This document shows, piece after piece, positions 1 to 43,498 of a DNA stretch of 43,498 nucleotides. The position numbers were made by a program, and so were the translations under genes. This stretch comes from an uncultured Coriobacteriaceae bacterium (GTDB lineage Bacteria > Actinomycetota > Coriobacteriia > Coriobacteriales > Atopobiaceae): assembly GCA_902795065.1 (NCBI GenBank), contig CADBJR010000024.1, positions 1-43,498 of the forward strand, read 5' to 3'. Position 1 is the first letter of the stretch, and the number at the start of each line of letters is the position of its first letter. The notes below the pieces were generated by a model. It was given only the letters and a program-made list of their open reading frames with translations, did no database searches and was not told the DNA's origin.

Positions 1-128
1 AGCATGCCGGAAAACAACGTTCCATATCCGGTTGTCAAGGTGCTGCGAAACTCGAGATCTGTGGGTCTAGCCTGTTGACAAATCCATAGCTGGCTCCTTC
101 GGGAGGCCGATTTCTCAAATCCGCCCGC
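1..128. other. Intergenic segment downstream of purF
   Basis: No convincing gene is visible. A short imperfect hairpin at 92-108 (GGCTCC, loop TTCG, GGAG-G-CC) lies just past the purF stop and could be a weak terminator; on the purF strand it is not followed by a clear U-run. A TTGACA hexamer at 75-80 on the + strand has no matching -10 that I can defend. Confidence 0.4.
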
Positions 129-1541
129 TCAGCCCACCTCGGAGAGCCGCCGCTCGAAGCGGTCCTTTCGCACGTCATCGGGGATGCGCGTGGGGTATCG
201 GCCGCTGAAGCACGCATCGCAATGGCCGCATCCGCCCACGAGCTCGCCGAGCTTCTCCACGGGAAGATAGCCCAAGCTGTCGGCTCCGAGCAGCTCCGCG
301 ATCTCGGGGACGCTGTGCCTGCAGGCGATGAGGTTGTCGCGCGAGTCGATGTCGGTGCCGTAATAACAGGGATTCAGAAACGGCGGTGCCGAGATGCGCA
401 TGTTGATCTCGCGTGCCCCCGCCTCGCGGAGCAGGGCGACGATGCGGCCGCTCGTGGTGCCGCGCACGATGGAATCGTCTATCAGCACAAGGCGCTTGCC
501 CGCAACGGCTTCGCGGATTGCCGACAGCTTGACGCGCACCTTGTCCTGCCGTCCGTCGGGTGCTATGAAGGTCCTGCCGATGTACTTGTTCTTGATGAGA
601 CCGATGCCATAGGGTATGCCCGACTCCCTGCTGAAGCCGAGCGCGGCATCGAGGCCGGAATCGGGTACGCCGATCACGAGGTCCGCCTCTGCAGGATGCT
701 CCCGTGCGAGGATCGCGCCCGCCCGCAGCCGTGCTGCATGCACTGATATGCCGTCGATCACCGAGTCGGGGCGCGCGAAGTAGATGTGCTCGAACACGCA
801 GAGCCTCTTCTCGGCGCTTCCGCAGTGCCCGCGCAGCGACGAGACGCCAACGCGCGAGAAGACGACGATCTCACCCGGCTCCACATCGCGGATGAACTCG
901 GCGCCTACCGCCGTGAGCGCGCAGCTCTCCGATGCCACGACATATGTTCCATCTGCCGTCCTGCCGAAGCAGAGCGGTCGAAAGCCGTGCGGGTCGCGTG
1001 CGCAGACGAGCTTCTGGGGCGACATGAGGATGAGCGAGTAGGCGCCCTCGATCGTGTCCATGGTGCGGCACAGCGCATCTTCGATGGAGGGGCATCCCAG
1101 GCGCTTGCGGGTCACGATATAGGCGATGGTCTCGGTATCGCTCGAGGTGTGGAAGATGGCGCCCGACAGCTCGAGCGCGCTTCTCAGCTCGGCGGCGTTG
1201 GAGAGGTTGCCGTTGTGAGCGAGCGCCATGCGCCCCTTCTGGTGGTTGACCTCGATGGGCTGGCAGTTGGCGCGGCTGTTGGCGCCGGTCGTGCCATAGC
1301 GCGTGTGCGCGACCGCCATCGTCGCGGCGGGAAGCTTCGCCAGCGCATCGGCCGTGAGCACCTCGCCTACGAGTCCCAGGTCCTTGCGCGAGACGAACAC
1401 GCCGTCGTCGTTCACTACGATCCCGCAGCTCTCCTGGCCGCGATGCTGCAGGGCCTGCAGCCCCAGATAGCACAGGCTGGCAGCATCGACGGTCTTCTGT
1501 GCGAAGACGCCGAACACCCCGCATTCCTCGTGGACGGCCAT
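129..1541 (-). CDS. purF: Amidophosphoribosyltransferase (PurF)
   Basis: Catalyses the first committed step of purine synthesis, converting PRPP and glutamine to phosphoribosylamine in the cytoplasm. The 470-residue protein begins MAVHEECGVFG, so the N-terminal nucleophile Cys of the Ntn-type glutaminase domain would be exposed by removal of a six-residue propeptide, as in Bacillus-type PurF. The C-terminal phosphoribosyltransferase half carries the PRPP loop VLIDDSIVRGTTS. Cys residues in CVFEH, CYYG and the C-terminal CGHCDAC fit the Fe-S cluster type of the enzyme. An in-frame upstream ATG would add 24 residues read inside the preceding gene; the start at 1541 is preferred because it places the catalytic Cys correctly. 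It begins 2 bp after the asnB stop, so it is the last gene of the glnN-amt-asnB-purF operon. Placement with ammonium-assimilation genes rather than pur genes is unusual. Confidence 0.95.
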   Translation of the reverse strand: MAVHEECGVFGVFAQKTVDAASLCYLGLQALQHRGQESCGIVVNDDGVFVSRKDLGLVGEVLTADALAKLPAATMAVAHTRYGTTGANSRANCQPIEVNHQKGRMALAHNGNLSNAAELRSALELSGAIFHTSSDTETIAYIVTRKRLGCPSIEDALCRTMDTIEGAYSLILMSPQKLVCARDPHGFRPLCFGRTADGTYVVASESCALTAVGAEFIRDVEPGEIVVFSRVGVSSLRGHCGSAEKRLCVFEHIYFARPDSVIDGISVHAARLRAGAILAREHPAEADLVIGVPDSGLDAALGFSRESGIPYGIGLIKNKYIGRTFIAPDGRQDKVRVKLSAIREAVAGKRLVLIDDSIVRGTTSGRIVALLREAGAREINMRISAPPFLNPCYYGTDIDSRDNLIACRHSVPEIAELLGADSLGYLPVEKLGELVGGCGHCDACFSGRYPTRIPDDVRKDRFERRLSEVG

Positions 1542-1543
1542 GA

Positions 1544-3127
1544 TCACCTTCCGCTGTCGCCGTAGTTCGCGAGCACGCGCGCGGAGGGATCGTCCACATC
1601 GCAACCCTCCCACGAGCGGTTGGGCATCCAGAAGCCCGACACCATGCGCGCCTGTCCCGGATAGTGCTTCTCGAAGATATCGCGGTAGAGCAGCGATTCC
1701 TTGGTGAAGGGCTGCGCGAACCCGTAGCGCGCGCTTCGCCTCTCGAACTCCTCGTCGGTATAGGCCTTCTCGGCAAACGCCTTGAGATGGTCCACCATGG
1801 AGTGGCCCACGGCATCCGAGAAGGCCGCCTTCTCGCGCCAGAGGATGTCGCCGGGCAGCAGTTCCTGCCCTTCGAAAGCGTGTCTCAGCAGGTATTTGCC
1901 CTTGCCATAGGTGTTGAGCTTCATGTGCGGGTCGAGGCTCATCACATAGCGCACGAAATCGAGGTCGCCGAAGGGCACGCGCGCCTCGAGCGAGTTGACC
2001 GAGATGCAGCGGTCGGCGCGGAGCACGTCATACATATGGAGCTCGCGCAGACGCTTCTGCGCCTCCTCCTGAAACGCCTGGGCCGACGGCGCGAAGTCCG
2101 TGTATTTGTAGCCGAAGAGCTCGTCGGAGATCTCGCCGGTCAGGATGACCCTGATGTCGGTGCGCTCGTGGATGGCCTTGCACACGAGGTACATGCCGAT
2201 GCTTGCGCGGATGGTGGTGATGTCGTAGGTGCCGAGCAGCTCGATCACATCTTCGAGCGCGGAGACGACCTCCTCGGGCGTCATGGTGATCTCGGTGTGG
2301 TTGCTACCGATGAACTCCGCGGCCTCGCGCGCGTACTTGAGGTCGATGGGGTCCTCCTCCATGCCGATGGCAAAGGTGTTGATGGGGACTTCGCTGCCTC
2401 GCGCCGCGATTGCGCAGACGAGCGAGGAGTCGAGGCCGCCCGAGAGGAGGAATCCCACCTTGGAATCGGAGACGAGCCGCTTCTGCACGCCCGCCGTGAG
2501 CTTCTCGCGAATCCTGGCGCAGGCGGTCTCGAGGTCGTCGGTGCTGATGCGGTCGACCTTGGCGATGTCGCAGTAGCTGGTGAAGCAGCCGTCCTGGTAG
2601 TAGTAGCCGGGCGGGAAGGGCTCTATCGTCTCGACGAGCCCCACGAGGTTCTTGGGCTCGCTTGCGAAGACGATGGCTCCGCGCGCGTCATAGCCGTAGT
2701 AGAGCGGCCGGATGCCTATGGGGTCGCGTGCGGCGACGAAGCTCTTGGTCTGGGCGTCGTAGATGATGCACGCGAACTCGGCGTCGAGCATCGAGAAGAT
2801 CCCGACGCCGAACTCGCGGTACAGGGGAAGCAGGATCTCGCAGTCGCTCTCGCTCTTGAAGCGGTAGCCCTTGCGGACGAGCATGCTGCGCATCCAGGAG
2901 AACCCGTAGAGCTCGCCGTTGCAGACGGCATAGCTTCCGCCCAGCTCGAAGGGCTGCATGCCCTCGGGCGTGAGGCCCATGATGGAGAGTCGGTGGAACC
3001 CAAGGAGGCCGCGGCCCGTGTCGACGATGCGTGTGGAGTCGGGACCACGCGAGATCGTGCGGTTGAAGCCCTCCATGAAGGCGTCGATATCTGCATCTGC
3101 GCTGCAATAGCCCATGATCGAGCACAT
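1544..3127 (-). CDS. asnB: Asparagine synthetase, glutamine-hydrolysing (AsnB-like)
   Basis: Makes asparagine from aspartate, ATP and glutamine. The 527-residue protein starts MCSIMGYC, with Cys2 as the class II amidotransferase nucleophile once Met is removed. The glutaminase domain covers roughly residues 1-190 and includes SRGPDST and the CNGELYG motif. The synthetase domain follows with the ATP-pyrophosphatase loop SGGLDSS near residue 228 and a later GEISDELFGYKY motif. Length is close to the 554 residues of E. coli AsnB. The start is supported by AGGAGG upstream (minus strand). It lies 25 bp after the amt-PII gene and 2 bp before purF, inside an operon of glutamine and ammonium enzymes. 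Confidence 0.93.
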   Translation of the reverse strand: MCSIMGYCSADADIDAFMEGFNRTISRGPDSTRIVDTGRGLLGFHRLSIMGLTPEGMQPFELGGSYAVCNGELYGFSWMRSMLVRKGYRFKSESDCEILLPLYREFGVGIFSMLDAEFACIIYDAQTKSFVAARDPIGIRPLYYGYDARGAIVFASEPKNLVGLVETIEPFPPGYYYQDGCFTSYCDIAKVDRISTDDLETACARIREKLTAGVQKRLVSDSKVGFLLSGGLDSSLVCAIAARGSEVPINTFAIGMEEDPIDLKYAREAAEFIGSNHTEITMTPEEVVSALEDVIELLGTYDITTIRASIGMYLVCKAIHERTDIRVILTGEISDELFGYKYTDFAPSAQAFQEEAQKRLRELHMYDVLRADRCISVNSLEARVPFGDLDFVRYVMSLDPHMKLNTYGKGKYLLRHAFEGQELLPGDILWREKAAFSDAVGHSMVDHLKAFAEKAYTDEEFERRSARYGFAQPFTKESLLYRDIFEKHYPGQARMVSGFWMPNRSWEGCDVDDPSARVLANYGDSGR

Positions 3128-3152
3128 GGCGCTCTACCTCCTGAAGTACGGT

Positions 3153-4907
3153 CTACTCTACGTCCTGGAGGGCGTCGTAGCCCTCCTCGCCCGTGCGGAC
3201 CTTGACCACGTTCTCCACGTCGTAGACGAAGATCTTGCCGTCGCCGATATGGCCGGTGTAGAGGACCTTCTTCGCAGCCTCGATGACGCTTCGGACCGGA
3301 ACCTTGCTGACGACGATATCGACCTGGACTTTCGGGAGCAGGGCCGCTTCGACTTGGACGCCGCGATAGTACTCGGGCTTTCCCTTCTGGGCTCCGCAGC
3401 CCAGCACGTGGGAGACCGTCATACCCGTGATGCCGATGGCCATCATGGCGTTCTTGAGCTGCTCGAGCCTGGATTCCTTGCAGACGATCTCGACCTTCGT
3501 CATCTTGAGCATGCCGTCGTCGAAAGATGGCACGCGTTTGACGGGAATCGCCTCCGCGACGGGCATATCGCCGGCAACGGCAAGCGCTTCGCCGTACCCG
3601 TAATCGATGCTCTCGACCGCCGCCATGAAGTCGGCGTAGGCGCTCGGCAGGCCATGCTCGGTGCTGTCAAGCCCCCGGATCTCCTCCTCTTCCGAGACGC
3701 GCAGGCCGATGCTGCCCTTGATGATGCTGAACGCGGCATACATCAGCACCGCCGTCCAGACGAGGATCGCCACGATGCCGAGCAGCTGCACGCCGAACAG
3801 GCGCGGGTTGCCGGTGTAGAGAAGCCCCTCGAGACCAGCGGGCGCTGCGGGGTTGGCGAGGAGCCCGACCGCGAGGGTGCCCCAGACGCCGTTCGCAAGA
3901 TGGACGCCGACCGCTCCGACAGGATCGTCCACATGGAAGCGCAGGTCGAGCGCCTCTACCACCACGACCACGAGAAGACCCGAGACGGCACCGATGACCG
4001 CCGCACCCAGCGCATCGACGGCATCGCAGCCCGCCGTGACGCCGACCAGGCCCGCAAGGGAGCCGTTCAGGCACATGGAGACGTCGGGCTTTCCGGTTCT
4101 GGCCCACGTGAAAGCCATGGTCGTGCACGTCGCAACCGCGGGGGCGATGGTCGTGGTCACGAATATCGAGGCAAGCGAGGTACCATCCCATGCGGCGGCG
4201 CCGTTGAATCCATACCAGCCGAACCACAGGACAAAGCATCCGAGCGCGCCGAGCGTGATGGCATGGCCCGGGATCGCGTTCACCTTGGTCACGTCACCAT
4301 TGACGTCGCGCACGTACTTCCCCAGACGAGGTCCGACCATGATTGCGCCGATGAGGGCCGTGATGCCTCCGACCGAATGGATTGCGGCCGAGCCGGCGAA
4401 GTCATGGAAGCCCATCTGGACGAGCCAGCCCTGCGGGTTCCACACCCAACCTGCCTCGACGGGATACACGAGGAGGGAGATGACGGCTGAGTAGATGCAG
4501 TATGAGGAGAACTTGGTGCGTTCCGCCATGGCGCCGGAAACGATCGTCGCCGCAGTTGCACAGAACACCAGGTTGAAGACGAATGACGGGGCGCTGCCTC
4601 CCTGCAGGAAAGCTCCGAAGTCGCTCAGGATCGCGAGATTCGGGATCCCGATGAAGCCCATCACATAGTCTTCGGCCATCATCAGGCTGAAGCCCAGCAG
4701 GACGAAGGCCACCGTCCCGATGCAGAAGTCCATCAGGTTCTTCATGATGATGTTCCCTGCATTCTTCGCACGGGTGAATCCCGTCTCCACCATCGCGAAG
4801 CCTGCCTGCATGAAGAAGACCAGCGCAGCGCCTATCAGGAACCAGACACCGAATACCTCGCCTGTCGCGGCTCCGACTACCAGGGTTTCAATCTCCTCAA
4901 CCGTCAT
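3153..4907 (-). CDS. amt: Ammonium transporter fused to a PII (GlnK-type) domain
   Basis: Probable membrane ammonium channel with its own PII regulator covalently attached. Residues about 10-410 are an Amt domain with about 11 membrane segments: AGFAMVETGF-RAKNAGNI near the N-terminus, GAMAERTKF, the first twin His in AAIHSVGG, the second in GVHLANGVWG, and the conserved cytoplasmic tail ending EHGLPSAYADF. After a linker of about 50 residues comes a complete PII domain (about the last 117 residues) with T-loop PEYYRG, including the Tyr at the usual uridylylation position, B-loop TGHIGDGKIF and C-loop VRTGEE. The usual arrangement is separate amt and glnK genes. The start at 4907 is chosen over 4925 because both follow AGGAG in an 18-bp tandem duplication and 4907 gives the normal Amt N-terminus. 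Second gene of the glnN operon. Confidence 0.9.
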   Translation of the reverse strand: MTVEEIETLVVGAATGEVFGVWFLIGAALVFFMQAGFAMVETGFTRAKNAGNIIMKNLMDFCIGTVAFVLLGFSLMMAEDYVMGFIGIPNLAILSDFGAFLQGGSAPSFVFNLVFCATAATIVSGAMAERTKFSSYCIYSAVISLLVYPVEAGWVWNPQGWLVQMGFHDFAGSAAIHSVGGITALIGAIMVGPRLGKYVRDVNGDVTKVNAIPGHAITLGALGCFVLWFGWYGFNGAAAWDGTSLASIFVTTTIAPAVATCTTMAFTWARTGKPDVSMCLNGSLAGLVGVTAGCDAVDALGAAVIGAVSGLLVVVVVEALDLRFHVDDPVGAVGVHLANGVWGTLAVGLLANPAAPAGLEGLLYTGNPRLFGVQLLGIVAILVWTAVLMYAAFSIIKGSIGLRVSEEEEIRGLDSTEHGLPSAYADFMAAVESIDYGYGEALAVAGDMPVAEAIPVKRVPSFDDGMLKMTKVEIVCKESRLEQLKNAMMAIGITGMTVSHVLGCGAQKGKPEYYRGVQVEAALLPKVQVDIVVSKVPVRSVIEAAKKVLYTGHIGDGKIFVYDVENVVKVRTGEEGYDALQDVE

Positions 4908-4939
4908 CAGACCATCTCCTATCATCAGACCATCTCCTA
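4904..4939 (-). repeat. 18-bp tandem duplication carrying ribosome binding site and start codon
   Basis: Minus-strand sequence TAGGAGATGGTCTGATGA occurs twice in perfect tandem between the glnN stop and the Amt-PII coding sequence. The first copy includes the TAG stop of glnN. Each copy supplies AGGAG eight bases before an ATG, so two alternative starts 18 bp apart (4925 and 4907) are created in the same frame. Confidence 0.9.
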
Positions 4940-7033
4940 CTTCACACTGAACAGCAGGTCGCCGTAGGACGGGAACGGCCAGAAGCCCTTCTCGACCTTG
5001 ACCTCCGCCTCGTCGACCGGCGCGCGGAGCGCGTCCATCCTCGGAAGCACCTCGTCACGGATCACCTCGGCCTCGGCGACGATGCCGTCGACATCCGCCA
5101 GACCTGCCACTGCAGCCTCGAGCTCGTCGGCTTTGGCGTTGATCTCGTCGAGGAGCTGGGAGAGCTTCACGATGAGGCTGCTCTCGTATCCGCAGGGGAG
5201 GTCGGGAACGACGCTCTTCTTGGCCGAGGCAGCTGCCGCGAGCGAGCCCGTGTAGGACTCGATGGCGGGCATGATGTGCTTGCGCGCCATCCTGACCATG
5301 GTGTTCGCCTCGATCGTCACGCTCTTGCAGTAGTTCTCGAGCATGATGTCGCAGCGCGATGCGATCTCATCCTTCGACATGACCTTATGACGGGTGAGCA
5401 TGCGCACGTTCTTCTCGTCCAGCAGCTTGGGCATGGCATCGGCCGTGGTGCGCAGGTTGAGCAGGCCGCGCTGCTGCGTTGCCTCCTCGATCCAGGCGTC
5501 GTCGTAGCCGTTGCCGTTGAAGATGATGCGACGATGGTCGGCGATCGTCTTCCTGATCATGGCGTGCAGCGTCTCCTCGAAATCGTGCGCGAGCTCGAGA
5601 CGGTCGGCATAGGTGCGCAGGCTCTCGGCGACTGCGGTGTTCAGCATGATGTTCGCGCAGGCGATGCTGTTGGAGGATCCGAGCATCCTGAACTCGAACT
5701 TGTTGCCCGTGAAGGCGAAGGGGCTCGTGCGGTTTCTGTCCGTCGTGTCGCGGTTGAACTTGGGAAGCACGTCCACACCGAGCTTCATCTGCTTCTTCTC
5801 GGTGCCCTTGTAGGGCTTGCCGGTCTCGATGGCCTCGAGCACCGCATCGAGCTCCTCGCCGAGGAACATCGAGACGACTGCCGGAGGAGCCTCGTTCGCA
5901 CCGAGGCGATGGTCGTTGCCCGCCGTGGCGACGGAGAGCCTCAGCAGATCCTGGTAATCGTCGACTGCCTTGATGACCGCGCAGAGGAAGAGCAGGAACT
6001 GGGCGTTCTCATAGGGCGTCTCGCCCGGAGAGAGCAGGTTCTGGCCGGAATCGGTGGAGATGGACCAGTTGTTGTGCTTGCCGCTGCCGTTCACACCGTC
6101 GAACGGCTTCTCGTGGAGCAGGCACACGAAGCCGTGGCGTGCGGCCACCTTCTGCATGATCTCCATGGTGAGCTGGTTCTGGTCGCAGGCCACGTTGACC
6201 GTGGAGTAGATCGGGGCGAGCTCGTGCTGGGCGGGGGCGACCTCGTTATGCTCGGTCTTGGCGAGGATGCCGAGCTCCCAAAGCTCCTCGTTGAGGTCTT
6301 CCATGAACGCCTCGACACCGGGCTTGATGACGCCGAAGTAGTGGTCATCGAGCTCCTGGCCCTTGGGCGGCTTGGCGCCGAAGAGCGTGCGACCGCAGAA
6401 GCGCAGGTCGGGACGCTGCTCGTACATCTCCTTGGTGACGAGGAAGTACTCCTGCTCGGGGCCGACGGACGAGACGACGCGCTTGGCCTCGGTGTTGCCG
6501 AAGAGGCGCAGGATGCGGAGCGCCTGCTTGTTCAGCGCTTCCATGGAACGCAAAAGAGGCGTCTTCTTGTCGAGTGCCTGCCCGCCGTAGGAGCAGAACG
6601 CCGTGGGGATGCAGAGGGTGTGGCCCTTGATGAAGGCATAGGACGTGGGATCCCAGGCGGTGTAGCCGCGCGCCTCGAAGGTTGCGCGCAGGCCGCCGCT
6701 GGGGAACGACGAGGCGTCGGGCTCGCCCTTGATGAGCTCCTTGCCCGAGAACTCCATGATCACGCCGCCGTCGGGAGAGGGCGAGATGAAGCTGTCGTGC
6801 TTCTCGGCCGTGATGCCCGTGAGCGGCTGGAACCAGTGCGTGAAGTGCGTGGCCCCGCGCTCGACGGCCCATTCCTTCATCGCCTCGGCAACGGCGTTTG
6901 CCACGCTGATATCGAGCTCCTTGCCCTCGTCGATCGTCTGCCGCAGCGACTGGTAGACCTCCCTCGAGAGCATCGCCCGCATATCCCTGTCATCGAAGAC
7001 CTTGCTTCCGAAACACTCAGGAACGGTACCCAT
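4937..7033 (-). CDS. glnN: Glutamine synthetase type III (GSIII / GlnN)
   Basis: ATP-dependent synthesis of glutamine from glutamate and ammonia, the entry point of ammonium assimilation. The 698-residue length is that of the large type III family rather than type I (about 450). Diagnostic features are the N-terminal [21 protein letters not shown], the GSIII substrate region [10 protein letters not shown], the catalytic-region segments [14 protein letters not shown] and the later [12 protein letters not shown]. The start follows GAGAGGAGAAGGAG. First gene of a leftward operon with amt-PII, asnB and purF, preceded by two ANTAR-type hairpin/terminator units (7064-7102 and 7135-7183) and two candidate promoters, so control by transcription antitermination is inferred. 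No adenylylation control is expected for this family. Confidence 0.95.
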
Positions 7034-7063
7034 CTTCTTCTCCTTCTCCTCTCATAAGGAAGC

Positions 7064-7102
7064 GGCGCCTTCCGGGACATGCCGGGAAGACGCCGTTGCC
7101 TT
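7064..7102 (-). promoter_or_regulatory. Attenuator unit 2 of the glnN leader: ANTAR-type hairpin overlapping a terminator
   Basis: Minus-strand RNA can form AAGGC-[AACGGC]-GUCUU (7087-7102), a hairpin with a six-base loop having A at position 1 and G at position 4, the signature reported for ANTAR protein targets. Its 3' arm is also the 5' arm of a longer stem at 7064-7094 (12 of 13 pairs, loop CAUGU), so the two folds exclude each other. The stem is followed by GCTTCCTTA, a poor U-run, so termination here may be weak or may act together with unit 1. It ends 30 bases before the glnN start. Confidence 0.7.
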
Positions 7103-7108
7103 GATTGC

Positions 7109-7137
7109 CCTATATGATCCCGCCTATGCGGGGTAAA
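7109..7137 (-). promoter_or_regulatory. Candidate second promoter for glnN
   Basis: Minus strand TTTACC (7137-7132), 17-bp spacer, TATAGG (7114-7109). Each hexamer matches the sigma-70 consensus at four of six positions. The expected start near 7102 is the first base of the unit 2 hairpin. The -35 overlaps the U-run of the unit 1 terminator. Confidence 0.35.
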
Positions 7138-7183
7138 GAGAAAGGCGCCTCGAACCACATGGTCCGAAGACGCCCTTGCCTTC
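7135..7183 (-). promoter_or_regulatory. Attenuator unit 1 of the glnN leader: ANTAR-type hairpin overlapping a terminator
   Basis: Minus-strand RNA forms GAAGGC-[AAGGGC]-GUCUUC (7166-7183), six pairs with a hexaloop A1/G4. The 3' arm is shared with a long terminator stem at 7144-7174 (GGCGUCU through CGGACC, loop AUGU, then GGUUCG and AGGCGCC) followed by TTTCTCTTT (7143-7135). Anti-terminator and terminator cannot coexist. Unit 1 and unit 2 share AAGGCAA-S-GGCGTCTTC and AGGCGCC, showing one design used twice in series. Confidence 0.75.
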
Positions 7184-7193
7184 ATGCTTTGCG

Positions 7194-7222
7194 ATTCTCA
7201 ACCTCCGCACGGCGGGCGTCAA
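7194..7222 (-). promoter_or_regulatory. Promoter for the glnN operon
   Basis: Minus strand TTGACG (7222-7217), 17-bp spacer, GAGAAT (7199-7194). The predicted start near 7188 lies about five bases before the unit 1 hairpin, so the leader begins essentially at the regulatory structure. Confidence 0.6.
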
Positions 7223-7335
7223 CCTCTGACTTCTCTCGTTAACAAATCGGTTTCCACCGTGTCATACACGTTAACAATCTGTCTCAAACCCGCTGCTTCA
7301 GCGCCTGCGAGCATGCACCTTCCCCCGCGCGGGCG

Positions 7336-7341
7336 TAAAAT
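7336..7341 (+). promoter_or_regulatory. Candidate -10 element of the glutamate synthase operon
   Basis: TAAAAT placed so that transcription would begin near 7348, at the first base of the + strand hairpin. No good -35 is seen 16-18 bp upstream, so an activator or a different start is possible. Confidence 0.4.
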
Positions 7342-7348
7342 CCCCTCA

Positions 7349-7409
7349 GATGAGCAAAGGCGTTCATCGTCCGCATGGGGTTTCCCGTGCGGCGATGGGC
7401 GCCTTTTTT
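7349..7409 (+). promoter_or_regulatory. Attenuator of the glutamate synthase operon: ANTAR-type hairpin overlapping a strong terminator
   Basis: GATGAGC-[AAAGGC]-GTTCATC at 7349-7368 is a seven-pair hairpin with a hexaloop having A1 and G4. From inside its loop onward the RNA can instead form a long terminator: AAAGGCG, CATCG, CCGCATGGG, loop GTTT (7380-7383), CCCGTGCGG, CGATG, CGCCTTT, ending in six T (7404-7409). The two structures share 7359-7368 and exclude each other. The structure stands 19 bases before the ATG of the first gene, with no gene upstream on this strand, so it is an attenuator rather than an end-of-gene terminator. Confidence 0.8.
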
Positions 7410-7427
7410 GTGTTCGAAAGGACGGCC

Positions 7428-8522
7428 ATGGAACGAGAAGGACAGATCCGCATCCCGTCGGGCTGCGCCATCGCCGCGGTCATCTCCCGCGAGGGGAGGC
7501 GCATGTCGGGCGAGAAGATCGTGCGGGCCATGAAGCCCATGCACGAGCGCTCGAACGGTCTGGGCGGAGGCTTTGCCGCCTATGGCATCTACCCGGAGTA
7601 CAAGGAGCTCTATGCCCTGCACCTCTTCTTCGACTCGCGCGCCACGCGCAAGGAGTGCGAGGCGTTCCTCAAGGAGTACTTCGAGGTCGCCAAGTCGGAG
7701 AACATCCCCACGCGCAAGATCCCCACCATCACCGACGAGCCCATCATATGGCGCTATTTCGTGGCGCCGCTGCCGTCGGTGCTCGCGAACCTGCAGCTCG
7801 ACGAGCGCGAGCTCGTGGCGCGCATCGTCATGCGGATCAACGCGCAGATGAAGGGTGCCTACGTCTTCTCGAGCGGCAAGAACATGGGAACCTTCAAGGC
7901 CGTGGGATACCCCGAGGACGTGGGCGTGTTCTATCGCCTGGAGGAATACCGCGGCTATTGCTGGACGGCGCATGGGCGCTACCCCACCAACACGCCCGGC
8001 TGGTGGGGCGGCGCGCATCCCTTCACCCTGCTCGACTACTCGGTGGTGCACAACGGCGAGATCTCGTCCTACGATGCCAACCGCCGCTTCATCGAGATGT
8101 TCGGCTACAAGTGCACGCTTCAGACCGACACCGAGGTCATCACCTACATCATGGACTACCTGCTGCGCGTGCAGGGGCTCACGCTCGAGGAGGCCGCCCA
8201 TGTGGTGGCGGCGCCGTTCTGGAGCACCATCGCGGCCGAGCCCGACCCCGCGCGCAAAGAGGAGCTGACATATCTGCGCACCGTCTTCCCGAGCCTGCTC
8301 GTCACGGGGCCCTTCTCCATCGTGCTGGGCTTCGACGGCGGGCTCATGGCGCTGAACGACCGCTTGAAGCTGCGCTCGATGGTCGTGGCGGAGAAGGAGG
8401 ACCGCGTGTACGTGGCAAGCGAGGAGGCCGCCATCAGGACCATGGAGCCCGAGGTCGAGCATGTCTGGGCACCTGCTGGCGGCGAGCCGGTCATCGTGCA
8501 GGTGAAAGGGGGCGAGCGCTGA
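7428..8522 (+). CDS. Glutamate synthase amidotransferase domain protein (GltB1-like)
   Basis: Glutaminase subunit of a split, archaeal-type glutamate synthase; releases ammonia from glutamine for the synthase core encoded next. The 364-residue protein contains the class II amidotransferase elements HGRYPTNTPGWWGGAHPF and VVHNGEISSY, and LQTDTEVITY. The likely nucleophile is the Cys in PSGCAIAAV, residue 13 from the chosen start, so 12 residues would need removal. The start at 7428 follows GAAAGGA; an earlier in-frame ATG at 7350 falls inside the terminator hairpin and lacks a ribosome site. The stop overlaps the next start as TGATG. Confidence 0.88.
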   Translation: MEREGQIRIPSGCAIAAVISREGRRMSGEKIVRAMKPMHERSNGLGGGFAAYGIYPEYKELYALHLFFDSRATRKECEAFLKEYFEVAKSENIPTRKIPTITDEPIIWRYFVAPLPSVLANLQLDERELVARIVMRINAQMKGAYVFSSGKNMGTFKAVGYPEDVGVFYRLEEYRGYCWTAHGRYPTNTPGWWGGAHPFTLLDYSVVHNGEISSYDANRRFIEMFGYKCTLQTDTEVITYIMDYLLRVQGLTLEEAAHVVAAPFWSTIAAEPDPARKEELTYLRTVFPSLLVTGPFSIVLGFDGGLMALNDRLKLRSMVVAEKEDRVYVASEEAAIRTMEPEVEHVWAPAGGEPVIVQVKGGER

Positions 8523-10027
8523 TGGCCATCGATTTCGTCTATCCCGAGTACGAGGTCGTGCGCAACGAGGCGCGCTGCATCGCATGCCGCGTGTGCGAGC
8601 GGCAGTGCTCCAACGAGGTGCACGTCTACAGCGAGGCGCGCGGCGCGATGATGAGCGACGAACGCAAGTGCGTCAACTGCCAGCGTTGCGTCACGCTCTG
8701 CCCCACGCGGGCGCTCAAGATCGTCAAGAGCGACTGCAGGCTGCGCGAGAACGCCAACTGGAGCAACGACACCATCAAAGAGGTCTACAAGCAGGCGGCG
8801 ACCGGCGGCGTGCTGCTCTCGTCCATGGGCAATCCCCGGCCGCTTCCGGTGTATTGGGACCGTCTGCTCATCAACGCATCGCAGGTCACGAACCCGCCTA
8901 TCGACCCGCTGCGCGAGCCCATGGAGACGCGCGTCTCGTTGGGGAAGAAGCCCGCGCACATAGAGCGCGGCGCGGACGGCAGGATCTCGTGCGAGCTGCC
9001 GCCGCAGGTGGAGCTCTCGATGCCTGTGATGTTCTCGGCCATGAGCTACGGCTCAATCAGCTACAACGCGCACGCCTCGCTCGCGCGCGCCGCCACCGAG
9101 CTCGGCATCCTCTACAACACGGGCGAGGGCGGCCTGCACGAGGACTTCTACAAGTACGGGCCCAACACCATCGTGCAGGTGGCGAGCGGGCGCTTCGGCG
9201 TCCACGAAGACTATCTCGAGGCGGGCGCCGCCATCGAGATCAAGATGGGCCAGGGGGCCAAGCCGGGCATCGGCGGGCACCTTCCCGGGACCAAGATCGT
9301 GGGCGACGTATCGCGCACAAGGATGATTCCCGAGGGCACCGACGCCATCTCGCCGGCCCCGCATCACGACATCTACTCCATCGAGGACCTCAGGCAGCTG
9401 GTCCTCTCGCTCAAGGAGGCCACCGGATACGAGAAGCCCGTCATCGTGAAGGTCGCGGCGGTCCACAACATCGCGGCCATCGCGAGCGGCATCGCCCGCA
9501 GCGGCGCCGATATCATCGCCATCGACGGCTTCCGCGGCGGTACCGGCGCGGCGCCCACGCGCATCCGTGACAACGTGGGCATCCCCATCGAGCTGGCGCT
9601 CGCCGCGGTTGACCAGCGCCTGCGTGACGAGGGTATCCGCAACAACGTCTCGCTGGTGGTGGGCGGCTCGATCCGCAGCGCGGCCGATGTGGTGAAGGCG
9701 GTCGCCCTGGGCGCCGATGCCTGTTACGTGGCCACGGCGGCGCTGCTCGCGCTGGGGTGCCATCTCTGCCGCACGTGCCAGACGGGAAAGTGCAACTGGG
9801 GCATCGCGACGCAGCGGCCCGACCTGGTGAAGCGCCTCAATCCCGAGATGGGCAGCGAGCGCCTCGTCAACCTCATGACCGCATGGCGCCACGAGATCAA
9901 GGAGCTCATGGGCGGCATGGGCATCAACTCGATTGAGGCGCTGCGCGGCAACCGCCTCATGCTGCGCGGCGTGGGCCTCACGAACAAGGAACTCGAGATC
10001 CTCGGGGTCTCGCATGCAGGGGTGTGA
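8522..10027 (+). CDS. Glutamate synthase core, FMN and Fe-S (GltB2-like), with N-terminal ferredoxin domain
   Basis: Combines 2-oxoglutarate with ammonia and reducing power to give glutamate. The 501-residue protein opens with two 4Fe-4S clusters (CIACRVCERQC and CVNCQRCVTLCPT, residues about 20-65), then the FMN-binding (beta/alpha)8 synthase domain: GEGGLHEDFYKYG, IEIKMGQGAKPGIGGHLPG, IDGFRGGTGAAPT and the 3Fe-4S site CHLCRTCQTGKC near the C-terminus. It lacks the amidotransferase and GXGXG domains, which are separate genes on either side, as in archaeal GOGAT. Starts on the TGATG overlap with the upstream gene. Confidence 0.92.
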   Translation: MAIDFVYPEYEVVRNEARCIACRVCERQCSNEVHVYSEARGAMMSDERKCVNCQRCVTLCPTRALKIVKSDCRLRENANWSNDTIKEVYKQAATGGVLLSSMGNPRPLPVYWDRLLINASQVTNPPIDPLREPMETRVSLGKKPAHIERGADGRISCELPPQVELSMPVMFSAMSYGSISYNAHASLARAATELGILYNTGEGGLHEDFYKYGPNTIVQVASGRFGVHEDYLEAGAAIEIKMGQGAKPGIGGHLPGTKIVGDVSRTRMIPEGTDAISPAPHHDIYSIEDLRQLVLSLKEATGYEKPVIVKVAAVHNIAAIASGIARSGADIIAIDGFRGGTGAAPTRIRDNVGIPIELALAAVDQRLRDEGIRNNVSLVVGGSIRSAADVVKAVALGADACYVATAALLALGCHLCRTCQTGKCNWGIATQRPDLVKRLNPEMGSERLVNLMTAWRHEIKELMGGMGINSIEALRGNRLMLRGVGLTNKELEILGVSHAGV

Positions 10028-10031
10028 GCGC

Positions 10032-10472
10032 ATGAAACGTGTCTATGTGAACGAGCAATGGTGCCTCGCGTGCCATCTCTGCGAATACAACTGCGCGTTC
10101 GCCAACTCCGGATTGGACGATATGGTGCTCGCGCTCAAGGGCAAGCCCATCTTCCCGCGCATCCACGTGGAGGGCGATGAGCGCATCTCGTATGCCGTCT
10201 CGTGTCGGCATTGCGACGACCCCCTCTGCGTCAAGAGCTGCATTGCGGGGGCGCTCTCCAAGGTGGACGGCATCATCCGCGTGGACAGGGAGCGCTGCGT
10301 GGGATGCCTCACCTGCGTGCTGGTGTGCCCCTATGGCGCGCTTGCGCCGGCAGGCGACGGCATCATGCAGAAATGCGAGCTCTGCCTTGAGAACGCATGC
10401 GACGAGCCCGCCTGCGTGGCGGGATGCCCCAACAGGGCGATCGTCTATGAGGAGCGGGGTGAGCGCGCATGA
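10032..10472 (+). CDS. 4Fe-4S ferredoxin-type electron transfer subunit
   Basis: A 146-residue iron-sulfur protein of the HycB/DmsB type. Cys clusters seen: CLACHLCEYNC, CRHCDDPLCVKSC, CVGCLTCVLVC and CELCLENACDEPACVAGC, enough for up to four 4Fe-4S centres. It probably carries electrons between the FAD oxidoreductase encoded next and the synthase core. Starts 4 bp after the synthase stop and overlaps the next start by ATGA. Which external donor it accepts electrons from cannot be told from sequence. Confidence 0.85.
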   Translation: MKRVYVNEQWCLACHLCEYNCAFANSGLDDMVLALKGKPIFPRIHVEGDERISYAVSCRHCDDPLCVKSCIAGALSKVDGIIRVDRERCVGCLTCVLVCPYGALAPAGDGIMQKCELCLENACDEPACVAGCPNRAIVYEERGERA

Positions 10473-11701
10473 AGCGATATACCATCATCGGCAACGGCGT
10501 GGCTGCCATCGGGTGCATCGAGGGCATCAGGGGCGTCGATGCGCAGGGCCCCATCACGGTGGTCTCGCACGAGCGGCATCCGGCGTACTGCCGGCCGCTC
10601 ATCTCGTACCTTCTCGAGGGCAGGGCCGATCTCGGGCACATGCCCTACCGCGACGGCGCGTTCTACGAGCGCATGGGCTGCGAGGTGCTTTCGGGTAGGG
10701 ACGCCGTGGGCATCGACCCCGCCGCACGTGAGGTAGAGCTCGACGATGGGTCGCGGGTATCCTTTGACGCCCTCTGCGTCGCCACGGGGTCGTCTCCTTT
10801 CGTGCCGCCGTTCGCGGGCCTTGCCACCGTGGCCTCGCAGCACGCCTTCATGACGCTCGACGATGCGTTGGGACTCGATGCGGCCATCGATGCGACGTCG
10901 CGCGTCCTCATCGTGGGCGCAGGGCTCATCGGCCTCAAATGCGCGGAGGGCATCTGCGGGCGCGTAGCCTCCATCACCGTCTGCGACCTTGCCGACCGCG
11001 TGCTCTCGAGCATCCTCGACGCGGAGTGCGCCGCCCTCATGCAGGCGCGTCTCGAGGAGCAGGGCATCCGCCTCATGCTCGGCGACAGCGTCGATCGCTT
11101 CGAGGGCGGCCTCGCGCACATGAAGGGCGGCGAGGACGTGGCCTTCGACGTGCTCGTGCTCGCCGTGGGCGTGCGCGCCAACACCGCGCTCGTCTCGCAG
11201 GCAGGCGGCGAGGTCGACCGCGGCATCATTGTCGACAACCATATGCGCACCTCGATCCCCGGCGTCTTCGCGGCGGGCGATTGCGCGCAGGGCTACGACG
11301 TCTCGCTCGGCGCCAAGCGCGTGCTGGCGATCATGCCCAACGCCTACATGCAGGGCCATGCGGCCGGCGTGTGCATGGCGGGCGGAGACGAGGTGTTCGA
11401 TACGGGCATCCCCATGAACTCGATCGGGTTCTTCGGGCTGCATGCCATGACCGCGGGAACGTATGAGGGTGCGTGCTACGAGGAGCGCGGCGAGGGCTCG
11501 ATCAAGCGGCTCTTCACCGAAGACGGCCTGCTCAAAGGCTTCATCCTTATCGGTTGCGACGAGCGCGCGGGCATCTACACGTCGCTTATCCGCGAGCGGA
11601 CGCCGCTCGATTCGATCGATTTCGAGGCGCTCAAGAAGGCCGCCACCACGACGGCCTTCTCCGCCGAGCGCCGTGCCCAGATGTTCGGGGAGGCGGTCTA
11701 G
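10469..11701 (+). CDS. FAD/NAD(P)-dependent oxidoreductase of the glutamate synthase complex
   Basis: A 410-residue flavoprotein with two Rossmann folds: FAD site YTIIGNGVAAIG at the N-terminus and NAD(P) site VLIVGAGLIGLK near residue 150, followed by the second FAD contact GVFAAGDCAQG. The family is that of NADH-dependent nitrite/rubredoxin-type reductases; it is not the GltD beta subunit of bacterial GOGAT, which has its own N-terminal Fe-S domain. Its position between the ferredoxin and the GXGXG protein points to feeding electrons to the split synthase. Overlaps the ferredoxin gene (ATGA). Confidence 0.87.
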   Translation: MKRYTIIGNGVAAIGCIEGIRGVDAQGPITVVSHERHPAYCRPLISYLLEGRADLGHMPYRDGAFYERMGCEVLSGRDAVGIDPAAREVELDDGSRVSFDALCVATGSSPFVPPFAGLATVASQHAFMTLDDALGLDAAIDATSRVLIVGAGLIGLKCAEGICGRVASITVCDLADRVLSSILDAECAALMQARLEEQGIRLMLGDSVDRFEGGLAHMKGGEDVAFDVLVLAVGVRANTALVSQAGGEVDRGIIVDNHMRTSIPGVFAAGDCAQGYDVSLGAKRVLAIMPNAYMQGHAAGVCMAGGDEVFDTGIPMNSIGFFGLHAMTAGTYEGACYEERGEGSIKRLFTEDGLLKGFILIGCDERAGIYTSLIRERTPLDSIDFEALKKAATTTAFSAERRAQMFGEAV

Positions 11702-11702
11702 C

Positions 11703-12434
11703 ATGCAGATCATCGCAGAAGGGCTCGAGCATCGCGCCATCAACGAGATCATCCGCTCGGGCGAGGGCCCCTTCACCATCGAGGGGTGCCTCGGCCAGCG
11801 CTTCATCGCGGCGGGCATGTCCGATTGCGACATCACAATCAACGGGGTCTCGGGCAACGCGCTCGGCGCCTACCTCAACGGCGCGACGATCACCGTGAGG
11901 GGAAACGCGCAGGATGCCGTGGGAGACACGATGAACGAGGGCAGGATCATCGTGCATGGAAGCATCGGCGACGCGGCGGGCTACGCCATGCGCGGCGGCA
12001 GCATCCTCGTCGAAGGCGATGCGGGCTACCGCGCGGGCATCCACATGAAGGCCTACGAGGACAAAGCTCCCCTGCTCGTCATCGGCGGCTGCGCGGGGAG
12101 CTTTCTCGGCGAATACCAGGCGGGCGGCACGATCATCGTGCTCGACCTCGCGGAGCGTGCCTCGGACAGGCCCCGCAGGATCGTGGGCAACTTCCCCTGC
12201 ACGGGCATGCACGGCGGCAGGATGTTCCTGCGCGCGGACTGCCGCGGCATCGTGTTCCCCGATCAGGTTACAGCTCGGGTTATAGATGATTTCGAACGTG
12301 AGGAACTTCGCGTGCTCTTGGCGGAGTTCTGCGAGGTGTTCGCATACGATGTCGACGAGGTGCTGTCGGTGCCGTTCACCGTGGTGGCCCCCGACAGCGC
12401 CAACCTGTATAGGCAGATGTACGTCACGAACTGA
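11703..12434 (+). CDS. Glutamate synthase GXGXG domain protein (GltB3-like)
   Basis: Stand-alone version of the C-terminal right-handed beta-helix domain of the glutamate synthase large subunit; structural, and thought to hold the amidotransferase and synthase domains together. The 243 residues contain the typical repeats GNALGAYLNGATITVRGNAQD, GSIGDAAGYAMRGGSILV and GNFPCTGMHGG. The ATG at 11703 lies one base after the oxidoreductase stop. A longer reading upstream is only the shadow frame of the oxidoreductase. Confidence 0.9.
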   Translation: MQIIAEGLEHRAINEIIRSGEGPFTIEGCLGQRFIAAGMSDCDITINGVSGNALGAYLNGATITVRGNAQDAVGDTMNEGRIIVHGSIGDAAGYAMRGGSILVEGDAGYRAGIHMKAYEDKAPLLVIGGCAGSFLGEYQAGGTIIVLDLAERASDRPRRIVGNFPCTGMHGGRMFLRADCRGIVFPDQVTARVIDDFEREELRVLLAEFCEVFAYDVDEVLSVPFTVVAPDSANLYRQMYVTN

Positions 12435-12445
12435 CGGGGTGGGCC

Positions 12446-13654
12446 ATGGGCTATACGCAAGACGAGGTCCTGCAATACGTGCGCGAGGATGACGTGAAGT
12501 TCGTCCGCCTCGCCTTCTGCGATGTGTTCGGCACGCAGAAGAACATCTCCATCATGGCAGACGAGCTGCCGCGCGCCTTCGAGCAGGGCATCGCGATCGA
12601 CGGCTCGGCCATCGCGGGGTTCTCGGGCGTCGAGAGAAGCGATCTTATCCTGCATCCCGATGCGGCAACGCTGGTGCCGCTTCCCTGGCGCCCCGAGCAC
12701 GGGCGGGTCGTGCAGCTGTTCTCGTCGATCGTCCGTCCCGACGGCTCGGCGTTTCCCTGCGACACGCGCGCCCTCCTCGCACGGGCGGTCGAACGTGCCG
12801 CGCAGGCAGGCATCGTGTTATCTTTCGGTGCCGAGCAGGAATTCTATCTCTTCGAGCTCGACGAGCAGGGAAGGCCCACGCAGCGCCCCTGCGATTCCGC
12901 GGGCTACATGGATATCGCGCCCGAGGACCGAGGGGAGAACGTTCGCCGCGAGGTGTGCCTCACCCTCGAGCGGATGGGCGTCCATCCCGAGAGCTCGCAT
13001 CATGAGGAGGGGCCGGGGCAGAACGAGATCGATTTCCGCTACGCCGATGCGATCACGGCTGCCGACAACACGATGATGTTCCAGCGCGTGGTACGCACGA
13101 TCGCGCATCGCAACGGCCTCTGTGCGGACTTTTCCGCCAAGCCGCTCGAGCATGCGCCCGGCAACGGCTTCCACATCAATATGGCGCCGCATCCGTTCAG
13201 CGAGGCCGCGCTCGGGTCCATGGTCGCGGGCATTCTCAGCCAGACAAGCGCCATGACGCTCTTCCTCAATCCCACCGAGGGCTCGTATCGGCGCTTGGGC
13301 GGCGATAAGGCTCCCGCGTACGTGTCCTGGTCGGCCGAGAACCGCTCGCAGCTGGTGAGGATCCCGGCGGCGATGGGGGAGTATCGCCGCGCCGAGCTGC
13401 GCTCGCCCGATCCGAGTGCGAATCCCTATATTGCCTTCGCGCTGCTCATCCACGCAGCGCTGGACGGCATGAAGGGCGGCCTTGCGCTTCCCGAGCCCTG
13501 CGATATCGATTTGTTCTCGGCATCTGCCGAGATGCTCGAAGGGCTCGAACGGCTCCCCACGAGCCTTGCCGAGGCGCGTGCGGCCGCTTCGGCGAGCGCC
13601 TTTGTCGCAGCGCATGTTCCCGCCGAGGTCCTTACCGCATATCTTAGGGCATAG
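12446..13654 (+). CDS. Short, divergent glutamine synthetase family protein (type I fold)
   Basis: Homologous to type I glutamine synthetase but only 402 residues, against about 440-470. Retained: DGSAIAGF, the metal Glu pair GAEQEF, HHEEGPGQNEI, metal His in GNGFHINM, NRSQLVRIP and ELRSPDPSANPY. Odd: where classical enzymes have the ammonium-site flap Glu (GYEAP, Glu327 in Salmonella numbering) this protein reads GDKAP, so Lys288 replaces it, and the adenylylation region is absent. It may have low or no biosynthetic activity; the operon partner across the divergent region already encodes GSIII. It sits directly before the ANTAR regulator gene (9-bp gap), suggesting a sensing role. Enzyme or sensor cannot be settled from sequence. 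Confidence 0.8.
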   Translation: MGYTQDEVLQYVREDDVKFVRLAFCDVFGTQKNISIMADELPRAFEQGIAIDGSAIAGFSGVERSDLILHPDAATLVPLPWRPEHGRVVQLFSSIVRPDGSAFPCDTRALLARAVERAAQAGIVLSFGAEQEFYLFELDEQGRPTQRPCDSAGYMDIAPEDRGENVRREVCLTLERMGVHPESSHHEEGPGQNEIDFRYADAITAADNTMMFQRVVRTIAHRNGLCADFSAKPLEHAPGNGFHINMAPHPFSEAALGSMVAGILSQTSAMTLFLNPTEGSYRRLGGDKAPAYVSWSAENRSQLVRIPAAMGEYRRAELRSPDPSANPYIAFALLIHAALDGMKGGLALPEPCDIDLFSASAEMLEGLERLPTSLAEARAAASASAFVAAHVPAEVLTAYLRA

Positions 13655-13663
13655 GTCAGCGAG

Positions 13664-14269
13664 ATGGAGCAGGGCGGAGCTCACAGGCCGGATGGCATGG
13701 AGCGCGTGTGCAGCGTGCTCGTGGTATCTGCTGCCGAGAAGTTCGAGGAGGTGCTCTCGACGCTGCTTCCTGCTTCGCGCTACAGCCCCGTCAAGCATGT
13801 CTCGAGCGTGAGCGCCGCAAAGCGCGCGTGGGGCGTGCGCGAATACGATTTCGTGATCGTGAACTCGCCGCTTCCCGACGATCCGGGCGTGCGGTTCTCC
13901 ATCGACGTATGCGCTGCGCGCCGCACGGTCGCCCTGCTGCTGGTTGCGCATGACATCCACCCCGAGGTGCAGGCGAAGGTATCGCCGTTCGGCGTGTTCA
14001 CGCTGCCCAAGCCCACATCCCGCCCGCTGCTCGCCCTCGCGCTCTCCTGGATGGCGAGCGCGAGCAGCAGATTGGGCAAACTCGAGGAGCATGCGCTTTC
14101 CATCGAGGAGAAGATGGCCGAGATTCGCCTGGTCAACAAGGCCAAGTGGGTGCTCATCTCCACGATCGGGATGGATGAGCCCGCAGCGCATCGCTTTATC
14201 GAGAAGCAGGCTATGAACCGCTGCATCACCCGTCGCGAGGTCGCCGAGGAGATCATCGCGGGCACCTAG
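13664..14269 (+). CDS. ANTAR-domain RNA-binding antiterminator with a degenerate receiver domain
   Basis: A 201-residue two-domain regulator. The C-terminal about 60 residues match ANTAR: a coiled helix, then IRLVNKAKWVLIS, EPAAHRFIEKQAM and REVAEEII. ANTAR proteins bind pairs of RNA hairpins with hexaloops (A1, G4) and block terminators. The N-terminal about 125 residues look like a CheY-type receiver fold (VLVVSAAEKF, DFVIVNSPLPDD, VALLLVAH, LPKP), but the acidic pair is SAA and the phospho-acceptor Asp position reads Asn67, so phosphorylation is unlikely, as in AmiR or NasR-like proteins controlled by ligands or partners. Last gene of the glutamate synthase operon, whose own leader and that of the divergent glnN operon carry matching hairpins. 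An alternative start at 13697 would remove 11 residues. Confidence 0.85.
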   Translation: MEQGGAHRPDGMERVCSVLVVSAAEKFEEVLSTLLPASRYSPVKHVSSVSAAKRAWGVREYDFVIVNSPLPDDPGVRFSIDVCAARRTVALLLVAHDIHPEVQAKVSPFGVFTLPKPTSRPLLALALSWMASASSRLGKLEEHALSIEEKMAEIRLVNKAKWVLISTIGMDEPAAHRFIEKQAMNRCITRREVAEEIIAGT

Positions 14270-14324
14270 CAGATACGCGGTGCCGTTCACGCGAGGCTGC
14301 CGACGACCGTTTTCCGACCCGCTG

Positions 14325-14330
14325 TATACT
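14325..14330 (+). promoter_or_regulatory. Candidate -10 for the GtrA gene
   Basis: TATACT about 30 bases before the GtrA start; no convincing -35. Confidence 0.35.
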
Positions 14331-14359
14331 TGCAGATAGCAAGCGGGAGAGGGGGTGCG

Positions 14360-14842
14360 ATGCGGCAGTCGGTCAAGCAGTTCACCCGTTTTGCCGCCGT
14401 GGGCACCTCCACGTTCCTCGTGGACTATGTGCTGCTCATGGTGCTCTCGCAGCTGCTGGGTATGGATCCGGTGCTCGCGGGTGCCATCTCTTTCACGGTC
14501 TCGCTCGTGCTGAACTACCTGCTCTCGATGAAATTCGTGTTCACGCGGCGCCAGGACATCTCGCGCAGACGCCAGTTCGGCCTCTTCGTGGTGCTTTCGC
14601 TGGTAGCGCTCGTGCTGAACGAGATCATCATCTGGATCGGCATGCTGCGCATTCCCAACACGCCGATCAACCTTTCCATCGTGAAGCTGATCGCCACCAT
14701 GATGGTGACGCTCTGGAACTTCTTCTCGCGCAGGCGCTGGCTCGATGCCGAGGGACGCCAGCAGATGAAGGGCCAGGCTGCAACTCTACGCAAGGCCATG
14801 CGCGTTCGCTGGCTCAAATGGAAGAAACGCAGACGCCGCTAA
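14360..14842 (+). CDS. GtrA family membrane protein
   Basis: A 160-residue protein with four predicted membrane segments (FAAVGTSTFLVDYVLLMVL, GAISFTVSLVLNYLLSM, LFVVLSLVALVLNEIIIWIG and IVKLIATMMVTLWNFF) and a basic C-terminal tail. GtrA proteins are believed to help flip undecaprenyl-phosphate-linked sugars across the membrane for glycosylation of surface polymers. The NYLLSMKFVF and WNFFSRRRW segments are family hallmarks. ATG at 14360 follows GGGAGAGGGGG; an upstream in-frame ATG at 14330 overlaps the candidate -10. Monocistronic as far as visible; its glycosyltransferase partner is not in the window. Confidence 0.85.
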   Translation: MRQSVKQFTRFAAVGTSTFLVDYVLLMVLSQLLGMDPVLAGAISFTVSLVLNYLLSMKFVFTRRQDISRRRQFGLFVVLSLVALVLNEIIIWIGMLRIPNTPINLSIVKLIATMMVTLWNFFSRRRWLDAEGRQQMKGQAATLRKAMRVRWLKWKKRRRR

Positions 14843-14859
14843 GCCTCTCTTTGGCCGTA

Positions 14860-15004
14860 AAAACCTGCTGGTGATGTGCATTATCGCATCTGTGCTCATG
14901 AAGAATCGGAATACTGCATATTTGGGCAGTTATATATTACTAATCTGCATATTATCGTGATGCAAGAAGACGGTATCGGAAAAGCCGCATCACCAGCGGG
15001 TTTT
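14860..15004. repeat. 145-bp AT-rich element with terminal inverted repeats (MITE-like)
   Basis: A 17-bp inverted repeat with one mismatch (14860-14876, AAAACCTGCTGGTGATG, and 14988-15004) brackets about 111 bp that is much more AT-rich than its surroundings and has no credible reading frame. CTGCATATT occurs twice inside as a direct repeat. No target duplication is obvious. The right end also forms a short hairpin CCGC/GCGG (14985-14999) with TTTT, so part of the signal may simply be a terminator. Confidence 0.45.
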
Positions 15005-15031
15005 CATGCCCGCACCGCGGCTGTCGAAGCG

Positions 15032-15325
15032 CTATCCCTGGGGAATAAGGGCATCCAGATGGAAGACCCTGTCCCTGATGGAGCAGATAAGCGTTCCGCC
15101 ATAGCGCTCCACCACCGTGAGAATCTTCTCCATGCCGATGCCCCTGTTCAAGGGCAAGCCGTCGACCAGCTCGAGCTCGCCTGCGAAATAGTTCTCGACG
15201 GAGAGCGAGGCCATGCCCATCTGCGAGCGTAGGTTGAAGGAGATGGATCTGCGGCTGCCGTCCTCGATAGTCTGAACTGCGTCGATGGCATTGTCGAGGG
15301 CGGTGCCTACGAGCGTATAGATGTC
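15032..15325 (-). pseudogene. 3' remnant of a GHKL-type sensor histidine kinase
   Basis: Reading leftward, about 97 codons encode the ATP-binding end of an AgrC/ComD-like kinase: N-box TLVGTALDNAIDAV, then ISFNLRSQ, ASLSVENYF, LNRGIGMEKILTVVERYGG and a normal stop. The whole sensor and membrane region is absent; an in-frame TGA lies a few codons before the first recognisable residue. The gene is cut where GH3 sequence of opposite strand begins, so this is a deletion or recombination scar. No paired LytTR regulator is present nearby. Confidence 0.75.
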
Positions 15326-15327
15326 CG

Positions 15328-15510
15328 CCGCTCAAGAACATCTGCTACGTCGTTGCCAACTCCAACGCCATGAACGGCGTCGCGCCCGGCACCGTGATCA
15401 CCTACGGCCTCGCTCCGTGGCAGATGGTGCTCTACGCCGCCTCCGCCGTCATCGGCCTCGGCGTCCTGTTCGGCTTCTTCAAGTGGTGGAAGTCCGGCAA
15501 GGACGCGTAG
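15328..15510 (+). pseudogene. 3' remnant of a membrane-anchored GH3 beta-glucosidase gene
   Basis: About 60 codons read LKNICYVVANSNAMNGVAPG, then a hydrophobic stretch LYAASAVIGLGVLFGFF and a basic tail before TAG. This matches the C-terminus of the intact GH3 at 16294 (YTTANCRAMNGAVPG then a membrane anchor), so it is the end of a second domain-permuted GH3 whose first roughly 950 codons are gone. It abuts the truncated histidine kinase at about 15323-15331 and keeps its own terminator. Confidence 0.75.
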
Positions 15511-15549
15511 CCGCCAACTAGCACCAATCGGGCACATCCCCGCCCGTAC

Positions 15550-15579
15550 GGCCCCGGAGTCCTGCCTCGCTCCGGGGCC
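15550..15579 (+). terminator. Intrinsic terminator after the GH3 remnant
   Basis: Ten-pair stem GGCCCCGGAG / CTCCGGGGCC with a 10-base loop, followed by GTTTCC. It lies 40 bases past the remnant stop. Confidence 0.7.
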
Positions 15580-15595
15580 GTTTCCTGTCAAAGGG

Positions 15596-15644
15596 TCCTC
15601 GTAGGACTTTTGTCATCTTTTCGATGACAAAAGTCCTACGAGGA
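15596..15644. repeat. Perfect 22-bp palindrome with 5-base loop
   Basis: Arms 15596-15617 and 15623-15644 are exact reverse complements around loop TTTTC; inner core is CTTTTGTCATC / GATGACAAAAG. It stands between the GH3 terminator and the end of the TetR gene. Perfect arms of this length without a U-run are more like a REP/palindromic mobile unit than a terminator. Confidence 0.75.
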
Positions 15645-15695
15645 GAATCGTCAACCGTCAACCCATTCGACAGGTTTCCCTTGACGGGAATCGCG

Positions 15696-16170
15696 TCAGA
15701 TGCTGAGGAAAGCTGCCGAAACGCGTTCGAAGAACGCGAGCAGATCGTCGGAGCTCTCCGTGCAACCTCCGCGGATCCAGTCGCAAATGACTTTAGAGAG
15801 CCCGGCGACGTAGAAGCTGAGGAACATGCCCGGTGCAACCCCATTCTCAATCGTTGGGCCGATGATACCATCCTCGATGCGCTTCTCGAGAACAGGCGCC
15901 ATGCTGCTCATGAGAACGGTGCGGAGCATCGGCATGCTGCGACGGTGATGCTCGAGCATGTGCAGACAAATACGCTTGATTGCTTGCATCGAACTCGTCC
16001 AGGATGTCGAGCAGAACAGCTTCTTGCGTCTCGTAGAGACGATAGAACGTGACGCGGTTGACCTTCGCGCGCTGTGCAATCTGCGTCACGGTGATGGGAC
16101 CGTCGGGGAACCGCTCCAACAGCTCGAGATAGGCATCTTTGATGCGCTTGGCGGCGGGGGAGTTCGGCAT
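15696..16170 (-). pseudogene. TetR-family regulator, interrupted by a frameshift
   Basis: The start at 16170 gives a normal TetR N-terminus (KDAYLELLERFPDGPITVTQIAQRAKVNRVTFYRLYETQEAVLLDILDEFDA) with helix-turn-helix. Near 15965-15990 the reading must change frame, after which a good C-terminal domain continues (ICLHMLEHHRRSMPML, PVLEKRIEDG, GMFLSFYVAGLSKVICDW) to the stop at 15696. Total 475 bp, one base away from a multiple of three, so a single indel explains it. Either a recent pseudogene or a sequencing error. Divergent from the GH3 gene, with a palindromic operator candidate between them, so it probably controls, or controlled, that gene. Confidence 0.8.
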
Positions 16171-16191
16171 GTGCGCTCCAAACCTTGCGAA

Positions 16192-16207
16192 TGCAACACT
16201 TGTAGCA
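16192..16207. promoter_or_regulatory. Candidate TetR operator
   Basis: TGCAACACTTGTAGCA is an imperfect palindrome of form TGCnACAnnTGTnGCA, 12 of 16 positions symmetrical, 21 bp before the TetR start and about 36 bp upstream of the GH3 -10. A second TTGTAGC follows at 16211-16217. Confidence 0.45.
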
Positions 16208-16242
16208 TGATTGTAGCCTATTCTTTCCGCAGGTCAGACGCA

Positions 16243-16248
16243 TAGAAT
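16243..16248 (+). promoter_or_regulatory. Candidate -10 of the GH3 gene within a small palindrome
   Basis: TAGAAT lies inside CATAG-AATA-CTATG (16241-16254), so a repressor could cover the promoter. The -35 is weak. Confidence 0.35.
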
Positions 16249-16293
16249 ACTATGTGGACTGATTACTGAAGGTATTCGGAAGGGAAGGAAGAG

Positions 16294-19200
16294 ATGTCAA
16301 AGCAGATTACGACCGCGCGCAAGGTGGGGCGGGTGATCAAGAGCATCGTCAAGCTGGCGATCGGCCTGCTCATGGCCGCCATCATGTTCGCGATGAACCT
16401 CATCGTCCCGTCCATGGGCATGATCAGCCGCATGGCCAACAACATGCTCGGCTACCAGCAGAGCTGGAAGGCTCCCGCAGGCGCCGAGGACGTCGACGCG
16501 GACTACTATAAGAGCGACTTCACCGCCGAGGAGATCGGCGAGGCGGAGCATGCGCTCGACTTCGCCATCGCTTCCGAGGGTTATGTGCTGCTCAAGAACG
16601 ACGATGCCGTCATGCCCTTCGCTCCCGGCACCACCTTCTCGTTCTTCTCCGAGAACGTGAAGAACCTCACCGCCACGCAGTCCATCATGACGCAGTTCAC
16701 CGGCGCATCGGGCAACCAGAACCTGCTGGTGAGCGCGTTCGAAGCCGAGGGATTCTCGGTCAACACGACGCTCATGGATTTCTACACCACGGGTGCAGGT
16801 AGGATCTACACCATGGGTGCCGGCTCCATCAACTTCGGCGAGGCTGAGGACTTCAGCATCAACGAATGCCCGCTCTCCGAGCTCGAGAACGCCGAGGGCG
16901 TGCTCGAGAGCGCCCAGGGCACCGTGCCCGTGTTCGTGTGGCGCCGTGTCGCAGGCGAGGGCCGCGACATGCCCCGCTCCATGTACAACCATGCGGATAA
17001 TCCCGAGGACCAGGCGAGGAGCTACATCGAGCCCGACAGCACCGAGCTCGAGATCCTGCAGTACCTCGATGACAACTTCGACGAGGTCGTCCTGATCGTC
17101 AACACCGCGAGCGCGCTCGAGCTCGACTGGGTCGCCGACTTCCCGTCCATCAAGGCGATTCTCTTCGTGCCGTCCACCGGCACCTACGGCACCGAGGCGC
17201 TGGCGGGCATCTTCTCCGGCTCCGTCAACCCCTCCGGCCATACCGTCGATACCTTCGTGGCCGACGCGCTCGCCAGCCCCGCCGCCCAGAACTACGGCGA
17301 CTACGAGTACCTCGATGCGGACGGCAAGCCCACGAGCTACAACTACGTGAGCTACCTCGAGGGCATCTACGTGGGCTACCGCTACTACGAGACGCGCTAT
17401 GAGGATGCCGTGCTCGGCCAGGGCAACGCCGGTGACTTCGACTACGCCGCCGAGGTTGTGTACCCCTTCGGCCATGGCCTTTCCTACACCACGTTCGCCT
17501 ACTCCGACCTTCAGGTCGAGTGGAAGGACCTCGAGTCCGTCATCGTCAAGGTGACCGTCACCAACACCGGAGACGTCGCGGGCAAGGACGCCGTGCAGAT
17601 CTACGCCCAGGCTCCCTACACCGAATATGACCGTAAGAACGGCATCGAGAAAGCTTCCGTCGCCCTCGTAGCCTACGACAAGACCAAGCTCCTCGAGCCC
17701 GGCGAGAGCCAGACGCTCGAGATCGCCGTCGATCCCGCCCTGCTCGCGAGCTTCGACGCGCATGGTGCGGGCACCTACATCATCGAGAACGGCACCTACT
17801 ACATCGCCGTCGGCCAGGACTCCCATGACGCCATGAACAACATCCTCGCCGCCAAGGGCAAGGGTGTCTCCGATGGCATGACGGCTGCCGGCGACGCCTC
17901 GTTCGCCGCAGCGCATGAGGTCGCGATCGATGCGAAGAACGCCCTTGCGGACGAGCCCACTGTCGACGCGAAGACCTTCTCCACCGATGCCTACTCCGGC
18001 AACCCGATCACCGCGGTCCTCGGCTATGCCGAGCCCGAGGGCACCCAGCTCACCCGCTCCGACTGGACGGGCACCTTCCCCGCGCCCGACGGCACCCCCA
18101 TCGAGGGATACATCTCCACATGGGGCAACGCCATCAACGGCACCGACGCCGAGGGCAACGCCGCCTCGCTCGTCTGGGGCAAGCCTGCGACCGCTGCGCT
18201 CATCGAGCAGCTCGGCAGCCACGATTCGCTCAACCCCGTCGACGACGCCACCATCACCGACACGCCCGTCTACGGTGCTCAAAACGGCCGCACCCTCATC
18301 GAGATGCGCGGCCTTCCCTACGACGACCCCGCATGGGATGAGCTGCTCGATCAGCTCACGCCCGCAGATTACGCCGAGATCATCGGCCACTCCGGCTACG
18401 GCAGCAGCTACCTGCCGAGCGTGGGCAAGCCCTTCGTCATCGACGCCGACACCGCCGCGGGCCTCATCTACGGCTCCACCGGCATGATGTTCTGCTCGCC
18501 CGTCGTGATGGCCCAGACCTGGAACCAGCAGCTCGCTGAGAGCTACGGCCGCATGCTCGCCTCCGAGGCCAACCTCCAGGGCACGAGCGGCGCCATGGGG
18601 TGGTACGCGCCGTCGATGAACATCCACCGCACGCAGTTCATCGGCCGCGCCGCCGAGTACTACAGCGAGGACCCGATCATCTCCGGCACCGTCGCCGCGC
18701 ATGAGGTCCACGGAGCAGCCGAGCTGGGCTTCTACTCGATGATCAAGCACTTCGCGTTCAACGACCAGGAGAACCATCGCGGTGACGGCGGCATCGACCG
18801 CTCCGTCGCGACATGGGTGGGCGAGCAGGCCGCGCGCGAGATCTACCTGCGCCCGTTCGAGTTCTGCATGCACGCGCCCGATGTCGAGCTGACGTACTAC
18901 ACGGTCGATGAGAGCGGCGCCTATACGCTCAACACCACGACCGCCTTCAACCGCCATGGCGCCGTCTGGGCTGGAGGCAGCTACCCGCTCATCCAGCAGC
19001 TCGTCCGCGACGAGTGGGGCTTCGATGGCTTCATCATCACCGACTCCGCCAACTCGGGCAGCCCTGCCTTCGACCAGAGCCAGATGATCCGCTCGGGCGC
19101 CGACGCGTTCCTGCGCTCCAACGAGAACACCTACACCTACGATCCTGCCAACAGCGCCGAGTACCACTACGCCCGTGAGGCAGTGCATCACCTGCTCTAC

Positions 19201-19383
19201 ACTACGGCCAACTGCCGTGCCATGAACGGCGCCGTACCCGGATCGGTCTACGTGCCCGGCATGCAGCCGCTTGCCAAGATCCGCATCGCCGCAACGGTGA
19301 TCCCCGCGATCATCATGGCTCTGCTCGCGTGGACGGCCGGCCGCAACCATGCCAAGCGCAAGAAGGAGCGCGAGGAGGCGTAA
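16294..19383 (+). CDS. Membrane-anchored GH3 beta-glucosidase with permuted domain order
   Basis: Glycoside hydrolase family 3 enzyme of 1029 residues, expected to release glucose or related sugars from beta-linked substrates at the outer membrane face. Order: N-terminal membrane segment (IVKLAIGLLMAAIMFAMNLIV), then the alpha/beta GH3 C-domain first (EGYVLLKNDDAVMPF, RRVAGEGRDMPRS), a fibronectin III-like domain (PFGHGLSYTTFAY, NTGDVAGKDAVQIY), then the GH3 N-domain TIM barrel (YAPSMNIHR, YYSEDPIISG, IKHFAFNDQE) with the nucleophile Asp in GFDGFIITDS, and finally a membrane segment (IRIAATVIPAIIMALLAWTAG) with a basic tail. The reversed order is known in some rumen beta-glucosidases. Start follows GGAAGGGAAGGAAGAG. 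Divergent from a broken TetR gene. Confidence 0.9.
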   Translation: MSKQITTARKVGRVIKSIVKLAIGLLMAAIMFAMNLIVPSMGMISRMANNMLGYQQSWKAPAGAEDVDADYYKSDFTAEEIGEAEHALDFAIASEGYVLLKNDDAVMPFAPGTTFSFFSENVKNLTATQSIMTQFTGASGNQNLLVSAFEAEGFSVNTTLMDFYTTGAGRIYTMGAGSINFGEAEDFSINECPLSELENAEGVLESAQGTVPVFVWRRVAGEGRDMPRSMYNHADNPEDQARSYIEPDSTELEILQYLDDNFDEVVLIVNTASALELDWVADFPSIKAILFVPSTGTYGTEALAGIFSGSVNPSGHTVDTFVADALASPAAQNYGDYEYLDADGKPTSYNYVSYLEGIYVGYRYYETRYEDAVLGQGNAGDFDYAAEVVYPFGHGLSYTTFAYSDLQVEWKDLESVIVKVTVTNTGDVAGKDAVQIYAQAPYTEYDRKNGIEKASVALVAYDKTKLLEPGESQTLEIAVDPALLASFDAHGAGTYIIENGTYYIAVGQDSHDAMNNILAAKGKGVSDGMTAAGDASFAAAHEVAIDAKNALADEPTVDAKTFSTDAYSGNPITAVLGYAEPEGTQLTRSDWTGTFPAPDGTPIEGYISTWGNAINGTDAEGNAASLVWGKPATAALIEQLGSHDSLNPVDDATITDTPVYGAQNGRTLIEMRGLPYDDPAWDELLDQLTPADYAEIIGHSGYGSSYLPSVGKPFVIDADTAAGLIYGSTGMMFCSPVVMAQTWNQQLAESYGRMLASEANLQGTSGAMGWYAPSMNIHRTQFIGRAAEYYSEDPIISGTVAAHEVHGAAELGFYSMIKHFAFNDQENHRGDGGIDRSVATWVGEQAAREIYLRPFEFCMHAPDVELTYYTVDESGAYTLNTTTAFNRHGAVWAGGSYPLIQQLVRDEWGFDGFIITDSANSGSPAFDQSQMIRSGADAFLRSNENTYTYDPANSAEYHYAREAVHHLLYTTANCRAMNGAVPGSVYVPGMQPLAKIRIAATVIPAIIMALLAWTAGRNHAKRKKEREEA

Positions 19384-19420
19384 ACCCGTTTTCCGATTCC
19401 CTTCCTTCCAGCTCCAGCCT

Positions 19421-19442
19421 ACGGCTCCCCTCGGGGAGCCGT
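19421..19442 (+). terminator. Intrinsic terminator after the GH3 gene
   Basis: ACGGCTCCCC / GGGGAGCCGT hairpin followed by CGCTTTTCG, 37 bp past the stop. Confidence 0.7.
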
Positions 19443-19520
19443 CGCTTTTCGTGCGTGGGAGAGGGGAGGAGTATTGTTCAGAGTCGGTTTCGGCTTTCCA
19501 GAGCATGCTACGGCGTCCCG

Positions 19521-19526
19521 TACAAT
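19521..19526 (+). promoter_or_regulatory. Candidate -10 of argC
   Basis: TACAAT 50 bp before the argC start; the -35 region (TTTCCA, about 20 bp upstream) is weak. Confidence 0.4.
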
Positions 19527-19576
19527 GGGATGGAGGGGTGGGCTCCGAACCCCGTTCCACATTCCGGGAGGATGAC

Positions 19577-20518
19577 ATGGCAAAGCCGAGGATCTACATC
19601 GACGGACAGAGCGGCACCACGGGATTGCAGATCGCCGGGCGCATCGGCGGCCGCAGCGACCTCGAGCTGCTCCGCATCGACGAGGACAAGCGCCACGACA
19701 CCGAGGAGCGCCGCCGCTTCATCAACGCCGCCGACGTGGTGTTCCTCTGCCTGCCCGACGACGGTGCACGCGAGGCGGTATTGCTTGTCGAGAACCCCGA
19801 CGTGTGCATCATCGACGCCTCCACCGCCCACCGCACCGCACCTGGCTGGACCTACGGCTTCCCCGAGCTGCGCGCGGGTCAGCGTGAGGCGATCGCAGCG
19901 TCGAAGCGCATCGCCAACCCCGGCTGCCACGCCACGGGCTTCATCTCCGTTACGTCCCCGCTCGTGCAGGCGGGCGTCGTGCCGGCGGACTACCCGCTCA
20001 CGTGCTTCTCGCTCACGGGCTATTCCGGCGGAGGCAAGAAGATGATTGCATCCTATGAGGATGCGGACCGCTCTGCCGTGCTCGATGCACCCGGCATCTA
20101 CGGCCTCTCGCTCGCGCACAAGCACCTTCCCGAGATGCAGATGTACTGCGGTCTTGCAGAGGCTCCCGTCTTCCTGCCTGTGGTCGATGACTACTACAAG
20201 GGCATGGCGACCACCATCATGCTGCAGAACGCCCCGCTGCCCGGCAATCCCACGACTGCGGACATCCATGCCGCGCTCGAGGCGCACTACGCGGACCAGC
20301 GGCTCGTGGGCGTGCTGCCGCTGGGCGAGCACGGCTCCACGCTCTACGCGAATATGATGTCGGGAACCGACAGCCTGGTCATCGTGGTGTGCGGCAATGA
20401 CCGTCAGACCACGGTAACGGCCCTCTTCGACAACCTCGGGAAGGGCGCATCGGGCGCAGCGGTTCAGAACATGAACATCGTTCTCGGCTTGGACGAGGCC
20501 GCCGGCCTGTCGCTGTAA
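19577..20518 (+). CDS. argC: N-acetyl-gamma-glutamyl-phosphate reductase, type 2 (ArgC)
   Basis: NADPH-dependent third step of arginine synthesis. The 313-residue length and the motifs IDGQSGTTGLQIAGRI (dinucleotide binding), DASTAHRT, NPGCHATGF with the catalytic Cys, GYSGGGKKMI and HKHLPEM place it in the shorter type 2 ArgC class. The start at 19577 follows GGGAGGATGAC. It stands alone; no argJ, argB or argD is nearby, which is typical for type 2 argC. Followed by a hairpin at 20557-20585. Confidence 0.92.
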   Translation: MAKPRIYIDGQSGTTGLQIAGRIGGRSDLELLRIDEDKRHDTEERRRFINAADVVFLCLPDDGAREAVLLVENPDVCIIDASTAHRTAPGWTYGFPELRAGQREAIAASKRIANPGCHATGFISVTSPLVQAGVVPADYPLTCFSLTGYSGGGKKMIASYEDADRSAVLDAPGIYGLSLAHKHLPEMQMYCGLAEAPVFLPVVDDYYKGMATTIMLQNAPLPGNPTTADIHAALEAHYADQRLVGVLPLGEHGSTLYANMMSGTDSLVIVVCGNDRQTTVTALFDNLGKGASGAAVQNMNIVLGLDEAAGLSL

Positions 20519-20556
20519 GAATACCTCGGGGTATCTCCCGAACTGTCGCCTATTGG

Positions 20557-20585
20557 CTGAGTCGGCGTTCTTGGCACCGACTCAG
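20557..20585 (+). terminator. Possible terminator after argC
   Basis: CTGAGTCGG / CCGACTCAG nine-pair stem with an 11-base loop, 38 bp after the stop; followed only by GTTCCC, so the U-run is weak. Confidence 0.45.
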
Positions 20586-20613
20586 GTTCCCGAAGACGCC
20601 TCAGCAAAAACGG

Positions 20614-20642
20614 CGCCCCGCCCAGCAGAGCCGGGCGGGGCG
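20614..20642 (-). terminator. Intrinsic terminator of the leftward GH3 / GtrA-like operon
   Basis: Ten-pair GC-rich stem (CGCCCCGCCC / GGGCGGGGCG) with a nine-base loop; on the minus strand it runs into CCGTTTTTGC. It lies 30 bp beyond the GtrA-like stop. Confidence 0.8.
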
Positions 20643-20671
20643 GGGGATTGCTTGGGAATGGACCGGTACGC

Positions 20672-21280
20672 TTACTTGGCGGCGTGCTTGGGCTCGGCCG
20701 TCTCCTCCTCGACGTAGTTCGGATTCATGAACTTGGGCGAGAAGATCGTCTTGTCGATTGCGAAGATGATGACCATCGCGACGCCGCCCGTCACAACCGT
20801 GGTGACGATGTTGCGGACGCCATCGGGCAGGTTGAGACCCATCGGACCGGTGACGGGGTTCCAGATGCAGGTGAAGAGGTTCATGACGAAGAACACCGCG
20901 AGGGCGCCGGCGAAGTGGCACAGAATCTGCGGAATCACGGGGCCCTTGCTGCGGAACGTGATGTTGCGCTGCAGCGGGAAGTTGATGATCTCGCCGATCA
21001 TGATGGTGGCGAAGTTGGCGAGCGTGAAGGCGAGGCCGCCATCCGCCGCGGCGTTGCCGATGACGTTGAGCTGGAGGGGTACGCCGGCGATGGTGACGTC
21101 GATTCCGGGCCAGCCCCACTCGGCGGTGCCGACGAGGCCTGCGAACAGCGCGGGCAGGAAGGTGAGCAGGGCCCACTTGATGAAGGTGACCACATAGCTG
21201 AACAGGACGAACAGACCGCCCTCGCGGATCCACTGCGCAGCCTTGGGGTGCTTCTCGGCGAAATTGGACATGAAGCTCAT
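20672..21280 (-). CDS. GtrA-like membrane protein
   Basis: A 202-residue protein with four or five membrane segments (GLFVLFSYVVTFIKWALLTFLPALFAGLVG, FTLANFATIMIGEIINF, ILCHFAGALAVFFVMNLF, VVTGGVAMVIIFAIDKTIF). NFPLQRNITFRS after the second segment is the counterpart of the GtrA motif NFxxxRxWVF. A role in moving lipid-linked sugars is possible by family. It is the second gene of a leftward operon, 33 bp after a GH3 hydrolase; the pairing suggests linked handling of a glycoconjugate at the membrane, which is inference. Start at 21280 follows GAAAGGAAC on the minus strand. Confidence 0.75.
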   Translation of the reverse strand: MSFMSNFAEKHPKAAQWIREGGLFVLFSYVVTFIKWALLTFLPALFAGLVGTAEWGWPGIDVTIAGVPLQLNVIGNAAADGGLAFTLANFATIMIGEIINFPLQRNITFRSKGPVIPQILCHFAGALAVFFVMNLFTCIWNPVTGPMGLNLPDGVRNIVTTVVTGGVAMVIIFAIDKTIFSPKFMNPNYVEEETAEPKHAAK

Positions 21281-21313
21281 AGGTGCGTTCCTTTCTGTCT
21301 CAAGGCCGTGCGG

Positions 21314-23818
21314 CTATTTGGTTAGCTTCTTGGCGAACTGGTTGTTCTTGACGATGTTCTTCACGAACGCGTAGATGATCGGGCCGATCACCCAGAGGAT
21401 CAGCACGAGGATGCCGAGACCCCACTTGTGGCCGACCAGGCCGATGAGCAGGAACGGGATGATGCCGAGCAGGCCAAAGCCCTTCGCCTCGCGCACAAGC
21501 GCGTCGACGAGGCCCATATCGGCCATGCCGCCGGCCATCTTGCCGATGGCGCGCAGGGGCATGTTGTAGATGAACAGGGCGTTGAGGTCGGGCGTGCCCT
21601 TCTTGTAGGAGCTGTTCACCATGCCGGTGACGATGGCGGAGACCAGCATGAGGATGGGCGAGCGGCTCTTGTTGAGGTCGCGGAAGCAGATGTTGCGGTC
21701 GAGCGGGGTCTCGCTCGAGGGGATGGGACGGCCGAGCAGGGCGGCGAACTGCGCGTCGGGCACGTTCTTCACCGCGCCGCTCTCGTAGCAGGAGAGGTCG
21801 AGGCCCTCGTAGGGATTGGGGGCGCCGGTGCCCTCGACGTCGATCTTGGTGATGAGGCGGATGTCGTCGCAGGCTGCGCCGACGCGCAGCTCGTACGTGC
21901 CGCCCTCGATCTCCCACTTGTTGGTCTTCACGTTGAAGTAGCGGAAGGCCTTGTCGTCGATCTCGATGAGGACGCGCTTGGACTCGCCGGGCGCAAGCGT
22001 GGTCTTGGCGAAGCCCTTGAGCTCCTCCTCGGGACGGAAGACCTTGTGCTCGGGCAGCGCAACGTAAAGCTGGCTGATCTCGGTGCCCTCGACATCGCCG
22101 ATGTTGGTGAGCGTGAACTCGACGCCCTCGTTGACGATCTCGAGGTCGGTGTAGGCGAAGTCGGTGTAGGAGAGGCCGAAGCCGAAGGAGAAGGCCGGCG
22201 CGATGCGGTTGGTGAGGAAGTAGCGGTATCCCACGAACAGGCCCTCGCGGTATTCGGAGGTGAGCTCCTCGCTGGGGAACTTGCCCGCGGTGGGGACGTC
22301 GGAATAGCGGACGGGCCAGGTCTCGGCGAGCTTGCCGGAGGGGTTCACGCGGCAGGTGAGCACGTCGGCGACCGCGGAGGCGCCGGCCTGGCCGCCCAGC
22401 GCGCAGTACACCACGGCGGCGGCGTTGTTAGCCCAATCGGTCTCGATCGAGCTGCCGCAGAACAGCAGGACGACGACGTTCGGGTTGACGTTGCGGACCT
22501 TGGAGAGGAGCTCGGTCTGGTTGGCGTCCAGCGTCATGCGCATGCGCTCGGCGCCCTCGGACTCGTTGACCTCGGAGAGGCCGAGGCACATGACGACGAC
22601 GTCGGCCTGGCGGGCGAGGTCGATGGCGGCATCGGCCATCGAGGTGTTGGCCGCACCGCTGCGCTCGAAGCCGCGCTCGTAGCCGATGAGCCTGATCGAC
22701 GGATCGGCCTTGGCGACCTCGAGCAGGGTGTCGAGCTTGGTGCAGTTGACGAGCGAGGAGCCGGCGCCCTGGTAGCGCGGGGTCTCGGCGTAGTCGCCGA
22801 TGAGGGCGACGGTCTTCTCGGGCATGAGCGGCAGGAGCTTCTCGCCGCTGACGGGCTCGTTCTTGAGCAGGACGATGCCCTTGGCTGCGATCTCGCGGGC
22901 GAGCTCGTGGTGGGCGTCGATGTCGAAGGTATCGGGATAGCCCTTGAGGGCCTCATCGGTGGTGATGATGAGCTTGAGGGCCTCCTCGACGCGGGCGTCA
23001 ACATCCGCGATGGAGAGCTTGCCGGAGTTCACAGCGTCGACGAGCTCGCGGGCGGAGTTGAGGCCGGGCGCCGGCATCTCGAACGCAGAACCGGCCGCGA
23101 CGCCGGCGACGTGGTCGTTGGAGCCGCCCCAGTCGGTGACGACGGCGCCGTTGAAGCCCCACTCGTCGAAGAGGATTTCCTTGAGCAGATGCTTGTTCTC
23201 GTTGGCGTAGGTGCCGTTGACCAGGTTGTAGCTGGTCATGAGGTTCTTGGGGTCGGACTCCTTGACGGCGATCTCGAAACCGGTGAGGTAGATCTCGCGC
23301 AGCGTGCGCTCATCGAGCACGGAGTCGGATGCCTGGCGGCGGGTCTCCTGCTGGTTGCAGGCGAAGTGCTTGGGGCAGGCGGAGAGGCCCTTGTTCTGGA
23401 TGCCGCGCACATAGCCTGCGGCCATCTTTCCTGCGAGATAGGGATCCTCGGAGATGTACTCGAAGTTGCGTCCGCAGAGCGGGTCGCGCTTGATGCAGAG
23501 GCCGGGGCCCAGGACGACGTTGTTGTTCATGGACGCCGACTCCTCGGCGAGCGCCACGCCGATCTGCTCGGCGAGCTCGGGCTCCCAGGTGTTGGAGACG
23601 GTCACGGCCGTGGGGAAGCAGGTTGCGGGAAGCGAGCCGCCGATACCCAGATGGTTGGCACCCTCGCCCTGGACGCGCAGGCCGTGGGGGCCATCGGAGA
23701 AGTGGAGCTCGGGCACGCCCTTGGAAGGATACGACTGCGCACCGAACGCGGTGGCGCCGGAGAGCAGCGCGCATTTCTCCTCGAGGGTGAGGCTGGCGAT
23801 GATGTCTTCGTAGGCCAT
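21314..23818 (-). CDS. GH3 beta-glucosidase with C-terminal membrane anchor
   Basis: Family 3 glycoside hydrolase of 834 residues in the usual order. N-domain (1-about 300): LTLEEKCALLSG, FSDGPHGLR, CPKHFACNQQE, SYNLVNGTYANEN and nucleophile Asp in GAVVTDWGGSNDH. C-domain: AAKGIVLLKNEP, VVMCLGLSEVNESEGAERM, LFCGSSIETDW. Fibronectin III-like domain: FGFGLSYTDFAY to EGGTYELRVGA (to about residue 645). The last about 190 residues have two membrane segments (GIIPFLLIGLVG and ILVLILWVIGPIIYAFV). There is no signal peptide, so the catalytic part may face the cytoplasm. The start at 23818 follows AAAGGA; the upstream extension is not coding. Co-transcribed with the GtrA-like gene. Confidence 0.9.
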   Translation of the reverse strand: MAYEDIIASLTLEEKCALLSGATAFGAQSYPSKGVPELHFSDGPHGLRVQGEGANHLGIGGSLPATCFPTAVTVSNTWEPELAEQIGVALAEESASMNNNVVLGPGLCIKRDPLCGRNFEYISEDPYLAGKMAAGYVRGIQNKGLSACPKHFACNQQETRRQASDSVLDERTLREIYLTGFEIAVKESDPKNLMTSYNLVNGTYANENKHLLKEILFDEWGFNGAVVTDWGGSNDHVAGVAAGSAFEMPAPGLNSARELVDAVNSGKLSIADVDARVEEALKLIITTDEALKGYPDTFDIDAHHELAREIAAKGIVLLKNEPVSGEKLLPLMPEKTVALIGDYAETPRYQGAGSSLVNCTKLDTLLEVAKADPSIRLIGYERGFERSGAANTSMADAAIDLARQADVVVMCLGLSEVNESEGAERMRMTLDANQTELLSKVRNVNPNVVVLLFCGSSIETDWANNAAAVVYCALGGQAGASAVADVLTCRVNPSGKLAETWPVRYSDVPTAGKFPSEELTSEYREGLFVGYRYFLTNRIAPAFSFGFGLSYTDFAYTDLEIVNEGVEFTLTNIGDVEGTEISQLYVALPEHKVFRPEEELKGFAKTTLAPGESKRVLIEIDDKAFRYFNVKTNKWEIEGGTYELRVGAACDDIRLITKIDVEGTGAPNPYEGLDLSCYESGAVKNVPDAQFAALLGRPIPSSETPLDRNICFRDLNKSRSPILMLVSAIVTGMVNSSYKKGTPDLNALFIYNMPLRAIGKMAGGMADMGLVDALVREAKGFGLLGIIPFLLIGLVGHKWGLGILVLILWVIGPIIYAFVKNIVKNNQFAKKLTK

Positions 23819-24160
23819 GACAATCCTTTCTCGCAGGATACACCATGAAAAATGATAGGCGAATAACTTTGACGCGAGGCAATCATGACATAAACGGTCG
23901 TGCTCATGTCGCATCCTGCGCTTGCACGGTTGGCATAGTCCGCGATTAGGTGCGGAAAAAGCGAGCCGGACCCCGAGGCGAGGGTCCGGTCCCAACAGGA
24001 AGGAGTTCTGGACGGGAAACGGGGATGTGATCCGTCCTTGAGCCTACCTTATGCCTTGCTGCCCTCCTTGTGGGGGTTTTCGGCGCAAATCGTTGCTTTT
24101 CAGGCGTATCCTGCAGCATTTGGGTAGACTTTTCTCTGGTTAATGACGAAGGGGGGTGGC
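23819..24160. other. 342-bp divergent intergenic region
   Basis: Lies between the leftward GH3 and the rightward ABC exporter. No gene seen. On the minus strand TTATTC-18-TATCCT and TTGCCT-19-TATCAT are weak promoter candidates for the GH3. The notable structure is the leftward-facing hairpin at 23966-23989. On the + strand no strong promoter for the ABC gene is recognised; TAGACT near 24126 is the best -10. Confidence 0.4.
23955..23989 (-). terminator. Leftward terminator-like hairpin upstream of the GH3 gene
   Basis: CCGGACCC / GGGTCCGG eight-pair stem (23966-23989); on the minus strand it continues CTCGCTTTTTCC. No gene ends upstream on this strand, so it is either a leader attenuator of the GH3 operon or a left-over terminator. 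Confidence 0.5.
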
Positions 24161-27100
24161 ATGCTCGAGCTCAGGAACATCTCGAAGACCTATACGACCA
24201 GCTCGTTCACGCAGACGGCGCTCGACGACGTGTCGCTCACCTTCCGCGACAACGAGTTCGTGGCCATCCTCGGTCCCTCGGGATCGGGCAAGACCACCCT
24301 GCTCAACGTCGTCGGCGGCCTCGACCATTTCGACTCCGGCGACTTGGTGATCGACGGCATCTCGACGCGCGAGTACCGCGACCGCGACTGGGATGCCTAC
24401 CGCAACAACCGTATCGGATTCGTCTTCCAGAGCTACAACCTCATCCCGCATCAGACCGTGCTCGCCAACGTCGAGCTCGCCCTCACGCTTTCGGGCGTCT
24501 CGAGCGCGGAGCGCAAGCAGCGCGCACGGGAGGCGCTGACCCGCGTGGGGCTCGCGGACCATATGGACAAGCGTCCCGCGCAGCTCTCGGGCGGGCAGAT
24601 GCAGCGCGTCGCCATCGCGCGCGCCCTCATCAACGACCCCGAGATCCTGCTCGCCGACGAGCCGACGGGTGCGCTCGACTCCAAGACGTCCGTCGCGGTC
24701 ATGGACCTTCTGAAGGAGGTCGCCAACGATCGCCTCGTCATCATGGTCACGCACAACCCCGAGCTCGCCCACGCCTATGCCACGCGCATCGTGGAGCTCG
24801 CGGACGGCCGCATCACGGTCGATTCCGACCCCGTCGAGCCCTCAGAGCTCGAGAAGCGCGAGGCGAAGCCGCAGCGCCGCACGCGCATGGGCTTCCTCAC
24901 GGCGCTCGCCCTCTCGTTCAACAACCTCATGACCAAGAAGGGCCGCACCCTCATGACGGCCTTCGCGGGCTCGATCGGCATCATCGGCATCGCCGCGATC
25001 CTCGCGCTCGCGAACGGCGTGAACGATTACATCCGCAACGTCGAGGAGGACACGCTCTCGATCTACCCGCTCATGATCCAGTCCACGAGCTTCGACATGA
25101 CCGCGATGATCTCCGAGAACATGGGCACCGCACCCGATGACGACGATGGGGGAGCAGAGCCCGCCGAGGAGGGCGAGGTGGGCGAGATCAAGATGGTCTC
25201 GCGCATGTTCGCCGGCGTCGGACGCAACGACCTCGCGTCGCTCAAGACGTACCTCGACGGCAACGGCGGCGGCGTGCTCGACCATGTGAACGAGATCGTC
25301 TACACCTACGACGTCACGCCCCACATCTTCCTGCCCGACACCTCCGAGGGCGTCCGCCAGGTCAATCCCGAGAACGCCTTCAACTCGTTCGGCTTCAACG
25401 CGGGCCAGTCCACGGTCTTCTCGAGCGCCTATACGATGACCGTGTTCCGGCAGCTCCCGGGTTCGGTCGAGCTGTTCGAGGAGCAGTACGATATGCGCGC
25501 GGGCCGCTGGCCCAGGGCATGGAACGAGCTCGTCCTCGTGCTCTCGCGCAGCGGCAACATCTCCGACATGCTCGAATACACGCTGGGCCTGCGCGACCAC
25601 GTCGAGCTGGAGGAGATGGCGCGCAAGCTCGCGAACGGCGAGGATGTCGAGGGCAGCGCCGGCGTCCTGTCCTTCTCGTACGAGGAGCTCATGGCGTGCG
25701 GGCTCAAGGTCGTGCCCGCATGCGCTACCTACGAGTACGAGCCCGAATACGGCGTGTGGGCGTCGCGCGCCGACGATGAGGCGTACATGCGCGCCCTCGT
25801 CGACGGCGGGGAGGACCTGACGATCGTGGGCATCGTCCAGCCCAAGGAGGATGTGGACGCTACCTCGCTCGCGACCGGCATCTACTACACGCCCGAGCTG
25901 ATCTTCCACATCATGGACCTCTCGGCAGCATCCGATATCGTGGCCGCCCAGATGGCCGATCCCGACGTCGACGTGTTCACCGGCAAGCGCTTCGACGATC
26001 CCTCGGCGAAGAGCACCTTCGATATGGGCTCGCTCATCACTATCGACGGCGACCGCATCTCGAGCGCCTTCAGCTTCGATGCCAACGCGCTGTCGCTCGA
26101 CCTCTCCGGTTTCGATCTCTCGGGCATCGACGTGTCGGGCTTCTCCATGCCCGACCTCGACCTGTCGGGCATCTCGGTCGACACCTCGACGTTGCCCGAC
26201 CTCTCCGCCGATGACCTCGCCGACCTCTTCCCGGAGCTCACGGGGGAGGACATCGTCGAGATCCTCTCGTCCATCGAGATCCACCTCAAGGACGGTGCCC
26301 AGGAGCGGCTCAACGAGACCATCAGCCAGATCATCAACGGGTACGCCGCCTGGCAGCAGGAGCATCCCGACGGCACCATCCCCGAGTACATGGACGAGAT
26401 CGACGTGCGCGGCATCATCGCGGGCGTCGTGGGCGACATCGTGGACGTCGAGGACCTCGAGCAGCAGCTCGTCACCGCAATCTCCGAGAAGCTCGGCATC
26501 TCCGACAAGGACGGCGACGGCGAGCCCGATCCCGATGCCCCCGCCGACATCGAGGGCCTCACGAAGGAGGTCATCGGCCGCCTGATGGGCAAGTACGTCG
26601 AGGCGATCGCCGCCTCGCTCGGCGCGCAGATCTCCTCGGCCATCCAGGGCTTCATGCAGGAGGCGCTCACGCAGATGCTGACCCAGATGACCACGGCCAT
26701 CCAGACGCAGATCGCCTCGGCGATGCAGGGCGCCATGGGGCAGCTCGCCTCGAACCTCTCGAACGCCTTCCACATGGACGAGTCCGCCTTCGCGAGCGCG
26801 TTCCAGTTCAACATGGATGAGAAGCAGCTCTCGGAGCTGATGGCATCGCTCATGTCCACCGAGCAGGCAAGCTACGAGGGCAACCTGCGCAAGCTCGGCT
26901 ACGCCGACCGCGCGAAGCCCTACGAGATCGATATCTACCCCATCGACTTCGACCACAAGCAGGCCGTCGTCGACATCCTCGACGCCTACAACGACCGCAT
27001 GCGCAGCGAGGACGAGGACAAGGTCGTGAACTACACCGACATCGTGGGTGCGCTCATGAGCTCGGTCACGCGCATCATCGACATGATCTCGACGATGCTC

Positions 27101-27487
27101 ATCGCGTTCGTCTCCATCTCGCTCGTCGTGAGCTCCATCATGATCGGCGTCATCACCTACATCTCGGTGCTCGAGCGCAAGAAGGAGATCGGCATCCTGC
27201 GCTCCATCGGCGCCTCGAAGCGCGACATCTCGAACGTCTTCAATGCCGAGACCGTGATCGAGGGCCTGGTCGCAGGCATCATGGGCGTCGCGATCACCTA
27301 CGCCATCTCGGTGCCCGCCAACGCCATCGTTTACGACGCCTTCGGGGTCGAGCGGATCGCCCAGCTCCCCTGGCAGGCGGCGATCATCCTGGTCGGCATC
27401 AGCGTCGTGCTCAACGTGATCGCGGGCATCATGCCCGCCCGCGCGGCGAGCCATTCCGACCCGGTCGAAGCGCTCAGGAGCGAGTAG
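24161..27487 (+). CDS. ABC exporter: ATPase fused to FtsX/MacB-type permease with a very large outer domain
   Basis: A 1108-residue fusion. Residues 1-about 235 form the ATPase: Walker A GPSGSGKTT, Q-loop FQSYN, signature LSGGQMQRVAIARAL, Walker [12 protein letters not shown], switch VTHNPE. A first membrane segment (GSIGIIGIAAILALANGV) is near 265-285, then about 680 residues expected outside the membrane, then three segments at the C-terminus (DMISTMLIAFVSISLVVSSIMIGVITY, VEGLVAGIMG-type segment, AIILVGISVVLNVIAGIMPARAA) with the FtsX signature ERKKEIGILRSIGASKRDI. The outer part includes a Ser/Asp/Leu repeat (LDLSGFDLSGIDVSG) and helical stretches. MacB-like transporters move peptides or envelope molecules mechanically; the cargo is unknown. 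Start 24161 follows AAGGGGGG; an ATG at 24143 is possible. Confidence 0.88.
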   Translation: MLELRNISKTYTTSSFTQTALDDVSLTFRDNEFVAILGPSGSGKTTLLNVVGGLDHFDSGDLVIDGISTREYRDRDWDAYRNNRIGFVFQSYNLIPHQTVLANVELALTLSGVSSAERKQRAREALTRVGLADHMDKRPAQLSGGQMQRVAIARALINDPEILLADEPTGALDSKTSVAVMDLLKEVANDRLVIMVTHNPELAHAYATRIVELADGRITVDSDPVEPSELEKREAKPQRRTRMGFLTALALSFNNLMTKKGRTLMTAFAGSIGIIGIAAILALANGVNDYIRNVEEDTLSIYPLMIQSTSFDMTAMISENMGTAPDDDDGGAEPAEEGEVGEIKMVSRMFAGVGRNDLASLKTYLDGNGGGVLDHVNEIVYTYDVTPHIFLPDTSEGVRQVNPENAFNSFGFNAGQSTVFSSAYTMTVFRQLPGSVELFEEQYDMRAGRWPRAWNELVLVLSRSGNISDMLEYTLGLRDHVELEEMARKLANGEDVEGSAGVLSFSYEELMACGLKVVPACATYEYEPEYGVWASRADDEAYMRALVDGGEDLTIVGIVQPKEDVDATSLATGIYYTPELIFHIMDLSAASDIVAAQMADPDVDVFTGKRFDDPSAKSTFDMGSLITIDGDRISSAFSFDANALSLDLSGFDLSGIDVSGFSMPDLDLSGISVDTSTLPDLSADDLADLFPELTGEDIVEILSSIEIHLKDGAQERLNETISQIINGYAAWQQEHPDGTIPEYMDEIDVRGIIAGVVGDIVDVEDLEQQLVTAISEKLGISDKDGDGEPDPDAPADIEGLTKEVIGRLMGKYVEAIAASLGAQISSAIQGFMQEALTQMLTQMTTAIQTQIASAMQGAMGQLASNLSNAFHMDESAFASAFQFNMDEKQLSELMASLMSTEQASYEGNLRKLGYADRAKPYEIDIYPIDFDHKQAVVDILDAYNDRMRSEDEDKVVNYTDIVGALMSSVTRIIDMISTMLIAFVSISLVVSSIMIGVITYISVLERKKEIGILRSIGASKRDISNVFNAETVIEGLVAGIMGVAITYAISVPANAIVYDAFGVERIAQLPWQAAIILVGISVVLNVIAGIMPARAASHSDPVEALRSE

Positions 27488-27489
27488 CC

Positions 27490-28536
27490 ATGGCCGTCTA
27501 CGTGGTCGCACCCGATTCCTTCAAGGGGACGCTCACGTCGGAGCAGGTCATCGCCGCGATGGCGGACGAGATCCGTACCGCGGACCCTGCCGCGGAGATC
27601 CGCGCGTTCCCCATGGCAGACGGAGGAGAGGGAACGCTTGCGGCGTTGCGCGGCGCTTTCACGGGAGCGGGCCGCGCGATCGTGGAGATGGCCCAGACAT
27701 GCGGGCTCACGCTGATTCCGAAAGATGAGCGCGACCCGCGTTTCACCAGCACCTATGCGTTCGGATGCGCCATCCGCTCCGCGCTCGATGACGGGGCGGA
27801 GGAGATCGTGCTCGCGCTGGGAGGCTCCTCGACGAACGACTGCGGCATGGGTGCCGCCCGCGCGCTCGGCGCACGCTTCCTCGATGGGGATGGCCGCGAG
27901 CTCGAGGGACGCGGTGCCGATTTGACTGCTGTGAGGGTCGTCGACCTTTCCGGCATGGATCCCCGCATCGCTCGGACGCGCTTCACGGCGCTCTGCGATG
28001 TCGACAACCCGCTGCTGGGACCGAACGGTGCAACCTATACCTTCGGTCCCCAGAAGGGCGCAACACCTGAGATCTGCGCCGAGCTCGAGGCCGGCATGGC
28101 CTCCTTCGCCGACGTGCTCGCCGATGCAACCGGCGTGGACGGGCGCGACGCCTTCGGCGCAGGAGCCGCCGGCGGCATGGGGCTCGCCGCGCGCGTCCTG
28201 CTCGGGGCACGGATCGTGCCCGGCGGCGAGTACCTGCTCGACGTGCTGGGCTTCGACCGCCTCCTCGAGGGAGCCGACGCATGCTTCACGGGCGAGGGGA
28301 GGGCGGACGGCCAGTCCGTGCACGGCAAGGCGGTCGCCCGCGTGGCTGCACGCTGCCGCGCCGCAGGCGTTCCCTGCATCGCCGTCTGCGGGTGCTTGGG
28401 CGACGGCGCCGAGGACCTGCTCGGCTGCGGTGTCACGGAGCTTCTCGCAACGGTCGGGGAGCCGTCCGCGGAGGCCATGCTCCATGCAGAGGAGAACCTG
28501 CGCGCCGCCATGCGGAAGGTTTTGCCGCTTCGATGA
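27490..28536 (+). CDS. Glycerate 2-kinase (GlxK/GarK family)
   Basis: Phosphorylates glycerate with ATP, joining it to lower glycolysis. The 348-residue protein starts VVAPDSFKGTLTSEQV, with MADGGEGT, GGSSTNDCGMG, the GATYTFGPQKGA motif, GAGAAGGMG and CFTGEGRADGQS, all family hallmarks. Starts 2 bp after the ABC exporter stop, so the two are co-transcribed although no functional link is evident. Confidence 0.92.
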   Translation: MAVYVVAPDSFKGTLTSEQVIAAMADEIRTADPAAEIRAFPMADGGEGTLAALRGAFTGAGRAIVEMAQTCGLTLIPKDERDPRFTSTYAFGCAIRSALDDGAEEIVLALGGSSTNDCGMGAARALGARFLDGDGRELEGRGADLTAVRVVDLSGMDPRIARTRFTALCDVDNPLLGPNGATYTFGPQKGATPEICAELEAGMASFADVLADATGVDGRDAFGAGAAGGMGLAARVLLGARIVPGGEYLLDVLGFDRLLEGADACFTGEGRADGQSVHGKAVARVAARCRAAGVPCIAVCGCLGDGAEDLLGCGVTELLATVGEPSAEAMLHAEENLRAAMRKVLPLR

Positions 28537-28559
28537 TGCGTTTCCGTCCGCCCGACGTG

Positions 28560-28565
28560 TAGAAT
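28560..28565 (+). promoter_or_regulatory. Candidate -10 for the DJ-1 family gene
   Basis: TAGAAT 40 bp before the start codon; no clear -35. Confidence 0.35.
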
Positions 28566-28605
28566 TGCGATAACCGAAAGTTTGTTCGATTCTAAGGAGC
28601 GAACC

Positions 28606-29172
28606 ATGACCGAGAAGCGCGTCGCCGTGTTCATCGCCGATGGCCTCGAGGAGATCGAGGGCCTCACCGTGGTCGATATCCTCTACCGCGCGGGCATCCC
28701 GTGCGACACGGTCTCCATCACGGATTCCACGCTCGTCATCTCGTCCCACAACGTGCGCATCATCTGCGACCGCACGATCGACGATGCGGAGTTCTCCTTC
28801 GACGCCTACGACATGCTCGTGCTGCCGGGCGGCATGCCGGGCACCGTGAACCTGCGCGCTTGCGAACCGCTCTGCGACGAGGTCTCCGCCCGCGCCGCTG
28901 CGGGCCGTCCGCTGGCGGCCATCTGCGCAGCCCCCACCATCCTGGCGGAGCTGGGCATCCTGTCCGGACGCCGTGCCTGCTGCTTCCCCAGCCGCGAGGC
29001 AGAGCTCGTCGCGGCGGGCGCCGAGGTCTCCCACGATCCCGTCGTCGTCGACGGCACCGTCATCACCTCGCGCGGCATGGGCACCGCGCTCGATTTCGCC
29101 CTCGCCATCGTGGCCTTCTACCAGGGCGACGAGGCGGCCGAGACGCTCGCGAAGGCCGTCGTGAAGGGTTGA
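28606..29172 (+). CDS. DJ-1/PfpI family protein
   Basis: A 188-residue protein of the DJ-1/ThiJ/PfpI superfamily: VAVFIADGLEEIE (conserved Glu), LVLPGGMPGT, and the nucleophile elbow AAICAAPTILAE with the reactive Cys, then SRGMGTALDFALAIV. Members act as glyoxalase/deglycase or stress-protection proteins; the exact activity cannot be told. AAGGAG precedes the ATG at 28606; an upstream in-frame ATG at 28582 lies before that ribosome site. The next gene starts 6 bp after its stop. Confidence 0.9.
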   Translation: MTEKRVAVFIADGLEEIEGLTVVDILYRAGIPCDTVSITDSTLVISSHNVRIICDRTIDDAEFSFDAYDMLVLPGGMPGTVNLRACEPLCDEVSARAAAGRPLAAICAAPTILAELGILSGRRACCFPSREAELVAAGAEVSHDPVVVDGTVITSRGMGTALDFALAIVAFYQGDEAAETLAKAVVKG

Positions 29173-29178
29173 CGGCAC

Positions 29179-30507
29179 GTGGCCTCCGACGACCGACAGT
29201 ACCTCTGCATCGACCTCAAGAGCTTCTACGCCAGCGTGGAGTGCGTCGAGCGCGGGCTCGACCCCATGACCACGCGGCTCGTGGTGGCCGATCCCGAGCG
29301 CAGCGACAAGACCATCTGCCTTGCCGTCTCGCCCGCGATGAAGGCGCTCGGCGTGCGCAACCGCTGCCGCGTCTTCGAGATCCCGCCGGACATCGACTAC
29401 ATCATGGCCACGCCGCGCATGGCGCTCTACGTCGAGCGCTCGGCCGACATCTACGGCGTCTACCTCACCTACCTCGCACCGGAGGACATCCACGTGTATT
29501 CCATCGACGAGGTGTTCATGGACGTCACCGACTATCTCTCGCTCTACGGGTGCACGGCGCGCGAGCTGGGAGAGCGCATCCGCGCAGACGTGCTCGCCCG
29601 CACGGGCATCCCCGCGAGCTGCGGCATCGGTCCCAACCTCTACCTCGCCAAGATCGCGCTCGACATCACGGCCAAGCACAGCCCGAACTTCTTCGGCGAG
29701 CTCGACGAGGAGAGCTACAAGGCCACGCTCTGGAACCATCGCCCGCTCACGGATTTCTGGCGCATCGGCGAGGGCATCCAGCGGCGCCTCGCGCTCATGG
29801 GCATCCACACAATGGGCGAGCTCGCGATGGCGCCCGAGGAGCCGCTCTACAAGGAGTTCGGCATCGACGCCGAGATCCTCATCGACCATGCATGGGGCAT
29901 CGAGCCCGTGCGCATGGAGCACATCAAGGCCTACCGCTCGGAGTCCCATTCGCTCTCGAGCGGACAGGTCCTCATGCGCGACTACAACTATTCCGACGCG
30001 CTCACCGTTGCCAAGGAGATGGCCGACGGTGTGGCGCTCGACCTCGTCCGCCAGGGCAAGCTCGCCTCGAGCATCTCGATCTGGGTGGGCTATGCCATGA
30101 CGGCCGAGATGCGCGCCGCCGCGCGCGAGGAGGGCGGCATGCGCGCCTGGTACCGTTCCATCCCGTCCTCGGGAGGCACCAAGCGCTTCCCGTCGCCCAC
30201 CAACTCGCGCGAGGCGATCTACCGCGCCGTCGTCGAGCTCTTCGAGACCGACGTCGACCGCGATACCCCCATCCGCCGCATGACGGTCAACGCGGGCGGC
30301 GTCGTCGACGAGGGCGCGAGCGGCATCCAGCTCGATCTCTTCGCGGATGGTGAGCGCCTGGATTCGGAGCACAGGCGGCAGGAGGCCGTCGCGGCGGTGA
30401 AGGCCCGCTTCGGGAACAACGCGGTGCTCAAAGGCATCGATTTGCTGCCCGAGGCCACGGGCCGCGAGCGCAACCGGCAGATCGGAGGTCATAAGAGCGG
30501 TGTTTGA
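29179..30507 (+). CDS. Y-family DNA polymerase (UvrX/DinB-like)
   Basis: Error-prone translesion polymerase, 442 residues. Catalytic motifs: LCIDLKSFYASVEC with the first metal Asp, VYSIDEVFMDVT with the SIDE motif, IPASCGIGPNLYLAKIALDITAK, and a helix-hairpin-helix stretch (FWRIGEGIQRRLALMGIHTMGELA). A C-terminal QLDLF resembles a beta-clamp binding motif. Start is GTG at 29179, 6 bp after the DJ-1 gene. The small gene at 30500 overlaps its end; this pairing, like UvrX with YolD-type proteins of Firmicutes, suggests a damage-response pair. No LexA box was recognised. Confidence 0.9.
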   Translation: MASDDRQYLCIDLKSFYASVECVERGLDPMTTRLVVADPERSDKTICLAVSPAMKALGVRNRCRVFEIPPDIDYIMATPRMALYVERSADIYGVYLTYLAPEDIHVYSIDEVFMDVTDYLSLYGCTARELGERIRADVLARTGIPASCGIGPNLYLAKIALDITAKHSPNFFGELDEESYKATLWNHRPLTDFWRIGEGIQRRLALMGIHTMGELAMAPEEPLYKEFGIDAEILIDHAWGIEPVRMEHIKAYRSESHSLSSGQVLMRDYNYSDALTVAKEMADGVALDLVRQGKLASSISIWVGYAMTAEMRAAAREEGGMRAWYRSIPSSGGTKRFPSPTNSREAIYRAVVELFETDVDRDTPIRRMTVNAGGVVDEGASGIQLDLFADGERLDSEHRRQEAVAAVKARFGNNAVLKGIDLLPEATGRERNRQIGGHKSGV

Positions 30508-30691
30508 GATGAGGGATTCCACGTCCTCGCGGCCGCGCATGAGCCTCGAGGACCGTGCCAAGATCTTCATACCCTTCAACCCGCTCGCGGGCTTCACCGA
30601 AGCGCTGCGCGAGCGCGAGCGCCAGGCCAGGGAGGCCGTGGTGGACTTCCATCCGCTCGAGGACGATGACGGGAGCAGGTTCGATGACTAG
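30500..30691 (+). CDS. Small protein paired with the Y-family polymerase (YolD-like, tentative)
   Basis: 63 residues, highly charged, containing RAKIFIPFNPLAGFTEALRERE, which I associate with short proteins encoded next to UvrX/UmuC-type polymerases. Start taken as GTG at 30500, ten bases after GGAGGT; ATG at 30509 is the alternative. It overlaps the polymerase stop and its own stop (30689-30691) overlaps the start of the EamA gene. Function unknown; the family link is from memory of the motif. Confidence 0.7.
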   Translation: MFEMRDSTSSRPRMSLEDRAKIFIPFNPLAGFTEALRERERQAREAVVDFHPLEDDDGSRFDD

Positions 30692-31556
30692 CCATTCCCG
30701 CTCGCTCGCGCTCTTCCTCGTGGCCATCCTCATCTTCGGCACGAACGGCGTCATGGTGCACATGGCGGGGCTTCCCTCGTCGGTCATCGCCTCCGTCCGC
30801 GGCATCATCGGCGCGCTCACGCTCGCCGCATGGGCGCGCATGCGCGGGGATGCGCTCTCGCTTTCGGGCATACCACGCTCCCAGCTCCTGCGCATCGCCA
30901 TCTCGGGCGCCTGCATCGGCTTCAACTGGGTGCTCATCTTCGAGGCGTTCCGCATCTCCTCGGTGGCCGTCTCGACGGTCGTCTACTACATCGCACCAGC
31001 GCTCGTGGTCCTGCTCGCGCCGCTCGTGCTGCATGAGCGGTTCAGCGGGATGCGCCTCGTCTGCGTGCTCGTCTCCTTCGCGGGGCTCGGACTCATCGTG
31101 GGCCTCGATGGCTCCTCCTCGCATGCGGGCATCCTGCTCGCCCTCGGCGCAGCATGCCTCTATGCGAGCGTCATCATGCTCAACACCACGTTCGCCGAGG
31201 TCGACTACCGCATACGCACCGTCATCCAGATCGGGGCGGCGGGCATCATCACCCTGCCCTACGCCCTCGCCACGGACGCCTTCGCGGCCGTCGACCTCAC
31301 GCCGCGCAGCATCGCGTTCCTGCTGGTTCTGGGTATCGTCTACACGGGCATCGCCTATGCGTGCTACTTCGCCGCCTTCTCGGGGCTCGATGCGCAGGAG
31401 GTCTCGGTGCTCTCCTACATCGACCCTGTGATCGCGGTGGTATGCTCGGGGCTCATGCTGGGCGAGCCTATCACGCCCGCGACGATCGTAGGCGCCATCC
31501 TCATCATCGGCGCATCGATCGTCTCGGAACTCGTCGCGTCCCGTGCTGCTTCCTAG
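30684..31556 (+). CDS. EamA/DMT family permease
   Basis: A 290-residue integral membrane protein with ten membrane segments in two EamA repeats (LALFLVAILIFGTNGVMVH ... LHERFSGMRLVCVLVSFAGLGLIVG; ILLALGAACLYASVIMLNTT ... LGEPITPATIVGAILIIGASIVSEL). The family exports or imports small metabolites, amino acids or nucleotides; the substrate cannot be predicted. Starts inside the preceding small gene (ATG at 30684, GGAGCAGG upstream), so it is translated from the same transcript. Confidence 0.87.
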   Translation: MTSHSRSLALFLVAILIFGTNGVMVHMAGLPSSVIASVRGIIGALTLAAWARMRGDALSLSGIPRSQLLRIAISGACIGFNWVLIFEAFRISSVAVSTVVYYIAPALVVLLAPLVLHERFSGMRLVCVLVSFAGLGLIVGLDGSSSHAGILLALGAACLYASVIMLNTTFAEVDYRIRTVIQIGAAGIITLPYALATDAFAAVDLTPRSIAFLLVLGIVYTGIAYACYFAAFSGLDAQEVSVLSYIDPVIAVVCSGLMLGEPITPATIVGAILIIGASIVSELVASRAAS

Positions 31557-31579
31557 GAGAATGGGCGCCGCGCCACCGA

Positions 31580-31607
31580 TTGCGTATTTGATGAGGTACG
31601 CTTAAAT
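31580..31607 (+). promoter_or_regulatory. Promoter of the second ABC exporter
   Basis: TTGCGT (31580-31585), 16-bp spacer, TTAAAT (31602-31607). The -10 is covered by the inverted repeat GTACGC-N13-GCGTAC (31596-31620). Confidence 0.5.
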
Positions 31608-31620
31608 GTTGTAGGCGTAC
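31596..31620. promoter_or_regulatory. Inverted repeat over the -10, candidate operator
   Basis: GTACGC (31596-31601) and GCGTAC (31615-31620) are exact reverse complements spaced by 13 bp and flank the -10 and start region; a dimeric repressor site is plausible. The spacing also allows an RNA hairpin, less likely because the start would lie inside it. Confidence 0.45.
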
Positions 31621-31633
31621 TGAGAGGTGGCGC

Positions 31634-32335
31634 GTGGCGTTCGTTGAGTTCAGAGACGTGCGGAAGACGTACCGTATGGGCGATGTGGAGGTCCATGCCG
31701 TCGATGGCATGGACTTCGAGATCGAGCGCGGCGAGTTCTGCGTCATCGTCGGCCCGTCGGGTGCCGGCAAGACCACCGTGCTCAACATGCTCGGCGGCAT
31801 GGACTCGGTGACCTCGGGCACGATCATGCTCGACGGGCGCGAGATCAGCGGATTGTCCGAGCATGAGCTCACCCTCTACCGCCGCCATGAGATCGGTTTC
31901 GTGTTCCAGTTCTACAATCTCGTCCAGAACCTCACGGCGCTCGAGAACGTCGAGCTCGCGAGCCAGATCTGCAAGGACCCGCTTCCCGCCGAGGAGGTCC
32001 TGCGCCAGGTGGGCCTCGGGGAGCGCATGGACAACTTCCCCGCGCAGCTCTCGGGAGGCGAGCAGCAGCGCGTCTCGATCGCCCGCGCGCTCGCCAAGAA
32101 CCCCAAGCTGCTGCTCTGCGACGAGCCCACGGGAGCGCTCGACTACAACACCGGCAAGCAGATCCTCAAGCTCCTCCAGGATACCTGCCGCGAGATGGGC
32201 CGCACGGTGGCCGTCGTCACGCACAACTCCGCCTTCTGCGAGATAGCCGACCGCGTGATCCGCGTGCGCTCGGGCAAGGCCGAGAGCGTGGAGATCAACG
32301 AGCATCCCGCGAGCGCGGAGACCCTCGAATGGTGA
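31634..32335 (+). CDS. ABC transporter ATP-binding protein (MacB/LolD type)
   Basis: A 233-residue ATPase: Walker [11 protein letters not shown]-loop FQFYN, signature [15 protein letters not shown], Walker [12 protein letters not shown], switch VTHNS. GTG start at 31634 after GAGAGGTGG. It powers the FtsX-type permease encoded 7 bp downstream. The promoter has a palindrome over its -10, so repression by a local ligand-responsive regulator is possible, but no regulator gene is adjacent. Confidence 0.92.
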
Positions 32336-32342
32336 GCGGGCC

Positions 32343-35300
32343 ATGCGCCATCCGTTCCTCACAGAGCTTTTCCGCTGCATCCGCGCGTCGCTGACGCGCT
32401 TCCTCGCCATCGTGGCCATCGTGGGCCTGGGCGTGGGCTTCTATGCCGGCCTGCGCATGGCCGGCCGCGACATGAGGACCTCGAGCGATGCGTTCTACGA
32501 CGGCACGCACCTCTACGACCTCAGGGTCGTCTCGACGCTCGGCCTGACCGACGAGCAGGTGGAGAGCATCTCCCGCATCGAGGGCGTCGACCAGGTCGTG
32601 GGCGGATACGCGGCCGACATCATGACGATGCTGAACGGCGAGCGCTACGCGATGCGCATCATGTCCTGCGACATGGATGCCGCGCGCGCGTCCGTCTCGG
32701 ATGGGGGAGGGGTCAACGTCGAGAGCGCCGATGAGCGCTATCTCAACCGCCTCTCGCTGGAGAGCGGAAGCTGGCCGACCGAACCCGACGAATGCGTGCT
32801 CTCCGCCGACCGCGTCATGGGCGAGCCTATCGAGATCGGCGATACCGTCGAGGTGCTCTACGGCACCGCGGACCTCGACGACGTCCTCGTCTACCGCACG
32901 TTCCGCGTGAGCGGCCTCATCCACTCCTCGTTCTATCCGTCGAGCGTCACGCTCGGCTACACCAACCTCGGCTCCGGCCAGATCCAGCAGTACATGTTCG
33001 TCTCGCCCGAGGCGTTCTCCGACGAGCTGCCCTTCACGGAGGTCTTCGTGACCGTGGAGGGCGCGGATGCCCTGATCAGCGGCGATGAGGACTACCTTGC
33101 GTGCGTCGACGAGGTCGCGGACCGCATCGAGGGGATGGGCCTTCCCGCGCAGCGCCTCGCCCAGATCAAGGAGGAGGCGGAGGCGGAGCTCGCCGACGCC
33201 CAGAAGGAGTACGACGAGGGGAAGGCCGAGGCGGACGAGGAGCTCGCGGATGCCGCGGAGAAGCTCGCTGCGGCGCTCGACGAGCTCGAAGATGCCGAGC
33301 GCGCCATCGCCAGCGGCCAACGCGACCTCGAGGACGGCATCGCCCAGCTTGCCGCTGCGCGCGCGGAGGCGGAACGCCAGCTCGCAGACGCCCGTGCGGC
33401 GCTCGAGGCCAACGGCCGCCGTCTCGATGATGCGGAGAAACAGCTCGGCATGACCCAGGCAGACATCGACGCCGCGCGCAAGGAGGTCGCCGAGAACCGC
33501 GAGAAGCTCGATGAGGCGGAGAAACAGCTCGGTATGACCCAGGCAGACATCGACGCCGCGCATGCCGAGCTCGACAAGGCTGCCGCGGAGTGGCAGGAGA
33601 CGCGCGGGCAGCTGGTGCGGGTCCGCGGGGACCTCGACTCGGTCGAGGGCGCGGTCGACGCGCTCGCCAGCCTCGCCCTGATCGACGGCGAACCCACCGA
33701 GGAGCAGCTCGAGGACGCGCGCGCCAAGGTCGAGGCGGCCGTGCAGGCTGCACGCGACCTCTTCGATTCCGGCCTCATCGACCCCGAATCGGAGGAGGTG
33801 CGCGCACGCATCGAGGAGCTTGCCGGCGATGTCATCGCCGAGCTCGAGCAGATCGACTTCGATGCCGATCCCGAGGCGGTGCTCGAACAGCTCCGTGCCA
33901 TCGCTCCCAGCGTCGCAGGGCGCATCGATGCCGCGATCGACGAGGCCGCTGTGCAGATCGACGACGGCATCGCGCAGGGCGATACGGCCATCGCCGAGGC
34001 ATCCGCCCAGCTCGACCAGGCGCAGGACGCCCGGAACCAGATCGACGAGGGCCGGCGTCAGCTCGACGAGGCGTCCGCCCAGCTCGACCAGGCGCAGGAC
34101 GCCCGGAACCAGATCGACGAGGGCCGCCGTCAGCTTGCAGACGGCTGGCAAACCTACTACGACCAGGCTGCTCGCGCCGAGCAGTCTCTTGCGAGCGCGC
34201 AGCGCACGCTCGACGATGCCGCCGCGCAGCTCGCCGACGCCCGCCGCCAGCTCGAGGAGGGCCGCGAGGAGTACGAGCGCGGTCTCGCCACCTACAACGA
34301 CAGCCTTGCCGAGGTGAACAGCCGCCTCGCCGATGCCGCCTCCCAGCTCGCTGCAGCCCGTGCCGATATCGATGCGCTCGAGGAGCCCTCGGTCTATGTC
34401 CTCGACCGCACGATGAACGTGGGCATCGCCTGCTACCACGACGAGTCGGAGCGCATCGACGCGATCGCGGCGGTCTTCCCCTTCATCTTCTTCCTCGTTG
34501 CGGCGCTCGTCTCGCTCACGACCATGACGCGCATGGTCGAGGACGAGCGCATCGATATCGGCACCCACAAGGCGCTGGGCTTCTCGACGGCGCGCATCAC
34601 GGCGAAGTATGTGGCCTATGCGGCGCTTGCCGGCATCGTGGGCAGCATTCTCGGCATCGCCATCCTCTCGCAGGTGCTGCCCTGGGTGGTCGAGTTCGCC
34701 TATGCCATCATCTACAACATCCCGATCGTGATGCCGCTGCCCATCGACGCGGGCATCTCGCTCGTCGCATCCTGCGTCGGCCTCGGGGTGACCTTCCTTG
34801 CGATCTTCGGGGCAGCGGCGGCGACGCTGCGGGAGGTCCCCGCTACGCTCATGCTGCCGCGTGCTCCCAAGGCGGGCAAGCGCATCCTGCTCGAGCACGT
34901 GGGCATCATCTGGCGCAACCTCTCCTTCTCTTGGAAGGTGACCTGCCGAAACCTCTTCCGCTACAAGCGCCGCCTGGCCATGACCCTGATCGGCATCGCC
35001 GGCTGCACGGGCCTGCTCCTGACCGGTCTCGGGCTGCACGACTCAATCTGGGACATCATCGCCTACCAGTACGAGAACGCGGATGCCATCACGCGCTACA
35101 ACGTCATCATCGGCATGTCGTCGGACGCGGATGATACGGACATGGACCGCGTCGAGGATGTGCTCGCCGATGTGGGCGCCGCCGACGGCTTCGCCCGCTT
35201 CGACCTCGAGAACATGCAGGCCTCGGCCGAGGGCTATTCGGGCACGACGGCGCTCCAGGTGAACGTCGCGGACGATTGCGCGGCGTTCGAGGAGCTCGTC

Positions 35301-36095
35301 GACATGCGCACGCGCTCCGGCAAGGAGCACATCGCGTTCGGTCCGAGGTCGGTCGTCATCACCGAGAAGGTCGCGAAGCACCTCGGCGTGGGCGTGGGCG
35401 ACGAGGTGATCCTGTACGACCAGGACGAGATCGGCAACGCCACGGGTGCGGGACATGCTTTCACCATCACCGACGTGTGCGAGAACTACGTCTACCATTA
35501 CGTCTTCATCGGTGCGGATGCTTGGGAAGAGGCGGTCGGCAAGCCGTGCTCCATCGACTCGATCCTCGTGCGCATCAAGGAGGGCGACGAGGTGCGCCTC
35601 GCGGTTTCCGACGCGCTTGCCGACGACGACGCGGTGGCGACCATCGTCTTCAACACCGAGACGATCGATGCGTACCGCAAGAGCCTGCGCTCGGTCAACC
35701 TCGTCGTCGTGGTGCTCGTGGCCGCGGCGGCTGCGCTCGCGTTCATCGTGCTCTACAATCTCATCAACATCCAGCTCATCGAGCGCACGCGCGAGATCGC
35801 GAGCCTGAAGGTGCTCGGCTTCGACCGTCACGAGGTCGCGGCCTATCTCTTCCGCGAGACCTTCCTGCTCGTGATCGCGGGCGCGTTGATCGGATTGGCG
35901 CTCGGCGTGGTCATGGAGGGGTTCGTCGTGACGACCGCGGAGGTCGACGCCGTGATGTTCGGCCGCGATATCCACCTGCCGAGCTTCCTGATCTCGTTCG
36001 GGATGACGCTGGTCTTCTCGTTCATCGTGATGGCCGCGATCATGCCGAAGCTTCGCAAGATCGACATGGTCGAGAGCTTGAAGAGCGTCGACTAG
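32343..36095 (+). CDS. FtsX-like ABC permease with long extracellular coiled coil
   Basis: A 1250-residue permease. One N-terminal membrane segment (FLAIVAIVGLGVGFYAGL), an outer domain, then about 400 residues (roughly 270-680) of Ala/Glu/Gln/Asp-rich heptads forming a coiled coil, then three segments (FPFIFFLVAALVSLTTM and following) of the first FtsX unit, and a second FtsX unit with four segments (MTLIGIAGCTGLLLTGLGL; LVVVVLVAAAAALAFIVLYNLI; FLLVIAGALIGLALGVVMEG; ISFGMTLVFSFIVMAAIM). The coiled coil contains recent DNA duplications (72-bp and 84-bp periods). Partner of the ATPase just upstream. Cargo unknown; such permeases may act on envelope polymers or antimicrobial peptides. Confidence 0.88.
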   Translation: MRHPFLTELFRCIRASLTRFLAIVAIVGLGVGFYAGLRMAGRDMRTSSDAFYDGTHLYDLRVVSTLGLTDEQVESISRIEGVDQVVGGYAADIMTMLNGERYAMRIMSCDMDAARASVSDGGGVNVESADERYLNRLSLESGSWPTEPDECVLSADRVMGEPIEIGDTVEVLYGTADLDDVLVYRTFRVSGLIHSSFYPSSVTLGYTNLGSGQIQQYMFVSPEAFSDELPFTEVFVTVEGADALISGDEDYLACVDEVADRIEGMGLPAQRLAQIKEEAEAELADAQKEYDEGKAEADEELADAAEKLAAALDELEDAERAIASGQRDLEDGIAQLAAARAEAERQLADARAALEANGRRLDDAEKQLGMTQADIDAARKEVAENREKLDEAEKQLGMTQADIDAAHAELDKAAAEWQETRGQLVRVRGDLDSVEGAVDALASLALIDGEPTEEQLEDARAKVEAAVQAARDLFDSGLIDPESEEVRARIEELAGDVIAELEQIDFDADPEAVLEQLRAIAPSVAGRIDAAIDEAAVQIDDGIAQGDTAIAEASAQLDQAQDARNQIDEGRRQLDEASAQLDQAQDARNQIDEGRRQLADGWQTYYDQAARAEQSLASAQRTLDDAAAQLADARRQLEEGREEYERGLATYNDSLAEVNSRLADAASQLAAARADIDALEEPSVYVLDRTMNVGIACYHDESERIDAIAAVFPFIFFLVAALVSLTTMTRMVEDERIDIGTHKALGFSTARITAKYVAYAALAGIVGSILGIAILSQVLPWVVEFAYAIIYNIPIVMPLPIDAGISLVASCVGLGVTFLAIFGAAAATLREVPATLMLPRAPKAGKRILLEHVGIIWRNLSFSWKVTCRNLFRYKRRLAMTLIGIAGCTGLLLTGLGLHDSIWDIIAYQYENADAITRYNVIIGMSSDADDTDMDRVEDVLADVGAADGFARFDLENMQASAEGYSGTTALQVNVADDCAAFEELVDMRTRSGKEHIAFGPRSVVITEKVAKHLGVGVGDEVILYDQDEIGNATGAGHAFTITDVCENYVYHYVFIGADAWEEAVGKPCSIDSILVRIKEGDEVRLAVSDALADDDAVATIVFNTETIDAYRKSLRSVNLVVVVLVAAAAALAFIVLYNLINIQLIERTREIASLKVLGFDRHEVAAYLFRETFLLVIAGALIGLALGVVMEGFVVTTAEVDAVMFGRDIHLPSFLISFGMTLVFSFIVMAAIMPKLRKIDMVESLKSVD
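33432..33561. repeat. 84-bp period duplication in the coiled-coil coding region
   Basis: A segment beginning GCGGAGAAACAGCTCGG at 33432 recurs at 33516 with few changes over about 45 bp, encoding AEKQLGMTQADIDAA twice, 28 residues apart. Confidence 0.8.
33996..34139. repeat. 72-bp tandem duplication in the coiled-coil coding region
   Basis: Two adjacent 72-bp units (33996-34067, 34068-34139) are nearly identical over about 68 bp and encode the 24-residue unit starting EASAQLDQAQDARNQIDEGR twice. Confidence 0.9.
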
Positions 36096-36108
36096 GAGGT
36101 GCTGCACC

Positions 36109-36996
36109 GTGATCAAGCTCGTGCTGGCCGATATGGATGGGACCCTCGTGCCCTTCACCTCGGAGACCGCATCCACGCGGACGCTGGCGTCCATCAATGC
36201 CCTCAGGATATGCGGCATCGAGTTCGGCTGCGCCACCGGCCGTACCAACAAAGATGTCACGGCGCATCTCTCCTATCATCCCGAGTACACGACGACAGGT
36301 ATCTATGCGAGTGGCAAGCAGGTGTTTGTGCGCGGTGAGCAGATTCTCAGCCAACCGATTCCGTCCGACGTGCTCGCCGAGGTCGCGCGCGTCGCGGCGC
36401 AATCGGATGACTGGCTGCTCATCCCGTTCATCGACGGCTTCGATCCGGAGCGTCCGTACGGCACCGTGCCCGTGCTGATCGGGGAGGATGTCGTGAAGGT
36501 CGACCGTATCCTCAGCGGCAAGGTCGATCCCGAGACCGGGTTCAGCCTCTGGCCCGGGCGCGTCATGGTCGATGAGGTGCCGGATGTCGATGTGTTCTGC
36601 GTCGGAGCTTTGGTCGAGGGCGGGCAGGCCAACATCGGGTCGCTCTACGAGCAGTTCTACGCGAGCTTCCCCGACATGAACCTCATGAATTCCGCCGATG
36701 GCTGGTGCGACGTCAACAGGGGCACCACGAACAAATCGACTCCGTTCCCGCTGCTCCTCGATGCAATGGGTCTCGAGGTGGACGATGTGGTGTTCCTCGC
36801 CGATTCCGAGAACGATATCGAGCTCATGAAGCTCATTCCCAATTCGCTCTGCGTGGCAGGTGGGGCTGAAGCGGCTTTGGAGCAGGCGCTGTCCGTCATT
36901 CCTTCTGCGGAGGATGACGGCCCTGCCCAGTTCATGGAGGCGCTCGCAGCTTGCGGCGGCGACCTCTCCGCGGCGCTGGCGACCCTAGATCGTTAA
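36109..36996 (+). CDS. HAD superfamily (Cof-type) hydrolase
   Basis: A 295-residue phosphatase-like protein. Motif I DMDGTLV with the nucleophile Asp at the N-terminus, motif II in CATGRTN, motif III Lys in NRGTTNKST and motif IV ADSENDIELM, as in the Cof/YwpJ branch that dephosphorylates sugar phosphates or cofactors. GTG start at 36109 after TAGGAGGTG, 13 bp past the permease stop, so probably read through from the ABC operon. Substrate unknown. Confidence 0.9.
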   Translation: MIKLVLADMDGTLVPFTSETASTRTLASINALRICGIEFGCATGRTNKDVTAHLSYHPEYTTTGIYASGKQVFVRGEQILSQPIPSDVLAEVARVAAQSDDWLLIPFIDGFDPERPYGTVPVLIGEDVVKVDRILSGKVDPETGFSLWPGRVMVDEVPDVDVFCVGALVEGGQANIGSLYEQFYASFPDMNLMNSADGWCDVNRGTTNKSTPFPLLLDAMGLEVDDVVFLADSENDIELMKLIPNSLCVAGGAEAALEQALSVIPSAEDDGPAQFMEALAACGGDLSAALATLDR

Positions 36997-37013
36997 GACG
37001 CTACCTGCAATTG

Positions 37014-37104
37014 GGGACGGTTCCTTTTTCGCGGTTTTCCGCGAAAAAGGAACCGTCCCGAAAGCGCGGAAAACCGCGAAAAAGGAACCGTCCCGAAAGC
37101 GCGG
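37014..37104. repeat. REP-like palindrome with an extra direct-repeat arm
   Basis: Arms 37014-37034 and 37039-37059 form a perfect 21-bp palindrome (GGGACGGTTCCTTTTTCGCGG) with loop TTTT. The right arm plus CGAAAGCGCGG (37039-37069) is then repeated exactly at 37074-37104, 35 bp on. The GGGGACGGTTCC-type core is familiar to me from REP-like families of gut bacteria, some of them tied to RAYT transposases; no transposase is in the window. Confidence 0.8.
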
Positions 37105-37113
37105 TTCAAGGGA

Positions 37114-37137
37114 AGAGCCGCCCCGGAGGGCGGCTCT
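37114..37137 (-). terminator. Terminator after phosphoglucomutase
   Basis: AGAGCCGCCC / GGGCGGCTCT ten-pair stem with loop CGGA; on the minus strand followed by TCCCTTG. It lies 26 bp past the stop. Confidence 0.65.
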
Positions 37138-37162
37138 CGTGTGATGCGATGCAGATTCTCGA

Positions 37163-38887
37163 CTAGCTCAGGATGGCCTTGCTCGCCTCGTCGAGCTTCG
37201 CGCGCACGGCCTCGGCGGCCTCGCGGGTCTCGCCCTTGGCGAAGAGGTAGGCCTTGACCTTGGGCTCGGTGCCGGACGGGCGGAAGATGACCTTGTTGCC
37301 GCCCTCGAGGCGGTACTCGATGGCGTTGGTGCCGGGAAGCACCTGCGGGGCCTCCTTCTGCAGGCCGCCGACGCGCGGCATCTCGGGGCCGGTGGCGAAG
37401 TCGGTGACGCCCGTGACGGCGAAGCCGGCGATCTCGGAGAGCGGCTCCTCGCGCAGGCCGGTCATGATGCCCGCCATCTTGTCGGCGCCGGCAGCGCCCG
37501 GGAAGCTCGCGTTGACCGTGCCGTTGAGGTAGTAGCCGTACTTCTTGTAGAGCTCCTCCATGGCCTCATAGAGGTCCATGCCGCGGGCAGCGTAGTCGGA
37601 GGCCATCTCGACGCAGATCATCGTGGCGACGATGGCGTCCTTGTCGCGGGCGTGCGTGCCCACGAGGTAGCCGTAGGACTCCTCGAAGCCCATGAGGTAG
37701 CGGTCCTCCTCGCCGGCGGCCTTGAGCTGGTCGATCTGGTCGCCCAGATACTTGAAGCCGGTGAGCACGCGGCGCAGCTCGAAGCCCCAGTCCTCGGCGA
37801 GCGCGTCGGGCATGACGGAGGAGACGATCGTGGTGACGGCAACCTTCTCAGCCACGTTCTCGCCGTTCTTGGCAGCCTGCTGGCAGAGCCAGTCCATCAT
37901 GAGGACGCCCATCTCGTTGCCGGAGATGAGGACGTAGTCGCCGTCGTGCGGGATGGCGGCGCCCATGCGGTCGGCGTCGGGGTCGGTGGCGACGACCAGG
38001 TTGGGCTTGACCTCCTCGGCGAGCTTGAGGGCCAGGTCGAGCGCCTCGCGGAACTCGGGGTTGGGATAGGTGCAGGTGGGGAAGTGGCCGTCGGGCTCTG
38101 CCTGCTCGGGGACGATCGAGACGTCGGTGACGCCGATCTCCTTGAGGATGCGGGTCACGCACTCGATGCCGGTGCCGTTGAGCGGGGTGTAGACCACCTT
38201 GTAGCCGTCGGCGGCCTTGAAGCCGGGCACGGAGACCTTCTTGACGGCGGCGATGAAGGCGTCGAGGACCTCCTCGGGTGTCCACTCGACGAGGCCCTTC
38301 TCGAGCGCCTCATCGAAGTCCATGCAGCGCACGTCGTCGAAGATGTCGACCTTGGCGATGTTGGCGCTGATCTCGTCGGCCGCCTCGTTGGCGATCTGGC
38401 CGCCGTTGTCGTTGTAGACCTTGTAGCCGTTGTACGGCGCGGGGTTGTGGGACGCCGTGAGGACGATGCCCGCGGAGGTCTTGAGGTAGCGCACCGCGAA
38501 GGAGAGCGTGGGGACGGGCTCGATGCGCGGATAGACGAAGACGTGGATGCCGTTGGCCGCGAGCACGCCGGCGGCGACCTTCTGGAAATCCTCGCCATGG
38601 AGGCGCGAGTCGCGCGCGATGGCGACGGTGGGGTTCTCGTAATGGGCGTTGAGGTAGTCGGCGAGGCCCTGGGTGGCCTGGGCGACCACATGGATGTTCA
38701 TGCGGTTGGTGCCCACACCGAGCACGCCGCGCAGGCCGGCGGTGCCGAAGGCGAGGCTGCGGTAGAACGCATCGAAAAGCTTGTCCTCATCGCCTGCGGC
38801 GACGAGTGCGTCGAGCTCCTCCTTGAGCTCGGGGTCGGTGAGGTGCTCCTGCCAGAGCTGGACCTTCTCGAGGATTTCAGCGTTCAT
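37163..38887 (-). CDS. Alpha-phosphoglucomutase / phosphomannomutase family (PgcA-like)
   Basis: Interconverts glucose 1- and 6-phosphate (or the mannose pair). The 574 residues show RSLAFGTAGLRGVLGVGTNRMN, the phosphoserine loop TASHNPAPYNGYK, metal loop ATDPDADRMG, GFKYLGDQI, GFEESYGYLVG and the C-terminal RPSGTEPK phosphate site. The length and FGTAGLRG start match the long PgcA type of Gram-positive bacteria. AAAGGGAG precedes the ATG. Monocistronic, divergent from rlmKL; TAAGAT at about 38932-38937 (minus) is a candidate -10. Confidence 0.93.
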   Translation of the reverse strand: MNAEILEKVQLWQEHLTDPELKEELDALVAAGDEDKLFDAFYRSLAFGTAGLRGVLGVGTNRMNIHVVAQATQGLADYLNAHYENPTVAIARDSRLHGEDFQKVAAGVLAANGIHVFVYPRIEPVPTLSFAVRYLKTSAGIVLTASHNPAPYNGYKVYNDNGGQIANEAADEISANIAKVDIFDDVRCMDFDEALEKGLVEWTPEEVLDAFIAAVKKVSVPGFKAADGYKVVYTPLNGTGIECVTRILKEIGVTDVSIVPEQAEPDGHFPTCTYPNPEFREALDLALKLAEEVKPNLVVATDPDADRMGAAIPHDGDYVLISGNEMGVLMMDWLCQQAAKNGENVAEKVAVTTIVSSVMPDALAEDWGFELRRVLTGFKYLGDQIDQLKAAGEEDRYLMGFEESYGYLVGTHARDKDAIVATMICVEMASDYAARGMDLYEAMEELYKKYGYYLNGTVNASFPGAAGADKMAGIMTGLREEPLSEIAGFAVTGVTDFATGPEMPRVGGLQKEAPQVLPGTNAIEYRLEGGNKVIFRPSGTEPKVKAYLFAKGETREAAEAVRAKLDEASKAILS

Positions 38888-39001
38888 AGGCTCCCTTTCT
38901 CAAGGCGTGGGGATAACTTCGCACACCATAAATCTTAATTGAGCGCGCGCCCATACGCAGCGAGAATGGCGTGAATCGCACGCCAACTTGCGCATGCGGC
39001 A

Positions 39002-39026
39002 ACGTATCATTGAGTGAGACGTATCA
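39002..39026. promoter_or_regulatory. Direct repeat in the rlmKL upstream region
   Basis: ACGTATCA occurs at 39002-39009 and 39019-39026, 17 bp apart; the first copy includes TATCAT, a possible -10. Significance unknown. Confidence 0.3.
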
Positions 39027-39038
39027 CGGAGGTGGACG

Positions 39039-41195
39039 GTGGATTTCCAAGCGACATGCCCGACGGGTCTCGAGGACCTGCTGGCCGACGAGCTGAGGGC
39101 CTTGGGAGCGGAGCAGGTGCGCCCCCTGAAGGGCCAGGTGGCCTTCTCAGGCACGCTCGGGACGGGCTTTTCGGCATGCCTGCGCTCGCACCTCGCCTCG
39201 CGCATCATCCTCGTGCTCGCCCGCGTGGACGCGTCCGACGCCGATGCGCTCTACGCATCGCTGCGCGAGATCGCCTGGGAGGACCAGATCGACCCCCGCA
39301 CGAGCTTCATGGTCGATGCCCATGGCACCAACGAGCGCCTCAAGAACACGCAGTTCATCGCCGAGTGGTCGAAGGACGCGATCGTCGACCGCATCTTCGC
39401 GCGCCGCGGCGCACGCCCCTCCGTCGACCGCGAGCGGCCCGGCACCGTGGTGTCGCTGCGCCTCCGCGGGGAACGCGCTGCGGTGGGCATCGTGCTCACG
39501 GGCGGCAGGCCGCTGTTCGCGCGCGGGCTGGGGCGCCGCCAGTCGGGCATCAGGAGCGACTATGCCGCTGCGCTGATACGCATGTCGGGATGGGATGGTG
39601 CATCTCCTATAGCGCTGATCACGCAGGGCGAGGCGCTCGCCTGCGAATGCGCGCTCATCGGCGAGCATGCCGCTCCCGGCCTTCTGCGCCCCTCCATCGG
39701 CTGCGAGTCATGGGGCGGATTCGATGCGGCGCTTGCGGAACGTATCCGCGAGCAGGCCGTGGCGGAGCGGACCGATCCCCGCGCACCCATCATCGTCCTC
39801 GATCGGAACGGGCAGGCCAGCCGCATGCGCACAGCGCTCCGCGAGCTCGGCCTCTCGTCGCAGCTCGTCTCCGCGTTGGATCCGTCTGGATTCGCCGATG
39901 CGTCTGCGCTCGTGCTCGACGCCTCATGGGTCTTCGAGGACGCCCTTGCGCAGGAGATCGCCCTCTGCGATCAGGTCGAGCAGGCGCTTGCTGCATGCCC
40001 TCGGGCAGCACGCGCCGCCCTCTTCTCGCATGCCGGCCTCGCGGCAACGCTCGGCGCCGAGGCATCTGAATCCCGTACCGTCCCGCTCGGACGTTCCGAT
40101 GCCGTCATCGAGGTCGTCGACCCGCGTATCCTGACCCCGCGTCCACGCGTCTCATGTCCCGCTCCCGATGGAACCCGCCACGACGTCGCCGTCTCCGTCC
40201 CGGGGTCCGAGCAGTTCGCAGCGCGCCTCGCAAAGGTCGCCCGCGAGCGCAGGAAATGGGCGGCTCGCGAGGATGTGTCCTGCTACCGCGTCTACGATGC
40301 GGACCTTCCCGACTATGCGCTGTCCATCGAACGCTACGGCGATGCGGATGGCAGGGGAAGCTGGCTCGCGCTTGCAGAATACGCGCCACCCGCATCCGTC
40401 GACCCGAGCCTCGCGCGCAGGCGCCTCGGGGATGCACTCGCCATCGCGCCCGTCATCCTCGGCGTCGATCCTGCGCATGTGAGCCTGCGCACGCGCACCC
40501 GCGCCCGCGGCGGGTCACAGTATGCCGACGAGGGTTCCGAGGTCGAGCATGCCGTGCGCATCATAGAGGAAGGCGGCCTCGAGTTCGAGGTCGACTTCGG
40601 GAGGCGCCTCGACTGCGGCATCTTCCTCGACCACCGCGATACGCGCGCAGAGCTGCGCGAGATGATGAAGCAGGCGCCCCAGCCCAAGCGGTTCCTCAAC
40701 CTCTTCGCCTACACGGGGACCGCGACCTGCTACGCGGCCGACGGGGGAGCATTCGAGACCACGACCGTCGACCTCTCGCGACCTTCGCTCGACTGGGCGC
40801 GCCGCAACATGGCACGCAACGGATTCGACGGGCCGGAGCATCGTTTCGTGCAGGCTGACGTGCTGGCGTGGGTCGACGAGCAGCGCCATGCGCGGGGAGC
40901 ATCACGCTACGAGCTCGTCTTCTGCGACGTCCCCACGTTCTCGAACTCGGCACGCATGCGCAAGAGCGCCTTCGACGTGCAGCGCGACCACGCAGAACTC
41001 CTGATCGGCGTATCGCGCCTGCTCTCCGAGGAGGGCATCTGCGTGTTCTCGTGCAATCTGCGCAGCTTCAAACCCGATGTCGAGAAGCTCGCGCGTGCGG
41101 GCGTCTCGATCGAGGACATCACCGCGCGCACCATCCCGCATGATTTCGCGCGCACCCCGCGCATCCACAGCTGCTACCTCGTGCGGCGCAGCTGA
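39039..41195 (+). CDS. rlmL: Bifunctional 23S rRNA methyltransferase RlmKL, with degenerate RlmL half
   Basis: 718 residues collinear with E. coli RlmKL (702). The N-terminal THUMP/RlmL region is recognisable (FQATCPTGLEDLLADEL, NTQFIAEWSKDAIVDRI, FARGLGRRQSG, HAAPGLLRP), but the SAM motif expected as DPMCGSGTLLIE reads SPIALITQGEALACE (about residues 188-202) and no NPPYGER motif exists near residue 280-300. The C-terminal RlmK domain keeps RVYDADLPDYALSIERY, DCGIFLDHRDTR, the SAM loop NLFAYTGTATCYAA and VPTFSNSARM (usually DPPTFSNS). Likely only 7-methylguanosine activity (RlmK) remains. GTG start at 39039 after GGAGGT. Confidence 0.88.
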   Translation: MDFQATCPTGLEDLLADELRALGAEQVRPLKGQVAFSGTLGTGFSACLRSHLASRIILVLARVDASDADALYASLREIAWEDQIDPRTSFMVDAHGTNERLKNTQFIAEWSKDAIVDRIFARRGARPSVDRERPGTVVSLRLRGERAAVGIVLTGGRPLFARGLGRRQSGIRSDYAAALIRMSGWDGASPIALITQGEALACECALIGEHAAPGLLRPSIGCESWGGFDAALAERIREQAVAERTDPRAPIIVLDRNGQASRMRTALRELGLSSQLVSALDPSGFADASALVLDASWVFEDALAQEIALCDQVEQALAACPRAARAALFSHAGLAATLGAEASESRTVPLGRSDAVIEVVDPRILTPRPRVSCPAPDGTRHDVAVSVPGSEQFAARLAKVARERRKWAAREDVSCYRVYDADLPDYALSIERYGDADGRGSWLALAEYAPPASVDPSLARRRLGDALAIAPVILGVDPAHVSLRTRTRARGGSQYADEGSEVEHAVRIIEEGGLEFEVDFGRRLDCGIFLDHRDTRAELREMMKQAPQPKRFLNLFAYTGTATCYAADGGAFETTTVDLSRPSLDWARRNMARNGFDGPEHRFVQADVLAWVDEQRHARGASRYELVFCDVPTFSNSARMRKSAFDVQRDHAELLIGVSRLLSEEGICVFSCNLRSFKPDVEKLARAGVSIEDITARTIPHDFARTPRIHSCYLVRRS

Positions 41196-41228
41196 TATCG
41201 GTTCCATCGCAGGCTGAAGATGCAAGAA

Positions 41229-41250
41229 GAGGGGCCCCGCAGGGCCCCTC
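41229..41250 (-). terminator. Terminator between convergent rlmKL and PBP genes
   Basis: GAGGGGCCC / GGGCCCCTC nine-pair stem with loop CGCA; on the minus strand followed by TTCTT. It may serve both converging genes. Confidence 0.65.
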
Positions 41251-41276
41251 GATGCTTCGATGTATCGTAAGGCAGA

Positions 41277-43496
41277 TCAGCCTTCGCCGCCGCCGGTATC
41301 GCTCTCGCCGCCGCCGGATTCGCCTCCGCCTTCGCCGCCGCCGGTGTCTCCGCCGGTGTCTCCGCCGGTGTCTCCGCCGGTGTCTCCGCCGGTGTCTCCG
41401 CCGGTGTCGCCGCCTTGCTGCTGTTCCTGCTCCTGCTGCTTGCGGCGCTCTTCCTCCTCCTTCATGCGCTCCTCGGCTTCCCGCTTCGCCTCTTCCTCGG
41501 CAGCCCTCTTCGCCGCCTCTTCAGCTTCCTTCTTGGCGAGTTCCTCATCGTTCATCGCCGCGGAGGTGCCCACGAACTTCCACGTGCTATTGGGGAGGTA
41601 GTTCGGGCGGATGCCGCTGTCTGGGAAGTCCTGCCAATCCACGCCCTCGAGGACCGAGTTCATGAAGTTGGCGAAGATCGGCTGGGGAAGGTCCGCCGTG
41701 TGGGCGTTGTAGCCCTGGTAGTAGACCGTCTCGCGCGACTCGAGAACGCCGCACCAGACCGCGGTCGTGTACTGCGGGGTATAGCCGACGAACCACAGGT
41801 CGGTCGCCTCGTCGGAGGTGCCGGTCTTGCCGGCGATGGGGGCGTTGGCGTACCACATGGCACCGACCTCGTAGCCGGTGGCGTTGCCGGCGACGACGCC
41901 CTTGAGGATGTCGGTCGCAGCCTCGGCCACGCCGTCCTCGAGGACCTTCTCGGGATTGTCGGTGTGCTCGTAGACGACGTTGCCGTTACGGTCCTCGATG
42001 CGCGTGATGCAGCACGGGTCGCGATGGTAGCCGCCGGTCGCGAGGACCGAGAAGCCCTCGGCCATCTGGAGGGGCGGAACGCCGACCGAGCCGATGGAGA
42101 TCGAGAGGTACGCGGGGATGTCGACGTCGATGCCCATGAGCCTGCAGGTCTCGACGATCTTCTCAGCGCCGATGGCCTCGGCGACCTGCGCGTAGGCGGT
42201 GTTGGACGAGAGGACCGTCGCGCTCTCGAGGGTCTGGTTGCCGTAGTTGGAGTTGCCGTAGTTCTGGACCTTCCACGTGGGCGTGATCTGCATCGGCGAG
42301 GTGCAGTTGAGGTTGACGTTGGGGTTCATGCCCGAGCGCAGGGCTGCGACGAGCGTATAGACCTTGAAGCTCGAGCCGCACTGGCGTGTCGCGGCGGTGG
42401 CGGCGTTGAACTCGTTGTTGTCGTAGCTGCGGCCGCCGACCATGGCGCGCACGTAGCCGTTTCCGTTCTCGATGCAGACGAGGGCGCCGGTGAGCGAGTC
42501 GTTCCAGGACTCGTCGAGCTGGTTGACGACGGCGCGCTCTGCTGCACGCTGGATATCGGGGTCGATGGTGGTGTAGACCTTGAGGCCGCCCTGGAGGATG
42601 GTCGCCTCATCGAAGTCCTCGAGCAGGAGCTCGCGCACGTAGTCGGTGAAGTAGGGGAAGGTGCCCACGGGGTAGCCGAGGGAGCCGATGTTCAGGACGA
42701 GCTCCTCGGAGGACGCCGCATCGAACTCCTCCTGGGTGATGTCGCCCGCATACAGCATGCGGTCGAGGACGATGTTGCGGCGCGAGATCGCGAGGTCGGG
42801 GTTGATCGTGGGGTCGTAGACCGACGGCGATTGCGGCAGGCCGACGAGTAGCGCCGCCTGGGAGAGCGTGAGGTCGCTCGCATGCACGTTGAAGTAGGTG
42901 ACCGCCGCGGCCTCGATGCCGTAGGCGCCGTGGCCGTAGTAGATGGTGTTGAGGTACATGTTCAGGATCTGGTCCTTGGTGAACATCTTCTCCATCTGAA
43001 GCGCGATGTAGGCCTCGCGGACCTTTCGCTTGACCGAGTACTCGAACTGCTCGGACGAGAGAACCGTGTTGCGGACCAGCTGCTGCGTGATCGTGGACGC
43101 GCCCTCGGAGCGGCCCATGAGCTGCGCCCACACGGCGCGGAGGATGCCCTGCGGGTCGACGCCGTTATGCGTGTAGAAGCGGACGTCCTCGGTGTCGACC
43201 GTGCCGTCGATCACGTACCGCGAGACCTGGGAGAGGTCGATCGAGCGACGCTGCTGCAGGTAGTACTCGGCGATCTGCGTGCCGTTGCAGTCGTAGATGC
43301 GGGTCGGCTCGGCGACAAGATAGGCCTCTGCGGAGGTATAGTCGGGCAGGTCCTCGAGCCATCCGGCGACGATCGAGGACAGCGACAGCGCGCCTGCGAC
43401 GGCGAGCATGGCCATGAAGCCGAAGAAACCGGCGATCGTGAAGCCCACGACGTGGGTCTTGGAATGCGAGCGTGCCCTGCGGGAGCGGATACCCAT
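41277..43496 (-). CDS. Class A penicillin-binding protein (PBP1A-like)
   Basis: Bifunctional peptidoglycan transglycosylase/transpeptidase, 739 residues from the ATG at the window edge (a longer N-terminus cannot be excluded). Basic cytoplasmic start and membrane segment (GFTIAGFFGFMAMLAVAGAL), GT51 domain with TEDVRFYTHNGVDPQGILRA (catalytic Glu), GASTITQQLVRN and KVREAYIALQMEK, then the transpeptidase domain with SxxK in GSSFK, SxN in SSNTAY and KTGT in AGKTGTSD. After about residue 650 comes a charged Lys/Glu/Gln helix and a Gly/Asp/Thr repeat tail (GGDT six times) encoded by 12-bp repeats. Converges on rlmKL. Confidence 0.93.
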   Translation of the reverse strand: MGIRSRRARSHSKTHVVGFTIAGFFGFMAMLAVAGALSLSSIVAGWLEDLPDYTSAEAYLVAEPTRIYDCNGTQIAEYYLQQRRSIDLSQVSRYVIDGTVDTEDVRFYTHNGVDPQGILRAVWAQLMGRSEGASTITQQLVRNTVLSSEQFEYSVKRKVREAYIALQMEKMFTKDQILNMYLNTIYYGHGAYGIEAAAVTYFNVHASDLTLSQAALLVGLPQSPSVYDPTINPDLAISRRNIVLDRMLYAGDITQEEFDAASSEELVLNIGSLGYPVGTFPYFTDYVRELLLEDFDEATILQGGLKVYTTIDPDIQRAAERAVVNQLDESWNDSLTGALVCIENGNGYVRAMVGGRSYDNNEFNAATAATRQCGSSFKVYTLVAALRSGMNPNVNLNCTSPMQITPTWKVQNYGNSNYGNQTLESATVLSSNTAYAQVAEAIGAEKIVETCRLMGIDVDIPAYLSISIGSVGVPPLQMAEGFSVLATGGYHRDPCCITRIEDRNGNVVYEHTDNPEKVLEDGVAEAATDILKGVVAGNATGYEVGAMWYANAPIAGKTGTSDEATDLWFVGYTPQYTTAVWCGVLESRETVYYQGYNAHTADLPQPIFANFMNSVLEGVDWQDFPDSGIRPNYLPNSTWKFVGTSAAMNDEELAKKEAEEAAKRAAEEEAKREAEERMKEEEERRKQQEQEQQQGGDTGGDTGGDTGGDTGGDTGGDTGGGEGGGESGGGESDTGGGEG
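41341..41412. repeat. Six 12-bp tandem repeats encoding the GGDT tail of the PBP
   Basis: CCGGTGTCTCCG is repeated five times exactly and a sixth time with one change (41401-41412). On the coding strand each unit gives four residues of Gly-Gly-Asp-Thr. Such runs vary in copy number by slippage without changing frame. Confidence 0.9.
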
Positions 43497-43498
43497 AG

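Follow-up and report, generated by a model that had tools for sequence, protein, structure and literature searches.

Two divergent operons of nitrogen genes in an uncultured Coriobacteriaceae bacterium (Atopobiaceae) raise the question of whether a single ANTAR protein can control both of them, its own gene included, through leaders that carry one hexaloop per terminator. The window, that is, the whole stretch of DNA analysed here, comprises 43,498 nt (GenBank assembly GCA_902795065.1, contig CADBJR010000024.1, positions 1-43,498 of the forward strand). Dual-hexaloop ANTAR antitermination has been established for EutV, NasR and AmiR (PMC3369931), and we used the dual-hexaloop ANTAR-target RNA (Ramesh 2012) as the standard of comparison. 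For EutV, deletion of P1 abolished induction in vivo, both hexaloops being needed (PMC3369931). In vitro, antitermination by EutV was lost when the linker was lengthened by 20 nt, and EutV binds to a single hexaloop (PMC8934654).

Organization of the locus

The cassette has the divergent order purF/asnB-amt-PII-GSIII (leftward) and split glutamate synthase-GS-like protein-ANTAR (rightward). Pfam and TIGR domain matches confirmed the nitrogen genes predicted for both operons as well as the ANTAR gene (13664) as the last gene of the rightward one; to this gene list we add a degenerate glutamine synthetase-like (GS-like) gene, which immediately precedes that for the ANTAR protein. The genes are as follows:

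129-1613 (ORF as listed), reverse strand: PurF amidophosphoribosyltransferase (TIGR01134, 483 bits)
1544-3127, reverse strand: asparagine synthase AsnB
3153-4925, reverse strand: ammonium transporter fused to PII
4937-7033, reverse strand: glnN, type III glutamine synthetase (GSIII), 698 aa, first gene of the leftward operon
7428-8522, forward strand: glutamate synthase amidotransferase subunit (PF00310), first gene of the rightward operon
8573-10027 (start provisional), forward strand: glutamate synthase FMN/Fe-S subunit (Fer4 + Glu_synthase; PF01645, E = 2.4e-138)
9933-10472 (start provisional), forward strand: 4Fe-4S ferredoxin-type subunit
10469-11701, forward strand: pyridine nucleotide-disulphide oxidoreductase
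11463-12434 (listed ORF, start provisional), forward strand: glutamate synthase GXGXG subunit (PF01493)
12446-13654, forward strand: GS-like protein, 402 aa, candidate sensor partner (E-flap GYEAP changed to DKAP, C-terminal thong missing)
13664-14269, forward strand: ANTAR protein, 201 aa, proposed trans-acting regulator (Pfam PF03861, E = 4.7e-15)

The ammonium transporter and PII form one 590-aa ORF in the window; in a related cluster, L036, they correspond to separate matching stretches. The ANTAR protein consists of a degenerate receiver, with N at the phospho-Asp position, and a C-terminal ANTAR domain. A genome-wide Pfam search returned one PF03861 match, the gene at 13664.

Between glnN (7033) and the amidotransferase gene of glutamate synthase (7428) lies an intergenic region of 395 bp that contains three hexaloop hairpins. 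When the entire window was scanned for hairpins with an A1/G4 hexaloop and a stem of at least 5 bp, 36 were found; a clear overlapping terminator was seen in these three:

7349-7368, forward strand: glt hexaloop hairpin GATGAGC-AAAGGC-GTTCATC, putative antiterminator (scan; fold -8.6 kcal/mol)
7356-7409, forward strand: glt intrinsic terminator (about -41 kcal/mol; U-tract 7404-7409)
7165-7184, reverse strand: glnN unit 1 hexaloop hairpin TGAAGGC-AAGGGC-GTCTTCG (scan; fold -7.0 kcal/mol)
7136-7177, reverse strand: glnN unit 1 terminator, stem about 7177-7141 (about -23.5 kcal/mol; U-tract TTTCTCTT at 7143-7136)
7087-7102, reverse strand: glnN unit 2 hexaloop hairpin AAGGC-AACGGC-GTCTT (scan; fold -3.2 kcal/mol)
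7055-7095, reverse strand: glnN unit 2 overlapping hairpin 7095-7063 (-22.9 kcal/mol; weak U-tract)

Scan and folding bore out the predicted structures: all three hexaloops (AAGGGC, AACGGC, AAAGGC) are closed by GC...GU, and in every unit the hexaloop and the 3' arm double as the 5' arm of a far stronger long hairpin. Overlap of an antiterminator hairpin with an intrinsic terminator, a feature of the comparison standard, was found in the folds, in the scan and in the covariation of the terminator (see below). The further claim that each unit has its own terminator held for glt and glnN unit 1, which have clear U-tracts, and was not confirmed for glnN unit 2, in which the U-tract (CUUCCUUA) is weak. 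Applied to 1,500 dinucleotide shuffles, a detector requiring an A1/G4 hexaloop and an overlapping terminator returned no unit in 1,485, one in 15 and never two; it returned three in the real 395-bp region. The three hairpin-terminator units are real and beyond chance. No Rfam riboswitch or leader matched the region above the gathering score, and permissive thresholds yielded nothing sensible. An inverted repeat, GTTAAC...GTTAAC, lies at 7239-7280 between the divergent promoters and is a possible site for a DNA-binding regulator.

Distribution of the cassette and properties of the ANTAR and GS-like proteins

Relatives were gathered by Pfam and alignment searches, a single-sequence search with the ANTAR protein having missed most of them within the family. 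Searching named genomes with the ANTAR alignment yielded at least 453 relatives, and the best 80 of these at least 453 (the best 80 hereafter) belong to Clostridia or other Bacillota (among them Lachnospiraceae and Oscillospiraceae), with animal-gut samples as the source of many. Where their contigs are long enough, the best 80 carry this cassette as well, for the most part with the genes arranged as in the window. Within Coriobacteriales, one further genome of the genus has an orthologous cluster (L035), and three more such clusters come from different families (L036, L042 and L048). A GS-like protein of at least 60% identity is encoded in 5 of 249 order genomes (G000, G177, G325, G399 and G408), and G061, from outside this sample, has a more divergent copy; the ANTAR gene adjoins the GS-like gene in all these carriers, and occurrence of the GS-like gene follows that of the ANTAR gene across the 249 genomes. 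The ANTAR gene is linked to GS/GOGAT genes in the window and in relatives, as in the NitR regulon. As judged by these searches, the cassette belongs mainly to Clostridia and has a scattered occurrence in Coriobacteriales. The expectation that the units recur before GSIII and glt in relatives was borne out, with the scope corrected from Coriobacteriia to this wider and patchier range.

The window GSIII shares 76-82% identity with almost every full-length clostridial GSIII among the best 80, and a quick tree of the GS-like proteins placed the window and G061 among clostridial sequences with moderate support and three other Coriobacteriales near the base. From this identity and this tree, the window cassette appears to have entered the genus from Clostridia; for the order as a whole, the same reading is tentative. 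Vertical inheritance within the genus was rejected, as the identity to the GSIII of two genus mates is 53-54%, against 76-82% to the clostridial proteins. Relatives without the ANTAR gene have a GSIII of their own, 53-55% identical to that of the window; their GSIII leaders contained no unit, and a search for the window-type glutamate synthase gave no match in them.

In the receiver, N occupies the phospho-Asp position in 49 of 49 clostridial proteins among the best 80, with Ser/Ala at the acidic pair; in Coriobacteriales relatives, that position is D in L042 and V in L048. The window-type ANTAR protein does not have the acidic pair plus phospho-Asp of a phosphorylated response regulator. To compare the ANTAR domain with EutV, we mapped the contact residues listed in PMC8934654 by alignment. 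Lys149, Glu160 and Met172 of EutV have conserved counterparts, as has Lys147 (in the form of Lys/Arg), a constancy that is partly due to selection since the search motifs include some of these residues. Several residues that contact RNA in EutV are altered (Arg142 to Ile, Arg168 to Glu, Arg175 to Cys and Arg177 to Thr), and Tyr164 is His, as seen in the AmiR alignment.

In glutamine synthetase, the E-flap supplies a catalytic Glu, and the two rings are connected through the thong helices (PMC9249791). The GS-like protein, which is 401-405 aa long in 68 of 72 cases among the best 80, keeps the metal- and nucleotide-site motifs GAEQEF, SHHEEGPGQNEID, PGNGFH, NRSQLVRIP and ELRSPD. This retention, and the PII domain encoded in the same cluster, would suit an active ligase that acts on another amine, with the ANTAR protein controlled otherwise (by PII-Amt, a kinase or a small molecule). 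We regard this as a distinct possibility that falls short of an even chance: GYEAP of the E-flap reads xxKAP in every sequence in which this motif could be parsed, and the thong helix at the C-terminus is absent, so that the 402-aa protein is without both the E-flap Glu and the thong of an active type I GS; its gene directly precedes the ANTAR gene wherever a clostridial contig among the best 80 reaches far enough, in addition to the co-occurrence across the order; and the receiver has no phosphoacceptor. The GS-like protein is instead probably the sensor partner of the ANTAR protein and a candidate pseudoenzyme. With a receiver of this kind, it is probably the GS-like protein that determines how active the ANTAR protein is, and the analogy to AmiC-AmiR, NasS-NasT and GS-GlnR led us to propose the GS-like protein as the sensor.

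Promoters, number of hexaloops and conservation

The original prediction placed each hairpin at or a few bases after a transcription start. Plausible promoters were found for the first glnN unit and for glt:

7336-7341, forward strand: -10 TAAAAT of the glt promoter, 7 nt before the hairpin, with a weak -35 TGCACC at 7314-7319 (P = 0.002)
7194-7222, reverse strand: glnN unit 1 promoter, with -35 TTGACG (7217-7222), a 17-bp spacer and -10 GAGAAT (7194-7199) (P = 0.001)

The -10 of glnN unit 1 lies 9 nt from the hairpin. Among the best 80, clostridial glt units are preceded by a sigma-70 promoter with a mean of 11.4 of 12 consensus matches and a gap to the stem of 7 nt in 32 of 38 cases and 6-8 nt in all; the corresponding values for the first glnN unit are 11.3 of 12 and 8-10 nt. 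A promoter located 6-10 nt from the stem puts the hairpin at about +1 of the transcript, both in glt and in the first glnN unit, and the RNA cannot accommodate a P1 hairpin ahead of it. The second glnN unit departs from the prediction. Its candidate promoter in the window (TTTACC-17-TATAGG) is weak (P = 0.033), none was detected before the orthologous second units (P 0.37-0.90), and the 27 second glnN units among the best 80 clostridial loci scored 7.07 of 12, compared with 6.80 for shuffles. A separate promoter for all three units was rejected on these grounds; by the same comparison, glnN unit 2 lies in series on the unit 1 transcript and has no convincing promoter of its own.

The second unit could act on translation rather than termination. 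Its hairpin ends about 10-15 nt upstream of the Shine-Dalgarno sequence of GSIII, its U-tract is weak in the window and in L035, and translation-level ANTAR RNAs have been mentioned for actinobacteria (PMC8164766). We consider this unlikely, given that the second units of L036, L042 and many clostridial loci among the best 80 have good U-tracts and that the Shine-Dalgarno sequence itself is unpaired.

The number of hexaloops per terminator was examined in the same leaders. Among the best 80, glt leaders of Clostridia have exactly one unit in 38 of 42 cases, and clostridial GSIII leaders (n = 43) have two hexaloops in 27, one in 15 and none by motif in 1; the first and second glnN units are separated by 63-127 nt. 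L035, L036 and L042 likewise have two glnN units in series, so that the predicted serial arrangement recurs. One glt unit is present in each of L035, L042 and L048, and in L036 glt lies downstream in a single operon with GSIII. The glnN leader of L048 (8957-9352) is an exception among the Coriobacteriales clusters: it has a strong terminator and no clean hexaloop hairpin.

These counts bear on a classical dual hexaloop of which one hairpin was missed, or of which the two glnN hairpins form a widely spaced P1/P2 pair. EutV-type sites do require two hexaloops, and glnN usually bears two on one transcript. Nevertheless, we judge this explanation very unlikely. An adjacent A/G..G hexaloop hairpin within 30 nt was seen in 3 of 101 clostridial units among the best 80, which upholds the claim that a terminator has one hexaloop and not a P1/P2 pair joined by a short linker; the -10 leaves no space for P1; glt has one unit in nearly all loci; and the glnN loops, 63-127 nt apart, each come with their own terminator, compared with the 5-12 nt linkers of eut. 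An overlooked second loop was rejected for the same reason and because a like scan detected true duals in sister orders of Coriobacteriia and so is able to see them. The leaders found there near glt are classical, with a promoter, a P1 hexaloop, an 8-14 nt linker and a P2 that overlaps the terminator. In the sister orders, the receiver of the ANTAR protein is canonical, and so is GSI, which has its full length. By this contrast, the single-loop form occurs together with a degenerate receiver and a GS-like neighbour, and the single-hexaloop form most likely is a distinct variant that differs from the known examples needing two loops per switch. The sister-order dual hexaloops were observed in L051-L073, with P1 directly after the promoter and beside canonical REC-ANTAR genes; they lie near glt, and the gene downstream of them, which starts MKEFAVFWGCTIPARFP, looks HdrB-like by eye.

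To examine the loop independently of its pattern, we took the longest stem after the promoter with any loop of 4-9 nt. In this promoter-anchored test on the best 80, 54 of 54 hexaloops had A1, A2 and G4; the exceptions were a four-base loop in five glt leaders, and other lengths or no loop in a minority of GSIII leaders. The 107 clostridial units from the best 80 were counted by means of the loop pattern and are not independent support for A1 and G4. They comprise two stem types, GGC/GTC in glnN and RGC/GTTC in glt, the first five positions being 96-100% paired, and stem positions 3-5 switch between GC/AU, AU/GC and AU/UA from one type to the other.

In an alignment of 14 Coriobacteriales units, the hexaloop hairpin was 95.2% paired and four pairs showed double changes, a covariation score reached by none of 500 shuffles. 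The terminator stem of the Coriobacteriales units had double changes in 11 of 17 pairs. Loop position 3 covaries with its terminator partner, A2 and G4 are fixed, and A1 is present in 13 of 14; the rare change of A1 to G occurs in the second glnN unit of L035 and in L083 (loop GAAGGC). This is the pattern expected if a protein reads A1 and G4. A C-G pair closes the loop in all 14 Coriobacteriales units and in all 107 pattern-selected clostridial units, on stems of at least 3 bp. The hexaloops and their pairing are therefore conserved in relatives, with covarying stems.

A DNA pattern, GCAANGGYGTN{15,45}GCGYC, performed genome-wide no better than its reversed control, and a covariance model (R1) was used instead. 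In the window's own genome, R1 found three units, all in the window. Strong units were also found in G061, G177, G325 and G399; across 61 family genomes, strong matches were confined to the window's own genome. The ANTAR-less genus mates G031, G053 and G062 (one of which is only 68% complete) gave no R1 units. Strong R1 units are confined to genomes with the GS-like/ANTAR pair, in line with the prediction that they accompany this type of ANTAR gene. Weak matches (E above 1e-6) in ANTAR-less genomes were rejected as ordinary terminators or coding sequence. Plain attenuators or terminators with a by-product 5' hairpin, the loop being kept by terminator pairing and read-through being left to Rho, NusA or translation, would account for the sharing of conservation that follows from the loop and 3' arm belonging to a terminator arm, and for the weak R1 matches that ordinary AAAGGCGCC...GGCGCCTTT terminators yield in ANTAR-less genomes, but we give this explanation the least credence of all, because the 5' arm is dispensable for the core terminator and yet covaries with the 3' arm, A1, A2 and G4 stay constant while loop position 3 follows its terminator partner, and strong units track the ANTAR/GS-like pair.

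Predicted antitermination and comparison with known systems

By structure, loop, gene context and conservation, the units are ANTAR-type sites and most likely functional. Observed directly were the structures, which are mutually exclusive by their sequence, as well as their conservation and covariation, the position of the promoters, and the linkage and co-occurrence of the genes. We infer that the ANTAR protein binds the hairpins, prevents termination and regulates its own gene, and likewise what part the GS-like protein plays and in which direction the signal acts. With good though not full confidence, we explain the locus by single-hexaloop ANTAR antitermination at three sites, exerted by a NitR-type ANTAR regulator with a GS-like partner. 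The comparative tests and the single ANTAR gene of the genome support the original proposal of one regulator for both operons. By default, RNA polymerase starting at the hairpin would make the loop and 3' arm, which would enter the stronger terminator, and transcription would stop about 50-60 nt in. An active NitR-type ANTAR protein would grip the A1/G4 hexaloop as it emerges, stabilise the small hairpin and thereby block the terminator. Read-through would then extend on the rightward side into glt-...-GS-like-ANTAR, amounting to autoregulation, and on the leftward side into glnN-amt/PII-asnB-purF, the glnN transcript passing two checkpoints in series. The activity of the ANTAR protein would probably be governed by the degenerate GS-like protein encoded directly upstream, the likely signal being nitrogen or glutamine status. 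Counted against this explanation are the two-hexaloop requirement of EutV, by which a lone hexaloop should fail, the several altered RNA-contact residues and the poor U-tract of glnN unit 2 in the window.

The general idea is already known. NitR of Clostridium saccharobutylicum is reported to be an antiterminator that induces GS/GOGAT genes on nitrogen limitation (PMC6316151, citing Stutz et al. 2007), and an ANTAR gene has been noted in a GS-GOGAT cluster of C. thermocellum, the Clo1313_2030 cluster (PMC4676874). Both clusters resemble that of the window in having an ANTAR protein within a GS/GOGAT cluster, and NitR, likened here by its published description only, is the nearest precedent. 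The window leaders share with EutV/eut, NasR/nasF and AmiR/amiE the A1/G4 hexaloop, a conserved closing pair, the antiterminator-terminator overlap and an ANTAR protein, but have one hexaloop at about +1 rather than P1 plus P2. Unlike EutV, the window receiver lacks a phosphoacceptor and the RNA-contact residues differ. The proposed GS-like/ANTAR pair is similar to AmiC-AmiR (PMC8934654) and NasS-NasT (PMC3795266), in which a sensor encoded by an adjacent gene, and not phosphorylation, controls the ANTAR protein; the candidate partner in the window, unlike theirs, is a glutamine-synthetase homologue. A GS fold as nitrogen sensor, as proposed here, has a parallel in Bacillus GlnR/TnrA under feedback-inhibited GS (PMC9249791), whereas the window regulator is a predicted RNA-binding antiterminator and its GS-like neighbour lacks the E-flap Glu and the thong used in the GlnR system.

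In the searchable literature, outside which most subscription journals lie, neither single-hexaloop antitermination sites nor a degenerate GS partner were found to be described. That the locus represents a new ANTAR family, with a single hexaloop at the transcription start and no P1, a degenerate GS replacing the kinase and a nitrogen-reading glutamine regulon, is a tentative proposal that we hold at a little under even chances. The structural study of EutV left open why there are two hexaloops if the dimer binds one, and called for work on single hexaloops (PMC8934654). A natural, conserved single-hexaloop set with a dual-hexaloop sister group would offer a direct test bed for that question. 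If the explanation is correct, many gut Clostridia and a number of Coriobacteriales use a GS-like/ANTAR pair that reads nitrogen status and works on the nascent RNA at +1, and many cultured and uncultured gut Clostridia would have a testable nitrogen-sensing circuit with a degenerate glutamine synthetase as candidate sensor.

Further units, whose downstream genes were named by eye from the start of the translated sequence, were found in Coriobacteriales before guaA (L042:11979, L141:2561), pyrG (L036:19312) and amt (L083), and, among the best 80, in clostridial loci before gdhA (L184/L209/L218), pyrG, guaA and purC (L191:2451). They suggest a regulon of ammonia-assimilating, glutamine-producing or -dependent and purine genes, functions that would fit a nitrogen or glutamine signal.
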